A DNA stretch of 64,000 bases from NCBI RefSeq assembly GCF_900112335.1, contig NZ_FOLG01000003.1, positions 248,001 to 312,000 of the forward strand, given 5' to 3'. The stretch is from Tropicimonas isoalkanivorans. GTDB lineage: Bacteria; Pseudomonadota; Alphaproteobacteria; Rhodobacterales; Rhodobacteraceae. A model generated the notes under the pieces. The model made no database searches, had not been told where the DNA came from, and saw nothing but the letters and a program-made list of their open reading frames with translations. Positions 1 to 64,000 of the stretch are shown here, one piece after another. Position numbers and translations under genes: made by a program. Each line of letters opens with the position of its first letter. The first letter of the stretch is position 1.

Positions 1-75
1 CCCTTCCGACAGATGCCCCAGTCGACCGTGGTCCTGTACTGTCACATGGGGCGTGGTAGCCAGCACCTCGATCAT
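1..75 (-). CDS. pxpC: 5-oxoprolinase subunit C, N-terminal 25 codons (cut by window edge)
   Basis: The reverse strand begins with ATG at 75 and stays open to the window edge, giving a 25-residue N-terminus that contains TVQDHGRLGH. This matches the TVQDxGRxG signature at the start of PxpC (biotin-dependent carboxyltransferase AHS2 family), a subunit of the ATP-dependent bacterial 5-oxoprolinase that opens 5-oxoproline to glutamate. The start overlaps the pxpB stop by four bases (ATGA), implying translational coupling. Only the first residues are visible, so the integrity of the rest is unknown. Confidence 0.85.
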   Translation of the reverse strand, partial: MIEVLATTPHVTVQDHGRLGHLSEG

Positions 76-716
76 GGCCGCGCCACCGGAACAAACCGCA
101 CCCTGTCCCCCGCTGCAAGCAGCGCGGGCGGGTCACGGTCGGCCACGAACATGCGCAACGAGGTCCGCCCCAGAACATGCCAGCCCGTCGGGCCATCCGA
201 CGCCGAGACGCCTGTCTGCGCGCCGGCGATGGAAACTGTGCCGGCCGGCATGCTGATGCGAGGCTCCGCCCGTCTGGGAACCTCAAGAACCGGGTCGAGC
301 GGGCCGAGGTACCCAAACCCTGGATGGCTGCCGATGGCGAAGGCGCTGTACGTCGGGGCAGCGTGCCGAGCGATCACCTCGGCGGGGCTGAGACCAGAAA
401 GCCGAGAAACGAGTTCGAGGTCGACACCATCGTAGACGACCGGGATTTCCAGCAGGCGGCCGGGCGCAACCTGCTTTTTGGGGAGCCGTCGAACCTCCTC
501 CCAGGTCTCGAGGAGGCGTTCCTCCAGGTCCGCTGACGGACCCCACGTGACCACCGTCAAGTTGGTTACACCGGGACACGTCTCACGGACCTCGTCCCAT
601 CCATCGACCTTGCGCGCCAGCGCCCAGATCCGTTCCTGAACCGTTAGCGAAAACGCGCCGCCCGCGTCGAACAGTAGCGCCCGCGCACCAAGTGAACTTA
701 TGATAGGAGCGGTCAT
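72..716 (-). CDS. pxpB: 5-oxoprolinase subunit B (PxpB/KipI family)
   Basis: This 214-residue protein carries the AHS1/KipI signature IGSHPGFGYLG in its second half and is the PxpB partner of the PxpC that starts in its stop codon. PxpB and PxpC form the part of 5-oxoprolinase that works with PxpA on 5-oxoproline in the cytosol. The frame is open 29 codons further upstream, but ATG 716 begins at the conserved region (MTAPIISSLGARALL) and leaves the putative operator at 782-810 outside the gene, so I prefer it. It is divergent from the GntR regulator at 833. Confidence 0.9.
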   Translation of the reverse strand: MTAPIISSLGARALLFDAGGAFSLTVQERIWALARKVDGWDEVRETCPGVTNLTVVTWGPSADLEERLLETWEEVRRLPKKQVAPGRLLEIPVVYDGVDLELVSRLSGLSPAEVIARHAAPTYSAFAIGSHPGFGYLGPLDPVLEVPRRAEPRISMPAGTVSIAGAQTGVSASDGPTGWHVLGRTSLRMFVADRDPPALLAAGDRVRFVPVARP

Positions 717-781
717 GCGGCTCTCTGGGCTCCCGAAGCGTGGCCGGTTGGAGAAAAACGCTCTGGCTTTTGCCTGCCAAA

Positions 782-791
782 TGGAATACCA
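782..791. promoter_or_regulatory. Putative GntR/FCD operator, copy 1 (TGGAATACCA)
   Basis: TGGAATACCA has TGG/CCA dyad arms, as in operators of many FCD-subfamily GntR regulators. The same 10-mer recurs at 2303-2312 in the other divergent promoter of the module. It lies between pxpB (start 716) and the regulator (start 833), so it could serve both promoters and autoregulation. Assignment to this regulator is inferred. Confidence 0.5.
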
Positions 792-795
792 CCTG

Positions 796-810
796 TCAAC
801 CAATGGTTGA
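796..810. promoter_or_regulatory. 15-bp palindrome TCAACCA-A-TGGTTGA
   Basis: A perfect 7-bp inverted repeat around one central base lies five bases past the TGGAATACCA word and just before the regulator's ribosome binding site (GGAGGT, 821-826). It could be a second operator half-site for autoregulation. No second copy was found at the pxpA promoter, so its role is uncertain. Confidence 0.35.
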
Positions 811-832
811 TGATTTTCTGGGAGGTCAATAA

Positions 833-1504
833 TTGGTGGACAAGGCAGAGAACGGGGGCGACCAGCGCCGGTCGATGGTGGCCTATGAGGTGCTGCTGGA
901 AAAGATCCTCTCCGGTGAGCTCTTGCCCGGCTCGATCATTCAGGAACGGCGCTTGACCGAAGAGATTGGCGTGTCGCGTACGCCGGTCCGGGACGCCCTG
1001 CTGATGCTCGAAAACGAGGGCCTTCTGGTCCGCCGCGAACCGCGTATGCTTCAAGTCAAGCACATGGATACGCGGGAATACTTCGACAATCTTCATATCC
1101 GCCAAATTCTCGAGCCGGAGGCTGCGAGCCTTGCCGCCCAGCGCGTCGCCACCGCCGAAGTGGAGGCCTTGGAAGCCCGGATCGAAGCACTTGCCGCATC
1201 CGACGAGCCCGAACGGGCCGAAATTCGCGCCACCGACGAACGCCTGCATGAGATGATCGGCCTGAATTCGGGAAATCCGCAGTTGTGGCGCATTGTGCAG
1301 GGGTTGCGCCTTCAGACCCTCGTCTTCGACGTCAAGAGCTTGCCCGAAAGGCGCCAGGCCACCTTTGCCGAGCACCTCACAATCCTGGGGGCGCTCAAGG
1401 CACGTAACTCTGATGCTGCCCGAGACGCCATGTTCAGCCACCTCGAGAATGTGCGCAAAAGCATCATCGACCATCTGACCGGCGGCGGAGCCAGCGGCCG
1501 TTAG
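833..1504 (+). CDS. GntR-family transcriptional regulator, FCD subfamily
   Basis: This 223-residue protein has an N-terminal winged helix (about residues 12-75, with RLTEEIGVSRTPVRDAL) and a C-terminal FCD ligand-binding domain. D135, H139 and H181 match the metal-binding acid/histidine pattern of FCD domains. Such regulators usually bind organic or amino acids. TTG 833 and GTG 836 are both possible starts, spaced 6 and 9 bases from GGAGGT at 821-826. It is divergent from pxpBC and ends with a four-base overlap with the converging pxpA. By position it is the local regulator of 5-oxoproline/amide use, with TGGAATACCA as candidate operator. Confidence 0.9.
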   Translation: MVDKAENGGDQRRSMVAYEVLLEKILSGELLPGSIIQERRLTEEIGVSRTPVRDALLMLENEGLLVRREPRMLQVKHMDTREYFDNLHIRQILEPEAASLAAQRVATAEVEALEARIEALAASDEPERAEIRATDERLHEMIGLNSGNPQLWRIVQGLRLQTLVFDVKSLPERRQATFAEHLTILGALKARNSDAARDAMFSHLENVRKSIIDHLTGGGASGR

Positions 1505-2274
1505 CCGTTGAGGTATTGGGCGCAAACCCGAAAGCCCGCCTCTTCCAGCGCCGCCCTCAGAGCTTTAGCGATGGTCAGGGCACCCGGGGTGTCGCCATGC
1601 ACACAAATCGAGTCGATCGCCGTCGGCAATCGTCTGCCGCTTTCGGCGATGAGTGCACCTTCGGAGAGCATCGCCTTGACCGCCGACATGATCTCTGCCG
1701 TGTCGTGGCGCACTGCTCCGGGCTGTCGCCTATCCGACAAATTGAAATTATCCGCATAAGTCCGGTCGGCATAAATTTCGCTGATCGGGGTCAGCCCAAG
1801 CTTCTCAGCCGCGCGTTCCGTCGCCTGCCCGGGCATCACCATGTAACGCAGCGCAGGGTCGACCGCTTTGATCCCCCGCCCGACGGCCATGGCCAGAGCG
1901 TCATCCTCCGCGCAAATATTGCCCAATGCCCCATGCGTTTTCACATGGGTCATGGGCACCCCTTCCAGCGCGGCAATTCCGGCGAGAGCGCCGACCTGGT
2001 AGGCAATCAGGTTTTCCATTTCGGCTGCAGTGAGCGTCATTCTTCGCCGCCCGAACCCGGCCAAATCCGCAAATCCCGGGTGCGCACCAATGGCAACGCC
2101 ATTCCGAGCGGCCTCGGCAACCGTCTGACGCATGATATTGGGGTCTCCCGCATGCGCACCGCAGGCGATGTTTGCCGTTGTGACGACCCGCAGCAACCCT
2201 GCGTCATCCCCCATCTTCCAAGGTCCGAAACCCTCGCCGAGGTCGGCGTTCAGATCTACAAAAGTGCTTGCCAT
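1501..2274 (-). CDS. pxpA: 5-oxoprolinase subunit A (LamB/YcsF family)
   Basis: This 257-residue protein has the hallmarks of LamB/YcsF proteins: VDLNADLGEGFG at the N-terminus, ANIACGAHAGD near residues 35-45, and GAHPGFADLAGFGRR. PxpA is the amidohydrolase-like subunit that acts with PxpB and PxpC to hydrolyse 5-oxoproline to glutamate using ATP. Length is normal. Unlike many genomes, pxpA is not in the pxpBC transcript: it lies beyond the regulator and is divergent from the M20 hydrolase, with a copy of the TGGAATACCA motif in the shared promoter. Confidence 0.95.
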   Translation of the reverse strand: MASTFVDLNADLGEGFGPWKMGDDAGLLRVVTTANIACGAHAGDPNIMRQTVAEAARNGVAIGAHPGFADLAGFGRRRMTLTAAEMENLIAYQVGALAGIAALEGVPMTHVKTHGALGNICAEDDALAMAVGRGIKAVDPALRYMVMPGQATERAAEKLGLTPISEIYADRTYADNFNLSDRRQPGAVRHDTAEIMSAVKAMLSEGALIAESGRRLPTAIDSICVHGDTPGALTIAKALRAALEEAGFRVCAQYLNG

Positions 2275-2300
2275 AGTTTTCCGTATGCTATTGGCTTACG

Positions 2301-2314
2301 AGTGGAATACCACT
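2301..2314. promoter_or_regulatory. Putative GntR/FCD operator, copy 2 (AGTGGAATACCACT)
   Basis: This copy has 5-bp perfect arms (AGTGG/CCACT) around AATA and contains the TGGAATACCA seen at 782-791. It lies in the 92-bp gap between the divergent pxpA (start 2274) and M20 hydrolase (start 2367), placed to control both. Recurrence at both divergent promoters of the module is the main evidence. Confidence 0.55.
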
Positions 2315-2366
2315 AACCGGCAGAGCATTCCAGCCCTGATCGGCCGACCAGCTCAGGAGATTGCGC

Positions 2367-3650
2367 GTGCCGCAAACAGCCCGCACCGACAAGCCAGCTC
2401 GCCCGGCCCTGCACATAGCGGAGCGTTTCCTGAAGGAACTGGCGCAGATTCGCGACCCGAAAGGCGGCGTGCGACGTGACTCTTATGGAGACGGTGAAGC
2501 GGCGGCACACGAGATTTTCCGGCGGTTTGCGGAGGATATAGGGCTTCGCTGGCATGTCGATGCGGCTTGCAACGCATATGCCCGCTACGACGGCGCAGAT
2601 CCGACGCGGGAGTTCATCATTGGCTCTCACCTCGATTCGGTGCCTGCGGGCGGCAATTACGACGGAGCCGCGGGCGTTGCCATGGGGCTGGCCGTGCTTG
2701 GCGGCATGATCGAAGCCGGGATAACTCCGGCAACCACCCTGACCGTCATGGCCACCCGTGCCGAAGAAAGTACATGGTTCAACGCGTCCTACATCGGTAG
2801 CCGCGCGATGCTCGGAACCTTGGCTCCCTCGGAACTGGACGAGGTCATACGCGCCGATACGGGCTTGAGCCTAGGCGCCCACATTCGTGCCGCCGGCGGC
2901 GATCCTTCCGCAATTCGCTTTGGCGCGCCGCTGATAGATACGCAGACCCTCACCGGGTTTCTGGAGCCGCATATCGAGCAAGGACCGGTGCTGGTTGCCG
3001 ACGCACTTCCGATGGCGGTGGTGACCGGGATCCGAGGCAGCTTTCGCTATCGCGAGGCGAGCTGCGCGGGCATCTATGCCCATTCCGGTGCAACGCCACG
3101 GTCGGCCCGCAAGGACGCGGTCGTTGGCACGGCCCTGCTCGTGAGTGCCATGGAAGACTATTGGCAGAAACTCGAAGCCACCGGAGAAGACCTGACAATC
3201 ACCTTCGGCAAGGTCTTCACAGACCCGGCGCAGCATGCGTTCAGCAAGGTTCCGGGTCGGGTGGATTTTTGCCTCGATGTGCGCAGCGCTTCCCGCGAGA
3301 CGCTCGATCGCGTTCATGATGAGTTGATGCGCCAGGCGGCCGCTATCAGTCAACGCTGTGGCGTGCGGTTCGATTTCGGCCAGCGCACCGGCAGTGAACC
3401 GGCCGTTTTGTCAGGCGACATCGCTTCCGCGCTGGAAGCCTCCTGCGACGCCCGTTCCGTGCCGGTGCGGCGTATGGCCAGTGGCGCGGGTCACGATGCC
3501 GCGGCCTTCGCAGCGGCCGGTGTGCCTTCGGCGATGGTCTTCATCCGGAACGAGAACGGCAGTCACAACCCCGACGAAAGCATGAACTTCGACGACTTTG
3601 CAGATGCGACGGAAGCGGTGTTCGACTTCTGCCTGAACCGGCTCCCATGA
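2367..3650 (+). CDS. M20-family amidohydrolase (allantoate/N-carbamoyl-amino-acid hydrolase type)
   Basis: This 427-residue protein belongs to the Zn-dependent M20 amidohydrolases that cleave allantoate, beta-ureidopropionate or N-carbamoyl-L-amino acids. Visible metal-site motifs are GSHLDSVPAGGNYDGAAG (His and Asp), the AEES glutamates, LEPHIEQGPVL, and C-terminal GAGHDA and GSHNPDES. The frame opens with TTG 2361, but AGGAGA at 2355-2360 abuts it, whereas GTG 2367 has a normal 6-base spacing. It overlaps the next gene by ATGA. Beside 5-oxoprolinase genes, a ring-opened or N-carbamoyl amino acid is a plausible substrate, but exact specificity cannot be read. Confidence 0.88.
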   Translation: MPQTARTDKPARPALHIAERFLKELAQIRDPKGGVRRDSYGDGEAAAHEIFRRFAEDIGLRWHVDAACNAYARYDGADPTREFIIGSHLDSVPAGGNYDGAAGVAMGLAVLGGMIEAGITPATTLTVMATRAEESTWFNASYIGSRAMLGTLAPSELDEVIRADTGLSLGAHIRAAGGDPSAIRFGAPLIDTQTLTGFLEPHIEQGPVLVADALPMAVVTGIRGSFRYREASCAGIYAHSGATPRSARKDAVVGTALLVSAMEDYWQKLEATGEDLTITFGKVFTDPAQHAFSKVPGRVDFCLDVRSASRETLDRVHDELMRQAAAISQRCGVRFDFGQRTGSEPAVLSGDIASALEASCDARSVPVRRMASGAGHDAAAFAAAGVPSAMVFIRNENGSHNPDESMNFDDFADATEAVFDFCLNRLP

Positions 3651-4636
3651 GCCGCTGCATTATCCTTCAGCCGATAGCCCAAGCGGGCGTTTCCATCCTT
3701 CGCCAAGCGGGGCTGGAGCCGCGTGTCGCCGGCCCGGAGCACAGCCTGGAGGCGCGCCTTCCCGCCCTGCTTTCCGAGGCGGAGGTTGTCGTGACCCGCA
3801 ATCTCGGTTTCCGATCCACCTGGATGGATATGGCTCCGCGTCTCCGGGTCATCGCGGTGCATGGCACAGGCACGAACGCAATCGACATGGATCACGCCAC
3901 ATCTCTGGGCATTCAGGTGGTGAATACTGCCGGCGCAAATGCGCCCTACGTGGCGGAACAGGTGTTTGCCTTGCTTCTGGGGCTGCTGAAGAAGGTACCC
4001 CAAGGCGATGCCGCCCTGCGCCGCGGCGACTACGACTTTCGCTATACCGCATCGCCAGCAGACCTCCGAGGCCACCGCCTGGGCCTCTGGGGAACAGGAC
4101 ATGTGGCGCGGCATGTGGCGCGGATCGCCATCGCGTTCGGCATGGAGGTTCACGCTTGGTCGCGCCACCCGTTGCCCGAGGAGATGCGAGCGCTTGGCGT
4201 GCAGGAAGCCGCCGATCTCGATACGCTCTGCGCCAAGGCAGACATTCTCTCCTTGCACAGCTCTCCTCGCGCCGATGGACTGGTGATCGACGCGCGCCGC
4301 CTTGCGCTGCTGGGCGCGAACGGGGTGCTGGTGAATACGGCGCGCGGGGCGCTTGTTGATGAAGTGGCCCTGGCATCGGCACTTGAAAACGGCGCCATAG
4401 CCGGCGCGGCCATCGACACTTTTCAGCACGAGCCCCCTTCCAGGGAGGCCCCACTCGTCACAGCCCCCAACACCATTCTGGCACCCCATCTGGGCGGCGC
4501 GTCCCTGGGCGCTCTGGAGGCCACCGGAAGGACCGTCGCACGTGTGGCGCTCGATGCCCTGGCCTTCGAAGCGGGTGCAGCACTTTGCAATCCGGAGGTG
4601 CTGGCCCATGCCCGCGGCCGCACGCCGACGTCCTGA
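3647..4636 (+). CDS. D-isomer-specific 2-hydroxyacid dehydrogenase
   Basis: The 329-residue product has the two-domain layout of NAD-dependent D-2-hydroxyacid dehydrogenases related to phosphoglycerate dehydrogenase. The nucleotide-binding loop is LGLWGTGHVARHVA near residue 147. The catalytic Arg is in VNTARGALVD, the acidic residue in DTFQHEPP, and the His in LAPHLGGAS. Its start overlaps the M20 hydrolase stop by four bases, so the two are translated together. It may reduce or oxidise a 2-oxo/2-hydroxy acid derived from the hydrolase product. The C-terminus is short, without an ACT domain, so it is unlikely to be SerA. Confidence 0.85.
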   Translation: MSRCIILQPIAQAGVSILRQAGLEPRVAGPEHSLEARLPALLSEAEVVVTRNLGFRSTWMDMAPRLRVIAVHGTGTNAIDMDHATSLGIQVVNTAGANAPYVAEQVFALLLGLLKKVPQGDAALRRGDYDFRYTASPADLRGHRLGLWGTGHVARHVARIAIAFGMEVHAWSRHPLPEEMRALGVQEAADLDTLCAKADILSLHSSPRADGLVIDARRLALLGANGVLVNTARGALVDEVALASALENGAIAGAAIDTFQHEPPSREAPLVTAPNTILAPHLGGASLGALEATGRTVARVALDALAFEAGAALCNPEVLAHARGRTPTS

Positions 4637-4776
4637 GAGAACGCCGCCGATCGCGTGAACATGCTGAAGAGCCGAACTACCTGTCCCGGTGGAAAGCCGA
4701 CCGTAATCTCGGCCCCCGCAGGCGAAGTCTCTTGCTCCTCCCGCCACCGCTGTTCCGCACGGCTAGCGATCCGGCG

Positions 4777-5529
4777 TCAAACACGCTCGATAGAGAAGCG
4801 GATGCTCTCGAAACCCTCGATGCTGGCGATTGTGGTTTCGCCTGGCCGGATAACGTGGCTGCCGCCAAATGCGCCGGTTGTCACGATGTCGCCAGCCTTG
4901 ATCCAATGGTCCGTGCGCGACAGTGCGTTGACCAGCCAGACAAGCGGATGTGCTGGATCGCCGGACGGATGGCCGCCACGCTGGTCGACCGCGGTTGCGT
5001 CACCTATGTCGAGACGCACCGCCACGTCAGGCTTTACGGCCGATCTCCACTTCGGCACCTCTTTGCCGATTACGAGGCCGGAATTCCCCATGGAATCCGC
5101 TCGAACCAGCAACGGATCGATGGAGCTGGCAATAAGTCGGCTCTGCAGGAGTTCGAAGGCTGCGAAAGCGCTGCCAACGGCCGCCCAGACGTCCTCCTTC
5201 GAGTAGGCCGAGCCGTCGTCGCGAGGGGGTAGATCTTGCTGAAAGCGAAATGCGATCTCTGCCTCGACTTTCTGTTCCGAAGCGACTGCGTCGGTCACCG
5301 CGGGCGAGGAGAGGATGCGCGTAGCGGGAATGGCTCCCCATTTGCCTTCGCCCTCGCCGACCTGAAATACCTTGTATCCGGCTATCGGTCCGAGGCTTCG
5401 GACGACCTCAAGCTGCACCCTGTCGGCAGCGTCTTCGTCGGGCGGAAGGGACAGGTCGGCAACCGCCGGAACGGAGCAGCCACTTCTGCGGGCGTTGATC
5501 AGCACGTCGGTGAGGGAATCGGTGGTCAT
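4777..5529 (-). CDS. 2-keto-4-pentenoate hydratase-like protein (FAH fold)
   Basis: This 250-residue protein resembles the MhpD/XylJ/hpcG hydratase group of the FAH superfamily. The conserved features are AGYKV near residue 50, the acidic metal site in KVEAEIAFR, and the C-terminal GDIVTTGAFGGSHVIRPGE. Such enzymes hydrate 2-hydroxypenta-2,4-dienoates in aromatic meta-cleavage pathways, or act as related decarboxylases. No meta-cleavage dioxygenase is nearby, so the substrate may be another 2-oxo-alkenoate. It lies 29 bp downstream of the SDR and is probably co-transcribed with it. Confidence 0.8.
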   Translation of the reverse strand: MTTDSLTDVLINARRSGCSVPAVADLSLPPDEDAADRVQLEVVRSLGPIAGYKVFQVGEGEGKWGAIPATRILSSPAVTDAVASEQKVEAEIAFRFQQDLPPRDDGSAYSKEDVWAAVGSAFAAFELLQSRLIASSIDPLLVRADSMGNSGLVIGKEVPKWRSAVKPDVAVRLDIGDATAVDQRGGHPSGDPAHPLVWLVNALSRTDHWIKAGDIVTTGAFGGSHVIRPGETTIASIEGFESIRFSIERV

Positions 5530-5558
5530 GAGACTATTCGCCTGCGTAATTGAAGCGT

Positions 5559-6269
5559 CTACAGCGATGCGCCGCCGCAGACCACGATCTCCTGGCCCGT
5601 GATGCTCGCCGCCGGTTCGGACAGCAGATAGGCAGCAAGACCAGCGATCTCCCCGGGCTTGACCAACCGACCGATTGGCGGAACTTTCGGTTTCACGCTG
5701 ACGCGGGCGGGATCCCTCAGCATCGGCGTATCGGTTGCACCGGGCGACACCACGTTGACGGTAATCCCGCGCGGCGCCAGTTCGATTGCGAAGGATCGCG
5801 CCAGTCCGACCATGGCGGCCTTGCTCGCCGCGTATTGGCTTCGCGCTGCGGAGCCACGAGCGGTACGGCTGCCGACGAGGACGATCCGGCTACCGTCGGC
5901 CATTCGCGGGGCAATCGTGTTAATCAGTTGAATGCTGGTTTCGACGTGGAGGCGCCACATGTCGCGACCATCGGCAAGGTCTATGTTGCCGATCTCGCCG
6001 ACGCGAAGCTTGCCTGCCGCGTGCACAATGGCGTCCACGCGCCCGATTTCCGCAAGCGCCGCATCGAGGTCCACCTCGCTCGAGAGGTCGACCGAGACAT
6101 GCTCGAAGCGTGCGTTCACGACGTCCGGCTTCGAACGGCTGAAACCGAGCACATTCCATCCGTCGGCCAACAGTTTCTCGACGATTGCGGCCCCGATCCC
6201 GGAACTGGCTCCGGTTACAAGCGCACGCTTTTCCTGGGTCACGCGATTACCAATGTCGTCCGAAGTCAT
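5559..6269 (-). CDS. SDR-family oxidoreductase
   Basis: A 236-residue classical short-chain dehydrogenase. It has the TGASSGIG cofactor loop near residue 19, the AGKLRVGE stretch where NNAG usually lies, and a YAASK active site with the Ser of LVGSRT. The last strand (TGQEIVVCGG) is typical. The frame extends to 6332, but ATG 6269 places the Rossmann strand at the normal distance and follows AGGA; the extension has no family similarity. It precedes the hydratase-like gene on the same strand. Cofactor and substrate are not determinable; the usual substrates are hydroxy or keto acids and alcohols. Confidence 0.85.
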   Translation of the reverse strand: MTSDDIGNRVTQEKRALVTGASSGIGAAIVEKLLADGWNVLGFSRSKPDVVNARFEHVSVDLSSEVDLDAALAEIGRVDAIVHAAGKLRVGEIGNIDLADGRDMWRLHVETSIQLINTIAPRMADGSRIVLVGSRTARGSAARSQYAASKAAMVGLARSFAIELAPRGITVNVVSPGATDTPMLRDPARVSVKPKVPPIGRLVKPGEIAGLAAYLLSEPAASITGQEIVVCGGASL

Positions 6270-6392
6270 CTGAGGTCGATCCTGATTATTGTGCTGGGGG
6301 GAACCGGCTCGGGGACTACGAAGGTTGACCACCGGCTCTCCGCCGCGTGTTGGCGGGATCGCACGAGGCGATCAGGCGATGCGGAAGGGCCA

Positions 6393-6423
6393 TCCCGGGG
6401 CAGCATTCGGCACAGCCCCGGGA
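6393..6423. terminator. Strong hairpin downstream of the TRAP genes (TCCCGGGGC / GCCCCGGGA)
   Basis: A 9-bp perfect stem with a 13-base loop lies between the stop of the TRAP permease (6438) and the SDR start (6269), both on the minus strand. No U-run follows on the minus strand, so it may stabilise the 3' end or attenuate read-through instead of acting as a classical intrinsic terminator. Confidence 0.4.
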
Positions 6424-6437
6424 CAGCGTTGAGGCTC

Positions 6438-8315
6438 TCAGGCCCCTTGGCGCTTGGCGCTTGGCTGAGGCTTCAACATGAAGCACCAGGCGAAGAGAAC
6501 CGCACTGCCCGCGATGCCGGCGACCCAGGTGAGCGAGAGTGTCGGCGCGACAACCAAAGACAGGCTGACGACCAGGAACGCAAGGCGCTCGACGATGTTG
6601 AGCCGGTGCTTGAGCCACGCCTCCAGGAAGACCGCCCAGTTAAAGGTGGCCAGGACCAGGCCCACCGCGGCGATCCCAATTTGCCACGCGGCGCCTTGCC
6701 AAAGAAGGTGAGGGTCATTCACGAAGGCGAACGGTACAAGGAAGATCACGAGCGCGTACTTGAACGCCAGGATCCCCGTCTTGTTCACGTTGGACCCGGC
6801 AATACCCGCCGCTGCGAAGGTACAGAGCGCAACTGGCGGCGTCACCATCGAGAGCACGCAGTAGTAGAGCACGAAGAGGTTTGCCGCGAGCAGATCCACC
6901 CCCATTCCCGTCAGAGCGGGCACGAAGACCAGCGAGCCGATGATGTAGGCGGCGACGGTGGGCAGCCCCATGCCCATGATGATGCAGCCGAAGATCACCA
7001 GCACCAGCGAGAGGTAGAGGTTGGAGCCGCCGATGTCGGTCAGCATGCTCACGAACTTCAGCGCCAGGTTCGACTGGGTCGCGATGACCATGACAATGCC
7101 GACAGCGGCGAGCGGAGCGGAGATATACCCCATCTGTTTCGCCGTATCGATGACCATGTAGTAGATCTCGCGCAGCGGATACCAAGTCGACTTGCGCAGG
7201 AAGGGCACCACCAGCGAAAGGATCGTACCGGTCAGGGCGGCGAAGGGTGCGGAGTAACCCATGACCAAGGTCGCGATCATTGCGATCGGAGCGAGCAGCA
7301 GGTGCAGGCGCGGCAGGATCGGCGGGATATCCAGCGCCTCGGCGCTGATGTTGCCGACACCGGACTTGCGGGCGCGCAGGTCGACGATGACAATCAGCGC
7401 GAAGTAGAAGGCCAGCGCAGGGATAAGTCCGGCAGCCGCGATCGTGAGATAGGGAATACCCAGCAGGTCTGCCATGACGAACGCGGCAATACCCATCACT
7501 GGCGGCATCAGTTGGCCACCCGTGGAGGCGATGGCTTCGGTAGCCGCTGCCTGCTCCTTGGAATAACCCGACCGGTGCATGATCGGAATGGTGAGAACGC
7601 CCGTCGACGTGGTGTTGGCAATGGCTGAGCCGCTCACCACCCCGAACAGAGCAGAACCGACCAGAGACATCTTGGCCGCACCGCCCGCGAGCCGGGAGGT
7701 GGCCCGCATGGCGAGGTCGATGAACAGCGGTCCACCGCCGGTGGCGGAGAAGACGGCCCCAAACAGCACGAAGAAGAACACGAAGTTGACGGCCGCGCTG
7801 GCGGTTACGCCGAAGATGCCGGACGTCTGCATCGTGATCATTTCGGCTTGCGTGGACAGCGTGAAGCCCGGGAAGGACATCCAGCCGGGAGCCAGGAAGC
7901 CGAAGTAGCCATAAGCGATGAAAACGCCCACAACCACGACCAGCGACATCCCGACTGAACGGCGCACGGCTTCAAGGATGAGGATAACACCCGCGACGTG
8001 CATGAAGATATCGATCGGGAAGACCGGGTCGATCATTTCCAGCCGCCTCTCGAGGCGCGGAATTTCGTATTGGTACAGGACCGCGATCGCCAGCGAGATC
8101 AGAACACACGCGAGCGTAACCGTTCGGGAAATCCAGACGAACTTCGCGTCCTCTTTTTCCCGCGTGAAGGCAAAGACCAGGGCAACGGCCATGTACACCT
8201 GGAACGCCGCGATGTTGATGGGCGGCATCGGGTTGAAGAACTGCGTCAAGAGGGTGCCCACGTACACAAAGGACAGTGCAACCTGTATGACGCGCATGAG
8301 CAGCGCGAAGTTCAT
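6438..8315 (-). CDS. TRAP transporter fused 4TM/12TM permease
   Basis: A 625-residue, highly hydrophobic inner-membrane protein, the size and character of DctQM-type fused TRAP permeases. It has an N-terminal small-subunit-like region and a large 12-helix DctM part. Typical DctM stretches are visible: LVGSALFGVVSGSAIANTTSTG, EAIASTGGQLMPPVMGIAAFVMAD and MGMGLPTVAAYI. Such fused permeases pair with TAXI-type binding proteins, and one is encoded 81 bp upstream. Together they import an organic acid using an ion gradient. The neighbouring amidohydrolase, hydratase and dehydrogenase genes suggest a small carboxylate, but the ligand is unknown. Confidence 0.93.
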   Translation of the reverse strand: MNFALLMRVIQVALSFVYVGTLLTQFFNPMPPINIAAFQVYMAVALVFAFTREKEDAKFVWISRTVTLACVLISLAIAVLYQYEIPRLERRLEMIDPVFPIDIFMHVAGVILILEAVRRSVGMSLVVVVGVFIAYGYFGFLAPGWMSFPGFTLSTQAEMITMQTSGIFGVTASAAVNFVFFFVLFGAVFSATGGGPLFIDLAMRATSRLAGGAAKMSLVGSALFGVVSGSAIANTTSTGVLTIPIMHRSGYSKEQAAATEAIASTGGQLMPPVMGIAAFVMADLLGIPYLTIAAAGLIPALAFYFALIVIVDLRARKSGVGNISAEALDIPPILPRLHLLLAPIAMIATLVMGYSAPFAALTGTILSLVVPFLRKSTWYPLREIYYMVIDTAKQMGYISAPLAAVGIVMVIATQSNLALKFVSMLTDIGGSNLYLSLVLVIFGCIIMGMGLPTVAAYIIGSLVFVPALTGMGVDLLAANLFVLYYCVLSMVTPPVALCTFAAAGIAGSNVNKTGILAFKYALVIFLVPFAFVNDPHLLWQGAAWQIGIAAVGLVLATFNWAVFLEAWLKHRLNIVERLAFLVVSLSLVVAPTLSLTWVAGIAGSAVLFAWCFMLKPQPSAKRQGA

Positions 8316-8396
8316 CGGGGTTTCCCTTCCTGGGTAAGGTTCAGGACCGCCGCTCGCAGACGATCTGGGCGGCGATCCTGAGTGTTGGGTGTCGGC

Positions 8397-9392
8397 TCAG
8401 TCGATCCAGCCCTGTTCGCGGTAGTACCGTGCCGCGCCAGGATGCAGTTCGAGGACCGCCTGGTTGGGTTGGGCGCCAGCTTGCGGATCCCAGCCGGAAA
8501 GCGGAGCGTAGGTTTCCGCGATCTCGTCGCGGCTTTCCACCAGAGACTTGGTGACCTGGTAGATCGCGTCTTCGTCCACGTTGCGGTTGGCAATCAGAAG
8601 CGTCGGCGACGTCGGGTTAACGTAGTCGGTCTCAAGCCCCTTGTAGGAACCGGCCGGCATCGTGCCCGTGGGCATGCCAAGCGTTTCCATATGCGACAGA
8701 ACGGTTTCGCCGACCGGGAGGAAGACCATGTCGGAAGTGAGAGTCGTCTCCGTCATCGTCGCCTGCCCGATTGGAGCGTTCTCGACGTAGACGTCGGCGG
8801 TTCCGTCGCGGAGCATTTGTGCGATCTGGGCAGTTTCGACCTGAACGATTGCGCCCTTGCCACGCAGTTCCTCAAGGCTCGTTCCAAGCGCTTCGAACAT
8901 GTAGTTGGCAACGATCGGAACCTGCGAGCCGGTCGGCTTCATGGCGATACGCGGCAGCTCTTCGGCGGAGAGAACTTTCTCCAACGTGTCGTTGCCCGTT
9001 TCGTCGACATAAGCCTTACGCGCGACGACGGTCGTGTAGGACGTCTGCAGGCCACCCACGACGGTGGTGATGTCCTTGCTCTCGCGGCCCTTGAATTCCT
9101 CGCCAATCCCGTCGCGCGCCCAGACAGCGGCATTCGAGGTGACGAACCCGAGGTCGGCGACGCCCTGGTTCACCGCAACGGGGTTGGCCATTCCGCCGCC
9201 CCGGGGCATGACTTCGACATTGAGGTCGAGCTCACCGGCCGACCGGCTGATGATTTCACCGAACGTCGATCCGTACGAGTACCACGACCCTCCGGGCGGC
9301 ATCGAAATAAGCTTGACCGTTTCCTGGGCCTGAACGGCCACCGGCATTGCGGCGATTGCCGCCGCTGCCAACCCTTTGAGTAACTTGTTCAT
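8397..9392 (-). CDS. TAXI-family TRAP transporter solute-binding protein
   Basis: This 331-residue periplasmic protein begins with a clear Sec signal peptide (MNKLLKGLAAAAIAAMPVAVQAQ, cut after AQA). TAXI-family features follow: PPGGSWYSYGSTFGEIISR, GGMANPVAVNQGVADLGF, and the C-terminal YREQGWID. The frame is open to 9632, but ATG 9392 has AGAGGAGG upstream at good spacing and starts the signal peptide. It delivers substrate to the fused TRAP permease encoded 81 bp downstream. TAXI proteins are poorly characterised, so the ligand is open. Confidence 0.93.
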   Translation of the reverse strand: MNKLLKGLAAAAIAAMPVAVQAQETVKLISMPPGGSWYSYGSTFGEIISRSAGELDLNVEVMPRGGGMANPVAVNQGVADLGFVTSNAAVWARDGIGEEFKGRESKDITTVVGGLQTSYTTVVARKAYVDETGNDTLEKVLSAEELPRIAMKPTGSQVPIVANYMFEALGTSLEELRGKGAIVQVETAQIAQMLRDGTADVYVENAPIGQATMTETTLTSDMVFLPVGETVLSHMETLGMPTGTMPAGSYKGLETDYVNPTSPTLLIANRNVDEDAIYQVTKSLVESRDEIAETYAPLSGWDPQAGAQPNQAVLELHPGAARYYREQGWID

Positions 9393-9554
9393 GCTGTCCT
9401 CCTCTGGTGACGCATTTGATGTCTTGATCCGACATGCGCTCGGGTTCGGGTGCGGTAGTGCGTCTGCATGTCTGCTGATGCCCCCGTGAACCACCCACCT
9501 CTTGGACCAGTGGCCCACCTCCCGAGCGGCAAGCTCAAAATGGCAGCATCGCAT

Positions 9555-9565
9555 ATATTTGTCAA
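9555..9565 (-). promoter_or_regulatory. TTGACAAATAT motif upstream of the TRAP operon
   Basis: The minus strand reads TTGACAAATAT. The first six bases are a perfect -35 hexamer, although no good -10 follows at standard spacing. The identical 11-mer occurs at 13721-13731 upstream of the iron alcohol dehydrogenase, so it may be a shared promoter or regulator element. Confidence 0.35.
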
Positions 9566-9709
9566 TTTGTTTGTTAAAGTGATGGAAATTGGGCTTCTTA
9601 AGGCTCGCAGTGAAATCCGACGCCACCATCAAATCTATACTAACTCATTGTATTTTAAATATTATTTATGATTAATTGCAACATCCCTCTCCATCGGGCC
9701 GATGAGTCG

Positions 9710-9900
9710 CTAAGAACGATAACATGACAACTCGCAATCATTCGGACCGAACATGTCAATGAACTGAAGAAGAACGAGTCCCGCCCCCGTCGGCGTAAAA
9801 TTGTCGCAAGGGCGAGCCGTGCCTATGCGAAAAAGCGCATGAAACCCAGAAATCGCTTTGCCAGCGCAATTCTCTCGGGCGAGCGGATGCAGGCACATCG
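9710..9900 (-). pseudogene. Possible degraded LysR-type regulator N-terminus
   Basis: One minus-strand frame contains FTPTGAGLVLLQFIDMFG and an overlapping frame contains AFSHRHGSPLRQF. These resemble the end of a LysR helix-turn-helix (LFxRxGRxxxxTxAGxxLL) broken by a frameshift. There is no intact start, and the effector-binding domain is missing. The match is short, so chance similarity cannot be excluded. Confidence 0.22.
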
Positions 9901-10111
9901 GCCCAATTCCACGTATGGTTGTGTCTCAATCTGAACCTGCAAGCAAGTCGCGGCCCGGAGAAAGCGCCACGCCGCGTAAGCGCTGTTGAAAGAAGAATTG
10001 AAACACGGCCCAAGCTAATTTACAACATGACAAACAATTCCGGGCGCTGCATGCACGCTGCCGGCCCTTGCCGGGCACCCGTCTGCGGCCGAAATGTTGG
10101 AAATACGCATT

Positions 10112-11161
10112 ATGCCTAAAGTCCTCATACTCGCCGATGATGTGACCGGAGCACTGGACAGTTCTGTCGCTTTCGCCGCCCGCGGACTGCGTGCGATTTG
10201 CGCGCTCGCACCCGAGACGCTCGAGCGTGCGCTCGACCAGAATGCGGACGTCGTTGCGGTGGCGACGAACTCCCGCGAAGGCAGTGAACAAGCGGCACGA
10301 GATGCCATCGCGAGCGTGCGTGACATAGCAGCTAAGCGTTTTGAGGTACTGTTTAAGAAGGTCGACAGCCGGATGAAGGGGCATATCGCGGCGGAGATCG
10401 ATGCGCTGTCCCTGCCATTGGATCGCGGCGTCGTGGTCTGCCCGGCGATCCCGCGCCTCAAACGCCACGTGGTCGGCGGTTCGGTCTGCGGTGCCGGAAT
10501 TTCGACGCCGATACCCGTTGCGCCCGCAATCGGAAGACCTGCCCAGGTTGTCGACGCAACGTCTCAGGCAGAGATCTTGACCGCATTGCCGAGCACCCTC
10601 TCCGCCCCGCTTTACGTTGGCGCGGCTGGCCTTGCCGAAGCGCTCGCAGAGCGGCTCGCCGCGAATTCGGCGCCGCGCCCCGCACCTTCGCCTCAGTCAC
10701 CGGCCGTGTTTGCGATCGGATCGCGCGATCCGGTCACCGTCGCACAAGTGGAAGCCTTATCCGGCGTTCCAAAAGTCTCGGCACCAAACGGGCGCGTGCC
10801 CTCAGCAACCATTGCTGGCACGACGATCATCCAGATGACACCTGGCGACGAGCAACGCTCTGGCAAAGCCGCTGGAGAGGATTTTGCGTCCGGGGTCGCG
10901 GCACTTTTGCAAGCCTCCGCGATCCCCACCCTGCTCGGCTGCGGTGGCGAGACGGCGGCCGCAATTCTCAAAAAGCTAGGCGCGGGGTTTTTGGAAGTGA
11001 AAGGCGAGCTCCTGCCGGGCGTGCCCCTTTCGCACACCCTCGATGGTGAGCGGCGCCTGGATGTCATCACCAAATCAGGTGGATTTGGACCGCCCGATAC
11101 ACTTCTCGCACTCGTTCAGATGCTGTCCGCCAACGCTCAACGCGATCATCAGAAGGCGTAA
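10112..11161 (+). CDS. DUF1537 four-carbon acid sugar kinase-like protein
   Basis: The 349-residue product opens with MPKVLILADDVTGALDS, the signature of the DUF1537 kinase family (OtnK/DtnK/LtnK) that phosphorylates C4 sugar acids such as threonate and erythronate. The KKVDSRMKGH motif near residue 90 and the nucleotide-binding GGETAAAILKKLG and SGGFGPPDTL near the C-terminus are present. The middle is compressed after VCPAIP, and total length is below the roughly 400-430 residues usual for the family, so an internal deletion is possible. ATG 10094 is also in frame. It converges on the pdxA-type gene; such pairs act in sequence in known threonate pathways. Confidence 0.85.
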   Translation: MPKVLILADDVTGALDSSVAFAARGLRAICALAPETLERALDQNADVVAVATNSREGSEQAARDAIASVRDIAAKRFEVLFKKVDSRMKGHIAAEIDALSLPLDRGVVVCPAIPRLKRHVVGGSVCGAGISTPIPVAPAIGRPAQVVDATSQAEILTALPSTLSAPLYVGAAGLAEALAERLAANSAPRPAPSPQSPAVFAIGSRDPVTVAQVEALSGVPKVSAPNGRVPSATIAGTTIIQMTPGDEQRSGKAAGEDFASGVAALLQASAIPTLLGCGGETAAAILKKLGAGFLEVKGELLPGVPLSHTLDGERRLDVITKSGGFGPPDTLLALVQMLSANAQRDHQKA

Positions 11162-11177
11162 CCAGATCGCCCATTAA

Positions 11178-11212
11178 AGAGAAAACGGCGCCCACATGAG
11201 GACGCCGTCTCT
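11178..11212. terminator. Hairpin between convergent kinase and pdxA-type genes
   Basis: AGAG-aaa-ACGGCG pairs with CGCCGT-CTCT around a 12-base loop in the 80-bp gap between two converging genes. It is a plausible bidirectional terminator, though the stem has a three-base bulge and no long T-run. Confidence 0.4.
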
Positions 11213-11241
11213 GGTTGCATGGGAGGGAAACGGCAGCCTCG

Positions 11242-12222
11242 TCAGCCGCGGCTCGCAGCGAGCTTTCTGCCGTAGTCGAGCGCGGCCAGCATGTTGACAT
11301 GTTTGGCCCTGCCTGTTCCGGCAAGGTCGAACGCGGTTCCATGATCGACCGAACAGCGATCGATTGGCAGCCCGAGCGAGCAGTTGATGGCGGTGTCGAA
11401 AGCGATGAGCTTGACCGGGATATGACCCTGATCGTGGTACTGCGCCACCATCAGGTCGAAATCGCCGCTATGGGCACGGTAATAGGCGGTATCTGCAGGG
11501 ATCGGGCCAACCACGTTGATCCCCTCCGCCTGTGCGCGCTCCACGCCCGGCGTGACCTGAAGGTCATCTTCGTTTCCGAACAGGCCACCCTCGCCGCAGT
11601 GCGGGTTGATCCCGGCAACGGCGATGCGTGGGCTCTCGATCCCCATGCGCTGCATGTGCCGGTGCCCCGTCACGATGGTCTGATAGATCCTATCCGGCGT
11701 CGCCCGTTCGGTAATCGCATCCTTGAGCGAGACATGGGTCGAGACGTGAATGACGTTGAGCGTCGGCGAGGCGAGCAGCATCCAGGAGGACTTGCTTCCG
11801 CTCAAATGCGCCAACAGCCCCGTGTGGCCATCGTAATGGTGGCCAGCCGCATTCAGCGCCGCCTTGTTGATTGGCGCGGTAACGATGCCGGCGGCGGCGC
11901 CGTCCATCGTCATTTCCACAGCCTTCTTGATGTACTGGTAGCAGGCTTCCCCACACGCCTCGGAAAGGACGCCGAACTTGCCCGGAAGCCCGTCGACCGG
12001 GACATGCAGGACGGAGAGGCCGCCCTCCTCCCGCCCCTCTGGATCGGTGATCGGCAGGGTTACATCGCAGGCGGTACGGGCGCGCTCAAGCGTGTCCCGG
12101 TCGCCGATCACGGTGTAACGGGCCCGGGCGTCTGGCGAGAGCTCGGCGAAGGCCTTTACGATCACCTCAGCGCCAACGCCCGAGGGATCGCCCATGGTTA
12201 TAACTATTGGAGTGTCGTTCAT
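11242..12222 (-). CDS. pdxA: PdxA-family dehydrogenase (4-phospho-C4 acid type)
   Basis: The 326-residue protein is a clear PdxA homologue: MGDPSGVGAEV at the N-terminus, TAPINKAALNAAG, the metal histidines in HYDGHTGLLAHL and YHDQGHIPVK, and the C-terminal SVDHGTAFDLAGTG. PdxA oxidises and decarboxylates 4-phosphohydroxythreonine in vitamin B6 synthesis. The PdxA2 subgroup, encoded beside DUF1537 kinases, does the equivalent on phospho-threonate/erythronate to give a triose phosphate. Context favours the catabolic role. AAGGAG precedes the ATG. It is followed on the same strand from the DHDPS-like gene, 64 bp apart. Confidence 0.9.
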   Translation of the reverse strand: MNDTPIVITMGDPSGVGAEVIVKAFAELSPDARARYTVIGDRDTLERARTACDVTLPITDPEGREEGGLSVLHVPVDGLPGKFGVLSEACGEACYQYIKKAVEMTMDGAAAGIVTAPINKAALNAAGHHYDGHTGLLAHLSGSKSSWMLLASPTLNVIHVSTHVSLKDAITERATPDRIYQTIVTGHRHMQRMGIESPRIAVAGINPHCGEGGLFGNEDDLQVTPGVERAQAEGINVVGPIPADTAYYRAHSGDFDLMVAQYHDQGHIPVKLIAFDTAINCSLGLPIDRCSVDHGTAFDLAGTGRAKHVNMLAALDYGRKLAASRG

Positions 12223-12286
12223 GAGTTCAGATCTCCTTGTGGCTTGCCATCGGCGTTGACGACCCGGCGGCGCGGGTGGGCGACCA

Positions 12287-13168
12287 TCAGATCAGGTCGT
12301 GCTTCTTCAGGATCGCCTCGATTTCCTTGTCCTGCTCGGGGTTGGGCAGGAGAGCGGGCTGGCGCGACGCTCCGACCGACGGGTCCATGACCCAGAGCGC
12401 GCGTTTCACCATCGCTGGCGGGAAGCCCAACTTGTACAGATCTACGCGAAGGGCGGTGTAGGCTTCCTGCGCGGCCGCCGCGCCGGCATCGTCGCCCGAA
12501 TTGAAGCAGGTGACGATCTTCGCCAGCACTTTCGGCATCACATTGCCAAGGCCGGAAATACATCCCGTCGCGCCATTCTGCAGCGCCCAGTGGACGAGGT
12601 GGTCTGGGCCCGAATAGACCTCGAAACCTTCCATATCTCGGCCAACGGCCATGTAAGCTTCCAGCGTATCCATCGCCCCGCCGGAATCCTTGATCCCCGC
12701 GATATTGGAATGCTCAGCGAGTTTTCGGGCCGTCTCGGGCTCAATGTGGTTCTGCGTCCGAGCTGGGATGTCGTAGAGGAAGAGCGGCGTATCCACCGCA
12801 TCAGCGACGGTGGTGTAGTGCCGGATCAGGCCATCCTGAGTGCATGCGATGAAGAAAGGCGTTATGACCGCGATCCCATCGACGCCAATCCGATCAAACT
12901 CACGCGCCAGTTTCAGTGTCTCGAAGGTTGCGGGCATACCGGCATTGACGATGACCTTCACCTTGCCGTCGATTTCGTCCACAACCTCCTCGCAGAGCCT
13001 GACCTTCTCGTCGAAAGTCAGCGCCGAAAAATCTCCATTGGTGCCGGCACACATGATGTTGTTGCCCGCTTCGACCTGCCGGCGCACCTGGGCGCGGGTT
13101 GCCTCGAAATTGATAGTCTCATCGTCGTTAAAGCAGGTGACAAGCGCAACATAGGCGGATTTGGTCAT
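12287..13168 (-). CDS. DHDPS/NAL-family class I aldolase or synthase
   Basis: A 293-residue (beta/alpha)8 lyase of the DapA/NanA superfamily. The GTNGDFSALTFDEK loop near residue 45 corresponds to GTTGE. The Schiff-base lysine is in NIAGIKDSGG, and the catalytic tyrosine in PLFLYDIPART. The family includes dihydrodipicolinate synthase, N-acetylneuraminate lyase and several 2-keto-3-deoxy-acid aldolases. The neighbours (kinase, PdxA-type dehydrogenase, BNR protein) argue for a catabolic sugar-acid role over lysine synthesis. The frame is open to 13522, but ATG 13168 starts at the first conserved strand. Confidence 0.88.
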   Translation of the reverse strand: MTKSAYVALVTCFNDDETINFEATRAQVRRQVEAGNNIMCAGTNGDFSALTFDEKVRLCEEVVDEIDGKVKVIVNAGMPATFETLKLAREFDRIGVDGIAVITPFFIACTQDGLIRHYTTVADAVDTPLFLYDIPARTQNHIEPETARKLAEHSNIAGIKDSGGAMDTLEAYMAVGRDMEGFEVYSGPDHLVHWALQNGATGCISGLGNVMPKVLAKIVTCFNSGDDAGAAAAQEAYTALRVDLYKLGFPPAMVKRALWVMDPSVGASRQPALLPNPEQDKEIEAILKKHDLI

Positions 13169-13879
13169 TGGCTCGAGATCCTTTGGCATCTTGCGTTTCG
13201 ATGGAGCGATCAAGCGCGGCGCAATCGGAAACCGTGTGGTGTCCTGGGGTGGCAGGCACAAATACCCCGACGACCCGAGGCCCAAGGTGCGATCGCTAGC
13301 CCCATTGCGGCGGCCGCTCCGGACAGGCCGGAGAAAGATGTCAGCGCGTGCCGGGACAGCGAAGACCATTGCAAGACGCGCGCGGGCGCGCAGGCCATGT
13401 CGCCGCAGCTCCCATCCGTGTTGGCCATGTTCTCCCCCCGAAATGCGCTGAGCGTCCGAATGTGCGGACCCTCGCCCTCCATCCCGGACCTTTGCTGGGA
13501 GGGAGCATCGATAATGCAGCACCGAGAGTCAAGTAATTTTGTTAGTTTGTAATTTCAATTCCTGGCGCCATCCCCATGCAGATCATGGAGAGGCCAGCCA
13601 CCCACCACCCACTGAAAGTAACGATTATTATTTTTTTACAGTAGTTTATAGTTATTCACCCACCCATCTCCCGAGACATTCTTGACCCTAAGAGGCGGCC
13701 AGCCACAAGCAAATTACGAGTTGACAAATATTTCTTTCACTTTAGACAATAGGCCAACTGGGAGGAAATTTCTGGCAGGCAGCTCTTTGGAGCCGCGTCA
13801 GGACTTGCTCTCATCCGCCATTTAAACAAACCGGACGGCCCTCCACCTGCGCGGCCGTGGCTCAAGGAGAGGAACGAAG
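13169..13879. other. 711-bp divergent intergenic region
   Basis: The part nearest the aldolase gene (13190-13520) is GC-rich without a believable gene. From about 13536 to 13760 the base composition becomes strongly AT-rich, with GGCCAGCCAC repeated at 13592 and 13697. It holds the promoter of the iron alcohol dehydrogenase and probably that of the aldolase/pdxA operon. Confidence 0.6.
13721..13750 (+). promoter_or_regulatory. Candidate sigma-70 promoter of the iron alcohol dehydrogenase
   Basis: A perfect -35 (TTGACA, 13721-13726) is followed after 18 bases by GACAAT (13745-13750), an acceptable -10. The -35 sits in the word TTGACAAATAT that also occurs upstream of the TRAP operon. It lies 130 bases before the start codon. 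Confidence 0.4.
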
Positions 13880-14995
13880 ATGGAACTCATTCAACCGATC
13901 GAGCTTCAGTTTCCCCCACTCGTTCAATTCGGTCAGGATGCGCTGGCGAAGCTGGCCACTTGGGTGGCGGAGAAGGGTTACCAACGTCCATTCGTTGTCG
14001 CGGACCCGGTGAATGCGGAGCGTCTCGAGTTGCTCGGCCTTGGGGATGTTCCCTGTTTTGGCCAAGTCGTCCCAGAGCCCGACGCGAATAACCTCACCGC
14101 CGCTGTAGACGCTGCGAAGTCCTGCGACCTCGTCATCGGCTTCGGTGGCGGTTCGGCGATGGACCTTGCCAAACTGGTCGCTGTGATGATCGGCAACGAC
14201 GTCGGCCTGGCGGATATCAGCGGCCCCCACCGCGCGCCGGCTCGCAACGTCGGGCTTGTGCAAATCCCGACGACCGCAGGAACCGGCTCCGAAGTCGGGA
14301 CGCGAGCCCTTGTGACCGACCCCGAAACGAACAGCAAAGTGGCCACCGAGAGCCGCAATATGCTGGCGGATATGGCGATCATCGATCCGATGCTGACCAT
14401 GTCAGTACCGCCCTTCGTGACCGCGGCCACTGGCATCGACGCGATGGCGCATTGTGTCGAAGCGTTCACCTCGAAACGTTCGCACCCCTTGATCGACACC
14501 TATGCGATGAAAGGCATCGAACTGGTGGGCGCCTACTTGAAACGCGCGGTTGAGGACGGCGCCGACACCGAAGCACGCGGTGGCCTGGCGCTCGCGGCAT
14601 TCTACGGAGGCATTTGCCTCGGCCCGGTCAACACCACTGCGGGCCATGCGGTGTCGTATCCACTGGGAACGCGCCACAAGTTGCCGCACGGCATCGCCAA
14701 TGCGCTGATCTTTCCCCACACGCTCGCCGCAAATGCGCGTGCAGTGCCGGAGAAGACCCAGGCGATACTCGCAGCACTTGGGTACCCTGACGGTGGAGAC
14801 AACGCCGTGTTGGAAAACGCACGCGCCTTCTGCGAGGGACTGGGACTTAAGATGCACCTCAGCGCCCACGGTGTCCCGAAGGAAGACCTGCCGGAGATGG
14901 CGCGCGAAGCCCACGCAATCCGTCGCCTCCTCGACTGGAATCCGGTCGATCTGTCGGTGGCTGACATCGAGGCGATTTACGAAGCCGCCTATTGA
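13880..14995 (+). CDS. Iron-containing alcohol dehydrogenase
   Basis: The 371-residue protein is a group III metal-dependent dehydrogenase. GFGGGSAMDLAK (residues 87-98) and PTTAGTGSEVG (130-140) bind NAD(P). D187, H191, H256 and H270 form the expected Fe/Zn ligand set. AAGGAGAGG at good spacing supports ATG 13880. It is divergent from the aldolase/pdxA genes and upstream of the BNR protein on the same strand, so it may oxidise or reduce a small alcohol or semialdehyde of the same pathway. Family members include butanol, lactaldehyde and 1,3-propanediol dehydrogenases and maleylacetate reductases. Confidence 0.9.
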   Translation: MELIQPIELQFPPLVQFGQDALAKLATWVAEKGYQRPFVVADPVNAERLELLGLGDVPCFGQVVPEPDANNLTAAVDAAKSCDLVIGFGGGSAMDLAKLVAVMIGNDVGLADISGPHRAPARNVGLVQIPTTAGTGSEVGTRALVTDPETNSKVATESRNMLADMAIIDPMLTMSVPPFVTAATGIDAMAHCVEAFTSKRSHPLIDTYAMKGIELVGAYLKRAVEDGADTEARGGLALAAFYGGICLGPVNTTAGHAVSYPLGTRHKLPHGIANALIFPHTLAANARAVPEKTQAILAALGYPDGGDNAVLENARAFCEGLGLKMHLSAHGVPKEDLPEMAREAHAIRRLLDWNPVDLSVADIEAIYEAAY

Positions 14996-15168
14996 GACAG
15001 TGCCCGTCGCAAGACAGTCCGCATCGGACAGAAACGACGACGAGCTTTGTCCAGAGGGACCACGCGCCAGATTTTAAACAGCGCGGAATTTGATCTTACA
15101 CCAACACCGTTCAGACGCCCAATGTGTGACCGTCCGTCCGGTGACCGAAGACTGGGAGGAGCTTGCGA

Positions 15169-16242
15169 ATGAAAGTCCTGCAAGAGAAAAAGATCCCGAC
15201 GCCAGCGCCAAGCAACCACGCGTCGAACTTGCTCGAACTTGGGAATGGCGATCTGCTGTGTACATGGTTTGGCGGCTCAATGGAGGGCACGCCGGACATC
15301 AGCATCTATATGGCCCGGTTCGACCGCAGTCGCGACACCTGGCTCGAAGCCGTCAAGATGTCAGATGACCCGACACGTTCTGAACAGAACCCGGCGCTGT
15401 TCAGGCATCCGTCCGGGGAGCTTTGGCTCCTCTACACCGCGCAGCTTTGGGCAGACCAAGGCACGGCCGTGGTGCGGATCCGGCGATCGGCAGACGACGG
15501 GATGACCTGGAGCCCTGCCGTGGAGTTGTTCGACGAGCCGGGAACATTCATCCGTCATGCGCCGGTCGTGAACCCGTCAGGCGCCCTGCTGCTTCCGATC
15601 TGGAACAGCAATATCCGCAATGCATTCGGAGACGACTATAGCCTCGTGAAGGTGTCAGAAGACGGTGGCGAGACGTGGGAACAGGTGCCGGTTCCCGACA
15701 GCCGGGGGAGTGTCCACATGGACATCCTTGAAACGTGTCAGGTGGCCTTCTTCCGGAGGCGGCAGGCCGATCACGTCTTCCGCAGCGTGTCGGACGACGG
15801 CGGGCTTAGCTGGAGCGAGCCCGAGGCCACGACTTTGCCCAATAACAACTCGTCCATCCAGGCCCGCGAACTGAAGGACGGCCGAATTGCCATTATCTAC
15901 AACGAGATTGCCGCCGCAGGCAGGGCCGGAGAAAGCTCCGTACCGCCTTGGATCAAGGATCGCGACGCATTTCTCGCCCAATGCGAGATCACGGAGAGCA
16001 GCGCGATCTGGGGCGTGCCCCGCAATCCGCTGGTCATTGCCACCTCAACGGATCTCGGCCGGAGTTGGACCAAGGAAATCGTGGTGGAGTCAGACGCTCA
16101 ACTCCGGTCGGACCATGATCAGACGGGCGCATTCGTCGGCGACTACTCCTACCCGTCGATCATCCAGACAAAGGATGGCAAACTGCACATCAGCTACTCG
16201 TATCTCCGCGACTACATCAAGCACGCAACCCTCGAAATCTAG
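15169..16242 (+). CDS. BNR-repeat (sialidase-fold) protein without signal peptide
   Basis: The 357-residue protein has the HASNLLELGNGDLLCTWFGGSMEG start of the BNR_2 sialidase-like group and four Asp boxes (SADDGMTW, SEDGGETW, SDDGGLSW, STDLGRSW) expected of a six-bladed propeller. There is no signal peptide, so it should act in the cytosol, unlike secreted sialidases. GGAGGAG supports ATG 15169 over an in-frame TTG six bases earlier. Being next to a NAL/DHDPS-family lyase suggests hydrolysis or isomerisation of an imported sugar-acid-like compound. True sialidase activity is not shown; most leaderless BNR_2 proteins are uncharacterised. Confidence 0.82.
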   Translation: MKVLQEKKIPTPAPSNHASNLLELGNGDLLCTWFGGSMEGTPDISIYMARFDRSRDTWLEAVKMSDDPTRSEQNPALFRHPSGELWLLYTAQLWADQGTAVVRIRRSADDGMTWSPAVELFDEPGTFIRHAPVVNPSGALLLPIWNSNIRNAFGDDYSLVKVSEDGGETWEQVPVPDSRGSVHMDILETCQVAFFRRRQADHVFRSVSDDGGLSWSEPEATTLPNNNSSIQARELKDGRIAIIYNEIAAAGRAGESSVPPWIKDRDAFLAQCEITESSAIWGVPRNPLVIATSTDLGRSWTKEIVVESDAQLRSDHDQTGAFVGDYSYPSIIQTKDGKLHISYSYLRDYIKHATLEI

Positions 16243-16251
16243 TTGCCAAAG

Positions 16252-16290
16252 CGTCCGGACCCGGAGGACAGATCCACCCGGTCCGGAACG
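16252..16290. terminator. Hairpin between convergent BNR and response-regulator genes
   Basis: CGTCCGGACC (16252-16261) pairs with GGTCCGGAACG (16280-16290) with a single bulged A. It lies in the 125-bp gap between converging genes and is suitable as a terminator for the plus-strand BNR gene (TTTCG follows). Confidence 0.45.
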
Positions 16291-16367
16291 TTTCGTGGCG
16301 TTCGTTAGTCGACGCCCGCGAGCGGGAAAATGACGTCGAGCCTGAAATCGCCTCCCACAGGCCTATT

Positions 16368-16721
16368 TCATTCGGCGCTGACTATTGCTTCCAGCGCTGC
16401 GATAACCGATCGAAAATTGACGGGTTTGGATATAATCGGGCAATCGCCAAGGTCTGCTGGAATCGAGTTTGCGGAATACCCGGTGAGGAATATGACACCG
16501 ACGCCCTGCTCCCGCAGTCGGGTTGCCAGGTCAAAGGACTTTACCCCGTTCACATTTATATCCAGCACCGCTGCGTCCGGTTTTTCAGCGGTAGAGATGC
16601 TTTCGGCCTTCTCTACGGTGCCGGCCGGCCCGATGACGGTCCAACCCGCGTCCGACAATTCCGCAGCTATGTCCATGGCCACGATGACTTCGTCTTCCAA
16701 TATAAGGACTTTACGATTCAC
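16368..16721 (-). CDS. Single-domain response regulator
   Basis: A 117-residue CheY-like receiver with no output domain: acidic pocket E9/D10, phospho-acceptor D54 in AAVLDINVNG, and the conserved lysine in IISKPVN. It starts with GTG 16721 inside the last codons of the sensor kinase (11-bp overlap), so the two are translationally coupled and are almost certainly cognate partners. Single-domain receivers encoded with HWE kinases often act as phosphate sinks or shuttles. No downstream output gene is adjacent, so the physiological output is unknown. Confidence 0.9.
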   Translation of the reverse strand: MNRKVLILEDEVIVAMDIAAELSDAGWTVIGPAGTVEKAESISTAEKPDAAVLDINVNGVKSFDLATRLREQGVGVIFLTGYSANSIPADLGDCPIISKPVNFRSVIAALEAIVSAE

Positions 16722-19700
16722 CTAGGTCACTCCCGGCGCGCGTTGGACATTCGATGACGGCCACCAGGCCGTCGGGCGCATAGTCGATCACGGTCGAGCC
16801 ACCAACGCTGTGAGACAGCGATTGCTCGATCAAGATGGACCCAAACCCCGTTTGCGACGGAGGATTGACCTTGGGCCCGCCCGTTTCGCGCCAGACTAGG
16901 CGCACGCCGGGACGATCGTCCAGCCAAATCCTCGACCAGCTGATCTCGACTCTCCCACGTTCGTTCGAAAGGGCGCCGTACTTTGTGGCATTGGTTGCCA
17001 ACTCATGTAGAACAAGCCCCAGATTGTGGGCAACCGTTGCACCAAGAACGGAATGCGGACCCTCGAGATCCACCCGGAGTCCGTCATCATTGCCCGTGTA
17101 GGGTCCGACCTGCGCGGCGACCAAGTCTCTCACGTTCGCGTCGCTCTTCTCGGCATTCACGAGCAGATCGTGCGCGACGGAAATTGCCCGCAGCCGGCCG
17201 AGGAAACTCTCCCTGAAGGACTGCATGTCCTTTGACTGCCGGAAGGTGTGAGATGCAATCGACTGAATCGTCGCGAGAGAGTTCTTGACCCGGTGATTCA
17301 GTTCATTTGTGAGGAGCTGTCGGCGCTCTTCCTTCTCGACTTCCTCTGTCGCATCGTAATTGATGCCGATCATCGCTTCGGGCCTGCCCGCGCCGTCATA
17401 GATGACGCGGCCCTTGGCGACCAGCACGCGTTCCTCACCATCCCCCCGCAGAATACGGAATTGGGTGTCCAGCATCTCGCCCTTTCGCAAGGCAGCACTG
17501 ACTTCCTCGATGACGCGCGGGCGATCTTCATCAAGGATGAACGAGGCGAATGTCGCAAATGACGGCTCCCTGTCTCGTGGGCACCTCAGAAGGTGGAACA
17601 GGTTCGGCGTCCAGGTGGATACGTCGTTCTCGACATTCCACTCCCAGGCACCGATGCCCGTAACCTCGTACGTCATTTCGAGGCGGGCCGCGTATTCCTG
17701 CATGCGGATCTCGGCTTCGTGGCGGTCCGTCACGTCCTTGACCGTGCCGACAAGGCGCGCAGGCTTGCCGTCTTCAAATGTCACCTTGCCATCGGCGCGA
17801 ACCCATCTGGCCGACCCGTCCGGTTGCATCACACGGTACTCGGCGAGGTAGCCTCCGGCGCCCCCCGGGTCCAGCGCCGCATCCACTTTCGCCTGAGTTG
17901 CGGCGCGATCGTCCGGGTGCAGTCGGCTCATGAACAGGTCGTAGTCGACGTCCTGATGTGCGGGCACGTTCCAAAGCTCTCGCATTCGGTCGTCCCAAAC
18001 CAGCTTCCCAGTATCGGGATAGAAGATGTGCACCCCGAACTCGCCCGCCTTCAGGGCGGAGGAAAGCTGCTCCCGGTTTTCATGGAGCTTTCGCTCCGCC
18101 TCCTTGCGGCGGGTGATGTTGATGAACGTTGCGATGCATCCGTCGAGCTTGTCATCGATACTCCGATACGGCCGCACCCGCACTTCGTAACTTTCGCCCG
18201 AAACCGGGTTTCGGACTTCGCGCTCGACCATTTGCAATGTTTCTTCGACCTTTAGCGCATCCTCATCAAGCTCGGGATACTCCACAAGCCAGTTCAGGTC
18301 GGTCACCCGGCGGCCAATATCCCTGTCGTCGATATGAAGGATGTTCTTGGCCGACCGGGTGAACCGGCGCACGATCAGTCCCGGCGCGAGGATCAGCTTC
18401 GCGATATCGGTACTGTCCAGAACGTTCTTGAGATCGGAATTCGCCTCGTTGAGCCGCCGATTGTTCTCGGCGAGCTCGGAGTTGATTGTCTCCAGTTCCT
18501 CGTTGATGGACTGAAGTTCCTCGCGCGACGTTTCCAATTCCTCGTTGGAGCTTTGAAGCTCCTCATTCATCGAAAGAAGCTCTTCGTTGGCGCTCCGCAA
18601 CTCCTGCTCGGCGACCGCGTGCCCCGCCTCGGCCGTGGACATGCGCCGGCGCACCAGCGACAATTCCTGCTCGACCGCCTCCAGCGAGCGACGATCGGGA
18701 ATGGCGTCCGCCAGGTGCCCGATTTCCGCAACCTCGACAGGTTGCAGAACAACGAGGATATCCCCCTCCGAGAAGGGCAGCGAGTCCGCCACGACACGCA
18801 CCAGCGCCTGCGTTCCGTCTTGTGCAAATGGCACGGTTTCCGTCGCCGAAGCCCTGGTTTCGCGCACGGCGTGGATCAGCGGCCGGACAACCGCCCGGAT
18901 CTCCGGCGACAACATGTCCTCGATACGAGCGGAGGGAACGCCTTTCGATGGCCTTACGTACGGACCAACCGTGCCGGAAACGTAGGCCACTTCATCGTTC
19001 GGAGTGACGACGAGGAACGGGGGCGAATGCCTGGTCAGGAAAAATTGATCGACCTGGGATTCATAATCCTGGGACCGGGCCAATGTTTCGCCAACGATGT
19101 TCTCGGTGTCCGCCCGGTCGATATGGCGCGGTGGCATCAAGTCCCGCGGGGCGCGACGTCCGGCAAGAGCGGAGAAGCCGGCAGCCACGGAGTCGTTGCG
19201 ACGATAGAGCCTGTGTTCGCGCGACACCGGCGTGAAATAGCTCGCCTTGCCCTCGACGGATTCCGATGGACCTAAAAACAGAAAACCGGATCGGCGCAGA
19301 GCGTAGTGAAACCGGGGAACCAAACCGTCTTGACCATTAGAATTCAGGTAGATCAGCAGATTGCGGCAGGATATCAGATCTATGCGCGAAAATGGCGGAT
19401 CGCGCAGCAAGTTGTGGGGCGCGAAGGCGATGCGCTCGCGCAGGCGGGAGCTGACTTTGCTTTGGCCCTGAACGGTGGTGAAATACCGGTCGATCAATTC
19501 GTCGGGCATCCTCTCCAGGGCAGTATCGGAATAAGTCGCGGCCCTCGCGTGACGCAAGCTGTTCAGGTCTATGTCTGTCCCGAATATCCGAAGTTCGCGT
19601 CGGTCATCGGCCTTTCGCATCGCTTCGGCGAAAAGGATCCCGATCGAATAGGCCTCCTCTCCGGTAGAGCATCCCGGCACCCAGATCCGGAACTTGTCCT

Positions 19701-20601
19701 GGTCCCGCTCGAGCAGCGGCTTGATCGCGAACTCGGCAAGGGCATTGAACGCCGTCGGGTCCCGAAAGAAACGCGTCACACCGATCAGGAAATCCTGCAG
19801 AAGACGCGTCCGCTCATCGCCGTCCTGCCGAAGCAGGCCGAGGTAACTTCCTACGTCGCCCTGCATCCGCAGCATCATGCGGCGCTCGATCCGGCGCACC
19901 AGAATGCCCGGTTTGTAGTTTGAAAAATCTTGCCCATCCGCCTTCGAAAGAAGATCCAGCACCTCATCCAACCGACGTTCGATGGAAGCAAAGACTTCAT
20001 CCTTGTTGCCGCCCTGCCGTATTTCCTCCCGGTGGGAGAGGAGCGAGACCAGATTGGCCGGAATATCCTCCGGATTGAGCCGCGCGTCGACTAACCCGGT
20101 GGCAGCCGCGCTATCCGGCATACCCGGAAAACGTGCTGAGGTCGCTTCCTGTACGATCGCGATCCCGCCGGCGCTCTTGATCGCCTTCAGCCCCATTGTG
20201 CCGTCGGTGCCAGTGCCGGACAGGATAACGCAGCAGGCACTCTCGCCGAAATCCTCGGCGAGCGAATTGAGGAAGACATCGATTGGCGTGCGAACGCCCT
20301 TCTGGTCGTTCCTCGGCAGCAAGTGAAAGCGGCCAGACCGAATTTCCAGCGCCGGCCCCGAGGGAATGACGAAAACGGCGTCAGCTTCCACCTCCATACC
20401 GTGCTCGATCTTGCGAACCGGCAAGGCTGTGTGGGACGACAACAACTCGTCCATGATCGAGGGATGGTCCGGCGAGAGATGCTGGACAACGACGAAGGCA
20501 AGCCCGCTTCCTTGCGGAATCGCCGCAACAAGCTCCGTCAGTGCTTCCAATCCGCCGGCCGAGGCACCTACGCCAACGACCGCCTTAACTCTTTGTGGCA
20601 T
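16711..20601 (-). CDS. CheB-CheR-PAS-HWE hybrid sensor histidine kinase
   Basis: The 1296-residue protein fuses, in order, a CheB methylesterase domain (residues 1-190; triad S14, H41, D133), a CheR methyltransferase domain (about 215-480; WVPGCSTGEEAYS), a coiled coil of EELxSxNEEL repeats near 665-720, three PAS-like domains, and a C-terminal HWE-type kinase with LNHRVKNSLATIQS and an HATPase-like end. No transmembrane segment is visible, so it is a soluble sensor. CheB-CheR-PAS-kinase fusions are known in proteobacteria but their adaptation role outside chemotaxis is poorly defined. No chemoreceptor or cheA is nearby. It overlaps the response regulator by 11 bp. Confidence 0.92.
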   Translation of the reverse strand: MPQRVKAVVGVGASAGGLEALTELVAAIPQGSGLAFVVVQHLSPDHPSIMDELLSSHTALPVRKIEHGMEVEADAVFVIPSGPALEIRSGRFHLLPRNDQKGVRTPIDVFLNSLAEDFGESACCVILSGTGTDGTMGLKAIKSAGGIAIVQEATSARFPGMPDSAAATGLVDARLNPEDIPANLVSLLSHREEIRQGGNKDEVFASIERRLDEVLDLLSKADGQDFSNYKPGILVRRIERRMMLRMQGDVGSYLGLLRQDGDERTRLLQDFLIGVTRFFRDPTAFNALAEFAIKPLLERDQDKFRIWVPGCSTGEEAYSIGILFAEAMRKADDRRELRIFGTDIDLNSLRHARAATYSDTALERMPDELIDRYFTTVQGQSKVSSRLRERIAFAPHNLLRDPPFSRIDLISCRNLLIYLNSNGQDGLVPRFHYALRRSGFLFLGPSESVEGKASYFTPVSREHRLYRRNDSVAAGFSALAGRRAPRDLMPPRHIDRADTENIVGETLARSQDYESQVDQFFLTRHSPPFLVVTPNDEVAYVSGTVGPYVRPSKGVPSARIEDMLSPEIRAVVRPLIHAVRETRASATETVPFAQDGTQALVRVVADSLPFSEGDILVVLQPVEVAEIGHLADAIPDRRSLEAVEQELSLVRRRMSTAEAGHAVAEQELRSANEELLSMNEELQSSNEELETSREELQSINEELETINSELAENNRRLNEANSDLKNVLDSTDIAKLILAPGLIVRRFTRSAKNILHIDDRDIGRRVTDLNWLVEYPELDEDALKVEETLQMVEREVRNPVSGESYEVRVRPYRSIDDKLDGCIATFINITRRKEAERKLHENREQLSSALKAGEFGVHIFYPDTGKLVWDDRMRELWNVPAHQDVDYDLFMSRLHPDDRAATQAKVDAALDPGGAGGYLAEYRVMQPDGSARWVRADGKVTFEDGKPARLVGTVKDVTDRHEAEIRMQEYAARLEMTYEVTGIGAWEWNVENDVSTWTPNLFHLLRCPRDREPSFATFASFILDEDRPRVIEEVSAALRKGEMLDTQFRILRGDGEERVLVAKGRVIYDGAGRPEAMIGINYDATEEVEKEERRQLLTNELNHRVKNSLATIQSIASHTFRQSKDMQSFRESFLGRLRAISVAHDLLVNAEKSDANVRDLVAAQVGPYTGNDDGLRVDLEGPHSVLGATVAHNLGLVLHELATNATKYGALSNERGRVEISWSRIWLDDRPGVRLVWRETGGPKVNPPSQTGFGSILIEQSLSHSVGGSTVIDYAPDGLVAVIECPTRAGSDLGES

Positions 20602-20904
20602 CGTGCGTCCTTCCCGTTCCGGACACTATCGAGAACTTTCGGGTCTCGAAAGATTAGAATAGCGGCATCTCTGAACTGGAGCAGGTCTCGCCCACCTCCT
20701 ACTTAGTCGCACGAACACGGACCCGGCGCCCTGGTTCCTGCGACGTTAGCCTTGCGTTTTTTTTGGCGAGACCCACCCTCAAATGGGACCCCACTTTTTT
20801 GAGGAATGCAGGAGCGGAAACGGAAGTCGGATTGGTCGCTCAGAGTACCCTGGGCATTTAATGAACGGCCCACGCGCCCTCGACCTTCTTGATGCTACCC
20901 AGTC

Positions 20905-20930
20905 TGAGAGGTGGCCGAGCGGTTCGATGC
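20905..20930 (+). tRNA. tRNA-Ser-like 5' fragment (not a functional tRNA)
   Basis: GAGAGGTGGCCGAGCGGTT closely matches the acceptor and D-arm of bacterial tRNA-Ser (GGAGAGGTGGCCGAGTGGTT). The rest of a tRNA is missing: no anticodon arm, long variable arm or GGTTCGAATCC T-arm follows. It could be a remnant of a tRNA-targeted insertion, or coincidence. Confidence 0.35.
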
Positions 20931-20997
20931 TGGCCAGGTAGCACTTCACTCATGCAAAAAGATCTTCGCGAAGGCGACCCGGAGCCTGAGCAGCTCC

Positions 20998-21110
20998 TTC
21001 CCCAGCCTCGCGGCGGTCATCGACCGGAGTTCAGGCCATACGGTCGGCTGGTCTATGGCGACCTGCCAGACCGCGAGGTGGTCAGGCAGTCCCTGCTGAT
21101 GATCCGATAG
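20998..21110 (+). pseudogene. Relic of an IS3-family transposase (integrase core)
   Basis: One frame reads FPSLAAVIDRSSGHTVGWSMA, matching the LAAVIDLxSRxxVGWSM stretch around the second catalytic Asp of IS3-type OrfB. After a +1 shift the next frame reads GDLPDREVVRQSLLM, matching the following RTELVxDALxMA segment. Only about 37 codons remain, with no ends or OrfA nearby, so this is dead DNA. Confidence 0.6.
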
Positions 21111-21208
21111 CGGTGGCGGCCGGACAGGCCGCGTTCGATCAGATCGAGATGTCCTGCGACGCGACGTTTCACCGGAGGCGCAGCTGAGCCGCCTGAAAGT
21201 AATACGGG

Positions 21209-23032
21209 TCAGCTCTCGCGGCGGCGCAGAATTGTTCCTCGGTCGCCCGCTGCCAGGATCTGATGTGGCATGGCACTGACGGACCGCAATCCGCCGTCGA
21301 AGCCCGTCCGTTCACTCTGCCAGCGTCGGCCGTCGAATGACATGGCAGCGCCAGCAGTGCCCACCGCCACCGTGCGGGCGCCGCTGCCCGAGATAGCCAG
21401 CAGATCGTTGCGCGCACGTGCCGGCGTCAGCCGCCAACTCCGTCCGTCGAAGTGACAAATCGTGCCCGACAGGCCGACGACGAAGATGTCATCCAGCGCC
21501 GATCCCCAGACGTCGAACAGGAAGTTCTCGGTGCCGGAGCTGAATTCCTGCCAGGCCGTTCCGTTCCAGCGAAGAACGAGGCCGAAGTCGCCTACGGCCA
21601 GCAGGTGTTCGCGGTCGCGCCCCCAGAGGCCATAGAGGGCGGATCGTGTGCCGCTGGTCATTCGGGCCCAGTCGCTTCCGTTCCAACGCAGGATCAGGCC
21701 TTCGTCGCCCACGGCGATAACCGTGGCGTCCCCATCGCTCCAGAGCGACATGATCGTCACGTCAAGCTTCAGGTCGAAATGCAGCCGCCATCTTTCGCCG
21801 TCGAAGTGGTGGACTTCGCCTAGTTGCCCAGCCGCAAGCAGGCCGCCGTCGTCGCTGGCCGCAAGCGCGTGGAGGCCGAGCACGCCCGCCGGAGGAAGCT
21901 TGGTCCAGCGATCGCCATCCAGTGCCAGCACGGTGCCTTCCTCGCCGCAGGCATAGGCGATCCCGGTCTGAGGGTGCTGCCAGATGCCCCAGAGCTGCCG
22001 GTCCGTGCCGGTCTCCATCCGTTCCCAATTGGGCGCCGGTTCGGGACGGAGTGCGGGTGCCGGGGTAACTTTGGCGTTCCCGACGAGAAGTGTAGCGAAA
22101 TCGCCGACCGCGATCACCTCCCCCGCCTCCGTAACGTCCAACCCAAGCAGATCGTGTTGTGTTTCGGATGGTAGAGCCGACACGCGCTTGCCCCGGATGT
22201 GGATGCTCTGCCCGCGATCGCCGACAGCCAAAGCGCCATTGCCCAAGGCTCGCAGCGCGCGGAAGCGTGTGGCGCCGGAGCCGGGATCGAGCTTGTGTAT
22301 GTGCGCACCGTCCCATCGCAGGAGATCGCCGAGGAAGCGGCCGGCCTGGACGAAATAGCGGCCGCCGGCCAGCAGTACGTCATCTGGCGCGATGGCGAGG
22401 ACGGATGTGATCGTGGTGGCAACGGGGCATGTCGCGGCCGCCCAGATTCCATCGGGGTCTCGGATCAGCACCGTCCCATTGGCCCCGGCAGCCATGACGC
22501 GGCCGTCGCCCAGCATCGTCACGGCCCGCAGGTGGAAGGGAGTGCCCGAAGGTTCCGCCGCCCAGTCGGTTCCGTCAAAATGCAGGATCAGGCCATTGTC
22601 GCCCACCGCCCAAAAGCGACCCTGGCCGTCGGCAGTTGCAGCGAAAAGCGGAGTGTTGGCGTCGTCGGCGGCATATTTTCCGTCCGCACGGAGCTTGCAG
22701 CCGCGCTCAAGCGTCCAATCGCCATCGCCATGGCGCCAGATCGAGCCCATCCATCCGACGGCGATCAGTCCGGTCTCGAAATCGCCGGTGAAGGCGTGGA
22801 CCGGAGTGCGGGTGGAGAGTTGCCGGCGGTCCCAGACAGTGCCGTCGAAACTCAGGATCGTGCCTTCGTCGCCGCCAATGAAGAGCGTGTCGCCGAGCGC
22901 GTGCACCGCCCAGAAGACGTCGCCCTGCATCGTCGGCGCACCATCCAGCGCTTGCCAGCCGGCGATAACAGGGGCTGCGGCACGCCCGCCCCCCAGAAAC
23001 CCGCGCCTGCTAAGCGTTGTAGTCCCGCTCAC
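21209..23032 (-). CDS. Twin-Arg-leader protein with ~14 beta-propeller repeats
   Basis: The 607-residue protein begins with LSRRGFLGGG, resembling a Tat signal, though an Arg interrupts the hydrophobic core. About 14 repeats of roughly 40 residues follow, each of the form AVGDxGxILRWNGxxW...SGT; clear copies include IAVGDEGLILRWNGSDW and LAVGDFGLVLRWNGTAW. Fourteen units would make two seven-bladed propellers. It starts with GTG overlapping the stop of the P-loop ATPase by four bases, so it belongs to the molybdoenzyme operon. A periplasmic scaffold or maturation factor is a reasonable guess (compare Ycf48-type propellers). I do not recognise an enzymatic function. Confidence 0.75.
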   Translation of the reverse strand: MSGTTTLSRRGFLGGGRAAAPVIAGWQALDGAPTMQGDVFWAVHALGDTLFIGGDEGTILSFDGTVWDRRQLSTRTPVHAFTGDFETGLIAVGWMGSIWRHGDGDWTLERGCKLRADGKYAADDANTPLFAATADGQGRFWAVGDNGLILHFDGTDWAAEPSGTPFHLRAVTMLGDGRVMAAGANGTVLIRDPDGIWAAATCPVATTITSVLAIAPDDVLLAGGRYFVQAGRFLGDLLRWDGAHIHKLDPGSGATRFRALRALGNGALAVGDRGQSIHIRGKRVSALPSETQHDLLGLDVTEAGEVIAVGDFATLLVGNAKVTPAPALRPEPAPNWERMETGTDRQLWGIWQHPQTGIAYACGEEGTVLALDGDRWTKLPPAGVLGLHALAASDDGGLLAAGQLGEVHHFDGERWRLHFDLKLDVTIMSLWSDGDATVIAVGDEGLILRWNGSDWARMTSGTRSALYGLWGRDREHLLAVGDFGLVLRWNGTAWQEFSSGTENFLFDVWGSALDDIFVVGLSGTICHFDGRSWRLTPARARNDLLAISGSGARTVAVGTAGAAMSFDGRRWQSERTGFDGGLRSVSAMPHQILAAGDRGTILRRRES

Positions 23033-24147
23033 TGTGATTCCTCCGACCCGCCTGACGCGCCATGCAGGCGTCGACTTTCCTCGTGCAGGATCTGCGCGAG
23101 GGTGCGGCGGACGGAATCGCGGACCGGGCCATGCATGCCAGCCAGGGCTGCCTCCAGGTCCGCGTCCTCGAGGTTCTTCTCGAATACTTCATCGAGCGTG
23201 CGCGCGACCGCCCCGCCGAAATCGGCCCGGCCGAGCGACGCGCAGGCATCGACGACCTGGGCGAAAGCGGTGGCCACTGCGGGCTCAATCGCCGGGTTCA
23301 GCACAAGGGGTTTTCCGTCGTCCGACCCAGCCGCCAGCGCCGGGTCGAGCGGCAGTTTTGCAATACTCGGAATGCCCAGCCGGTCCAATTGCTCGCCCAG
23401 CCCCGCATCCGGGTAGATGTGGAACGAGCCCTTGCAGTGCGGGCAGGTAACGCCGGCCATGTTCTCCACGCAGCCGACCACGGGCATCCCGCGCTCGAGA
23501 CAGAAGCGCGCGGCCTTGAGGCTGTCCATCTGCGCCACGGCCTGCGGGGTCGTCACCAGCAGCGCGCTCACGTTGCAACCTTCCAGAAGGTCCGCGAGCG
23601 TGATGAGTTCGTTGCCGGTGCCGGGCGGCATGTCGACGATCAAAAAGTCGAGCGGTCCCCAGTCGAAGGAGCCCATCAAGTGATGCACGAAGTCGTGCTT
23701 GTAGGCGTCGCGCCAGACAACCGGCGTCTCGTCGTCCTGCAGCATGAAGGCCAGCGAGCCCACCCGAAGGTCGTGCGCCATCGCCGGATCGGCATAATCC
23801 TTCGTTCCAAGCCCGCGTTCGCTGACACGGATACGCGCGCCAGTGAAGCCAAAGAACCGGCTTTGGTTCGGGCCGTGGATGTCGGCATCGGCCATGCCCA
23901 CGCGGAACCCGCGCGCGCCGAGCCCGGCGGCGAGGTTGGCTGCAACAGTACTCTTGCCCACGCCGCCCTTGTTGGCGAGCACCAGGACGATCTGGTCGAT
24001 GGATTCGAGCCGTGCCTCGATCAGGGTCTTGTTGTGCGCCTGCTTATCGAGCCTGCATTCCTGTTCCAGCGGGCAAAATCCGCAGGCATGTCCCCGGCCG
24101 CACTCCTCGGTGCTCTGTTCGGGTATGGGGAGGGTGAAATGCGCCAT
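23029..24147 (-). CDS. Nbp35/Mrp-type P-loop ATPase, candidate Fe-S carrier
   Basis: The 372-residue protein is an Mrp/Nbp35-family ATPase: deviant Walker A ANKGGVGKST (residues 58-67), DADIHGPNQSRFFG, DMPPGTGNE, and the bridging-cluster CPHC motif in GVTCPHCKGS. It also has an N-terminal four-cysteine patch (C16, C22, C25, C31) like that of eukaryotic Nbp35, which most bacterial Mrp proteins lack. The family assembles or carries [4Fe-4S] clusters. Lying 4 bp after the heme gamma subunit gene and overlapping the propeller gene, it is probably a dedicated Fe-S maturation factor for the molybdoenzyme. The last ~80 residues are an extra helical tail. Confidence 0.85.
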   Translation of the reverse strand: MAHFTLPIPEQSTEECGRGHACGFCPLEQECRLDKQAHNKTLIEARLESIDQIVLVLANKGGVGKSTVAANLAAGLGARGFRVGMADADIHGPNQSRFFGFTGARIRVSERGLGTKDYADPAMAHDLRVGSLAFMLQDDETPVVWRDAYKHDFVHHLMGSFDWGPLDFLIVDMPPGTGNELITLADLLEGCNVSALLVTTPQAVAQMDSLKAARFCLERGMPVVGCVENMAGVTCPHCKGSFHIYPDAGLGEQLDRLGIPSIAKLPLDPALAAGSDDGKPLVLNPAIEPAVATAFAQVVDACASLGRADFGGAVARTLDEVFEKNLEDADLEAALAGMHGPVRDSVRRTLAQILHEESRRLHGASGGSEESQ

Positions 24148-24151
24148 CTCT

Positions 24152-24949
24152 TCAGTTCCCCGCCGCCGGACCGGTATCGGGCGTCAGTTCGGCGATGATC
24201 CAGTCCTGAGAGACCAGCTTCAGCCCATCGCGCTGATCGTCGGCGCCCTGCCAGACGGCGAAGGCGACCGGGATCGTCTCGCGATCGAAGCTGATCTGGT
24301 GTTCGCCTTCCGCGACCAGCGGGCGCGACATGACGACAATCCATTCGCTGTCGTCGGCGTTGGCGCCGGTCAAATACTCGCTGCCGCCGGTGACGGGCTG
24401 CTCCTCCAGCCGCGTGATGCTGCCTGGACCACCGGCCGCCAGCGATTCCACGCGGTCGCCTTCGGGATGCCAGTACCAGATGTTCACCGTCTCCTCGGCG
24501 CCGGAGCCCATCATGTAGGAAACGTAGTCGTCGCCCGAGGAAAATTCGATCGCCGCCCCGTCGCGGAAAGCGTCGCGTTTCGTCGCCACGTTCTCGGTTT
24601 CGTCCATCCAGCGCAGTCGAACATAGAAGCGATCCGAGGTTCGGGCGAGTTGAAAGACGAGGTTCTCCGTCGGGTAGTCATCGGTGTACCGGATCTCGAC
24701 GGATGGATGGACCGGCGGGGCGAGCCCCATCTCAACGCGAAACTCGGGAATCCGCGCCCAGATAATGTCGTCGGGATCGTTGACCGTCCTGAGGAAGATC
24801 CCATCGGGGATCTTGGACACCGGCACGGACTCTCCCGGTTCGATCAACTTGATGTTTGACTCGGCCAGTGTGTCGGCCGCCGCAGCCGGCAACGCCGTGG
24901 TCGCCATCAAAAGCGCAGCCGTGCCGCAGGAAATCCGAAGTCCGGGCAT
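24152..24949 (-). CDS. Type II DMSO-reductase-family gamma subunit (heme b)
   Basis: This 265-residue protein has a Sec leader (cut after PAAAA) and resembles the periplasmic heme-b gamma subunits of dimethylsulfide dehydrogenase, selenate and chlorate reductases and ethylbenzene dehydrogenase. Typical segments are RTVNDPDDIIWARIPE, VEIRYTDDY, YVRLRWMDETEN, RDGAAIEFS and the C-terminal PVAFAVWQGADDQRDGLK. In this family heme b links the Fe-S beta subunit to a periplasmic cytochrome. Axial ligands cannot be assigned without alignment. AGGAGG supports the start. It lies 9 bp after the chaperone gene, as in the A-B-D-C order of ddh, clr and ser operons. Confidence 0.88.
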   Translation of the reverse strand: MPGLRISCGTAALLMATTALPAAAADTLAESNIKLIEPGESVPVSKIPDGIFLRTVNDPDDIIWARIPEFRVEMGLAPPVHPSVEIRYTDDYPTENLVFQLARTSDRFYVRLRWMDETENVATKRDAFRDGAAIEFSSGDDYVSYMMGSGAEETVNIWYWHPEGDRVESLAAGGPGSITRLEEQPVTGGSEYLTGANADDSEWIVVMSRPLVAEGEHQISFDRETIPVAFAVWQGADDQRDGLKLVSQDWIIAELTPDTGPAAGN

Positions 24950-24958
24950 CGTGTCCTC

Positions 24959-25714
24959 CTAACCCCAGAGATTTTGATTGATCGCCTCGTCCCGAGCCGG
25001 CGTCTGCCGCGGGCCGTCGGGCCGGCGATAGGGCCCGACGCGCGCCTCGAGCTCGGCGATCTGGAGCTCGGCCAGGCCGTGCAGGTCGCGGATGAGCCGG
25101 GCTATCGTCGGGTCGAGAACCGGATCTAATGGCCGCTGTATCGACGTGCCGATCAGCGCGAGAAGCGGCGCGACATAGCGGCTGAGGAAATCGCGTTGCG
25201 CCCGGCGAAGCGGATCGGGGCTTTTGCCGACTGCGATCGCCTGCGCCTCGAGGTGGGCGAGCACGGCCATGAACTCCAGCAGGCAAGCCACGTGGTCTGG
25301 CTCGTCCACGCGGCCCTCGTCCTCGGTGGCCTGTTTCAGGCCGAAATGCCGATAGAAGGCGGCGACATTCAGCATGTAGGCGGGGCGCGCGAGGCCGCCC
25401 AGCATCTCTTCGTGCTCGCCCGCCAGAAGCGAGGCCAGCCGCTTGCCGCCCGGGCCGTGCTCGAAGGCGGCGATATAGCCGGACTCGAGCGCGGCAAAGC
25501 TCTCCGAGGGCATTTCGCGCGGCCAGCGCCGGCCGGTCAGCGCCGACCATGCCTCGTCGAAAGCGGCGTGGAAAGCGCCGGTTTGCAACGCCTCCTGAAA
25601 GGACGGAATGGGGTGGCCGAATGCCAATGCGCCAAGCCGCCAGACGGTTTCCTTTGCATGGGCGCGCTCGGCGCTCTCGCCATGAGGAACGGGGGGAGGT
25701 GCGAGAACCGACAT
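24959..25714 (-). CDS. TorD/DmsD-family molybdoenzyme chaperone
   Basis: The 251-residue, mostly helical soluble protein fits the TorD-like chaperones that bind the Tat leader and help insert the molybdenum cofactor into the catalytic subunit. Features include WRLGALAFGHPIPSFQEAL, EYERLF-like ESFAALESGYIAAFEHGPGG, and VAAFYRHFGL followed by DEPDHVACLLEFMAVLAHLEAQA, the EPxDHxxxELEFM core of the family. It lies 3 bp after the beta subunit gene, the usual D position of type II DMSO reductase operons. Confidence 0.9.
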   Translation of the reverse strand: MSVLAPPPVPHGESAERAHAKETVWRLGALAFGHPIPSFQEALQTGAFHAAFDEAWSALTGRRWPREMPSESFAALESGYIAAFEHGPGGKRLASLLAGEHEEMLGGLARPAYMLNVAAFYRHFGLKQATEDEGRVDEPDHVACLLEFMAVLAHLEAQAIAVGKSPDPLRRAQRDFLSRYVAPLLALIGTSIQRPLDPVLDPTIARLIRDLHGLAELQIAELEARVGPYRRPDGPRQTPARDEAINQNLWG

Positions 25715-25717
25715 CGC

Positions 25718-26695
25718 TCAGCTCAACTTGAACATCTCGGCGTGGCGGTAGCCGATGAGCGTATCCATCAGCTCGCTCTCCGCGCCAGACTGCTTTTTCG
25801 CCCGCTCCTCTCTCAGCGTATCAAGAGAGGAGACCACTCCATCGCCGAATAGGCTTTTGAGATAGTCGAGCGGAACGCGCGTTTCCTCCGTCGGTTCGCC
25901 GTTGCCGTCGATGCGCGGGGGCGCCATGGGCGGCACGTAGAACACGTTCGGCTCGGTGCCCCATTCCGGGTGGAGCGGGAGCGCGACCTTGTATTTCTCG
26001 ACCAGCAAGTGGATCGGGCCCGCCTCGTCGTCGCGGTAGCCGATCCAGCGGATGCGCCCGACGCATTGCTTCGCGCAGGCGGTGGGCAGGCCCTTTTCGA
26101 TCCGCGGATAGCAGAAGATGCACTTCTCCGATTTCGAAATTTCTTCGTTGAAATAGACCTTCTTGTAGGGGCAGGCCGTGACGCAGTAGCGGTAGCCGCG
26201 GCACCGTTCCTGATCGACCAGCACGATGCCGTCCTCCTGCCGCTTGTAGATGGCGTTCCGTGAGCAGGCCGCCAGACAGGCCGGGTTGGCGCAGTGGTTA
26301 CACAAGCGTGGAAGGTAGAAATAGTAGCTGTTGGGGTAGTCTCCCCTGCCCTCGTCCTCGTCCCAGTTCGCGCCCCAGGTGGGTTTGACGTTGGGGCGCA
26401 GCCACGGGTCGGTCCCGGTCATTAACGCTTCTTCGTAGTTGTATTCCCAGGGGATGCCGTAATCCTCAGCGATCGGCGTGATGCCGATTTTAAGGGCGCC
26501 GTCCTCGTCGAATCCGCCACCCGAATTTTGGTAGTTCCGGGGGTAGCCTGCGCCGGGGTGTGTTTCGACGTTGTTCCAGTACATGTATTCGCGGCCGTTA
26601 CGGTTGGTCCATTGCAGCTTGCAGGCCGAGGTGCAGGTCTGGCATCCGATGCACTTATTGAGGTCGAGGACCATGCTGAGTTGACGTTTGACCAT
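25718..26695 (-). CDS. Type II DMSO-reductase-family beta subunit, four Fe-S clusters
   Basis: The 325-residue protein is a NarH/DdhB-like electron-transfer subunit. Cysteine groups are C15/C18/C21/C25, C132/C135/C140/C144, C165/C171/C175 and C192/C195/C207/C211. In the third group CRGYRYC has Tyr168 where a Cys would bind, the hallmark of a [3Fe-4S] cluster in this group; NarH has Trp there. There is no leader, so it is carried across the membrane with the Tat-targeted alpha subunit. It passes electrons between alpha and the heme gamma subunit. It follows the alpha gene by 35 bp. Confidence 0.95.
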   Translation of the reverse strand: MVKRQLSMVLDLNKCIGCQTCTSACKLQWTNRNGREYMYWNNVETHPGAGYPRNYQNSGGGFDEDGALKIGITPIAEDYGIPWEYNYEEALMTGTDPWLRPNVKPTWGANWDEDEGRGDYPNSYYFYLPRLCNHCANPACLAACSRNAIYKRQEDGIVLVDQERCRGYRYCVTACPYKKVYFNEEISKSEKCIFCYPRIEKGLPTACAKQCVGRIRWIGYRDDEAGPIHLLVEKYKVALPLHPEWGTEPNVFYVPPMAPPRIDGNGEPTEETRVPLDYLKSLFGDGVVSSLDTLREERAKKQSGAESELMDTLIGYRHAEMFKLS

Positions 26696-26730
26696 GGCGG
26701 TTCACCCGTTTTTCTGATGTTGCGACCGGC

Positions 26731-29463
26731 TCAGACGGCTTCGATATCGACGCTGTTCTCGTGGGCGAGCTGGTTAGCGTTCCAGTGCCAGAGCGAGAAG
26801 TTCAGATGCCCCCAGCCGCCGACCAGTTCGAGTGGCTGCAAGAGCGTTGCCATGCAGGCGTTCATCGGCCGAAAGTTCGGAAACTGGTGCGGCTCCCAGC
26901 CGTGTTCCATCATGATCGTGTCGGTCGGAAGGCTGGGGTAGAATTTGGCCTGCGCGTAGAAATCGCTGAGCCCGTTGAAGACCCGGACATGCCCTCCGTC
27001 CACGATCCCCTTGGCGGCGGCGAGTTGCGGGTTGATGTAGATGTTGGGCTCCCCCCGCTGCAGGCGCATCATGAACTTGTTGCTGCGCCAGTTGGAGTGA
27101 ATGCCCCAGCGGGTGTGCGGCGAGTAGAACTGCAGCGGATAGTTCGAGGCATCGCGGCCCGCGTGGTGCCGCGCGGTGGGAACGGTGGACCCCAGCTTCA
27201 CGAATCGGGGATGATCCACGAAGAAGGTAATCCGACCCGTCATCGTCTTGTAGGGTGCCTTGCCCTCGGTCTGGGCGGTGAAGGCGTTATAGGGCTCGTC
27301 GGCTTTCAGTGGCTGGTTCGGCCCCCCGTCCTCGCCCATGACGAAGAAACCGCGCTCGACCCCCTCCTCCAACGTCGCCCCGGCGAATTCGGGGCCGTTC
27401 TCGACCAGCCACTTGGTGGCATCGAGATCGGTCAGGAGTGTGCCGCCCATGGTGTAGTCGTCGTGGATGGTGTGGAAGTCGCGGGTGACGTCGCCATCCT
27501 GATAGCTGGTCACGCCGCGGGCGATCGCGCGCTCCTGGATCTTCCGCGTCAGAAGCTCCATGATTTCCCAGTCCGACTTCGCCTCGCCCACCGGCTCGAC
27601 CGGCTTGGAGAAGACGTTGACGAAGCGGTGGAAGGCGACGGAGCGCAGGTCCCACGCCTCGTAATGGCTGGCCGCGGGCAGCAGGTAGTCTGCCCATTGC
27701 GCAGTGGAGTCCATGCGCACGTTTATGTCGACGAAAAGCTCCTCGACTTCCTCCAGGATGCGCTCCCGATAGGCCTCGGCGTTCTTGTTGCGGCGGAACT
27801 TGTTGTCGGCAATCGAGATCAGCCCCTTCATGTCGCCGAAGTACGGCATCCAGCCGGAGTCGATGGACTCGTCGATCATCTCCTGAAGCTCGTCGAGGTC
27901 GAACCCCGTGCGTTCCTTCAGCTTGTCGTTGTCGTAGTGCTGGCGGGAATGCTCCATCATTCCGCCGCGGACAAATTCGCCAAGGCCGCCGGCCTCCAGC
28001 CGCGGGAACTTCTTGAACTCGAACAGCGCGAGAGACAGCCACATCGGCTGGTTCCACTCGATCCAGGAGGTGTCGAGCCCGCCGGTCTTTCCGCCGTGCC
28101 CCGTCAGCGCCAGCATCAGCGACAGGGCCCAACTGGTGTAGATGCCGTTGGAATAGCGCCCGACGTTGAAGCCGGTCATCAGCAGCGCCTTCCTGGCCTT
28201 GGCGAAGGTCTCCGCCTCCGCGCGGACCACGCCGGCCCCGATGCCGGTGATCGCCGCCGTCTCTTCGGGCGGGTATTTCGCCGCCTCCGCCTTCACCTTT
28301 TCGAAGACGGTGGTGACGGGAATGCCCTCCACCTCGAAAGTCCCTTCGAGCGCCGGGTCGACCTCGCCCAGTTCGAGCGTCTTGTCCTCCGATCCCATCG
28401 AGCCCTTTACCTTAACGGCCGCGCCGGTCTTGGTGTCCCAGTGGTAGAAGACCTGGTCGGAGCCGCCGTCATCGAGGTCGGCCTCGCGCAGGAGCATGCC
28501 GGTATCGGTCCGAACAAGGATCGGCAGGTCGGATTGCTCCTTCATGAAGGCCTCGTTGTAGAGCTTGCCTTCGATAATGACGTTGACCATGGACATCGCG
28601 AGGAACGGGTCGGCGCCCTGCTTCACCGGCATCCAGAGATCGGCGTGAATTGACGAGGGGTTATAGTCCGGCGCAACCGAGACAACCCGCGCGCCGTTCC
28701 ATTTGGCTTCCCAGATGTAATGTGCGTCCGGAATGCGGGTCACATTCGGGTTGAAGAGCAACATCATGATGTAGTCGGCATCGAACCAGGCGTCCGACGT
28801 GAAGCTCTCCAGCGCGTTGCCGTAGGCCAGGTGCGCGCCGGTGTTAAGGTCCCCCACGTCGGTGAAGATGTCCAGCTGGACCCCGCCCACCAGGGAGGCG
28901 AAGCGGTAGGGCGCGGCCAGCCGGACCATCGACAGGTTGCCCGACCCGGTGTGAGTCATCAGCTTTCCGGGACCATGCTCTTCGTAGATGTCGATGATCT
29001 TGTCGGCGATCTCCTCGGTCGCCTGGTCCCAACTGATGCGCTGCCACTTGCCTTCGCCGCGCGCGCCGGCCCGTTTCATCGGGTACCGCAGGCGGTCCGC
29101 CTCATACATCGAAGTGGAATGGACCGACCCCTTCTGGCAGCCACGTGGGTTGGCGTCGGGCACATTTGGGTTGATCTGCGGATACTTCGCGAGCTGTTCC
29201 TCGCGGATCACAATGCCATCCTTCACGTAGACGTCGAAGGCGCAGTTGCCGAGGCAGTTGATGCAGTGGGCGGCCTTGCCGATGGAGTCCCAGGAAAACT
29301 CGTTGCGGTAGAGATCCTCCCAGTCCCGGTAGGGATAGTCTTCCTCCAGTGTGTCGCCAATCGGCTCGAGCCGATTGAGCGCCCAGCCGCGGCTCCCCAT
29401 GAAAAGGCCCGCGCCCACAAGCGACGAGCGCTGCATCAGTTCCCGGCGTGTCCAACGAAGCAT
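26731..29463 (-). CDS. Type II DMSO-reductase-family molybdopterin catalytic subunit
   Basis: The 910-residue protein starts at ATG 29463 behind GGAGGAGGAACC; the frame extends to 29700 but the extension has no homology. A Tat leader (TRRELMQRSSLVGAGLF) is followed by the FS0 cluster pattern H66-x3-C70-x3-C74-x34-C109, diagnostic of type II enzymes, and GDLNTG, whose Asp205 aligns with the expected Mo ligand. The family comprises dimethylsulfide, ethylbenzene, p-cymene and steroid C25 dehydrogenases and selenate, chlorate and perchlorate reductases. The A-B-D-C order matches ddh, ser and clr. The substrate is not decidable from sequence; DMS oxidation fits a marine roseobacter best. Confidence 0.93.
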   Translation of the reverse strand: MLRWTRRELMQRSSLVGAGLFMGSRGWALNRLEPIGDTLEEDYPYRDWEDLYRNEFSWDSIGKAAHCINCLGNCAFDVYVKDGIVIREEQLAKYPQINPNVPDANPRGCQKGSVHSTSMYEADRLRYPMKRAGARGEGKWQRISWDQATEEIADKIIDIYEEHGPGKLMTHTGSGNLSMVRLAAPYRFASLVGGVQLDIFTDVGDLNTGAHLAYGNALESFTSDAWFDADYIMMLLFNPNVTRIPDAHYIWEAKWNGARVVSVAPDYNPSSIHADLWMPVKQGADPFLAMSMVNVIIEGKLYNEAFMKEQSDLPILVRTDTGMLLREADLDDGGSDQVFYHWDTKTGAAVKVKGSMGSEDKTLELGEVDPALEGTFEVEGIPVTTVFEKVKAEAAKYPPEETAAITGIGAGVVRAEAETFAKARKALLMTGFNVGRYSNGIYTSWALSLMLALTGHGGKTGGLDTSWIEWNQPMWLSLALFEFKKFPRLEAGGLGEFVRGGMMEHSRQHYDNDKLKERTGFDLDELQEMIDESIDSGWMPYFGDMKGLISIADNKFRRNKNAEAYRERILEEVEELFVDINVRMDSTAQWADYLLPAASHYEAWDLRSVAFHRFVNVFSKPVEPVGEAKSDWEIMELLTRKIQERAIARGVTSYQDGDVTRDFHTIHDDYTMGGTLLTDLDATKWLVENGPEFAGATLEEGVERGFFVMGEDGGPNQPLKADEPYNAFTAQTEGKAPYKTMTGRITFFVDHPRFVKLGSTVPTARHHAGRDASNYPLQFYSPHTRWGIHSNWRSNKFMMRLQRGEPNIYINPQLAAAKGIVDGGHVRVFNGLSDFYAQAKFYPSLPTDTIMMEHGWEPHQFPNFRPMNACMATLLQPLELVGGWGHLNFSLWHWNANQLAHENSVDIEAV

Positions 29464-29592
29464 GGTTCCTCCTCCCACCGCGCTCCGCGTTCGCCGGGCC
29501 CGCATTCGAGGGGCAATGGCTGGCGCGGTGCTGGCCTTCTTCGCTTTGAAGGTCAGCGTAGACCTGGGAGTGAGGCTTCGTGTTTGAGGTGA

Positions 29593-29618
29593 TGTAAGAG
29601 TTTGTAATCGAATTGTAA
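29593..29618. promoter_or_regulatory. Three TGTAA direct repeats spaced 10 and 11 bp
   Basis: TGTAA occurs at 29593-29597, 29603-29607 and 29614-29618, one helical turn apart, in the 274-bp gap between the divergent molybdoenzyme operon (start 29463) and sensor kinase (start 29738). Same-face direct repeats of this spacing are the usual binding layout of OmpR/TorR-type regulators, and one is encoded at 32077. It is thus a strong candidate operator for both transcripts. Confidence 0.55.
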
Positions 29619-29737
29619 CAGAAATAGCCTGCTCGCTTGCCGTAGCGTCGACCCTCCGCCTATGCTTGCCCGAGGAGGAGGACGGGGGCGCCAGCGGCAC
29701 AAGCCGCGTTCACTCCGCGTGTCCCCCCGCAAGGCTC

Positions 29738-32077
29738 ATGGCGCGAACCGAGGACTTATCCGAAGCCATCAGGCAGCAGAGCGACGCATTGGTCGATGCG
29801 GCCATCGTCCGCGCGAAGAGCCATGGCTATGCGCGTTACACCACAACGATACGTGCAGCTTGGGAGGAGGCGGTGGCGTGTGTCACCGAAGAGCTTACCG
29901 GCTATCTTTTCGATGCCGAAACAGCATCGAGCGGGCCCTTTGCCAACACGAACTATGCCGGCGATCCTCGCTTCGCGCGTATGCGCGAGGTGGCAATCCG
30001 CCACCGCGCCAATGGGGTGACACTGCAACTCTATCTCGGGTTCCTGAAGCATTTTCGCGAGGTCTATCTCGAGCTGATCGGACCGGCCGGGGGCGATCCG
30101 GAGATCGCGCGCAGCCGCGACGAGGTGCGCGGATTCTTCGATCTGGCAGAGCTTTCCATCGCGTCGGACTGGGCGGACGCTACCGACGACGTGAAGCTGC
30201 GCGACCTGCAGATGCGCAATCGAGCAGTCACCCTGGAAAAGGACCGCTACTTCTCCGTCTTCGAAAGCCTGCGCGACCCGGCCTTCCTGCTTGACCGCGA
30301 AAAGAAGCTGATTACCGGCAACCAGGCGGCGGCAGAGATCTTCGTCGGCGAGGCGGGCGCAGGCGAGATCGCCTATCTGAGCGCGATGCGCGCGCGCCGT
30401 GCGCCGTTGGAGGAGGCGTTGAAGGGCCTCGACCTTTGGAACGTGGATCAGCCCGAGGGCAAGAACGCCCTCTGGATCGACACCCGGCATGGGCGCCTCT
30501 GCTTCGACGCCCGCGTCCGGCAAATCCACGACGCGGTTGAGAACCTGCGCCTAGGCTACGTCGTCATCCTTCACGACGTTACCGAACATCGTCGCGCGAC
30601 CGACGAGGCTCAACGGGCGCAACGGGCGATGTCGCAGTTTCTGGCCACGATGAGCCACGAGATCCGCACACCATTGCACGGCGTCCTGGGCGCTGCCGGT
30701 CTCTTGCGCGCGGCCGAGCCAGATCGGGTCGAGGTTTACCGGGACGCGATAGAAGGGGCCGGGCGGCATCTGCTTCAAACGCTCAACAAGGTGCTGGACT
30801 ACTCCCGCCTCGAAGCGCGTCCGCCAGCGCCGACGCCCCGCGTGGTCGAATTGCGCTCGGTGCTCGCAGACTACGCAGGCTTCGCAGCGACCCTGGCGCG
30901 AAATGCCGGGGTCGAGTGCCGGCTCGAGACCTCGAACCGCCTGCCCGCTTGGGTGGAAATCGACTGGGAGATGACTCAGCAGGTACTGACAAACCTGATC
31001 TCCAATGCTGCCCGCCACTCCCGCGGCGACATCGCGCTATCTGTCCGACGTCGGGACCGGAAAGGCCGCCCGCCGGTCCTCAGGTTCGAGGTGGCCGACA
31101 GCGGCCCCGGCGTCCCCCCGGAAGTCGCGGAGGCGCTCTTCGAACCCTTCGGCGCAGTGACGCCGGGCCGGGGTGAAACGTCGGGCTCCGGCCTGGGGCT
31201 CGCCATCTCCCGCCGCCTGGTGACATCGATGGGGGGCGAGATCGGGTTCCGCAACCATCGATTGGGCGCAACGTTCTGGTTCGACGTGCCACTGGTGCCC
31301 GCCGCCCCTGCGGAAACTGTCACGCTGGCCTCTCACTCTGGGGCCCCGGCTCTTTCCCTCGCCGGCCTCCATTGTCTCGTGGTCGACGACGACGCCGTTA
31401 GCCAGTTCGTGGTCCTGGAGAACCTCCGCCGTCTGAATGTCGCCGCCGTTGAGGCCGGCTCTATCGCGACAGCATTGAAATTGGCCGAAACACAGGCTTT
31501 CGATATCTTCATCCTCGACTATCACCTGCCGGACGGAGACGGCATCGACCTTCTGGTGGAGCTTCGTCGACGCGGGAAAGTGCGCGAGGGGGCGCGATGC
31601 ATTTCGCTCACCGCCAATGCCGAATTGATCTCCGGCGGCGCGGGTGGCGATCCAGCGCCATTCGACGCGGTGGTGCCCAAACCCGCGGACGCGGACTCGC
31701 TGCTGAAAGCGTTGACCGGCGAGCAACGGCAGCCGGGCGCCACGGCTCCGCATATCGATATGGACGGAATCTCGCCCTCCGTGGTTCATGCGATGGTGGA
31801 AGCGTTCGAGAGCCAATGGCACGGCGACTACGCTGCCTTTCTGAGGGCCCTCGATGACCGCGATCCCGCCGCGGCGGCCAAGATCGCACACCGGTTGGCC
31901 AGCAGCTGCGCGACACTCGGCCTGATCGATATCGCCGATGTACTGAAGGCCTTCGAATCGGGATGCCGCGGCCGCGCGCCCATCAACGACTTCGCCCCCT
32001 GGAGGCACCGATTGCTGCCGCTCCTGAGCACGGCCCCTGCCCGCGCCGCCGCGATGTCGCACGCGCAGGTGTCGTGA
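29738..32077 (+). CDS. Soluble hybrid sensor kinase with receiver and Hpt (TorS-like phosphorelay)
   Basis: The 779-residue protein has an N-terminal helical sensor region (about 1-150), a PAS-like segment, HisKA with H307 in ATMSHEIRTPLHG, an HATPase domain (ADSGPGVP, GSGLGLAISRRL), a receiver with D594 in IFILDYHLPDGDG, and a C-terminal Hpt with H718 in KIAHRLASSCATLG. This is the domain order of TorS/ArcB-type tripartite kinases, but no transmembrane helix is visible, so it should sense a cytosolic signal. The frame opens at 29666; ATG 29738 follows AAGG. It overlaps the response regulator by one base and is divergent from the molybdoenzyme operon it probably controls. Confidence 0.9.
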   Translation: MARTEDLSEAIRQQSDALVDAAIVRAKSHGYARYTTTIRAAWEEAVACVTEELTGYLFDAETASSGPFANTNYAGDPRFARMREVAIRHRANGVTLQLYLGFLKHFREVYLELIGPAGGDPEIARSRDEVRGFFDLAELSIASDWADATDDVKLRDLQMRNRAVTLEKDRYFSVFESLRDPAFLLDREKKLITGNQAAAEIFVGEAGAGEIAYLSAMRARRAPLEEALKGLDLWNVDQPEGKNALWIDTRHGRLCFDARVRQIHDAVENLRLGYVVILHDVTEHRRATDEAQRAQRAMSQFLATMSHEIRTPLHGVLGAAGLLRAAEPDRVEVYRDAIEGAGRHLLQTLNKVLDYSRLEARPPAPTPRVVELRSVLADYAGFAATLARNAGVECRLETSNRLPAWVEIDWEMTQQVLTNLISNAARHSRGDIALSVRRRDRKGRPPVLRFEVADSGPGVPPEVAEALFEPFGAVTPGRGETSGSGLGLAISRRLVTSMGGEIGFRNHRLGATFWFDVPLVPAAPAETVTLASHSGAPALSLAGLHCLVVDDDAVSQFVVLENLRRLNVAAVEAGSIATALKLAETQAFDIFILDYHLPDGDGIDLLVELRRRGKVREGARCISLTANAELISGGAGGDPAPFDAVVPKPADADSLLKALTGEQRQPGATAPHIDMDGISPSVVHAMVEAFESQWHGDYAAFLRALDDRDPAAAAKIAHRLASSCATLGLIDIADVLKAFESGCRGRAPINDFAPWRHRLLPLLSTAPARAAAMSHAQVS

Positions 32078-32838
32078 TGGGCCATGACAAGAGCCGCATC
32101 CTGATCGTAGACGACGATGCCGTCACCCGGGCGATGCTGCGCGGCATTCTTGGCGAGGCAGGGCATCAGGTCGGCGAAGCGAAAACCTCGGTCGAGGCCA
32201 AGGCAGCCTTGAACAACACCGCCTGGGACCTGGTCTTGCTCGACCGGCGGTTGCCGGATGGCGACGGGCTCTTGCTCATCCGGCGGATCCAGGAATCCCG
32301 CGGTTGCCCGATCATCGTGCTGTCGGTCTTGGGGGACGAACAGGATCGAATGTTGGGGCTTGGGCTCGGCGCGATCGACTACATAACCAAGCCATTTAAC
32401 GCCAACGAGATCCGGGTCCGCATCCGAAACCTTCTCGCCGCAGATAGACGGCCGCTCCAAGTGGCAACCGGCGACCAGATCGCCCATGGACCATTCTGCC
32501 TGCGGCAGGCGACGCGGCAATTGCTGGTCGACGGCAGGACCGTGCGCCTCAGCCCCTCTGAAGCGCGGCTCCTGGCAATCTTCCTCACCCATGCTGGGGA
32601 GGTTCTGGATCGTTCGCGCCTGACGCCCCCGATTTGTGGCCGGGATTGGTCCTACGAGGACCGAGCCATCGACGTGCTCGTGGCCCGTCTGCGAAAGCGG
32701 ATCGAGGCCGATCCGAAGAACCCGCAATGGATTATCACCGTGCACGGCGACGGCTATTGTTTTCTCGATGCGACGGCAGAGGACGCATCAGAGCACCTCA
32801 AACGACTGGAGGCATCTGAAGGGGCCCTGTCACGTTAG
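32077..32838 (+). CDS. OmpR/TorR-family response regulator
   Basis: This 253-residue regulator has a receiver domain (acidic pocket in ILIVDDDAV; phospho-acceptor D56 in DLVLLDRRLPDGDG; YITKPF lysine) and a C-terminal winged helix ending in RAIDVLVARLRKRIE and WIITVHGDGYCF. ATG 32077 shares one base with the kinase stop (TGATG); GTG 32074 is also in frame. With the upstream Hpt-containing kinase it forms a TorS-TorR-like relay. The TGTAA repeats at 29593-29618 are the most likely binding site, so it probably controls the divergent molybdoenzyme genes and its own operon. Confidence 0.92.
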   Translation: MGHDKSRILIVDDDAVTRAMLRGILGEAGHQVGEAKTSVEAKAALNNTAWDLVLLDRRLPDGDGLLLIRRIQESRGCPIIVLSVLGDEQDRMLGLGLGAIDYITKPFNANEIRVRIRNLLAADRRPLQVATGDQIAHGPFCLRQATRQLLVDGRTVRLSPSEARLLAIFLTHAGEVLDRSRLTPPICGRDWSYEDRAIDVLVARLRKRIEADPKNPQWIITVHGDGYCFLDATAEDASEHLKRLEASEGALSR

Positions 32839-32927
32839 ACCGGAGGCTTAGAAACGCTGTACAAGTTTGATACGGGACCGGTTTGGCCTCGGGCATCCTC
32901 TGCCTCTGGCCACCTCGTTCCATAAGA

Positions 32928-33608
32928 TCAAAGCGCAACCCTGACCGCTTCGCGCAATTCCGGGTGCAGGACCCAGTTTCCCGGATCCTCTTCGTCTCGC
33001 GGCTCGGCGCGGAACCCGAGGAGGTATGTCCCTTCCGTTTCAGTCCCAGGCGAAACCGTTTCCACGGATAGGTAGCTGGCGATCAGCAGGTTCGCGCTGG
33101 CAAAGGACCGGTTGGCGGACGCTTGGGACTTGTACCCGGCAGCGTAGGCCATGCGCGCGTCGGTCAATCCCTCTTCGCCGGCCAGCGACAATGCCATCAG
33201 CATCGCACGCTGCGGGCGCGACAAGGCGATCTGACCGATCGCTTCGCGGTATTCCTCGGTGCTTGGCACGGAAGAGCCGGTTCGTGAGTCCGTCCGGCGT
33301 TCCTCGGTTCTGCGGCTTTCCCGCGCATCGATGACGTCGTGCAGGGCCGCAATAGCGGCCTCTTCGGTGGCGCCGCGCGCCTCGGCGATCAGCCCGCGCG
33401 ATTGCGTCGGCGGTTTGGGGAATGCGCGCGCAATGAATTCCCCGGCAAGCTGGCCGGACTTTATCTGGTATCTGCCATGCTCACCGACGAGGATCGCAGC
33501 GGCTTTCTTTTCCTGCTTGCGCTCCTTTGTCTTCGTCTTCGACTTTGCCATTCCCTTGAAAAGGTCATGCCCCATATCTGATTGGCTTGCTGTAACGGAA
33601 CGTGTCAT
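32928..33608 (-). CDS. Unrecognised protein, possible AAGYK-type C-terminal domain
   Basis: I do not recognise this 226-residue protein. A Lys/Glu-rich segment (SKTKTKERKQEKK) lies near residues 22-35, a middle region follows, and the C-terminal half reads SRPQRAMLMALSLAGEEGLTDARMAYAAGYKSQASANRSFASANLLI. This weakly recalls the AAGYKNYxAAN segment in the C-terminal part of some HNH-nuclease-associated proteins. The catalytic part of a nuclease is absent. ATG 33608 follows GGAGAGGA; the longer frame would overlap the desaturase. It lies 47 bp downstream of the desaturase gene. Confidence 0.6.
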   Translation of the reverse strand: MTRSVTASQSDMGHDLFKGMAKSKTKTKERKQEKKAAAILVGEHGRYQIKSGQLAGEFIARAFPKPPTQSRGLIAEARGATEEAAIAALHDVIDARESRRTEERRTDSRTGSSVPSTEEYREAIGQIALSRPQRAMLMALSLAGEEGLTDARMAYAAGYKSQASANRSFASANLLIASYLSVETVSPGTETEGTYLLGFRAEPRDEEDPGNWVLHPELREAVRVAL

Positions 33609-33655
33609 CGTCGATCCTCTCCGGGATGGTGAAATTTCATGTCTTTTGCGACCGG

Positions 33656-34741
33656 CTACGCCGGCAGCTGCCGCGCCTCGGCGAAGGAAACGAGCCGTCG
33701 GCCCCTTTCGTCCCAGAGCGCGAGGGTTGCGCAATGCAGGCTTTCTCGCAGCGTGAGGCGCCCAGCATTGGCGAGCACCTCATGATCCCTTAGGACTTCG
33801 GACAAACGGTAGAACGGGATCCTGCTCGCCAGATGGTGGACGTGATGGACTCCGATATTGGCCGTGATCCAGTTCAGGACCGGCGGCAACACATAGTGAG
33901 ACGAACCGTGGAAGGCGGCGTCCTGCACCGACCAATCCTCATTGCCCGCCCAGGATGTCTCCTCGAACTGGTGTTGGACGTAGAACAGCCACATGCCGGC
34001 CGAGGCTGCGAGCATCATCATCGGCAGGTACACGCAGAGCAGAACCTGCGCGCCGCCAAGCAGATACAGCCCACCTAGCATGGCCAGGATTGCTGCATCC
34101 GTGCCAAGCGCACTGGCCCAGGCGCGCCACCCGGATCGCATGAGACCCAGAGGAATACGGTTCTGCAGGAAAAAACTGTAGAAAGGGATCACCCCGAACA
34201 GGATCGCAGGATGCCGTACCAGTCGATAGAGGACGCGCCCGGCGAGCGGTTTCGCGCGGTATTCCGCAACTGTGAGCGTCGGGATGTCTCCAACACCGCG
34301 GCGGTCTAGATTTCCGGTCGTGGCATGGTGAATGGCGTGGTTTCTTCGCCAAACGGCATAAGGGGTCAGGGTCAGCACGCCGATCGTACGGCCAACCCAA
34401 TCATTCCATCGGCGGCCGCCAAAGAAAGCGCCATGACCACAATCGTGCTGGATCATGAAAAGACGGACCACGAAGGCCGCGTTCGTCAGCGACAGCGCGA
34501 CAGCGATCCAAGGGCTGACCGCGAGAGCCGTCCACGCGGCGGCAAAGATTGCCAAGAAAGGCAGCGCGGTCACACCCAATTCCAAGCGGCTTCGCGCCGG
34601 GTTCGGGGTGCGATATGCTGCGAGACTTCGCGTCCATTCGGCCGCTCCACCAGGGGTGGCGGCCGGATCAGGTTCGCGTGCGTGAGGGGTGCGCCGCCGC
34701 GTTTGACCGGTTTCCGGGCGCCCCTCAGGACGCCCGGTCAA
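33656..34741 (-). CDS. Membrane fatty acid desaturase
   Basis: The 361-residue integral membrane protein has the three histidine boxes of the acyl-lipid/acyl-CoA desaturase family (HDCGH, HAIHH and HHVHH) between hydrophobic segments such as LPFLAIFAAAWTALAV and MMMLAASAGMWLFYV. These bind the di-iron centre that inserts a double bond into fatty acyl chains. The only start upstream of conserved sequence is TTG 34741, so the N-terminus is tentative. It begins 7 bp after the cold-shock gene on the same strand, suggesting joint cold-responsive expression and membrane-fluidity adjustment. Confidence 0.88.
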   Translation of the reverse strand: MTGRPEGRPETGQTRRRTPHAREPDPAATPGGAAEWTRSLAAYRTPNPARSRLELGVTALPFLAIFAAAWTALAVSPWIAVALSLTNAAFVVRLFMIQHDCGHGAFFGGRRWNDWVGRTIGVLTLTPYAVWRRNHAIHHATTGNLDRRGVGDIPTLTVAEYRAKPLAGRVLYRLVRHPAILFGVIPFYSFFLQNRIPLGLMRSGWRAWASALGTDAAILAMLGGLYLLGGAQVLLCVYLPMMMLAASAGMWLFYVQHQFEETSWAGNEDWSVQDAAFHGSSHYVLPPVLNWITANIGVHHVHHLASRIPFYRLSEVLRDHEVLANAGRLTLRESLHCATLALWDERGRRLVSFAEARQLPA

Positions 34742-34748
34742 AGTCGGG

Positions 34749-34955
34749 TCAGGCGAGCGCGAGATTGGTCGCGCTTTCGCGGCCGTCTCGGCCGGACTCT
34801 ACGTCAAACGTCACCTTTTGAGCATCGGCAAGACCGGTAAGGCCCGCGCGCTCGACAGCCGAAATGTGGACGAAGATATCTCGGCCGCCAGATTCGGGCT
34901 CGATGAAGCCGAAGCCTTTGGAAGAATTAAACCATTTCACGGTGCCATTGGCCAT
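34749..34955 (-). CDS. cspA: Cold-shock-domain protein
   Basis: A 68-residue single cold-shock domain with both RNA-binding motifs visible: KGFGFI (RNP1, within SSKGFGFIEP) and DIFVHISAV (RNP2). Such proteins bind single-stranded RNA or DNA and act as RNA chaperones, often induced by cold or on entry to stationary phase. Length and sequence are typical of alphaproteobacterial CspA homologues. It is the first gene of a probable transcript with the fatty acid desaturase. Confidence 0.96.
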   Translation of the reverse strand: MANGTVKWFNSSKGFGFIEPESGGRDIFVHISAVERAGLTGLADAQKVTFDVESGRDGRESATNLALA

Positions 34956-35364
34956 ATCCGTGGTCTCCTGTTCTGAATGCTGCCCACACAGTGCGGCAGC
35001 CCGGCATAGTCAACTCGAGTCGATCAACTGATGCCAGGTGAACGGAGGCAGAGGTTCGCAGAGAATAACGTTAGCATACTAGAGGTGGGGCTCCGACGAG
35101 AGAGAAACAAGGGGACCCTGAGAATGAAGTGCCATTTCTCCCAAAGAATCGTTTTCGCTCTTCCGCGTGAGCTGGCGATCTGCTGGTTGCCCCCGGCCGT
35201 GACGAACAGTTTTCCCACATCATAAAGCGGACCCCGCACTCAGCAGTTTTCGGATCAATTTCGTGTGGTGCGCAATCGCCCCGGACACACCCCATCCGGC
35301 CACGCTCGGACGCGCGTGGGGGCGAGACGGGTTCGCGATCTGGACAAGGACACCACGCGGCCTA
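34956..35364. other. Intergenic region between cspA and the IS remnants
   Basis: No gene is supported here. The stretch includes the promoter and 5' leader of cspA on its left. I see no clear terminal repeat of the IS3 element within it. Confidence 0.5.
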
Positions 35365-35925
35365 GAACCGGCGGTTGAAGTGCGAGCTTGCCAGGGTGAC
35401 CGTGGAGCGCGATGTCTCAAAGAAGGCAACGGTGTGCTTCGCGCGAGGGTCCCAATGAAGTTCGCCTTCATCCGGGCGCATCGCGTGGAATTCGGCATCC
35501 GTGGCATGTGCCGGGTGCTGCGGGGCCATTTCTTCGGCTTCTATGCATGGCTCAAGGACCCGTTAAGCCACCGTGCGCAGGAGGATGCAGGTCAGACCGA
35601 ACTGATCCGGTAGGCCTAGGCCGAGAGCGGCAAGGAGTCTTGCTATCGCAAACAGACAGACGATCCGCGCGACCAGGATGAATGCATCTCGGAGAATCGT
35701 GCTGCCCGCTTGGCATCGCTGGCCGGGAACGCTGCTCAGGTGGGCCAAAAGCGCCGTCCCGGCCAATATTGCGGAACGCCTGACGTCGTTGCCGAGCACC
35801 CGCTGGAGCAGCGGTTCGAGCCGTCAGCCAGATCAGGTCTGGGTGACCGACATCACCTACCTGAGAACGCACGAAAGATGGCTGTACCTGTGCGTCGTCA
35901 TCGACCTGTGCTCCCGTCGTGTCGT
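35365..35925 (+). mobile_element. Decayed IS3-family element (orfA tail and orfB fragments)
   Basis: The end of OrfA is recognisable at 35366-35458 (ELARVTVERDVSKKATVCFARGS). OrfB starts at ATG 35455 in the usual overlapping manner (KFAFIRAHRVEFGIRGMCRVL...FYAWLK). OrfB is broken by two in-frame TAG codons (35611, 35617; normally Gln and Trp), continues through [10 protein letters not shown] and [20 protein letters not shown], then shifts frame near 35826 to [32 protein letters not shown], the D-containing integrase core. It stops abruptly at about 35925, where an IS5-type remnant begins. It cannot encode active transposase. Confidence 0.85.
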
Positions 35926-36137
35926 CGGCTGCCTGCCTCCCTTGCCCGTCGGCGGCGGCACCCAGGCCACGTCCGGATCGAACCAGATCGTCAGGGAGCC
36001 GCGCTGCTTCAGCGCTTCGCTGTAGGCCGGCCAGTTCTTGGTCTTGTAGCTCGGCGGGATGGGTCTGCTCAAGCCGGCCAGCTACCACGCTGGATTCACG
36101 AGATGAATCCCTAGCTCCACGTTTGCGCAACAAAGCC
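35926..36137 (-). mobile_element. Truncated IS5-family (IS903-like) element, 5' end
   Basis: On the minus strand, ATG 36072 begins [21 protein letters not shown], then RRGSLT-like [16 protein letters not shown] and PTGKGGRQP, the N-terminal ~49 residues of IS5-family transposases common in Rhodobacterales. The reading then runs into the IS3 remnant. Upstream, the outer end reads GGCTTTGTTGCGCAAAC (minus strand, from 36137), matching the terminal repeat style of the IS903 group. Only this one end is left. The IS5 copy probably inserted into, or recombined with, the IS3 element. Confidence 0.8.
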
Positions 36138-36221
36138 CCGCGCAGAAGTAAACCGTCAGCGCGAATGAACAGTGTGGCATAAGCGCCTTGAGAGAACCGA
36201 CCCGTTACCAAAGATCTGACC

Positions 36222-36992
36222 CTAAAGCCCCCGGTACAACGGCTTTCGTTTTTCGATGAATGCATCGACCCCTTCCTTGCGGTCTTCGGTAGAGAACAGG
36301 ATGTTGTGGGCGTTCCGCTCCAAGACCAGAGCGGCGGGCAGCGCGCAGTCCGCACCCTGAAGTACCACCTCCTTGATTTGCCGCACTGCAAGCGGAGGCA
36401 TGCGCGCGATCTTCTGCGCCAACGCAAGGGCTGCTGCTTCGGCCTGCCCCGATGGCGTCAGTTCCGAAACCAGCCCCATCTCCGCCGCCAAAGAGGCCGG
36501 GATGCGGTCTCCTGTCAGGAGATAACGCATGGCCCGGAACTTTCCCACGGCGCGCGGAAGCCGCTGCGTCCCGCCGGCGCCCGGAAGGATGCCTAGACGC
36601 ACCTCGGGAAAGGCGAATTGCGCGTCTTCAGCGGCCAGTATGATGTCGCAGTGCATGGCAAGCTCGGCCCCTCCCCCCAGCGCCAGCCCCTCGACGGCGG
36701 CAATGATCGGGCGCGGACAGGCAGCGATGGGCGCCCAGATCCGCTGCAATTCGAGCGCCATGATCTGTGGTGCATCGTGATCGGCGAATTCCTTGATGTC
36801 GCCTCCGGCGGCAAAAATCTTCGATCCACCAGAGACGACGATAGCACGCACGTCCGGGTCATCGGCGGCGGCGGAAATGGCAGCCGCAAGAGCCCGGCGC
36901 AGGGGGATGTTGAGCGCGTTCAGCGCCTCGGGCCGGTTCAACCGCAGCAGCAACACGGCATCGTGACGTTCCTGGATCAGCTCCTCGGCCAT
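36222..36992 (-). CDS. Enoyl-CoA hydratase (crotonase type)
   Basis: A 256-residue crotonase with both catalytic glutamates: GGGAELAMHCD and FPEVRLGILPGAGGTQRL, equivalent to Glu144 and Glu164 of rat crotonase. The oxyanion-hole strand FAAGGDIKEF is present. It should hydrate trans-2-enoyl-CoA in beta-oxidation. It is last in a four-gene minus-strand run with another crotonase (3 bp upstream), an MDR oxidoreductase and a third crotonase. It is the only crotonase here with a full canonical active site in canonical surroundings. Confidence 0.93.
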   Translation of the reverse strand: MAEELIQERHDAVLLLRLNRPEALNALNIPLRRALAAAISAAADDPDVRAIVVSGGSKIFAAGGDIKEFADHDAPQIMALELQRIWAPIAACPRPIIAAVEGLALGGGAELAMHCDIILAAEDAQFAFPEVRLGILPGAGGTQRLPRAVGKFRAMRYLLTGDRIPASLAAEMGLVSELTPSGQAEAAALALAQKIARMPPLAVRQIKEVVLQGADCALPAALVLERNAHNILFSTEDRKEGVDAFIEKRKPLYRGL

Positions 36993-36995
36993 CGC

Positions 36996-37796
36996 TCAGC
37001 GCCCCGTGAACTGCGGCGCGCGTTTCTCGATGAAGCTGCGGACACCCTCTGCGGCGTCCTCGGACTGGCGAAGAACGCTGCGGATTTCGTCGAACTGTGC
37101 CACAGCAGCTGCCGAGCCCTGCTCCATTGCGGTGCGGGCATTCCGGCGCGTTGCGGCCACGGCCAGCGGCGCAGAGCCTTCGGCAATTTGCAGCGCCAAG
37201 ACGCGGGCACGCTCGTCGACCTCGGATGCCGGCGTGATTTCCTGCACGAACCCGAAGCGCAGCGCGGTCTGTGCGTCCCATTCGTCCCCGGTCAGAAGGT
37301 AGCGCATGGCGTTGCCCCAACCGGCGCGCTCGACCATGCGGACAGTGGCTCCGCCCGCCGCCATGATGCCGCGCTTCACTTCCATCTGGCCAAACCGGCA
37401 GTCGTCTGCGGCGATCACGATATCGGCGCTCAGCGAAAGTTCCACGCCGACAGTGAAGCAAATGCCCTTCGCCGCCATTACCAGAGGCGTCGTCCGGTAA
37501 GGCGGGCACAGGTCCCAGACGTCGATCATGCCCTCGGGATAGATCGATTCCCCGCGCCTCCATGCCTCGGAGATCTTCGGCAGGTCGAGCCCTGCAGTGA
37601 AGTTGTTTCCGTTGGCGCGGAGCAGGATCACGCGGATCGTCGCATCCTTTTCCGCAGCGTCGATGGCCGCAGTTAAGCTGCGCATCATCTCGGGCGTGAA
37701 ACCGTTCAGCTTCTTCGGTCTGTCCAGCACGATTTCCGCCAGAGGTCCTTGGCGCAGCGTCAGGATGCGACCTTCGGCCGGGGCCTCGTCTGTCAT
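36996..37796 (-). CDS. Enoyl-CoA hydratase/isomerase family protein
   Basis: The 266-residue crotonase-fold protein retains glutamates at both hydratase positions (TVGVELSLSAD and QMEVKRGIMAAGG), but the second loop differs strongly from the usual IPGAGGTQRL. The oxyanion-hole segment is NFTAGLDL. A hydratase or a related hydrolase/lyase reaction is possible. It overlaps the upstream MDR gene by four bases (ATGA) and lies 3 bp before the next crotonase, so all are one transcript. The substrate is probably an unsaturated acyl-CoA from the same pathway. Confidence 0.88.
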   Translation of the reverse strand: MTDEAPAEGRILTLRQGPLAEIVLDRPKKLNGFTPEMMRSLTAAIDAAEKDATIRVILLRANGNNFTAGLDLPKISEAWRRGESIYPEGMIDVWDLCPPYRTTPLVMAAKGICFTVGVELSLSADIVIAADDCRFGQMEVKRGIMAAGGATVRMVERAGWGNAMRYLLTGDEWDAQTALRFGFVQEITPASEVDERARVLALQIAEGSAPLAVAATRRNARTAMEQGSAAAVAQFDEIRSVLRQSEDAAEGVRSFIEKRAPQFTGR

Positions 37797-38809
37797 GTCC
37801 GTTCTCCGATCCGGAACAAAATCTTGCCGATGGCCTCTCGCCCTGCGATGCGGGCGGCGCCTTCGGCGAAGGATGAAAGGGGCAGCGTGCGGTCTATTTC
37901 GGCTTTCAGTCGTCCATCGGCGAGAGCGGCAAAGGCCTGGTCGAGCGCATCGAGAAGCGCGGCATCGCGGGTTCGGAACAGCCGGTCGAGCGAGGAGCCG
38001 TAGACAACAAGGTCCTTCAAGAGGACGTAATTGGCCGGGATTTGCTGGATCGCGCCACCGGCAAAGCCGACAATGGCGAAGCGCCCGCCGGGCTTCAGAC
38101 TGCGCAGGGCGCCTTCGGCCACCACACCGCCAACCATGTCGATGACCGCATCGACCTGGCCGATTCCGGCCGCGTCCAGACCGGCGCGCAGGCCGCGGAC
38201 CGGATCGCCGATCCTGTCGGAACGGACGACCGCCCCTGCGCCGAGCCGCAAGGCCGCGGCCACCTTCTCGTCCGAGGACACCAGTGCGATGGGGGTCGCT
38301 CCCAGAAGCCGCGCATATTGCAGGGCCATGGAACCCACGCCCCCCGCGGCGCCGGTGACCAGCACGGTCTCTCCCGGCTGAAGGTCGAGCCGCAGTTTTA
38401 TCGCGGCGACCACCGTCGCGATGACGGTACCCGTCGCCGCCGCGTTGGCAAAGCTGACGCCATCGGGCAGCGGCACGCAGGTATGGGCGGGGACAGCGGC
38501 GTATTCGGCAAATGCGCCGAAGGGCGGCTGCGCTGCCACCCGGTCACCGATGGATACGCCCTCCACCCATTGGCCCAGAGCCACGACCTCGCCCGCGATG
38601 TCTCGGCCGGGCACGAAGGGAAGCGTCGGCTTCACCTGGTAGCCGCCCTCGATCATCAGCAGGTCCGGAAAGTTCAGTGCTGCGCCGCCTGAGCGGATTA
38701 GCACCTCTCCGGCACCGGGCTGCGGCACCGGCACCTGCTCGATCGCCGCGTCCCGCCAGTCGCCGTAGTTGCGGACGACCAGCGCCTCCATGGTTTCGGG
38801 TAGGGTCAT
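37793..38809 (-). CDS. NADPH:quinone oxidoreductase-like MDR protein
   Basis: The 338-residue protein is a zinc-independent medium-chain dehydrogenase/reductase of the quinone oxidoreductase branch. It has an N-terminal GroES-like domain (GEVLIRSGGAALNFPDLLMIEG, FVPGRDIAGEV) and a Rossmann domain with VTGAAGGVGSMALQYARLLGA near residues 143-163. Structural-zinc cysteines are missing. In this setting it more likely reduces an enoyl-CoA or enone than a quinone. It overlaps both neighbours by four bases, so translation is coupled across three genes. Confidence 0.9.
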   Translation of the reverse strand: MTLPETMEALVVRNYGDWRDAAIEQVPVPQPGAGEVLIRSGGAALNFPDLLMIEGGYQVKPTLPFVPGRDIAGEVVALGQWVEGVSIGDRVAAQPPFGAFAEYAAVPAHTCVPLPDGVSFANAAATGTVIATVVAAIKLRLDLQPGETVLVTGAAGGVGSMALQYARLLGATPIALVSSDEKVAAALRLGAGAVVRSDRIGDPVRGLRAGLDAAGIGQVDAVIDMVGGVVAEGALRSLKPGGRFAIVGFAGGAIQQIPANYVLLKDLVVYGSSLDRLFRTRDAALLDALDQAFAALADGRLKAEIDRTLPLSSFAEGAARIAGREAIGKILFRIGERT

Positions 38810-39627
38810 TCCAGGTCCTCGACGCCGGCGAAGTCCGGTGGGCGCTTTTCCTTCCAGCTGGCGACGCCCTCGCGGAAGTCATCGCTGTCGTTGGTCTCTA
38901 TCATATGCTGGTTGGCCATGCGGACGTGGTCGTGCAGGTTCTGATACGGCACATCCCACAGAAGCTGTTTCATCCGCATCATCGAACCCGGGGCGCACCA
39001 GGTCGCGAGTTCCTCGGCATAGGCACGGGTCTCGGCCTCCAACTCTGCCGCCGGAATGGCGCGGTTCACGACGCCGAGTTGCTTGGCCTCTTCCCCCTTG
39101 AAACGGCGGGCGGACAGCAAAAGGTCGAGCGCATTCGCGTGTCCCGCGACGCGCGCAAGCATCCAGGCCATCCCGTATTCCGCCGACAGCCCGCGGCGCG
39201 CGAAGGCGGTGGTGAATACCGCATCTTTAGAGGCGAGCCGGACGTCGCACATGAGCGCATAAACCATCCCGAGCCCGGCGCAGGCGCCGTTGATCATGCC
39301 GATCACGGGCTTGCGGATGCGGGCGAAATAGGTGTGCCGGGTCTGGTAGTCCGGGCGGGCGTCGATGTCGAAGGCGCGGGGCAGCTTCGTCAGCAAGGCC
39401 TTCGGGTCGATATCGCCGAAGCCGTTGATGTCGCCGCCCGCACAGAAGGCCCGCCCTGCGCCGGTCAGAATGATGGCGCGCACCTCTCTGTCGCCATCCG
39501 CGCGCCACATGGCGTCGTGCAATTCGGCGACGATCTCGTCGTTGAGAGAGTTCATCGCCTCCGGTCGGTTCAGCGTGATCGTGGCGACCCGGTTGCGGGC
39601 CTCGTAGAGGATTGTCTCGTAAGTCAT
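38806..39627 (-). CDS. Crotonase-fold protein lacking both hydratase glutamates
   Basis: A 273-residue crotonase superfamily member with the oxyanion-hole strand FCAGGDINGF. At the two catalytic positions the sequence reads GLGMVYALMCD and TTAFARRGLSAEYGMAW, so both crotonase glutamates are replaced; only the Glu in SAEYG is nearby. Hydration is therefore doubtful. Isomerase, hydrolase or ring-cleavage chemistry is more likely. It is the first gene of the four-gene run and is divergent from the nitronate monooxygenase-like gene. Confidence 0.85.
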   Translation of the reverse strand: MTYETILYEARNRVATITLNRPEAMNSLNDEIVAELHDAMWRADGDREVRAIILTGAGRAFCAGGDINGFGDIDPKALLTKLPRAFDIDARPDYQTRHTYFARIRKPVIGMINGACAGLGMVYALMCDVRLASKDAVFTTAFARRGLSAEYGMAWMLARVAGHANALDLLLSARRFKGEEAKQLGVVNRAIPAAELEAETRAYAEELATWCAPGSMMRMKQLLWDVPYQNLHDHVRMANQHMIETNDSDDFREGVASWKEKRPPDFAGVEDLE

Positions 39628-39845
39628 TGGTCTTCCGGAAGATCTGGGACGGCCTGACGGCCTTTTACGTGATATTTGCGCGTCGCGGGAGTTTTGACGA
39701 GCCGTCCTGCACCAATCATCACGGTTGTGTCGATCCCCGCCGCAACCGGCCCAGCGGCTTCAAGCTTCGACCCGCGCCGTCATAGTCAGTCACGCCACAG
39801 TGTCGCCAAGGGGCCATCCGCCCGCACGACAGGAGAGACAGTAAC

Positions 39846-40853
39846 ATGCGAGACCCGATCTTCCGAACCGAGATCACACGAATGCTGGACATCCGTCACC
39901 CGATCCTCTGTGGAGGGCTGGGACCGGGCGTATCCGACGGCGCCTATGTCGCGGCGGTCGTGAATGCGGGCGGCATGGGATTCGTGGTCTCGTCCGGCTA
40001 TGATGCGCCGGACGAGTTTGAGCGGCAGCTGGCCATCTGCCGCGAGCGGGTTGGAGGGCGCGGTTTCGGCGTCAACCTCTACATCTCGCGGCAGGCGGGC
40101 GGGATCGAACGGGTGACGGACCTGCTGCCGCTGCTCAAGCGGCACGGGGTCACCTGTGTCGAGACGGCTGGCGCCAGCCCCGAACCGATCGTGCCGGTCC
40201 TGAAGGGCATGGACATCCGCATCCTGCACAAAGTACCCGCGATCCGTTATGTCGCCACCGCCGAGCGTGTCGGCGCCGATGCGGTGATTGTCGTGGGCCA
40301 GGAATGCGGCGGACATCCCGGCGTCTATATGATCGGCTCCATGGTGCAGGCCGCACAGGCGCCGCGCGCCACGGCTCTTCCCACGATCGTTGCCGGAGGA
40401 TTTGCCACGGGACGGCAGCTGGTCTCGGCACTCGCCATGGGCAATGCAGCCATGTTGATGGGGTCGCGGATGATGGTTGCCGAGGAACTCTGGATCGACA
40501 GGAAGATCAAGGACTTTGCAGTGCGTTCCGACGGCAGCGAAGGGATGGTCGTCAAGAAGATCTTCCGCGACAATCATCGGGTGCTGGGCAATGACAGCGC
40601 CCGGGCCGTCCTTGCGCTCGAGGCCGAAGGCAATACCGATTTCGACAGCTACCGCCCGCATGTCGTCGGCGGCGTCACGCGCGAGGCCTATCGGTCCGGC
40701 GATCCGTCGACCGGAATGATCGACTGGGGCCAGGCGATGGGGTTCGCCGACCGCGTGGCCAGCGTCGAATCGATCTTCGACGAGATCATCGACGACGCCT
40801 CCGCAGCGATGGCGCATCTGGGAACTGTCCAGGCGGGGAAGGCCGTGGCATGA
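39846..40853 (+). CDS. Nitronate monooxygenase-like FMN protein
   Basis: The 335-residue TIM-barrel flavoprotein belongs to the 2-nitropropane dioxygenase/NMO family: GGLGPGVSDGAYVAAVVNAGG near the N-terminus, GQECGGHPGVY with the candidate catalytic His, VAGGFATGRQLVSALAMGNAAMLMGSR for FMN phosphate. Many family members are not nitronate oxidases; several are enoyl-ACP reductase-like (FabK) or unknown. Between crotonases and a CoA ligase, an enoyl-CoA/enoate oxidoreductase role is a fair alternative. Its stop overlaps the ligase start by four bases. Confidence 0.87.
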   Translation: MRDPIFRTEITRMLDIRHPILCGGLGPGVSDGAYVAAVVNAGGMGFVVSSGYDAPDEFERQLAICRERVGGRGFGVNLYISRQAGGIERVTDLLPLLKRHGVTCVETAGASPEPIVPVLKGMDIRILHKVPAIRYVATAERVGADAVIVVGQECGGHPGVYMIGSMVQAAQAPRATALPTIVAGGFATGRQLVSALAMGNAAMLMGSRMMVAEELWIDRKIKDFAVRSDGSEGMVVKKIFRDNHRVLGNDSARAVLALEAEGNTDFDSYRPHVVGGVTREAYRSGDPSTGMIDWGQAMGFADRVASVESIFDEIIDDASAAMAHLGTVQAGKAVA

Positions 40854-42400
40854 GCGGAACGCAGGAGGCCAACATGGCTGTTCACGAGCCGGGCGCACCG
40901 GACTGCCGGACGGTTCCCGATCTCGTCGACCGGGCAGCACAGGAGGCGCCGGAAGCGCCCGCCCTCCTGACCGCCGATGTCGCGCTGAGTTACGGCGACC
41001 TTGCCCGTATCACGCGCGACCTAGCGGCAGAGTTGAAGGCGCGCGGGCTCGAACCCGGAGACCGGTTGCTGATTGTCGCCGAGAACGACCTCGCGTCTCC
41101 CGTTCTGATGCTGGCGGCGGAACGTGTCGGGGCTTGGCCTGCGATCCTGAATGCCCGGGTCCCCGCAGTCGAGATCGCCAAGCTGCACAACCTAATCGAC
41201 CCGCGTCTGACGGTGGTGACATCGGACGCGGGATCGGAGAAATCACGCGCGGCTATGGAGGGGCATGATTTCGCGCCGCTCATGATCGAGGGGGCTGGCA
41301 CCGTCGGCTGCGCGGTGCACGCCCCGGGGCCAGCCGATACGACCGATCCGCCTGCCGGAGACGTGGCGCTGGTGCTGTTCTCCTCCGGGACAACGGGCAT
41401 CCCCAAGGCAGTCCTGCACGGCCATACAGGCCTGTTGAAGCTGGGCGAAACCCTGCGGCAGGTGCGGCAGGTCTGCGCCGGGGGACGGTATGACGGCGGC
41501 GCGCCGCTGAGCCACGTCATGGGCATCTCGACCCTGATGTCGGTGCTGGCGGCACGCGCTTCTCTGCGCCTTCTGCCAAGGCTCGACATTCCGGACTTGG
41601 CGGCCCAGCTTGCGGCAGGGCAACTGACACACCTGTCCTACGTGCCGACAGTGTACACCCGCCTGCTGGACCACATCGACCACCACGGCATCGACGTTTC
41701 CGGTCACCGGCTCGAATACATCTCGTCGGGGGGTGCGCCGCTCGATCCGACGCTGAAGGCCCGCGTCGAAGCCCTGTTCGGGACGGTTCTGGTGAATGGC
41801 TACGGGATGACCGAATGCTGCCCGATCGCCCGCACACCTCCCGAACCCGGCGCCGCGCCCGGCTATATCGGCAAGGCCGAGCCCGGTTCCGAGATGACGG
41901 TGCGGCGCCGGGACGGAACCGAAGCGGAGCGCGGAGAGACCGGAGAGATCTGGGCACGGGCCGCGGCGACAATGCTGGGGTATTTCCGCAACCCCGACGC
42001 CACCAAGGCGGCCATGCGGCCCGGCGGCTGGGTTGCCACGGGCGATCTGGGGTCGATGGACCGCCGCGGTGGCGTGACCATCGCAGGACGCGCCAAGGAA
42101 ATGATCATCCGTTCCGGCTTCAACGTCTTTCCGGCCGAGGTTGAGGATGTCATCAACAGCCATCCCGCGGTCGTCCAGTCAGCGGTGTTCGGCAAACCTG
42201 CTCCGAACGGCGATGAGTACGTCGTCGCCGTCGTGCAACTTAGACCGGGTGAGACACTGACTTGGGGCACGCTGGTTCAGTGGCTCAAGGAACGACTCGC
42301 CGCGTACAAGGTTCCGCACCTCATCCACTTTTCGCCGGACCTGCCAATCGGCCCGACGGGCAAGATTCTCAAACGCGAACTCGCCCGCCAGTTCGGGTAA
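40850..42400 (+). CDS. AMP-forming acyl-CoA synthetase
   Basis: This 516-residue adenylating enzyme has the P-loop-like A3 motif LFSSGTTGIPKAVLHGH, the A5 motif NGYGMTECCP, the hinge region TGDLGSMDRRGGVTIAGRAKEMIIRSG, and the C-terminal catalytic lysine in PIGPTGKILKREL. It activates a carboxylic acid to its acyl-CoA through an acyl-adenylate. Coupled to the NMO-like gene by ATGA, it probably feeds substrate into the enzymes encoded around it. It is one of three acyl-CoA-forming enzymes in this island, suggesting several acid intermediates or salvage of hydrolysed thioesters. Confidence 0.93.
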   Translation: MSGTQEANMAVHEPGAPDCRTVPDLVDRAAQEAPEAPALLTADVALSYGDLARITRDLAAELKARGLEPGDRLLIVAENDLASPVLMLAAERVGAWPAILNARVPAVEIAKLHNLIDPRLTVVTSDAGSEKSRAAMEGHDFAPLMIEGAGTVGCAVHAPGPADTTDPPAGDVALVLFSSGTTGIPKAVLHGHTGLLKLGETLRQVRQVCAGGRYDGGAPLSHVMGISTLMSVLAARASLRLLPRLDIPDLAAQLAAGQLTHLSYVPTVYTRLLDHIDHHGIDVSGHRLEYISSGGAPLDPTLKARVEALFGTVLVNGYGMTECCPIARTPPEPGAAPGYIGKAEPGSEMTVRRRDGTEAERGETGEIWARAAATMLGYFRNPDATKAAMRPGGWVATGDLGSMDRRGGVTIAGRAKEMIIRSGFNVFPAEVEDVINSHPAVVQSAVFGKPAPNGDEYVVAVVQLRPGETLTWGTLVQWLKERLAAYKVPHLIHFSPDLPIGPTGKILKRELARQFG

Positions 42401-42442
42401 TTGCCGCCACCGCTGATCCTGCACCACCTCCCAAGGACTGCC

Positions 42443-44563
42443 ATGAACACTCGCACCTCACACCTCGTCATAGACCCGCGGCTGGACCGAATTCTCCGCC
42501 CTCGATCGGTCGCCGTGGTAGGCGCATCGAACGACATCGCGCGCATTTCCGGGCGGCCCCTGCGTTACCTGCTCGAGCACGGGTTTGACGGGACCATCTA
42601 CCCGATCAATCCGAAGCGCGACGAGGTCCAGGGTCTGAAGGCGTGGCCATCTCTCGCCTCGCTGCCCGAGACGCCGGATGTAGCGATCCTGGCGATTCCT
42701 GCGGTCGCGATCCCGGACACGCTGAAGGAGGCCGGACAGATCGGCCTCCCGGGCGCCATTATCATGGCATCGGGCTTTGCAGAGGCCAGCGAGGACGGGC
42801 GCGCCTTGCAGGACTATGTGCGCGACATAGCTGCCGAGGGAGGCGTGCGGCTCATCGGCCCCAACTGTGTCGGGCTGTTCTCGACAGGCGCAAGGTTCTA
42901 CGGCACCTTTACGCAATCGCTGGACGCAGGCGTTCCGCAAGACGGTGGCGTGGCAGTGGTCTCACAATCCGGCGCCTACGGGGGTTACATCGCCTGGCTG
43001 GCGCGGCAGCGGGGTCTGGGCGTCGGCACCTGGATCACAACGGGCAACGAGGTCGACCTGGAAGTCGGCGAATGCGTCGCCTGGCTTGCCGGGCAAGACG
43101 AGGTCAAGGTCATCGCGCTGTACCTCGAAGGCATTCGCAACGGTCCCGCCTTCCTCGATGGTCTTGCCCGCGCCCGGGCGGCCGGCAAACCGGTGGTTGC
43201 GATGAAGGTTGGGCGATCGGAAGCGGGCGCGCGCGCGGCGACGTCGCACACGGCCTCTCTTGCCGGTGCGGACGAAGTCTATGACGCGATCTTCCGCGAG
43301 TTCGGCGTTTACCGGGCCGAGACCACGGAAGAGCAGCTCGACATCGCCGAAGCCTGCCTGCACGGTGTGTTCCCGTCGGGCAACCGGCTGGGCATCCTCA
43401 CGCTGTCGGGCGGGGTAGGCGTCCAGATGTGCGACGCGGCCGTGAAATACGGCCTGGATGTGCCGCCGATGCCGCAGGATGCGCAGGCGGAACTCAAGGC
43501 GCTACTTCCCTACGCAGCGGTCACCAACCCGATCGACACCACCGCCCAGATGATGAACGACATGTCTCTGGTCACCAAGAATTTGCAGATGGTGCTGGAG
43601 CGCGGCGGATACGATTCGCTGGTCAGCTTCCTGACCACAGTGCCCGGCGCGGAGGCCTATTCGGGACCACTTCGCGATGCGATCCTGAAGGGGGTCGAGG
43701 GGTTCGAGGAGCGGCTTGCCGTCCTGTGCATGGCCGCGCCCGAGGAGGCCAAACAGGCCTACCGCGACGCGGGGTTCGTCGTCAGCCAGGATGCCGACCG
43801 CGCGGTGCAGATCGTCGGGGCACTGACGGCATTCGGGCAATCCTTTGCGGCCGCCGCCGCAACGCGGCCTGTCCTGCCTGCACCGGATCCGACTCTGACG
43901 GCCGCCGACACCCTGTCCGAGCACGCGGCCAAGCAGGTCCTGGCGCGCGCGGGCGTGCCGTTTCTGCCCGAACGGCTTGCCAAGACGCGCGACGAGGCGG
44001 CAGCCTTTGCAAAAGAGGTTGGAACGCCGCTGGCGATGAAGGTCTCTTCGGCGCAAATTCAGCACAAGACCGAAATCGGCGGCGTGCTGCTGAATGTCTC
44101 CGGCGCCGATGCCGCCGCAGCGGCGTACCAGACGCTGGAAGCCAACGCGGCCCGCAACGCGCCCGATGCTGTGCTGGACGGGATCCTCTGCGCGCCCATG
44201 GCGCCCAAGGGTGTCGAGGTTATAGTGGGCACCCTGCGCGATCCGGTCTTCGGCCCGGTCGTGATGTTCGGTCTGGGCGGCGTGCTGGTAGAGTTGTTCC
44301 GTGATGTGACTTTCGAACGCGCGCCTTTCGACATCGGGACCGCCAGAAAGATGATCGGACGGGTCCGAAGCGCGCCGCTGCTTGCGGGTCTCCGCGGAGC
44401 AAAACCGTCGGATACCGAGGCTCTGGCAAAGTTGCTGTCGGACGTATCGTGCTTCGCGGCTGCGAATGCCGAAACCGTGGTGAGCATGGATCTGAACCCG
44501 GTTCTCGTGCTGCCGGAGGGTGATGGTGTCGTCGCGCTGGACGCAGTGGTCGAGCCAGGCTGA
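42443..44563 (+). CDS. ADP-forming acyl-CoA (acetate-CoA ligase type) synthetase, fused
   Basis: The 706-residue protein joins an N-terminal CoA-binding Rossmann domain (SVAVVGASND), a succinyl-CoA-ligase-like domain with the phospho-His region ATSHTASLAGAD, and a C-terminal ATP-grasp domain (PLAMKVSSAQIQHKTEIGGV; PVVMFGLGGVLVELFRDV). This is the alpha-beta fusion of ADP-forming acyl-CoA synthetases, which reversibly convert acyl-CoA, ADP and Pi to acid and ATP. AAGGA supports ATG 42443; the frame also opens at TTG 42401. It follows the AMP-forming ligase by 42 bp and may recover ATP from an end product or activate a short acid. Confidence 0.92.
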   Translation: MNTRTSHLVIDPRLDRILRPRSVAVVGASNDIARISGRPLRYLLEHGFDGTIYPINPKRDEVQGLKAWPSLASLPETPDVAILAIPAVAIPDTLKEAGQIGLPGAIIMASGFAEASEDGRALQDYVRDIAAEGGVRLIGPNCVGLFSTGARFYGTFTQSLDAGVPQDGGVAVVSQSGAYGGYIAWLARQRGLGVGTWITTGNEVDLEVGECVAWLAGQDEVKVIALYLEGIRNGPAFLDGLARARAAGKPVVAMKVGRSEAGARAATSHTASLAGADEVYDAIFREFGVYRAETTEEQLDIAEACLHGVFPSGNRLGILTLSGGVGVQMCDAAVKYGLDVPPMPQDAQAELKALLPYAAVTNPIDTTAQMMNDMSLVTKNLQMVLERGGYDSLVSFLTTVPGAEAYSGPLRDAILKGVEGFEERLAVLCMAAPEEAKQAYRDAGFVVSQDADRAVQIVGALTAFGQSFAAAAATRPVLPAPDPTLTAADTLSEHAAKQVLARAGVPFLPERLAKTRDEAAAFAKEVGTPLAMKVSSAQIQHKTEIGGVLLNVSGADAAAAAYQTLEANAARNAPDAVLDGILCAPMAPKGVEVIVGTLRDPVFGPVVMFGLGGVLVELFRDVTFERAPFDIGTARKMIGRVRSAPLLAGLRGAKPSDTEALAKLLSDVSCFAAANAETVVSMDLNPVLVLPEGDGVVALDAVVEPG

Positions 44564-44585
44564 GAGGTTTCAGGCCGGCCCCCGC

Positions 44586-45038
44586 CTACCCGGCGGGCGC
44601 GCAGAGCCGTCTCATCTCGTCGGGCCAGGGCTCTGCTCGGCCAGTGGAACGCGAGAACCAGACGTTGATTGCCAACCCCTCTCCTACCAATGTGCCTTTG
44701 GGTCTTTCCGGATCGGGGCGGTCGGGATCGAGAAGCGCGATCCGGTGGGTCAGGCTTGCCCTCCCGATGCGTGTCACAGCAAGTTGACAAAGCACACGAC
44801 CTGGATAGTGCATCTCGGCCCGGAAGTCGTATTCGATCCGACCCATCATCGGCCCCGCGGTACGCCCATGGCCCGGCGCGAATCCCAGCGCGTGATACCA
44901 GTCACGGAACGTCCGGTTGATGTATTCGAAGTAACGGGCGTTGTTCACATGCGTGCCATAGATGTCGCCCGGCTCAATCTCGACAAGCCGTTCCGTCACA
45001 CTTAATGCGCCATCGGTCAGCGCTGCAAGTTGGGTCAT
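44586..45038 (-). CDS. 4HBT hotdog-fold acyl-CoA thioesterase
   Basis: A 150-residue hotdog protein with the 4-hydroxybenzoyl-CoA thioesterase pattern: IEPGDIYGTHVNNARYFEYINRTFRDWY near residues 20-47, with the acidic residue in the usual place of the catalytic Asp, then the central strand RIEYDFRAEMHYPG. It hydrolyses acyl-CoA to acid and CoA. ATG 45038 overlaps the GST-like gene stop by four bases; the longer frame to 45281 is a shadow of that gene. It is the last gene of a long minus-strand run that starts with the ABC transporter. Confidence 0.85.
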   Translation of the reverse strand: MTQLAALTDGALSVTERLVEIEPGDIYGTHVNNARYFEYINRTFRDWYHALGFAPGHGRTAGPMMGRIEYDFRAEMHYPGRVLCQLAVTRIGRASLTHRIALLDPDRPDPERPKGTLVGEGLAINVWFSRSTGRAEPWPDEMRRLCAPAG

Positions 45039-46060
45039 GCCGTGTTCCCCTGCGAGTATGATGCGAAGTGGTTCCGCGCGGCCGCGAGGTGCGGGATGCA
45101 ACCCGTTTCCTCCAAGAGCAGAGCGATGTCGGGGTCGATGGCGACGGGCATTGCCCCGATCAGGCTGCGCAGGGACTTTGCGGAATAGCGCTGGGACCGG
45201 GCGCGGAAACCGCCGCCAAGGAGACGGGCCTGGAAGTCCGGTTCCCCGGTTGTCGCGGCGCGCATGTTCGCGAGCGACCACGGCAGGAAGTCCTCTGCGA
45301 TCCAGGCTAGAAGCGGGTGTAGCACCTTGCGGGTTTCGGCGGCCGGGGCGAAGATGCCTTCACAGGCGGGCGTCATCATGCGGTCAAGCCAGCGGGAAAC
45401 GGCGGGGGTCGCGGCAAGCCATTTCCCGGCAGTCGGGTCCAGCCGCATCTGCACGACCTGTCCCCACAATCCGAAGTCGGCCAGCGATGGCCGGTCACCC
45501 ATGAGGAAACGCCGATCCTTCAGCGCCTTGTCCAGCGCCGCCGACAGGCCGGTCAACGAGGCCTCGAAGGCAGCGGCGTTGCCCGGTTCGATGCCCGCGA
45601 CCTCGAAGATCTTTGGCAGCCTCGTCGTCTCTATCCTCTCGATCTCGGCGGCGATTTCGGCCTGCGTGCCATGAGGCAAACGCATGCGGGCGGTGCGCGA
45701 CAGGCTCTCCGCGCGGTCGTGGGTCCAGCGGAAGGCAGCGAGCAGACGGTTGCCCCACTCGTCCGCCGCCTCCTCGATCAGCATCGACACGAACCGAAGA
45801 CCTTCGTCATCCGGAAAGATCGCAGGTTCCGGAAAGCGACGTTCAAGCGCCAGGATCACCGGGGTGCTGTCCTGCATCACTGTCCCGTCAGGGGCCACCA
45901 GCAAAGGCAGGAGCGGAAGTTTTGCAAGACTGTCGAACTCCGCTCGGGTTTCGGCGGTGCGCGGCACCCAATCGACCGGCAAGCCCTTGAAGCGCATGTA
46001 GCTGCGCAGCTTCACCGAGTAGGGCGAATGATCGGAGCCGAAAAGTCGCCATCTCGTCAT
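45035..46060 (-). CDS. Glutathione S-transferase-like protein
   Basis: The 341-residue protein has an N-terminal thioredoxin-fold domain of GST type (WRLFGSDHSPYSVKLRSYMRFKGLPVDWV; LPLLVAPDGTVMQDSTPVILALER) and a long helical C-terminal domain with DRPSLADFGLWGQV, the N-capping box of GSTs. The C-terminal ~80 residues exceed a normal GST (about 220 residues) and may be an extra domain. The Ser/Tyr catalytic residue is uncertain (HSPYS). In a catabolic cluster it might conjugate or isomerise an electrophilic intermediate. It lies 4 bp from the CoA-transferase gene and overlaps the thioesterase gene. Confidence 0.82.
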   Translation of the reverse strand: MTRWRLFGSDHSPYSVKLRSYMRFKGLPVDWVPRTAETRAEFDSLAKLPLLPLLVAPDGTVMQDSTPVILALERRFPEPAIFPDDEGLRFVSMLIEEAADEWGNRLLAAFRWTHDRAESLSRTARMRLPHGTQAEIAAEIERIETTRLPKIFEVAGIEPGNAAAFEASLTGLSAALDKALKDRRFLMGDRPSLADFGLWGQVVQMRLDPTAGKWLAATPAVSRWLDRMMTPACEGIFAPAAETRKVLHPLLAWIAEDFLPWSLANMRAATTGEPDFQARLLGGGFRARSQRYSAKSLRSLIGAMPVAIDPDIALLLEETGCIPHLAAARNHFASYSQGNTA

Positions 46061-46064
46061 GGCC

Positions 46065-47270
46065 TCAGCCCAGCTGTCCCGCTGCCCGGAGGCGCGCCCG
46101 CGTCTTGGCGTCGACGCCGAGCGCGTCAAGGATCGCGTCGCCGTCAATGCCCACCTCGCGCGGTGCCGCGCGATAGACCGGTGCCGCGCCATCGAGTCCG
46201 ATCGGCGTGGCCACCGTGCGGCCCGCAGCCGCCTCCGGCATTAGCCCGGCCACCTCAGCCTGCACGTCCTGCGTGGCCTCGGCGGCATCCTGCACCGACC
46301 CGGTGACCACCTGTACGGCACCGAGCCGGGCCTCCCAGTCCGCCCGGTCGCGGGTGGCGAAGGCCGCATCGAACTCGGCGATCAGCATTCCCGCATTGGA
46401 CGCCCGCGCTTCCGGTGTGGCAAAACGGGGGTCGTCCAGCAAGTCTGTTCGCTCTATCGCAGCGACAAGCCGGGGCCAGCCGCGCGCCTCTCCGTTGGCC
46501 AGTGTCAGGACCAACCAGCGGCCATCGCGGCACCGGTAGCTGTTGAAGCAGGCGTTTGGCATGTCTGTCCGCGCCGGGCGCGGTCTGGATCCGGCCCCGG
46601 CCAGCGCGCCCTGGATACTCACGGCGTTGACCCAATAGCCGGTGCCCATGAGTGAAGCGGTCGCCATGCCGCCCTGCCCGGTCCGTTCGCGGCGGTAGAG
46701 AGCCGCGGATATCGCCCCGAAAAGGCTGAGGGCACCGATCTGGTCCCCGGCTCCCGGCGGAAAGCGCGGGGGGTCAGCCTCTGCCGGGCCGGTAAGGCGC
46801 ATCAACCCGCTGCGGGACCAGAACGCGGTGGAATCGAAGCCGGGCTTGTCGCGGTCAGGACCATCCTCGCCATGTCCGGTGAAAGCGGCGTAGATCAGCC
46901 CAGGGTTCCGGGATGAAAGCACGTCGTGTCCGATCCCGAGCCGTTCGCGAACCCGGGGCGGAAAATTCGTGACGAAAACATCCGAGTCGTCCGTCAGCCG
47001 CAAGAGGATCTCCAACGCTTCCGGGGCCTTCAGGTCCAGCGCGAGGCTTCTCTTGTTGCGTGAGATCAGATCCCAGGGGTAGGCGCTGTCCGATCCTGCC
47101 AGGTCTGGATGCAAGTGCATCCGGCGCAGCGGATCGCCCTGGCCGGGCGGCTCGATCTTGATGACGTCTGCGCCGAGGTCTCCCATCAGCGCAGCGGTGG
47201 CCGGAGACGCTATGAAGCTGCCGCAATCGACCACTCTTAGGCCCGCGAAAGGCAGTGCCTCCGGGATCAT
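46065..47270 (-). CDS. CaiB/BaiF-family CoA-transferase
   Basis: This 401-residue family III CoA-transferase has LRVVDCGSFIASPATAALMGDLGADVIKIEPPGQGDPLR at its start, with catalytic Asp176 in PPGAGDQIGAL. The racemase histidine found in the other two CaiB-fold proteins of the island is absent (PGFDSTAFW), so true CoA transfer between an acyl-CoA and a free acid is more likely than epimerisation. ATG 47270 overlaps the transporter permease stop by four bases; the longer frame is not conserved. It is therefore in one transcript with the ABC importer, linking uptake to CoA activation. Confidence 0.88.
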   Translation of the reverse strand: MIPEALPFAGLRVVDCGSFIASPATAALMGDLGADVIKIEPPGQGDPLRRMHLHPDLAGSDSAYPWDLISRNKRSLALDLKAPEALEILLRLTDDSDVFVTNFPPRVRERLGIGHDVLSSRNPGLIYAAFTGHGEDGPDRDKPGFDSTAFWSRSGLMRLTGPAEADPPRFPPGAGDQIGALSLFGAISAALYRRERTGQGGMATASLMGTGYWVNAVSIQGALAGAGSRPRPARTDMPNACFNSYRCRDGRWLVLTLANGEARGWPRLVAAIERTDLLDDPRFATPEARASNAGMLIAEFDAAFATRDRADWEARLGAVQVVTGSVQDAAEATQDVQAEVAGLMPEAAAGRTVATPIGLDGAAPVYRAAPREVGIDGDAILDALGVDAKTRARLRAAGQLG

Positions 47271-48103
47271 GCCCGACCTCCGCCGACACGGCCGCCGAGC
47301 AGGGTGACGGCGATCATCAGCACGCTGACCAGCAGGATCTGCAGCACCGAAACTGCGGCGACCGTGGGGTCGATGGCGGTCATGATGCTTTCGAACATCT
47401 TCTTTGGCAGCGTTGCGTCGGCACCTGCGAGAAACATCGCCACGACCAGTTCGTCGAACGAGGTTATGAATGCCAGGAAGGCCGCCGAGATCAAGCTGGG
47501 GCTGATATCGGGCAGCGTGACCCGCATTACGGCACCCAGGCGCGACGCCCCCAGCCCCATGGCGGCAAGCTCCAGGTTGCGATCGAAGGCGCGCAGGCCG
47601 GCCGTGGTCACGATGACCACGAATGGCAGCGCGAGGATCGTGTGCGCCACTGCAACACCGAGCCATGGCCCGACGAGGCCAAGTTTGTAGTAGAAGCCGA
47701 AGACCGCGATCGAGAAGACGATGTTCGGAACGATCAACGGCGCGGCGATGCCTTGTTCGAGCAGCGCCCGCCCCGGGAACCGGCCCCGCACCAGCGCAAA
47801 GGACAGCGGCACACCGAACGCCAAGGCCAGGACCGTGGTGACCACGCCCACCTTAAGGCTGCGGATCGTCGCGGCCATCCAAGCGTAGTCGTTCAGGTAG
47901 GCTTCGTACCACCGCAGGGAATAACCGGGCGGCGGGAAGGTTATGAAACTGGCGCTGCTGAACGAGACCGGCACGACGACCAGGAGCGGCAGCGTCAGGA
48001 ACAGGAACACCAGTGTCACGAAGATGATCAGCGGCAGCCGCTTCGAGACGAGGGCGGCGCGGCGGGCGGCAGGTTTGGCCTGTGTCGCGGTCAGCGTGCC
48101 CAT
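47267..48103 (-). CDS. ABC transporter permease, PotC-like
   Basis: The 278-residue inner-membrane protein has about six hydrophobic segments and the EAA-type loop (ELAAMGLGASRLGAVMRVTLPDISPSLISAAFLAFITSFDE) that contacts the ATPase, as in PotC/YdcV permeases. ATG 48103 has GGGGAGGTGG upstream, better than the in-frame GTG 48112. It overlaps the upstream permease by 13 bases and the CaiB gene by four. With the other three subunits it forms a polyamine/opine/putrescine-type importer. Confidence 0.92.
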   Translation of the reverse strand: MGTLTATQAKPAARRAALVSKRLPLIIFVTLVFLFLTLPLLVVVPVSFSSASFITFPPPGYSLRWYEAYLNDYAWMAATIRSLKVGVVTTVLALAFGVPLSFALVRGRFPGRALLEQGIAAPLIVPNIVFSIAVFGFYYKLGLVGPWLGVAVAHTILALPFVVIVTTAGLRAFDRNLELAAMGLGASRLGAVMRVTLPDISPSLISAAFLAFITSFDELVVAMFLAGADATLPKKMFESIMTAIDPTVAAVSVLQILLVSVLMIAVTLLGGRVGGGRA

Positions 48104-48906
48104 CGCAGCCACCTCCCCGCCACAACGGCCATGAGCCCGGACACCGCCAGTGTCACGGCGAGCAGGACCAGGGCCATGGCCCCCGCCAGCTCCCAGTTGA
48201 GGGATTCGCGCACCTGCTGTTCGATCACCATGGCGAACATGAAGACGCGCCCTCCGCCCAGCAGAGCAGGCGTGATGAAGAAACCAAGCGACAGGACGAA
48301 CACCAGCGTGATGCCCGCGATCACCCCCTGCAGGGTCATCGGAAGGTAGATGCGTGCGAAAACCGACCAGCTTCCCGCGCCAAGCGAGCGGGCGGCGTCC
48401 GGCACTGCGGGATCGACCTTTTGCATGGCGTTGTAGATCGGCAGGATCATGAACGGCACCATGACGTGCACCATGCCAATAATCACGGCGAATGGCGTAT
48501 TGAGAAGCGTGAGCGGCTTCTCGATCGCGCCCGAGGCCACCATCAGCTTGTTAACCGGACCGTTGCGGCCCAGCAGCATCATCCAGGCATAGGTGCGCAC
48601 GAGGATCGAGGTCCAGAACGGCAGCATGACGACGGCAAACCCGAAGGCGCGCCATCCGCGCGACGTCGTGGCCAGCAGGTAGGACACGGGGTAGGCGAGT
48701 ATCAGGGCCACGAGCGTGACTTGCGCGGCAATGCCAAACGTACGGACGAGCACCGGCATGTAGAGGTCGCTTGTCAGCAGTCCCGTGTAGACGCCGATGC
48801 CCTCGGCGAAGCTGCCGGCGAACAGGCGGACCAGTGGCCAGATGAACAGGGCCAGCAGGAAGACCAGCGCCGGTACGGCCAGCCACAGGCTCCGGTCACG
48901 ACTCAT
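48091..48906 (-). CDS. ABC transporter permease, PotB-like
   Basis: A 271-residue membrane protein with hydrophobic segments beginning LWLAVPALVFLLALFIWPLVRLF and an EAA loop (DAARSLGAGSWSVFARIYLPMTLQGVIAGITLVF), typical of PotB/YdcU permeases. It overlaps the ATPase gene by four bases and the second permease by 13, so all four transporter genes are one operon (binding protein, ATPase, permease, permease). Confidence 0.92.
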   Translation of the reverse strand: MSRDRSLWLAVPALVFLLALFIWPLVRLFAGSFAEGIGVYTGLLTSDLYMPVLVRTFGIAAQVTLVALILAYPVSYLLATTSRGWRAFGFAVVMLPFWTSILVRTYAWMMLLGRNGPVNKLMVASGAIEKPLTLLNTPFAVIIGMVHVMVPFMILPIYNAMQKVDPAVPDAARSLGAGSWSVFARIYLPMTLQGVIAGITLVFVLSLGFFITPALLGGGRVFMFAMVIEQQVRESLNWELAGAMALVLLAVTLAVSGLMAVVAGRWLRWAR

Positions 48907-49997
48907 GCTGCTACCTCCTTTGCGATGTGGCGCCGAAGAATTCGTGCGGTGTCCGGGTCAAAGCCCACATCCATAACCTCGCCCGGCGTCGGGCGTACCA
49001 TTCCAGCCGGCAGCCGCATGATCAGGCTGCGTCCATCCTCGGTCTCCAGCAGCACGCGGTTGGTCGATCCCAGGTAGGCCGTTTCCGACACCCTCGCGCG
49101 CAGGGAGGGGCCTTCTGTACCGTAACCGGGCCGCAGACGTTCCGGGCGGACCAGCACGCTGACGGATTGCCCGGCGTCGTGCACAGATCCTCCGTGCGGC
49201 AGCCGGAGGCGAAGACTGCCGGCCTCGATTTCGCTGAAAGTATCGCCGTTCGCGAGTACCCTGGCTTCGAGGATATTCGATTCCCCGACGAACTCGGCCA
49301 CACGCAGGTTGGCGGGCCGGTCGTAGATCTCTTCGGGCGTTCCGACCTGCTGAATCTCGCCCTCGAACAGGACGGCGATGCGGTCGGACATGACCAGCGC
49401 CTCCTCCTGGTCGTGCGTAATGAACACGCAAGTCAGGTGCAGCGCCTGCTGAAGCCGCCGGACTTCCATCTGCATCTGCTCGCGCAGCTGCCGGTCGAGC
49501 GCGCCGAAGGGTTCGTCCAGAAGCAAAAGACGTGGTTGGAAGACGACGGCGCGGGCAAGCGCAACGCGCTGCTGCTGCCCGCCCGAAAGCTGCTTTGGCA
49601 GGCGTTTCGCCAAGGCCCCGAGCTCGGTCATCTCCAGTACTTCGGAAACGCGGCGCGCTACCTCGGCACGGGGCGTGCGCCGCATCTTGAGCGGGAAGGC
49701 GACGTTCTGCGCTACCGTCATATGCGGGAACAGCGCGTAGTTCTGGAACACCATTCCGATGTCCCGGGCCGAAGGCGGGGCATCGGTGATATCTTCCCGA
49801 CCGAGGCTAATGCGTCCCCGGTCCGGCAGTTCGAACCCGGCGACGCATTTCAGCGCCGTGGTCTTCCCCGATCCCGAAGGACCGAGGATCGTCAGGAACT
49901 CGCCGGGATCGACGTGAAGGTCGATCCCGCGCAGGGCCTGGAACCCACCGTACCATTTCTCGACGGAATCCAGTTGCAGCGGCCAGGTTGCGGTCAT
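48903..49997 (-). CDS. ABC transporter ATP-binding protein, PotA-like
   Basis: The 364-residue ATPase has Walker A GPSGSGKTTALK, Q-loop VFQNYALFPHMTV, signature LSGGQQQRVALARA, Walker B LLLLDEPFGALD and the switch His in FITHDQEEAL. A C-terminal TOBE/MOP-like regulatory domain follows (VSVLVRPERLRPG). This is the organisation of PotA, FbpC and related importers. The frame extends to 50426 but ATG 49997 begins at the conserved start, 2 bp after the binding-protein stop. It energises import by the two adjacent permeases. Confidence 0.95.
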   Translation of the reverse strand: MTATWPLQLDSVEKWYGGFQALRGIDLHVDPGEFLTILGPSGSGKTTALKCVAGFELPDRGRISLGREDITDAPPSARDIGMVFQNYALFPHMTVAQNVAFPLKMRRTPRAEVARRVSEVLEMTELGALAKRLPKQLSGGQQQRVALARAVVFQPRLLLLDEPFGALDRQLREQMQMEVRRLQQALHLTCVFITHDQEEALVMSDRIAVLFEGEIQQVGTPEEIYDRPANLRVAEFVGESNILEARVLANGDTFSEIEAGSLRLRLPHGGSVHDAGQSVSVLVRPERLRPGYGTEGPSLRARVSETAYLGSTNRVLLETEDGRSLIMRLPAGMVRPTPGEVMDVGFDPDTARILRRHIAKEVAA

Positions 49998-49999
49998 GG

Positions 50000-51052
50000 T
50001 CACCCCTGCTGCGCCAGAATCCACTTGTTCCAGCGCTCGGTGATCTCGTCGCCGTGATCGAGCCAATATTCCAGATCGACCCACCACTGGTTTTCGGCGT
50101 TGTCCGGGTAGAGCGGCAGAAACGGCTGCAGTTCGGCATCGACAAATTCGCCCGCGCGCTTGTGGGTGCCGGAATAGGTCTGCGAGGAACAGAAGATCGC
50201 CTGGTTCTCCGGGTTCGCCATGTAGGAAAGCACCTGCTGCGCCTCGGCCGCGTTCGGTGCACCCTTTGGGATACCGACGCCACCCGGCATCAGAGCGCCC
50301 CCGTCCCATGCGATGGCCAGCGGGGCGCCTTCCTTGATCAAGTTGTAGAAACGGCCGTTCCAGCCTACGGCCAGCGCCACCTCGCCATCGACCAGCAGCT
50401 GCGGCGGCTGGGCCCCGGCGGTCCACCAGATCGTCTGCGGCGCAATCTCTTCGAGCTTGGCGAAGGCACGGTCGAGGTCCAGAGGATAGAGGTCCTCGGG
50501 TGCCACGCCATCAGCCAGAAGAGCGGCCTCGAGGTTCACGGTGGGGTGATTACGCATTGCGCGCTGGCCGGGAAACTTCTCGAAATCCCAGAAATCCTGC
50601 CATCCTTCAGGTGCGTCCTCGAAGGTTTCGGTGTTGTACCCGATGACGGTGGAATAGACGAAAGCGGACATCGCCTTCTCGAAGATCGCCTGGTCGACGA
50701 ATTCCGACCGGTCGACCACGTTTTCATCGATAGGTTCCAGAAGGTTCATGCGGCTGGCGCGTACGATGTCCTGCCCGCCGATCTCGGCGAGGTCCCAGAT
50801 CACCGCGTTGCTGTCGACCATCGCCTTCAGCTTGCCGAAGTCGGTCGGGCTTGAGGTGACAACCTCGATGCCCGTGTCTGCTGTGAACTTGTCGAGGTAG
50901 GCGGTTTTAACCGCCTGCTCTTGCGAACCGCCCGCACCATTGTATGTGATGCGTGGCGGTTTTCCCTGTGCTCCGGCCATCTGTGCCGAGGCGAGGGCCG
51001 TCAGGCTTGCACCTGCGGCAAGCTTTGCGAATTGGCGTCTGTTTATTGTCAT
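50000..51052 (-). CDS. Extracellular solute-binding protein, PotD/F-like
   Basis: The 350-residue protein has a twin-arginine-type leader (TINRRQFAKLAAGASLTALASAQMAGAQ) and the family I spermidine/putrescine-binding-like fold: ITYNGAGGSQEQAVKTAYLDKFTADTGIEV and AVGWNGRFYNLIKEGAPLAIAWDGG. GGGAGGA supports ATG 51052 over the longer frame. This branch binds polyamines, opines, iron or unknown carboxylates. Being transcribed with a CoA-transferase, GST-like protein and thioesterase suggests the ligand is the acid degraded by the island, not a polyamine. That is inference from context. Confidence 0.92.
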   Translation of the reverse strand: MTINRRQFAKLAAGASLTALASAQMAGAQGKPPRITYNGAGGSQEQAVKTAYLDKFTADTGIEVVTSSPTDFGKLKAMVDSNAVIWDLAEIGGQDIVRASRMNLLEPIDENVVDRSEFVDQAIFEKAMSAFVYSTVIGYNTETFEDAPEGWQDFWDFEKFPGQRAMRNHPTVNLEAALLADGVAPEDLYPLDLDRAFAKLEEIAPQTIWWTAGAQPPQLLVDGEVALAVGWNGRFYNLIKEGAPLAIAWDGGALMPGGVGIPKGAPNAAEAQQVLSYMANPENQAIFCSSQTYSGTHKRAGEFVDAELQPFLPLYPDNAENQWWVDLEYWLDHGDEITERWNKWILAQQG

Positions 51053-51272
51053 TTTCGAGTGTCCTCCCTGACCGTGCCTTCGAAAAATCCCCGGCAGGAT
51101 GCAGGAAAACCGGCAAGACGCATCACGTCGGCGCGCGACAATTACATACGTGTTGAATGACGCCGCCCGGCTTCTTAACCGGCGCATCGACATGCCACCC
51201 ATTGCAGGAGCGCGGCGCGCCCCGGGGCCCTCGCCCCGCCCCGCAAATTAGCCAAGACCACCCGAGGATCAC

Positions 51273-52400
51273 ATGTCAGCGCCAGATACAAAGGTCATGG
51301 AACGGGCCCGTCGCGCCGCTTGCGTGGCGGCCAAACATGCCGCCGCCGTCGATCTCGACGAACGCTTTCCCTATGAAGGGCATGCTGCGCTCAAGGCCGA
51401 GGGCCTGCTGGGGCTGTCAGTGCCGGGAGAATACGGCGGCCTCGACTGCGATGCCCGGACGGCGGTTGCGGTTGTCGAGGAAGTGGCCGCGGCCTGTGCC
51501 TCGACCGCGGCCCTGTTGCTGACCTGGGCCGGACCGGCCGGGGCGCTTGCCGCCTATGGCACCAAGGTGCAGAAGAATCGTTATCTGCCCGCCATCGCAA
51601 GCGGCGACTGCGCGCTTTCCTTCGCGCTCACGGAGGATCATTGCGGTTCCGACGCCGGTGCGATCCGGGCGACAGCCACACGGGCCGGCGACGACTGGGT
51701 GCTGGAGGGGCGCAAGGCGTGGATCGGCAATGCGATCAACGCCGACCTGACGCTCGTGGCGGTCAAGACCGATCCCGCGCAACGCTCGCGCGGCGTGACG
51801 ACGTTCCTTGTGGACAAGGGCACAGCCGGTGTCCGCGTCGAAGAGATGTATTCCAAGATGGGCGCCCGCGGCACCCGCCACGGCGACCTCCGGTTGGAGG
51901 CGGCGCGCGTGCCGGCCACGCAGGTCCTGGGCGAGGTTGGGCGCGGTCTGCCGCAGATGCTGCATTCCCTCGACTACATTCGGCTGCTCACGGCGGCCCA
52001 TGCGCTGGGAATCGCCCGTGCCGCCCATGACAGCGCGGTGACGTATGCCAGCGAGCGCGAAACCTTCGGACAGAAACTTTTCACGCATCAGGCGATCGGG
52101 TTCTCGATCGCCGATTGCGCCACCTGGATTCACGCGGCCCGGTTGATCACCGTGGACGCGGCGACACGTCTCGACAAGGGCGAAGACATCGGCGCGGCGG
52201 CAGCGATGGCGAAGCTGCACGCTTCCGAGACGGCCACCCGCGTCGCCCATGCGGCCATCCAGGTGCACGGAGCGTGGGGGCTGCTCAAGGGCAACGTGGC
52301 CGAACGCGCCTACCGTGACGCGCGGGTGACCGAGATCTGGGACGGCACGTCCGAGATCCAGCGCCTGATCATCACGCGCAGCATCTTCGGGAGGGGCTGA
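51273..52400 (+). CDS. Acyl-CoA dehydrogenase with Asp at the catalytic base position
   Basis: The 375-residue flavoprotein has the normal acyl-CoA dehydrogenase plan: SFALTEDHCGSDAGAIRATA for FAD/substrate binding near residue 110, GRKAWIGNA, and the C-terminal helical domain with TFGQKLFTHQAIGF. At the usual catalytic base site the sequence is RVTEIWDGTSEIQRLI, so Asp357 replaces the Glu of medium-chain enzymes (YEGTSQIQ). Asp-type bases are known in some alicyclic acyl-CoA dehydrogenases, though at other positions too. It opens a plus-strand operon with an SDR, CoA ligase and thioesterase. It probably desaturates the acyl-CoA made by the ligase. Confidence 0.92.
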   Translation: MSAPDTKVMERARRAACVAAKHAAAVDLDERFPYEGHAALKAEGLLGLSVPGEYGGLDCDARTAVAVVEEVAAACASTAALLLTWAGPAGALAAYGTKVQKNRYLPAIASGDCALSFALTEDHCGSDAGAIRATATRAGDDWVLEGRKAWIGNAINADLTLVAVKTDPAQRSRGVTTFLVDKGTAGVRVEEMYSKMGARGTRHGDLRLEAARVPATQVLGEVGRGLPQMLHSLDYIRLLTAAHALGIARAAHDSAVTYASERETFGQKLFTHQAIGFSIADCATWIHAARLITVDAATRLDKGEDIGAAAAMAKLHASETATRVAHAAIQVHGAWGLLKGNVAERAYRDARVTEIWDGTSEIQRLIITRSIFGRG

Positions 52401-52402
52401 CG

Positions 52403-53290
52403 ATGACCGACATTCGCACGGAACGCATGGAGAAACGCCTCTGGGGTCTGAGCGTCCCGGATCTTGCAGCGCATCCCACGGTCTACGCGCCCGACCTGCT
52501 GAAGGGGCAGCGGCTGCTGATCTCTGGCGGCGGTAGCGGCATGGGCCGGGCGACGGCCGTGCTGGCCGTGAGGCTTGGCGCAGAGGTCATGATCTGCGGG
52601 CGTGACGGAGAGAAGCTGGACCGCGCCGCCGAGGAGATCGAACGCGCCACCGGGGCCCGCATTCTCACCCGCGCCATGACCATCCGCGACCCGGAACAGG
52701 TTTCCGCTGTGATGGACGACGCCTTCGACGAGCTGGGCGGGCTCGACGCGCTCGTCAACAGCGCGGGCGGCCAGTTCCCCATTGAGGCCATCGACCTGAC
52801 GCCGAAGGGCTGGAACGCCGTGGTCGACACGAACCTCAACGGCACGTGGCATATGATGCAGGCGGCGGCGCGGCGCTGGCGCGATGCGGGCGTGCCCGGC
52901 TCCATCGTCAACATCGTCGCGACCATAGACCGCGGGATTCCCCATTCGGCCCACACCGCGGCGGCACGCGCCGGGGTGGTCTACCTGTCGAAATCGGTCG
53001 CTGTGGAATGGGCACCCCTTGGCATCCGCGTCAACGCGCTTGCGCCCGGCACCATCGAAACCGAGGGTTTGAACAACTACCCTCCCGCCATGCTGAGCCG
53101 GTTGGGCCAGGGCAATCCGATGCGGCGCATGGGCGACACTTGGGACATTGCCGAGGGCGTGGTCTACCTGACCGCCTCCTCGGGCAAGTTCGTGACCGGC
53201 GAACTGCTTCAGATCAACGGCGGGATGCACCTATGGGGCACCAATTGGCCGCTCGGCGTGCCGGAAAGCTTCCGGGGCACCGGCGGATGA
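52403..53290 (+). CDS. SDR oxidoreductase, dienoyl-CoA-reductase-like
   Basis: This 295-residue SDR has the cofactor loop ISGGGSGMGRATAV near residue 37, NSAGGQFPIEAIDLTPKGW, and an active-site region SIVNIVATIDRGIPHSAHTAAARAGVVYLSKS, in which the canonical YxxxK Tyr is missing (HTAAARAGV). The GGQFP segment and the absent Tyr recall 2,4-dienoyl-CoA reductase and peroxisomal trans-2-enoyl-CoA reductase relatives. It follows the acyl-CoA dehydrogenase by 2 bp and overlaps the ligase start by four bases, so a reductase step in unsaturated acyl-CoA handling is likely. Confidence 0.88.
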   Translation: MTDIRTERMEKRLWGLSVPDLAAHPTVYAPDLLKGQRLLISGGGSGMGRATAVLAVRLGAEVMICGRDGEKLDRAAEEIERATGARILTRAMTIRDPEQVSAVMDDAFDELGGLDALVNSAGGQFPIEAIDLTPKGWNAVVDTNLNGTWHMMQAAARRWRDAGVPGSIVNIVATIDRGIPHSAHTAAARAGVVYLSKSVAVEWAPLGIRVNALAPGTIETEGLNNYPPAMLSRLGQGNPMRRMGDTWDIAEGVVYLTASSGKFVTGELLQINGGMHLWGTNWPLGVPESFRGTGG

Positions 53291-54906
53291 CCCTGCCCTC
53301 ACATCACTCTGATCACGCGGCGCGTTACCGGGAGAGAGGCTGGTGGCATGAGGGGCCCATTCCGGACCGCCTGGCCGAGACTGCCGCACGAAGTCCCCAA
53401 AAGATCGCGGTCATCGACGACACCGGATCGTTGAGCTATTCCGAATTCGACCTTCTGGTCACCCGTGCCGCGGCGGGGCTCGCCGCTGAGGGCATCGGAC
53501 CGGGCGACGCCATAGGCATCCAGCTTCCCAACCGTATCGCCTTCGCCGTCTTCCAGCAGGCTGCTGTCCGCGCCGGAGCGACGTACCTGCCGCTTCTGCC
53601 GCAGTTGCGGGAAAGCGAACTCGGTTACCTTCTGGGCGTGGTGCGAGCCAAGCTGCTCATTATTCCTGATGTTTGCCGCCGCTTCGATCATCGCGCGATG
53701 GTACCTACCCTGCGCACGGCCGTTCCGTCCCTCGCCCGCATCCTGGTGGATGGCGCCGGCGGGGACGGCTGCGAGACGGTCGCGGATTTCCTGGCAGAGC
53801 CGCATGAGACAACGCATCCCGGTTCCTTCCCTGCCCCGGATGCCGATGCGCGGCGGCTGGTGATCTTCACCTCTGGCACCGAGTCGAAGCCGAAGGCGGT
53901 GCTGCATTCGCACGCCACGACCTTCTTCCCGCTCGACAGCCACGCCCGCATTTTCGAAATGGGTCCGCAGGATGTCGTCTTCACCCCCAGTCCGGTCGGA
54001 CATGGCACTGGCGCGGTCTTCGGCGTCGAACTCGGGCTGCACCTGGGCGGGACCGTGGTGCTGATGGATGGGTGGGACGCCGGCAGGGCGGTTCGGCGCA
54101 TCTCCGAGACCGGCGCCACGATGATGTGGGGGGCCACGACCTTCTGCGCCGAACTGGCCGAGGCTGCGGGGCCCGACGCGCCGGACCTGTCGCGCTTCCG
54201 CCTGCTGCTGACAGCCGGGGCGCCGATACCGCGCGACCTGGTCCGGCGCGTCCGCGACAGGATCGGAGCAACCCTGGTGTCCGCATACGGGCAATCCGAA
54301 GGCCAGAACATCACCATTGCCCGACCGGGGGACCCGCCCGAGAAGATCACCGGATCGGACGGACGGTTTCTTGAAGGCATCGAACACCGGCTCGTCACGC
54401 CAGAGGGCAAGCTCGCCGCGCCGGGCACCGAGGGCGAAATCCTGTATCGCGGGCCGAACACGTGCCTCGGCTACCTCGACACCGCGCACAATGCGGACGC
54501 CTTCACCGAGGACGGGTTCTTTCGATCCGGGGATCTGGGCGTGCTGGATGGAGACGGCTACCTTCGGATCGTCGGTCGTCGCAAGGAGATCATCATTCGC
54601 GGCGGCGAGAACATCAGCCCGGCAGAAGTCGAGGACCTTGTCGGGCGCCATCCGCAGGTCGCCGAGGTCGCAGTGATCGGCCTGCCCGATGACCGGCTTG
54701 GTCAGCGCGCCTGCGCCGCGGTCATTCCGCGCCCCGGCGCGCCTCTGACACTCACGGATATCACCGGCTTCATGGCGACGCTCGGCGTGGCGAAGTTCAA
54801 GTACCCGGAGCGGCTCGAGCTCGTCGATGTCATTCCACGCACTGCAAGCGGCAAGATTCGCCGCGATGTTCTGCGCGACCAAATTCTCGAGCGGAGCGCA
54901 GATTGA
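53287..54906 (+). CDS. AMP-forming acyl-CoA synthetase (alicyclic/aryl acid type)
   Basis: A 539-residue adenylating enzyme. Motifs are IFTSGTESKPKAVLHSH (A3), SAYGQSEGQNI (A5), FRSGDLGVLDGDGYLRIVGRRKEIIIRGGENI (A7-A8), and the C-terminal catalytic Lys in PRTASGKIRRDVL. The TSGTESKPK variant is seen in cyclohexanecarboxylate- and 2,3-dihydroxybenzoate-AMP-ligase-like groups. ATG 53287 overlaps the SDR stop. It likely makes the acyl-CoA substrate of the dehydrogenase encoded upstream. The acid is not identifiable from the binding pocket by eye. Confidence 0.93.
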   Translation: MTLPSHHSDHAARYRERGWWHEGPIPDRLAETAARSPQKIAVIDDTGSLSYSEFDLLVTRAAAGLAAEGIGPGDAIGIQLPNRIAFAVFQQAAVRAGATYLPLLPQLRESELGYLLGVVRAKLLIIPDVCRRFDHRAMVPTLRTAVPSLARILVDGAGGDGCETVADFLAEPHETTHPGSFPAPDADARRLVIFTSGTESKPKAVLHSHATTFFPLDSHARIFEMGPQDVVFTPSPVGHGTGAVFGVELGLHLGGTVVLMDGWDAGRAVRRISETGATMMWGATTFCAELAEAAGPDAPDLSRFRLLLTAGAPIPRDLVRRVRDRIGATLVSAYGQSEGQNITIARPGDPPEKITGSDGRFLEGIEHRLVTPEGKLAAPGTEGEILYRGPNTCLGYLDTAHNADAFTEDGFFRSGDLGVLDGDGYLRIVGRRKEIIIRGGENISPAEVEDLVGRHPQVAEVAVIGLPDDRLGQRACAAVIPRPGAPLTLTDITGFMATLGVAKFKYPERLELVDVIPRTASGKIRRDVLRDQILERSAD

Positions 54907-55385
54907 CAGACCAACGACCTGACCTGAACGACCAAGACAGGCAGCCGGAGCGCCCGATGGGTCATAGCACACTAACGATCCCTGAATTGCAGAAGATGGC
55001 GGACCGTTGCCCGTTCAACGCCTGGCTCGGCATTGCCATTCAGGAGGCCGTTGGCGGGCGGCTGGTGCTGACCGCCCGCTGGCGGGACGAGATGATGGGC
55101 GCGCCCGAGCGCAAGCTGATCCATGGCGGAGTGCTGGCTTCTCTGGTGGATGCCGCCGGAGATTACGCGGTCGCCACGCTGCTGGGCCATGCCTCGCCGA
55201 CAGTGGACCTTCGGACAGATTATCACCGCGTCGCGGCCTATGGCACACTGACCGTCACGGCTCGGGTGGTGAAGCTGGGGCGCACCCTGTCCGTCGCCGA
55301 GGCGGAAGTCCACGATATCGAGGGCAGGCTCGCCGCCTCCGGGCGGGCAGTCTATTTGACGGCGCAAACGACCGGCAAGGAATGA
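54903..55385 (+). CDS. PaaI-type hotdog thioesterase
   Basis: The 160-residue hotdog protein has the PaaI/HGG motif ERKLIHGGVLASLVDAAGDYAVATL near residues 65-90 and TVDLRTDYHR, both typical of acyl-CoA thioesterases that release CoA from dead-end thioesters. It can start at TTG 54903, coupled to the ligase stop (TTGA), or at ATG 54957 preceded by GGAG. The second would give 142 residues, the usual family size. It ends the plus-strand operon and converges on the CaiB-fold racemase-like gene. Confidence 0.9.
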   Translation: MTDQRPDLNDQDRQPERPMGHSTLTIPELQKMADRCPFNAWLGIAIQEAVGGRLVLTARWRDEMMGAPERKLIHGGVLASLVDAAGDYAVATLLGHASPTVDLRTDYHRVAAYGTLTVTARVVKLGRTLSVAEAEVHDIEGRLAASGRAVYLTAQTTGKE

Positions 55386-55400
55386 CGCCGGATCGGCCTT

Positions 55401-56441
55401 TCAACTCTCGTTCAACTCCGGGACGTCACCGGGATCGGCACGCCGCAGGTCGCGCGCCAGCGGCAGCGAAAGCATCCCCGGGCCGTCGAGGGGCACGCCG
55501 CGCGCGGCAAGGAATGGTTCGGCTTCGACCGGTGTACGGACGATGGCGCAGCATACGTCCTCCCCCGAAAAGCAGTTCTCCCAACTGGCTGCATCCTGCG
55601 CCGCGATACGGCCTGCGACCGCGGCGGCGACGCGGGGCGCATCCCCGCTCGCAGCGAGATCTGCGGGAAGGTCGATAAGGCGGCAGAAATTGGCCCAGAA
55701 CTTCGGTTCCGCACAGGCGACGGCAAGCTGTCGCCCGTCCGCCGTTGTATAAAGCCGATACCGGGGCGAACCGCCTGTCGCCAAGTGGCCGTCCACCGCC
55801 GGCCACTTTCCTGTTTCCTGGCGCTCAGCCAGCGCATAGGGGGCGAACACCGGAAGACCGTCGGCCATGGCAATCTCGATCCGCATGCCGTCGCCAGTCC
55901 TGGCGCGACGCAGCAAAGCGAGCAGGATGTTCACCAGCGCCGGATAGGTCCCGCCGCCGACATCTGCCGTCAGTGCCCAGGGCATCGTCGTCGTCGCGCC
56001 TTTTCCGGTCAGCGCCATGAGGCCCGTCTCGGCGGCAAAGGTCAGATCGTGACCGGCTCTCTGCGCCATGGGGCCGTCGCTGCCGTACCCGTTGATCGAG
56101 CAATAGATGACGTCCGGCCGGATCGCCCGCACGGCGTCGTAACCCAGCCCCAGCCGGTCCATCGTGCCCGGGCGGAACTGCTCCACGAGGATGTCGGCGC
56201 TCTGGATCAGCGGTCGAAGCCGCGCCATCGAATCCGGGGCCTTCAAATCGAGGCACAGACTTCCCTTGCCCCGGTTCAGCGCGGCAAATTCCGTTTTGCT
56301 TTCGCGCATCGGGTCCCCGGTCGGCGGTCTCTCGATCTTTGTCACCTCGGCGCCTGCTTCTGACAGAAACAGCGTCGCAAGCGGGCCTGGCAAAAGCGTG
56401 GAAAAGTCGAGGACCCGGATGCCGTCAAGTGGAAGCGTCAT
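55401..56441 (-). CDS. CaiB-fold alpha-methylacyl-CoA racemase-like protein
   Basis: The 346-residue protein has the family III fold start (IRVLDFSTLLPGPLATLFLSEAGAEVTKIERP). H131 in QRAGHDLTF, D160 in ALTADVGGGTY and E245 in ACAEPKFW match the His-Asp-Glu set of alpha-methylacyl-CoA racemases (His126, Asp156, Glu241 in the mycobacterial enzyme). Length also fits racemases better than transferases. It would epimerise 2-methylacyl-CoA so that the stereospecific acyl-CoA dehydrogenase can act. CoA-transfer cannot be excluded. It lies one base after the iron alcohol dehydrogenase gene on the same strand. Confidence 0.82.
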   Translation of the reverse strand: MTLPLDGIRVLDFSTLLPGPLATLFLSEAGAEVTKIERPPTGDPMRESKTEFAALNRGKGSLCLDLKAPDSMARLRPLIQSADILVEQFRPGTMDRLGLGYDAVRAIRPDVIYCSINGYGSDGPMAQRAGHDLTFAAETGLMALTGKGATTTMPWALTADVGGGTYPALVNILLALLRRARTGDGMRIEIAMADGLPVFAPYALAERQETGKWPAVDGHLATGGSPRYRLYTTADGRQLAVACAEPKFWANFCRLIDLPADLAASGDAPRVAAAVAGRIAAQDAASWENCFSGEDVCCAIVRTPVEAEPFLAARGVPLDGPGMLSLPLARDLRRADPGDVPELNES

Positions 56442-56442
56442 G

Positions 56443-57573
56443 TCACAAAAGATCGAGGAACAGAGTGCGGAAGTCCTCTCCGGTCATCTTCGCCGGGTTC
56501 GTGAAAGTCGATACGTCTTTTAAAGCGTGCGCGACCATCTCGTCGATGAGGTCGGGTGTCACGCCTAATTCGGCCAGCGAAGCGGGAAGGCCCAGCCGCG
56601 CATTCAGCGCTTCGATCGCCTCCGGCAGGTCCCCCCCCGTAGCCACCCCGGCGGCTTCTGCAAGTCGGTCCATCCGGTCCGGGACATGCGGAGCGTTGAA
56701 GCGCAGGACACCCGGCAGGATCACGGCGTTGAGGGTTCCGTGGTGAAGCTTCAGCCGTTCGACACGCCCTGCGGCGTGGCTCATCGAATGAACGGCACCC
56801 AGACCCTTGGTGAAAGCCAAGGCACCCTGCATGGCCGCCATCATCATGTCGCTGCGCGCTGCGGCGTCGGACCCGTCGGCCACCGCGCGCTCCAGGGCCC
56901 CGCCCTTCAGCGCGCGGGCCAGGCCATCAAGACCGATGGCGTCGGCAACCGGGTTGTACAGTGGCGAGAGGACCGCCTCGATGCAATGGGTCACGGCGTC
57001 CATCCCGGTCGCGGCGGTCAGGCCGCCCGGAAGCCCGAGGGTCAGATCCGGATCGCAGATCGCCACCGTGGGGATCAGATTGGGGCTGGCAATGGTCGAC
57101 TTTCGTCCGTCATGCGTCAGGATCATCGTGCCGACCGACACCTCGGTGCCGGTTCCGGCGGTCGTCGGGATCGCGATGAGCGGGCCGACCTCTCCGATCT
57201 TGCCCTGACCCTTGGCTGCCGTTTCGTACTGGGCAAGCGGGGCGGGGTGCGACAGGCGCAGGTTCACCGCCTTGGCGAGGTCGATGGACGATCCTCCGCC
57301 CACCGCCACCAGACCGTCGCAGCCTTCGGTAGCATACATCCGAAGCGCAGCTTCGACCGAGGGCTCTGTCGGGTTCGGCGGCGTTCCGTCGAACACCGCG
57401 CCCTCGGCATCTCCCAGAGCCGCCAACACGCCGTCAAGCGGGCCCGCTGCGCGAATGCCCGTGTCGGTGCAAATAAGCGGGCGGGCGATCCCAAGCCGCT
57501 TCAGTTCTGTCGCGAGGCGCTTTAGCTCCCCGGACCCAAACCAAACCTTGTTTACGAACTGGATCAGGGCCAT
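56443..57573 (-). CDS. Iron-containing alcohol dehydrogenase (maleylacetate-reductase-like)
   Basis: The 376-residue protein has the NAD(P) site AVGGGSSIDLAKAV (90-103), PTTAGTGTEV (136-145), and metal ligands D192, H196, H266 and H278. The MALIQFVNKVWFGSGELKRL start resembles the maleylacetate reductase/lactaldehyde dehydrogenase branches. It is divergent from the DUF35 gene and precedes the racemase-like gene by one base. In an acyl-CoA island it could process a keto or aldehyde fragment released by retro-aldol cleavage. It is a paralogue of the enzyme at 13880 but clearly diverged. Confidence 0.9.
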   Translation of the reverse strand: MALIQFVNKVWFGSGELKRLATELKRLGIARPLICTDTGIRAAGPLDGVLAALGDAEGAVFDGTPPNPTEPSVEAALRMYATEGCDGLVAVGGGSSIDLAKAVNLRLSHPAPLAQYETAAKGQGKIGEVGPLIAIPTTAGTGTEVSVGTMILTHDGRKSTIASPNLIPTVAICDPDLTLGLPGGLTAATGMDAVTHCIEAVLSPLYNPVADAIGLDGLARALKGGALERAVADGSDAAARSDMMMAAMQGALAFTKGLGAVHSMSHAAGRVERLKLHHGTLNAVILPGVLRFNAPHVPDRMDRLAEAAGVATGGDLPEAIEALNARLGLPASLAELGVTPDLIDEMVAHALKDVSTFTNPAKMTGEDFRTLFLDLL

Positions 57574-57737
57574 TGCGCATCTCTCCTCTGGCAGTCCGCA
57601 CCTTTCTGCATCTCGCGCGGCGGGAACGGCAGGGGAAGCGGGTGCCTCAGCGCATATGTGTCGAAGGGGCTTATGCCGCTTTTCATTGCCTCGCGGATCG
57701 CGCCATGTGCGGTGGACAAAAGGAAAGGCCTGCGCCG

Positions 57738-58109
57738 ATGGATGTCCTCCACCCCGATACCGAATACGCTGGATTCCTCGCGGATGGCCGGTTCATGATA
57801 CAGCGCAGTCGCAGCAGCGGCACCTATGTCTTTTATCCGCGCATCGCCGCTCCCGGCACCGGGGCACGGGATCTTGAATGGCTCGAGGCTTCGGGCCGCG
57901 GCACCGTACATGCCGTCACGGTGATCCCCAAGCGCGATCCCAAGGACAGCTACAACGTCGTGCTCGTGGACCTGGAGGAAGGGCCCCGCATGATGTCCCG
58001 CATAGACGACTGCGCCAACGAGGACGTGCGGATCGGCATGGCCGTAACGGCCAGGATCGTGACCGAGAACGGCAAGCCGCTTTTGGTCTTCGTGCCGGAG
58101 GCGGTCTGA
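57738..58109 (+). CDS. DUF35 OB-fold protein without zinc-ribbon cysteines
   Basis: A 123-residue protein of the DUF35/Zn-ribbon-OB family. The OB part is clear (EWLEASGRGTVHAVTVIPKR; VVLVDLEEGPRMMSRI; VRIGMAVTARIV), but the rubredoxin-like cysteines normally found before it are gone (FYPRIAAPGTGARDLEW). DUF35 proteins are obligate partners of thiolase-like enzymes, as in ChsH2-Ltp2 steroid aldolases and acetyl-CoA acetyltransferase complexes. AGGAAAGG supports ATG 57738; the longer frame is implausible. The stop shares one base with the start of the thiolase-like gene, strongly supporting a complex. Confidence 0.88.
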   Translation: MDVLHPDTEYAGFLADGRFMIQRSRSSGTYVFYPRIAAPGTGARDLEWLEASGRGTVHAVTVIPKRDPKDSYNVVLVDLEEGPRMMSRIDDCANEDVRIGMAVTARIVTENGKPLLVFVPEAV

Positions 58110-59257
58110 TGGGTTTCCCGCGTGGCAAGAGCGCCTTCGTCTCGGGCGCGACATTCGGCATCGGCGAGGCGCCCGGTTATTCCGATACCGACCTGGCGGC
58201 GCATGCCGTGCTCGACGCCCTCGAAAAGGTGAACCTGAGACCGGGCGACATAGACGGCCTGTTCGCGGCGATGCCGTCAGATCCCTTCGGGCAGATCACG
58301 CTGGCGCAGTACATGGGCATCTATCCGAAGATCCTAGAGGGCAACCGCACCGGCGGATCGTCGTTCCAGACACATGCCCACATCGCCGCCCATCTGATCG
58401 CATCTGGCGAAATCGAGACCGCCGTGATCGCCTACGGATCGAACCAGCGCAGCGCTGCGGGCGGTCTGGTCTCGTCACCCCGCGTGAGTCCGTATCAGGC
58501 ACCCTACCGTCCGATGCAGCCGATTTCGTCCTACGCGCTGGCGGCGTCGCGGCATATGCACGAATACGGCACGACCAAGGAACAGCTGGCCGAGGTCGCC
58601 GTTGCAGCTCGGAAATGGGCAAACCTCAATCCAGACGCGTTCATGCAGGGCAATCTCAGCGTCGACGAGGTTGTCAACGCACGGATCATTTCCAGCCCGC
58701 TCGGCAAGTTCGACTGCTGCCTCGTGACCGATGGCGCGGCTGCGGTCGTGATGACCAGCGCCGACCGCGCGAAGGATATTGTCAATGCGCCTGCTTACCT
58801 TCTGGGCGCCGGTCAGGCGGCGACCCACTGGGACATCCTGTCGATGCCGGACCTCACGGCCACTGCCGCCGCGGAAAGCGGCAAGCGCGCATTCGCCGCG
58901 GCGAGCGTGACCCCCGACCAGATTGACGTGGTCGAACTGTACGACGCATTCACGATCAACACGATCCTGTTCCTTGAGGACCTCGGCTTCTGCCCCAAGG
59001 GTGAAGGCGGACGGTTCGTCGAAGGCGGGGCCATCGCTCCGGGAGGACAGCTTGCGGTGAACACCAACGGCGGTGGGCTGTCCTGCGTGCATCCCGGGAT
59101 GTACGGTCTCTTCGTGATGTACGAGGCGATCGAGCAGATCATGGGCACCGCCGGCAAGCGGCAGCAAGCGGACGTGAACCTCGCGGTGGCGCATGGCAAC
59201 GGCGGAACCCTGTCCAGCCAGGCGACCCTCATCCTCGGTTCGGAGGCGACACTGTGA
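58109..59257 (+). CDS. Thiolase-like protein without the nucleophilic Cys (Ltp2-like)
   Basis: The 382-residue protein has the thiolase fold (VLDALEKVNLRPGDIDGLF; VVELYDAFTINTILFLEDLGFC; NTNGGGLSCVHPGM; AVAHGNGGTLSSQATLIL). At the nucleophilic Cys position the sequence is NRTGGSSFQTH, with Ser84/Ser85 in place of Cys. Such DUF35-partnered thiolase homologues include Ltp2-type retro-aldolases that cleave beta-hydroxy, alpha-methyl acyl-CoAs of steroid side chains. The one-base overlap with the DUF35 gene supports that complex. A retro-aldol step releasing a short acyl-CoA is my best inference; ordinary thiolysis is unlikely. The frame upstream of 58109 is a shadow. Confidence 0.88.
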   Translation: MGFPRGKSAFVSGATFGIGEAPGYSDTDLAAHAVLDALEKVNLRPGDIDGLFAAMPSDPFGQITLAQYMGIYPKILEGNRTGGSSFQTHAHIAAHLIASGEIETAVIAYGSNQRSAAGGLVSSPRVSPYQAPYRPMQPISSYALAASRHMHEYGTTKEQLAEVAVAARKWANLNPDAFMQGNLSVDEVVNARIISSPLGKFDCCLVTDGAAAVVMTSADRAKDIVNAPAYLLGAGQAATHWDILSMPDLTATAAAESGKRAFAAASVTPDQIDVVELYDAFTINTILFLEDLGFCPKGEGGRFVEGGAIAPGGQLAVNTNGGGLSCVHPGMYGLFVMYEAIEQIMGTAGKRQQADVNLAVAHGNGGTLSSQATLILGSEATL

Positions 59258-60048
59258 GCGAAGACATGATCCCCGAACCCGTGCTTGTGGAGCGTCGTGA
59301 CGGTGGCATCGTCGTTGTGACGATGAACAATCCCAAGACGAAGAACGCGCTCTCTCCCGAGATGATCCGCGGGCTCGGCGCGGTCCTCGAAGAACTGAAC
59401 GGCGACGCCTCCGTGCGGGCCATCGTGATAACCGGCGCGGACGGGGCTTTCTGTTCCGGCGGCGACATCAGCCGCATGGCGAAGGACCGCCAGATATTGG
59501 ACAGCCGCGCCTGGATGCGCGTGACGCAGAAGATCGCCACTTACGTGGTCAACAGCTCGAAACCGGTGATTGCGGCGGTCGAAGGTCCGGCCTTCGGCGC
59601 GGGCATGTCGCTGGCCGCCGCGGCGGATTTTGCGGTGGCCGGCGCAGGGGCGCGGTTCTGCGCCGCCTTCGCGAAGGTCTCGCTCGGTCCCGACATGGGT
59701 CTTTACTACACCGTCAGCCAGCGCACCGGCGTGCCGCAGGCCAAGCGCCTGATCATGACCGCCCGCGTTGTCGAGGTGGCGGAGGCGCAGCACATCGGCC
59801 TGGTCGACGAAGTGACGGAGACGGGCGCCGCCCTGCCCCGCGCGCTCGAACTGGCGGCAGAGTTGGCGGCCTCGGCCCCGTTGACCATTGCGGTCACGAA
59901 GGCAGTCTTCGCCGACGGCATCCTGACGCTGGAGGATGCTTTTCGCGCCGAGCGCGACCATCAGCCCTACCTGTTCCGTACCGAGGATCACCAAGGCGCC
60001 GTCGATGCCTTCAAGGCAAAGACGCCCTACACGTTCAAGGGGCGCTGA
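59254..60048 (+). CDS. Crotonase-fold protein, PaaG-like isomerase type
   Basis: This 264-residue crotonase has the oxyanion strand FCSGGDISRM. The first hydratase Glu is replaced (GAGMSLAAAAD), and the second site reads FAKVSLGPDMGLYYT, with the Asp used by PaaG-type delta3,delta2-enoyl-CoA isomerases. Isomerisation of a double bond is therefore likelier than hydration. It starts with GTG overlapping the thiolase-like stop by four bases and completes the DUF35-thiolase-crotonase operon, followed by a strong terminator at 60096. Confidence 0.9.
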   Translation: MSEDMIPEPVLVERRDGGIVVVTMNNPKTKNALSPEMIRGLGAVLEELNGDASVRAIVITGADGAFCSGGDISRMAKDRQILDSRAWMRVTQKIATYVVNSSKPVIAAVEGPAFGAGMSLAAAADFAVAGAGARFCAAFAKVSLGPDMGLYYTVSQRTGVPQAKRLIMTARVVEVAEAQHIGLVDEVTETGAALPRALELAAELAASAPLTIAVTKAVFADGILTLEDAFRAERDHQPYLFRTEDHQGAVDAFKAKTPYTFKGR

Positions 60049-60074
60049 CCAATCCTCCCTGGATCAGCGCACCG

Positions 60075-60092
60075 GCGGCGCTGCAGCGCCGC
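60075..60092. repeat. 18-bp perfect palindrome GCGGCGCTGCAGCGCCGC
   Basis: A perfect self-complementary 18-mer sits directly between the crotonase stop and the terminator hairpin. It may add a second stem to the terminator or be a protein-binding site. Confidence 0.5.
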
Positions 60093-60095
60093 GAA

Positions 60096-60122
60096 AGGCC
60101 CTGGCACAGAGTGCCAGGGCCT
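60096..60122 (+). terminator. Rho-independent terminator after the DUF35-thiolase-crotonase operon
   Basis: AGGCCCTGGCA and TGCCAGGGCCT form a perfect 11-bp GC-rich stem with a 5-base loop, followed by GTTTCAATTTTG. It separates the plus-strand operon from the converging racemase gene (stop 60164) and may work in both directions. Confidence 0.85.
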
Positions 60123-60163
60123 GTTTCAATTTTGTACGCGGGACGCCGGACGCCATGCCGGGT

Positions 60164-61303
60164 CTACACGACGCCGCGCGCGCGCCAGTGCTTCAGGTTG
60201 GCAGCGGTCATCTCCCAACCGTCAAGGGCTTCTTCAGGCGATGTCTCCTGCCAGGCCTTCGGCGGTTCGGGCAGGTCTGGCTCGGTCCGCGAAAAGCGGG
60301 GTGCGGGACGCGGCTGCATGACGCCTCCGATCTCGACGTGGCTGCCCCGGGCGGCCAGGTGCGGATGCCCGCCAGCCTCATCCATCGTCAGCACGGGAGC
60401 AAAGCAAGTGTCCGTTCCCTCCAGCAGATCGCACCATTCGGCGCGGGTCTTCGTGGCAAAGGTCGTTTCGAACAGCGCGCGCATCTCGGGCCAGCGCGCC
60501 CGGTCGTTCTGCGGCGGCATCCGGTCGCCAAGCCCCAGCATCTCGACTAGCAGCGCGAAGAACTTCGGTTCGATCGGCGCGATAGAGATCCACTTGCCGT
60601 CGAGCGTCTTGTAGCAGTCGTAATAGGGCGCGCCACCGTCCGAGAAGTTGGTGCCTCTTTCGGTGGTGATGAGACCAGCGCCCAGCATCCCATGGAAGTT
60701 GGTCATCAGGTGTGCCGTGCCGTCCGCGATGGACGCGTCGACCACCTGCCCCTTGCCCGATCCCCTTGCCTCAAGGATGCCAGAAAGTAGCCCCAACGCC
60801 AAATAGAGCGCACCGCCGCCAAGATCGCCGACAAGGGTGAGAGGCGGCGTCGGCGGCTGGTCCTTGCGCCCGATTGCGGCCAGCGCGCCGGTGACGGCGA
60901 TGTAGTTCAGGTCGTGGCCTGCGGCCTTTGCCAGCGGTCCGTCCTGGCCCCATCCCGTCATCCGGCCATAAACCAACTTCGGATTCACGTTCAGGCAATC
61001 GTCGGGCCCAAGCCCGAGACGTTCTGTCACCCCGGGACGGAAACCTTCGATCAGCCCGTCGGCCTCGGCCACGAGCGACATCACGAAGGCAATGCCCTCG
61101 GGGTCCTTCAGGTCTACCGCTACCTGCTTGCGCCCGCGCAACAGGAGATTGTACTGAATTGGCCGCGCAATTCCGAGACCGGCATCGACCTTGCGTTCTA
61201 TCCTCAGCACCGTCGCACCGAGGTCTGCCAGCACCATGGCGCACATCGGGCCGGGCCCGATGCTGCCGATTTCCACGATCTTGATACCGGCCAGCGGGCC
61301 CAT
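60164..61303 (-). CDS. Alpha-methylacyl-CoA racemase
   Basis: The 379-residue protein matches this racemase family through much of its length: IVEIGSIGPGPMCAMVLADLGATVLRIER, LIEGFRPGVTERLGLGPDDC, GRMTGWGQDGPLAKAAGHDLNYI, PPLTLVGDLGGG, DGGAPYYDCY, and PPQNDRARWPEMRALF. H130, D160 and E245 correspond, each offset by four, to His126/Asp156/Glu241 of the mycobacterial enzyme. It interconverts (2R)- and (2S)-2-methylacyl-CoA, needed before stereospecific beta-oxidation of branched chains such as those of isoprenoids and sterols. AGAGGAG supports ATG 61303 over ATG 61327. It lies downstream of the IclR gene on the same strand. Confidence 0.92.
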   Translation of the reverse strand: MGPLAGIKIVEIGSIGPGPMCAMVLADLGATVLRIERKVDAGLGIARPIQYNLLLRGRKQVAVDLKDPEGIAFVMSLVAEADGLIEGFRPGVTERLGLGPDDCLNVNPKLVYGRMTGWGQDGPLAKAAGHDLNYIAVTGALAAIGRKDQPPTPPLTLVGDLGGGALYLALGLLSGILEARGSGKGQVVDASIADGTAHLMTNFHGMLGAGLITTERGTNFSDGGAPYYDCYKTLDGKWISIAPIEPKFFALLVEMLGLGDRMPPQNDRARWPEMRALFETTFATKTRAEWCDLLEGTDTCFAPVLTMDEAGGHPHLAARGSHVEIGGVMQPRPAPRFSRTEPDLPEPPKAWQETSPEEALDGWEMTAANLKHWRARGVV

Positions 61304-61395
61304 TGCGCGTCTCCTCTTGTCTGACAAGCGGAGGCTAGGCCGCCGGACCGCCGGACGGCCAGATGCGGCCTGACTTCAACGCATATCTGCTGGCT

Positions 61396-62271
61396 TCACA
61401 TCCCGGCGGCGCGAATCTTACCCGTTTTCGGAACTATCCACGCCGGCGCGTTGTGTTGCAACTGAGCGTGCGGTCCGAACACCTTCACGATTTCCTCGCG
61501 CATGATCGTCAGGAATTCTTCCTTGCGGGAGTCGATCTGGTCGACCGGCGCTCCGAGACCGAGCACCAAGGGTCGATCCGTGCAGGAGGTCGGCAAGAGC
61601 ATAGCAATCAGACCCGAGCCGTCCACCACCTGGTGGCGCGAGATGTAATAACCGGCCTTCCGCGTCTCAGCGAGCGATGCTATCAGGTCGGGGATGTTCA
61701 CCGGCTCCCGGTCGGGGTCGCGGTAGGCATTGATACGGCGAAACATGCACCGCACGTCGTGGTCCGACATCGTGCTCAGGAGTGCGCGGCCGACCCCCGA
61801 TGTGCCGATCGGACGCCGGGTGCCCAGCCCGATGTGATGCGTGGTAGATTTTGGATGCTGCGCGACATGGATGTAGAGCGCGTCATCCCCGTTGCGTGCG
61901 GCCAGCAGGACCACCCGTTCGCTGCGCGCCATCACCGCCTTGACCAGCTTGATAGCCTTGCCGTCGGAGTGCAGCGAAGGGTTGATCCACGCGCCGGTCA
62001 GCGCCACCCGGTCGGTGGGAAAGTAGGTCCGCTGCCGGGCCTGATAATCGAGGTAACCCATCGCCACCATGCTCTTGAGCAGCGCCGAAGTGCTGGACTG
62101 CGGATATCCCAACCGGGTCGATACTTCGACAACGTTCAGCGGACGACGAAGTTCGTCGAACAGCTCGAGCGTTTCCAGCGTGCGGGCGACGGATTTAACC
62201 ACGTTGCGACGATGGCCCATGGGCATCGGGCGCGCAGCGTTCGGATCCATCTCCATATCATGCAGCGTCAT
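61396..62271 (-). CDS. IclR-family transcriptional regulator
   Basis: A 291-residue IclR protein: winged helix at about 25-85 (SVARTLETLELFDELRRPLNVVEVSTRLGYPQSSTSALLKSMVAMGYL) and a C-terminal effector domain with GLGTRRPIGTSGVGRALLS and VDGSGLIAMLLP. IclR regulators commonly control aromatic- and organic-acid catabolism, so this is the likely local switch of the acyl-CoA island. A palindrome overlapping its own -10 (62297-62312) suggests autoregulation, and the site may also affect the divergent SDR genes at 62461. Confidence 0.92.
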   Translation of the reverse strand: MTLHDMEMDPNAARPMPMGHRRNVVKSVARTLETLELFDELRRPLNVVEVSTRLGYPQSSTSALLKSMVAMGYLDYQARQRTYFPTDRVALTGAWINPSLHSDGKAIKLVKAVMARSERVVLLAARNGDDALYIHVAQHPKSTTHHIGLGTRRPIGTSGVGRALLSTMSDHDVRCMFRRINAYRDPDREPVNIPDLIASLAETRKAGYYISRHQVVDGSGLIAMLLPTSCTDRPLVLGLGAPVDQIDSRKEEFLTIMREEIVKVFGPHAQLQHNAPAWIVPKTGKIRAAGM

Positions 62272-62296
62272 CCCAAACCTCCCAATATCGAATGAC

Positions 62297-62331
62297 GTTC
62301 AACATTATGAACACTTGGCCTGTTCTGTCAA
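62297..62331 (-). promoter_or_regulatory. iclR promoter with overlapping palindrome GTTCA-N6-TGAAC
   Basis: On the minus strand TTGACA (62331-62326) is followed after 18 bases by TAATGT (62307-62302), a good sigma-70 promoter 30 bp before iclR. The palindrome GTTCAACATTATGAAC (62297-62312) covers the -10, the classic position for a repressor or autoregulator. It lies in the gap shared with the divergent SDR operon. Confidence 0.55.
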
Positions 62332-62460
62332 CGCGGGATCTGCCGGCGAAGATCACACATGTGCCGAGACATCCGCAGATATGTGGGAAAGCGGCGACCT
62401 GAGTTTCCTTACCGCCCCGCCCGGCCCTATCGCTGTGGGAACCCAACGATGGAGCGGACA

Positions 62461-63222
62461 ATGCGTGGACTGAAGAATCGCGTGGTGATTCTCACCGGAG
62501 GCAGCAGCGGGATCGGCAAGGCAACCGCCTTGCGACTGGCCGAGGAGGGCGCGAAGGTCGCGATCTTCGACCTGAACGAGTCCGGCGCACGAGACGCAGC
62601 AGCCGAGGTGCGAGACGGCACGATCAGGGCATACGGGGTCGACATCACTGATCGCGCCGCTGTCGAGGCCGCCGTAGAGCAGGTCGAAGCCGATCTCGGG
62701 CCGGTCGAGCTTCTGGCCAATGTCGCGGGTTGGGACCTGCCAGCGCCGTTCGTCGAAACTGACCGAGACTTCTGGGACAAGGTCATCGCCATCAATCTTT
62801 ATGGTCCGCTGATCATGCACCATGTCGTCCTGCCGCGCATGGCCGCACGAGGCTTCGGCCGGGTGGTGAACGTCTCTTCGGACGCCGGCCGCGTGGGGTC
62901 GTCGGGTGAGGCGGTCTATTCCGCCTGCAAGGGCGGCATCATCGCCTTTACCAAGACGATGGCGCGCGAAATGGCGCGCAAGGGCATCACGCTCAACACC
63001 GTGGCTCCCGGTCCGACCGACACACCGCTCTTTGACGGGTTCAAGGCCGCGTCGGACGTCGGCGAGAAAATCGCAGCAGGGCTGGCCAAGGCAATCCCGC
63101 TCGGCCGGCTGGGTCAGCCGGAAGACTACCCGGGCACGCTCGCCTTCCTCCTGTCGGACGACGCCGCCTTCCTGACCGGCCAGACGATCAGCGTCTCCGG
63201 CGGCCTGACGATGCACGGTTGA
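62461..63222 (+). CDS. SDR oxidoreductase (3-hydroxyacyl-CoA/3-oxoacyl type)
   Basis: A 253-residue classical SDR: ILTGGSSGIGKATAL near residue 10, NVAGWDLPAPF in the NNAG position, Ser in NVSSDAGRVGSSGEAVYSACKGG with the YSACK active site, PGPTDTPLFDG, and C-terminal FLTGQTISVSGGLTMHG. ATG 62461 follows GGAG; ATG 62449 is a four-codon-longer alternative. It is divergent from iclR and is followed after 11 bp by a second SDR. Hydroxyacyl-CoA oxidation is probable in this context. Confidence 0.9.
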   Translation: MRGLKNRVVILTGGSSGIGKATALRLAEEGAKVAIFDLNESGARDAAAEVRDGTIRAYGVDITDRAAVEAAVEQVEADLGPVELLANVAGWDLPAPFVETDRDFWDKVIAINLYGPLIMHHVVLPRMAARGFGRVVNVSSDAGRVGSSGEAVYSACKGGIIAFTKTMAREMARKGITLNTVAPGPTDTPLFDGFKAASDVGEKIAAGLAKAIPLGRLGQPEDYPGTLAFLLSDDAAFLTGQTISVSGGLTMHG

Positions 63223-63233
63223 GGGAGGTTTCC

Positions 63234-64000
63234 ATGGGTATTCTGGACGGAAAGACCACGATCGTTACCGGCGCAGGCGGGGGCATCGGTCGCGCGGTCG
63301 CGATGGGCCTCGCCGCCGAAGGTGCGAACGTATTGGTCAACGACATCGGCGCCAGCCTTCAGGGCGACGGCGAGGATGTGGATCTTGCGGCAAAAGTTTG
63401 CGCCGAGATCAAGGCGGCAGGCGGCCGGGCTTGCCCCTCCTCCCTTTCGATCACAGATCCGGCGGCCGGACAGGACTTGGTGACGGAAGCCATGGACACA
63501 TTCGGAGGGCTCGACCTGGTGGTCAACAACGCGGGCATCCTGCGCGACCGCATGTTCCACAAGATGAGCCATCGCGATTTTCGCGATGTGCTCGAGGTTC
63601 ATCTTTTCGGCTCGTTCTCTCTATCGCGCGCTGCCGCCTCGCAATTCCGGGAGCAGGAGAGCGGTGCCTTCGTCCACATGACCTCGACTTCCGCGCTGAT
63701 CGGCAACTTCGGCCAGGCGAACTACATGGCTGCCAAGATGGCGCTTGTCGGCATGTCGCGTGGAATCGCCCTGGACATGGCGCGCTACGGTGTGCGTTCC
63801 AACTGTATTGCCCCGTTCGCCTGGAGCCGGATGACAAGCTCGATCCCATCGGAAACGCCCGAAGAGAAACAGCGCGTCGAGCGGTTCAAGCAAATGACCC
63901 CCGAAAAGGTCGCGCCGCTGGTCGCCTATCTAGGTTCGGACCTCGCCAAGGATGTCTCTGGCCACGTGCTCAGCGTTCGCAACAACGAGATTTATGTGTT
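63234..64000 (+). CDS. SDR oxidoreductase, MFE-2-like, running off the window
   Basis: An open frame from ATG 63234 (GGGAGG upstream) continues to the window end, giving 255 residues without a stop. It is an SDR resembling the hydroxyacyl-CoA dehydrogenase part of peroxisomal MFE-2: IVTGAGGGIGRAVAMGLAAEGANVLVNDIG, VVNNAGILRDRMFHKMSHRDFRDVLEVHLFGSF and GNFGQANYMAAKMALVGMSRGIA with the YxxxK site. The long insertion between strands 2 and 3 (DGEDVDLAAKVCAEIKAAGG) is typical of that group. It follows the other SDR by 11 bp. The C-terminus, and any fused domain, lies outside the window. Confidence 0.9.
   Translation, partial: MGILDGKTTIVTGAGGGIGRAVAMGLAAEGANVLVNDIGASLQGDGEDVDLAAKVCAEIKAAGGRACPSSLSITDPAAGQDLVTEAMDTFGGLDLVVNNAGILRDRMFHKMSHRDFRDVLEVHLFGSFSLSRAAASQFREQESGAFVHMTSTSALIGNFGQANYMAAKMALVGMSRGIALDMARYGVRSNCIAPFAWSRMTSSIPSETPEEKQRVERFKQMTPEKVAPLVAYLGSDLAKDVSGHVLSVRNNEIYV

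Follow-up and report, generated by a model that had tools for sequence, protein, structure and literature searches.

The window, i.e. the whole 64-kb stretch of DNA analysed here (coordinates 248001-312000, within a 5.0-Mb genome), carries a head-to-tail row of six genes on the minus strand, between 29463 and 21209, which code for alpha, beta, delta, gamma, an ATPase and a propeller protein. The genes are tightly packed, with 35 bp between alpha and beta (A-B), 3 bp between beta and delta (B-D), 9 bp between delta and gamma (D-C), 4 bp between gamma and the ATPase gene and a 4-bp overlap of the ATPase and propeller genes. The first-pass annotation had described an A-B-D-C core running closely into two extra genes, and both its coordinates and its gene order proved correct. 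The open frame of alpha extends to 29700; its conserved start is Met80, at 29463. The features of the locus are the following:

26731..29463 (-): alpha, molybdopterin catalytic subunit with a Tat signal (TIGR03479, 1369 bits with a cut-off of 985; FS0 ligands and Tat-like N-terminus)
25718..26695 (-): beta, four-cluster Fe-S subunit and likely client of the loader (TIGR03478, 593 bits with a cut-off of 481; coupled to propeller loss)
25721..25729 (-): C-terminal Lys-Leu-Ser of beta (FKLS in 55/55 propeller rows)
24959..25714 (-): delta, TorD/NarJ-type chaperone (TIGR03482, 166 bits with a cut-off of 152)
24152..24949 (-): gamma, heme b subunit (TIGR03477, 218 bits with a cut-off of 170)
23029..24147 (-): Nbp35-like ATPase of the Mrp/NBP35 family (PF10609, E 2e-67; nearest solved structures, by sequence and by fold, include Cfd1, 6g2g)
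24055..24102 (-): N-terminal CX5CX2CX5C of the ATPase (60/60 relatives)
23434..23445 (-): CPHC of the ATPase, bridging-cluster motif (CPxC in 60/60 relatives)
23032..23241 (-): C-terminal helical extension of the ATPase (absent from loci without the propeller)
21209..23032 (-): tandem propeller of two seven-bladed rings, probably cytosolic (AlphaFold2 pLDDT 89.8, pTM 0.58)
23003..23008 (-): twin-arginine pair R9 R10 of the propeller (invariant in 42 aligned rows; relatives without a hydrophobic stretch)
29666..32077 (+): divergent hybrid histidine kinase (HisKA, HATPase, receiver and Hpt by Pfam), probable regulator
31963..32838 (+): OmpR-type response regulator (Pfam)

Genes related to the hybrid kinase and to the OmpR-type regulator were found upstream in other alphaproteobacterial loci. 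A search for promoters and terminators gave candidates no better than those of shuffled sequences. About 600 bp past the propeller gene lies the start of a CheB/CheR/PAS/kinase protein, which the scan of related loci matched in its own genome only.

All four enzyme subunits (4/4) scored above the curated NCBIfam cut-offs of the type II DMSO-reductase subfamily models, bearing out the original assignment of the locus to a type II enzyme. Alpha carries the FS0 ligands, one His and three Cys (H145-x3-C-x3-C, then a further Cys), which the portions of PMC8840923 used here give as a feature of the type II DMSO-reductase family. The N-terminus of gamma is hydrophobic and was read by eye as a Sec signal.

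Scanning one genome per species yielded 66 loci with a relative of alpha. In 58 related alpha copies 6 kb or more of sequence was available downstream; another 11 loci or copies, too short or without the alpha end, were not counted. The ATPase gene was found with 55 of the 58, and the ATPase and propeller genes together, on the same strand, with 52, so the arrangement is not due to chance. The exceptions were three loci with the ATPase and without the propeller (L022, L043 and L051), two copies located beside an intact or contig-cut set (L045 and L046) and an outlier of 49% identity (L071). The gene order was kept across alpha-, beta- and gammaproteobacteria. Separate searches for alpha, ATPase and propeller were also run in 90 genomes congeneric with G425, the Halomonas icarae genome that contains L032. 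Alpha of this type was present in nine of the 90 (eight above the cut-off and one split over two contigs), three more having weaker alpha-like matches of 205-379 bits. The same nine genomes held the ATPase, at 621-641 bits, the next best match (212 bits) being a general Mrp protein, and the same nine held the propeller, once in two pieces. In a tenth genome, G528 (2.1 Mb), a contig of 3.7 kb holds a propeller piece of 129 residues, and no alpha was found at E 1e-60. Two weak propeller matches in this genus were set aside as permeases with an inserted propeller (by Pfam for one of them).

In a class sample of 385 genomes alpha exceeded the cut-off in the window genome only; weaker alphas occurred in four others, with neither extra gene near them, some of these contigs being short. 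In the 384 other genomes of this sample the ATPase of this type had no match at E 1e-75, and the propeller had a single propeller-like match, of 76 bits; the class search, like the genus search, scored few candidates per genome, so that a miss is not absolute. Neither gene was found in other type II stretches (L100, L101 and L108-L113), some of them on short contigs. In a phylum sample of 398 genomes type II alpha was above the cut-off only in the window genome. None of eight same-genus genomes had the propeller, indicating that the operon is sporadic. No propeller relatives were found on plasmids and viral contigs. Together, the sequence data support the assignment of both extra genes to the enzyme. 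The first-pass annotation would have been refuted by an equal occurrence of these genes without the enzyme; our searches did not refute it, a single propeller piece, that of G528, standing without alpha.

The same six genes are present in G444 (L097), of the Rhodovulum imhoffii genus, with identities to the window of 83% (alpha), 89, 66, 69, 73 and 69%; a second search found type II alpha at E 1e-150 in 2/16 genomes of this genus. We take the N-terminus of the G444 alpha to match that of the R. sulfidophilum dimethyl-sulfide dehydrogenase DdhA, and the window enzyme, judged by sequence, is probably a dimethyl-sulfide dehydrogenase as well. The six genes also occur in Stutzerimonas chloritidismutans AW-1, presumably a chlorate reducer, where they adjoin chlorite dismutase (cld) and a cytochrome c gene; because of this neighborhood we considered a chlorate reductase for the window. 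This assignment was rejected, as the 64-kb window contains no cld match and its alpha falls together with those of L019 and the L097 copy. Among the six-gene loci a cld match was found in L040 only, and ClrA of pALIDE01 is only 43% identical to the window alpha. The AW-1 operon is surrounded by IS21-, DDE- and ISL3-type transposase genes and is split over two contigs, the ends of which match by 99.9% over 1638 bp; a search of this genome gave no second type II alpha at E 1e-150. The two extra genes thus seem to follow this alpha clade, whatever the substrate. The first-pass annotation did not recognise the suggested maturation system from characterised members, which is not quite accurate: the six genes stand in G444, whose alpha is probably the dimethyl-sulfide dehydrogenase already studied, and beside chlorite dismutase in AW-1.

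The ATPase is a protein of 372 residues in which both marks of the Mrp/NBP35 family, a PF10609 domain and a C-terminal CXXC, are present. The solved structures closest to it are those of archaeal carriers, of ApbC and of the CIA scaffold Cfd1, the last being the top fold match. In 60/60 relatives extracted the N-terminal region has CX5CX2CX5C and the second half of the protein has CPxC, so the Nbp35-like four-Cys patch noted at first is real. Nbp35 proper carries the N-terminal motif CX13CX2CX5C; the last two intervals are equal in the two motifs and the first is shorter in the ATPase, which in none of the 60 has the spacing of Nbp35 proper. The three other high-scoring Mrp proteins of the genome have no Cys before Walker A, and one of the three, when scanned, proved to carry a Cia2-like domain. 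Walker A of the ATPase is NKGGVGKST in all 39 aligned rows, with an invariant Asn at the first Gly of GKGGhGK[ST], which is the deviant Walker A of Mrp/NBP35 proteins according to the portions of PMC6345978 used here. Beyond the ATPase domain AlphaFold predicts helices at 310-326, 329-335 and 340-366. The best reading of the ATPase is that of a putative cytosolic Fe-S loader.

The propeller protein (607 residues) matched no Pfam or NCBIfam family above its cut-off; the sole WD40-type match, Beta-prop_EML_2, reached 15.8 bits with a cut-off of 90, placing the protein in no WD40 family. AlphaFold2, run with 42 sequences, predicted 14 four-stranded blades in two rings of seven, in agreement with the about 14 repeats counted earlier; the mutual placement of the rings is uncertain. 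The first strand of the model starts at residue 26 and residues 1-18 are of low confidence. Foldseek returned many tandem propellers without a common function and singled out none, and an adaptor role was consequently not assigned by fold.

The invariant twin arginines of the propeller are trailed by hydrophobic residues as in a Tat motif, and the first-pass annotation had the protein as apparently exported. The propeller could accordingly be a periplasmic scaffold for alpha, beta or gamma, with the ATPase alone loading clusters in the cytosol; tandem propellers can be periplasmic, and the invariant pair lies near the N-terminus. In the window copy the best hydropathy after the pair is 1.26, as high as that of the window alpha (1.22), so the export call was a reasonable one. 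The relatives gave a different picture: the best hydropathy after the pair had a median of -0.16 (range -0.69 to 1.09) in 53 propeller relatives versus 1.24 (range 0.94 to 1.78) in 39 alphas of the same loci, with a slight overlap of the ranges and with L038 (a propeller piece without the pair) and alphas missed by the motif search omitted. The hydrophobic stretch of Tat-exported proteins is thus lacking in the 53 relatives and the window copy is borderline. Because the relatives are devoid of this stretch, the propeller looks cytosolic, and is probably not exported. A periplasmic propeller is further disfavored by the model, in which the propeller begins only at residue 26 after a poorly predicted start, and by the finding, described below, that absence of the propeller accompanies a short tail on the cytosolic ATPase; we hold an exported scaffold to be very improbable. 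With its bare twin-arginine motif and its probable place in the cytosol the propeller is reminiscent of the assembly protein NapF.

The propeller is absent, with the ATPase present, from four loci: L022 and L066 of Rhodospira, and the gammaproteobacterial L043 and L051, L066 being scored as propeller-less on the 625 bp of contig left beyond the ATPase gene. An alpha tree was built from 70 rows (54 with the propeller, 4 without and 12 left out); propeller absence needs two changes on this tree, and 0/200 bootstrap trees allow one. The length of the ATPase from CPxC to its end was 74-84 residues in the four propeller-less loci and 120-143 residues in the 54 propeller loci; in L046 and L070, in which the propeller is cut by the contig end, the tail measures 128 and 136 residues.

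To characterize the other subunits in these lineages, we counted the positions that are invariant in all full propeller-bearing rows and altered in both propeller-less lineages, and compared the counts with control sets of two alphaproteobacterial and two other rows (3000 random sets, and 315 sets with the deepest rows). In beta 6/187 invariant positions were altered in both lineages (T93, Y124, E163, S187, E244 and S325; 55 rows including the window), the controls having a mean of 0.026 and a maximum of 2 in the random sets and a mean of 0.18 and a maximum of 2 in the deep sets. Alpha showed 1/351 (50 rows), which is within the control range (reached by 218/3000 random sets, deep sets averaging 0.78), and delta 0/18. 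Gamma, for which only L022 and L051 were usable, showed 1/37, a count reached by 0/3000 random sets and exceeded by no deep set, these having at most 1; the ATPase core showed 2/84, reached by 2/3000 random sets. The coevolution signal is strongest in beta and is not confined to beta. A test of excess divergence, which covered beta, delta and the ATPase core, revealed that beta identity given alpha identity was too low by 0.051-0.065 in the four loci (z -6.5 to -8.2, values that treat the rows as independent though they are related, the effective sample being two events), the deviations of 49 propeller rows all lying above -0.026. Delta showed no excess divergence; for the ATPase core the strongest value was z -2.6, reached in a single locus. 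With two independent losses a sign test cannot reach significance.

The four propeller-less betas end in FKVG, FKVG, FKLS (L043) and FKLG, and the other listed type II betas have different C-terminal ends. We also considered whether the propeller-less lineages had exchanged their beta for a foreign one, and rejected this, as on the beta tree the betas stay near their alpha kin, the placement of L022/L066 being weakly supported (86/46); the betas of L043 and L051 sit beside that of L052, which has the propeller and the next-longest beta branch.

These counts bear on an explanation in which alpha is what the ATPase serves, through its FS0 or Mo cofactor, and the propeller acts as a separate proofreading co-chaperone keeping alpha-beta from Tat until folded, with no Fe-S transfer to beta. 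The twin arginines of the propeller, which resemble a Tat motif minus its export part, are consistent with such a role, and MinD-type ATPases do many jobs; however, the altered invariant positions cluster in beta and not in alpha, and both Cys motifs of the ATPase are retained throughout its relatives, which makes this explanation unlikely. The changes in beta could also reflect life-style, i.e. oxygen exposure or the redox partner, the propeller and the ATPase tail having been lost for the same outside reason without the parts touching each other. Life-style could drive the change in beta because three of the four propeller-less loci are assigned by record title to Rhodospira or Thiohalocapsa, which we take to be purple phototrophs; only two lineages are concerned, and a cytochrome c gene lies downstream of the operon in L051, with a similar one seen by eye in L043. 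Yet Thiorhodococcus, presumably a phototroph too, retains both the propeller and the invariant residues in L035 and L052, and beta departs from what alpha identity predicts, which delta does not. We give little credence to life-style as the common cause.

The reading we favor, as the more probable one though by no means a firm one, is that the ATPase and the propeller form a cytosolic, client-dedicated Fe-S loading module for beta of the probable dimethyl-sulfide dehydrogenase. A cytosolic loader serving beta, the four-cluster subunit, is the simplest account. The absence of the propeller in two lineages, each time together with a short ATPase tail and an altered beta, supports the proposed module. 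Against it stand several points: the coevolution argument is carried by two losses (four loci) only; L043 retains FKLS without a propeller; operons without the propeller apparently manage; and clrABDC of pALIDE01, as well as the other type II stretches, have neither gene. Of the dedicated maturation system suggested by the first-pass annotation, the cytosolic Fe-S loader is kept as the best reading of the ATPase, and the periplasmic assembly scaffold is abandoned, the propellers of the relatives having no signal peptide.

Starting from the observed architecture and coupling, we infer cluster transfer, binding and an order of steps as follows. The ATPase dimer would receive a [4Fe-4S] cluster at CPxC from the general SUF/ISC machinery. 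The propeller would dock on the C-terminal helical extension of the ATPase and hold apo-beta, partly via the beta C-terminus FKLS, and clusters FS1-FS4 would then be inserted into beta. The bare twin-arginine of the propeller may touch the Tat proofreading chaperone (delta), so that export would wait for loading. Loaded beta would pair with alpha, whose FS0 and Mo cofactor would have come with the help of delta, and alpha-beta would exit through Tat and join gamma outside.

Dedicated carriers of the Mrp/NBP35 family are known; their pairing with a propeller appears to be new. Two of them are described in the portions of PMC6345978 on which we draw: MrpORP of Desulfovibrio, which supplies its own ORP complex with clusters, and Ind1, whose client is complex I. 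As described there, MrpORP resembles the window ATPase in that the gene of a Mrp/NBP35 ATPase lies beside its client complex, in the extra N-terminal Cys and in a proposed dedicated role; in contrast, it has a C-terminal Di-Nase domain, not found in the window ATPase, and no propeller partner is described for it in those portions (PMC6345978). The MrpORP equivalog model gave 233 bits on the window ATPase, below its cut-off of 450. The A-B-D-C core is common to ddhABDC, clrABDC (observed here) and serABDC; unlike the window, clrABDC of pALIDE01 is followed by cytochrome c and mobB, without ATPase or propeller.

The blades of the propeller gave six weak matches in a profile search, namely TLAP2, DOA1 and four chains of Ycf48 (E 0.002-0.004), the propellers TLAP2 and DOA1 outscoring Ycf48; PSII_BNR was absent among the Pfam hits of the propeller. 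Ycf48/HCF136 is an assembly factor of photosystem II and, apart from this weak likeness of its blades, differs from the window protein in having one ring versus two and in being lumenal or periplasmic.

A further parallel is with the eukaryotic CIA system, of which MMS19 is a HEAT protein. In both, an Nbp35-type ATPase stands with a propeller, and the candidate client ends in a conserved tail, FKLS in beta. The differences are that one client is predicted here versus more than 30, that the propeller is a tandem one with no WD40 family above cut-off, that the first Cys interval of the ATPase is CX5 versus the CX13 of Nbp35, and that no Nar1-like gene is found among the six operon genes. In the portions of PMC10623007 used here, Cfd1-Nbp35 provides the scaffold, and the choice of clients, made through a tripeptide at their C-terminus, falls to Cia1, Cia2 and Met18/MMS19; Cia1 is named a WD40 protein in reference titles of that paper. 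A CIA-type client tripeptide was ruled out for beta, as KLS does not fit [LIM]-[DES]-[WF]. We do not claim membership in CIA, since Cys-motif spacing, WD40 signature and tripeptide all differ, and the likeness is probably convergent. A CIA-type complex of ATPase, propeller and client is a candidate suggested by their joint evolution.

A HEAT-repeat protein together with a PF10609 ATPase was found in haloarchaeal type II (nitrate reductase-like) clusters at 3/3 plasmid loci, where one gene of unknown function separates the pair from the chaperone gene. In the portions of PMC2483277 used here, narJ is the last gene of the published Haloferax nar operon. The haloarchaeal ATPase carries an N-terminal Cia2-like domain (PF01883) and, unlike the window ATPase, has no Cys before Walker A, a DUF2249 tail and no propeller beside it. 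Since CPxC was found in only 1/3 of these ATPases, cluster carriage by them is doubtful. A broader and speculative reading, to which we lean less than to the loading module, is that the window operon holds a one-client bacterial counterpart of CIA, in which an Nbp35-type scaffold would hand over to a cytosolic tandem propeller reading the beta C-terminal tail and a surface patch, the bare twin-arginine would tie loading to Tat, and haloarchaea may have a match in the HEAT protein and the Cia2-domain ATPase; the scarcity of CPxC in haloarchaea makes this counterpart less likely. If true, Nbp35-family ATPases would have acquired adaptors of the propeller and HEAT kinds repeatedly and by convergence.

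Among titles and abstract openings of the open-licence literature, none describes this pair of genes next to a type II enzyme, the founding papers (dimethyl-sulfide dehydrogenase genes, the AW-1 enzyme and chlorate transposons) lying outside this set, so that an earlier mention is possible. Both 'Mrp' and 'propeller' are absent from the main text of PMC10100899. The putative module is compact and genetically separable; its client (beta) and contact sites are predicted, and some lineages naturally lack the propeller, so Fe-S targeting by a propeller could be tested in a simple bacterial system. The usual account of the maturation of periplasmic molybdoenzymes names the TorD/NarJ chaperone, and to our knowledge little is known about the insertion of clusters into these enzymes before Tat export. 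Expression of dimethyl-sulfide dehydrogenase or of the AW-1-type enzyme may need six genes, not four.

In Stutzerimonas chloritidismutans AW-1 (L040 20-13762 and L082), genes for chlorite dismutase, cytochrome c and transposases adjoin the six-gene operon, and because of this neighborhood we concluded that the relative of dimethyl-sulfide dehydrogenase in AW-1 probably acts as a chlorate reductase. The AW-1 locus carries a small c-type cytochrome, relatives of which were found in 24 loci, mostly immediately upstream of alpha, and which may serve as a redox partner:

L040 8015-8341, small c-type cytochrome

At three loci (L045, L046 and L075) the operon is present twice, in tandem. The scan of related loci revealed no delta, ATPase or propeller match in the first copy of L046, and the second ATPase of L045 was matched over 55 residues only.

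The T. isoalkanivorans genome itself carries on another contig (G000:C20) a second operon, distinct from the six-gene operon of the window, and an Alisedimentitalea plasmid (L104) carries the same gene set, the chlorite dismutases of the two being 93% identical:

L098 6233-13023, chlorite dismutase, 848-residue molybdopterin enzyme, Fe-S subunit, TorD-type chaperone, cytochrome c and ApbC with a Cia2-like domain

A chlorite dismutase match was likewise detected in the L113 stretch (G451:C1:42000-61000) together with an alpha-like molybdoenzyme of weaker match (379 bits); neither the ATPase nor the propeller was found in this stretch.

Three haloarchaeal type II clusters end with genes for a HEAT-repeat protein and a multi-domain ATPase, the latter carrying Cia2-like, PF10609 and DUF2249 domains, with the CPxC motif found in one of the three:

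L102 15517-17675, HEAT-repeat protein and ATPase
L103 16312-18357, HEAT-repeat protein and ATPase
L086 13274-15423, HEAT-repeat protein and ATPase

A propeller piece of 129 residues (L114 2854-3438) lies in a 2.1-Mb genome (G528) in which alpha and the special ATPase were not found; the piece may be a remnant or may reflect an incomplete assembly. Within the window, downstream of the six-gene operon, positions 15163-16242 encode a sialidase-like BNR-repeat protein (PF13088) that is probably unrelated to it. Two genomes from the genus that includes Halomonas icarae encode a transport permease (PF00528; Pfam assignment done for L106) interrupted by a propeller-like stretch that matches PSII_BNR and sits between the membrane parts:

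L106 8199-9956, permease with inserted propeller-like stretch
L107 7872-9629, permease with inserted propeller-like stretch
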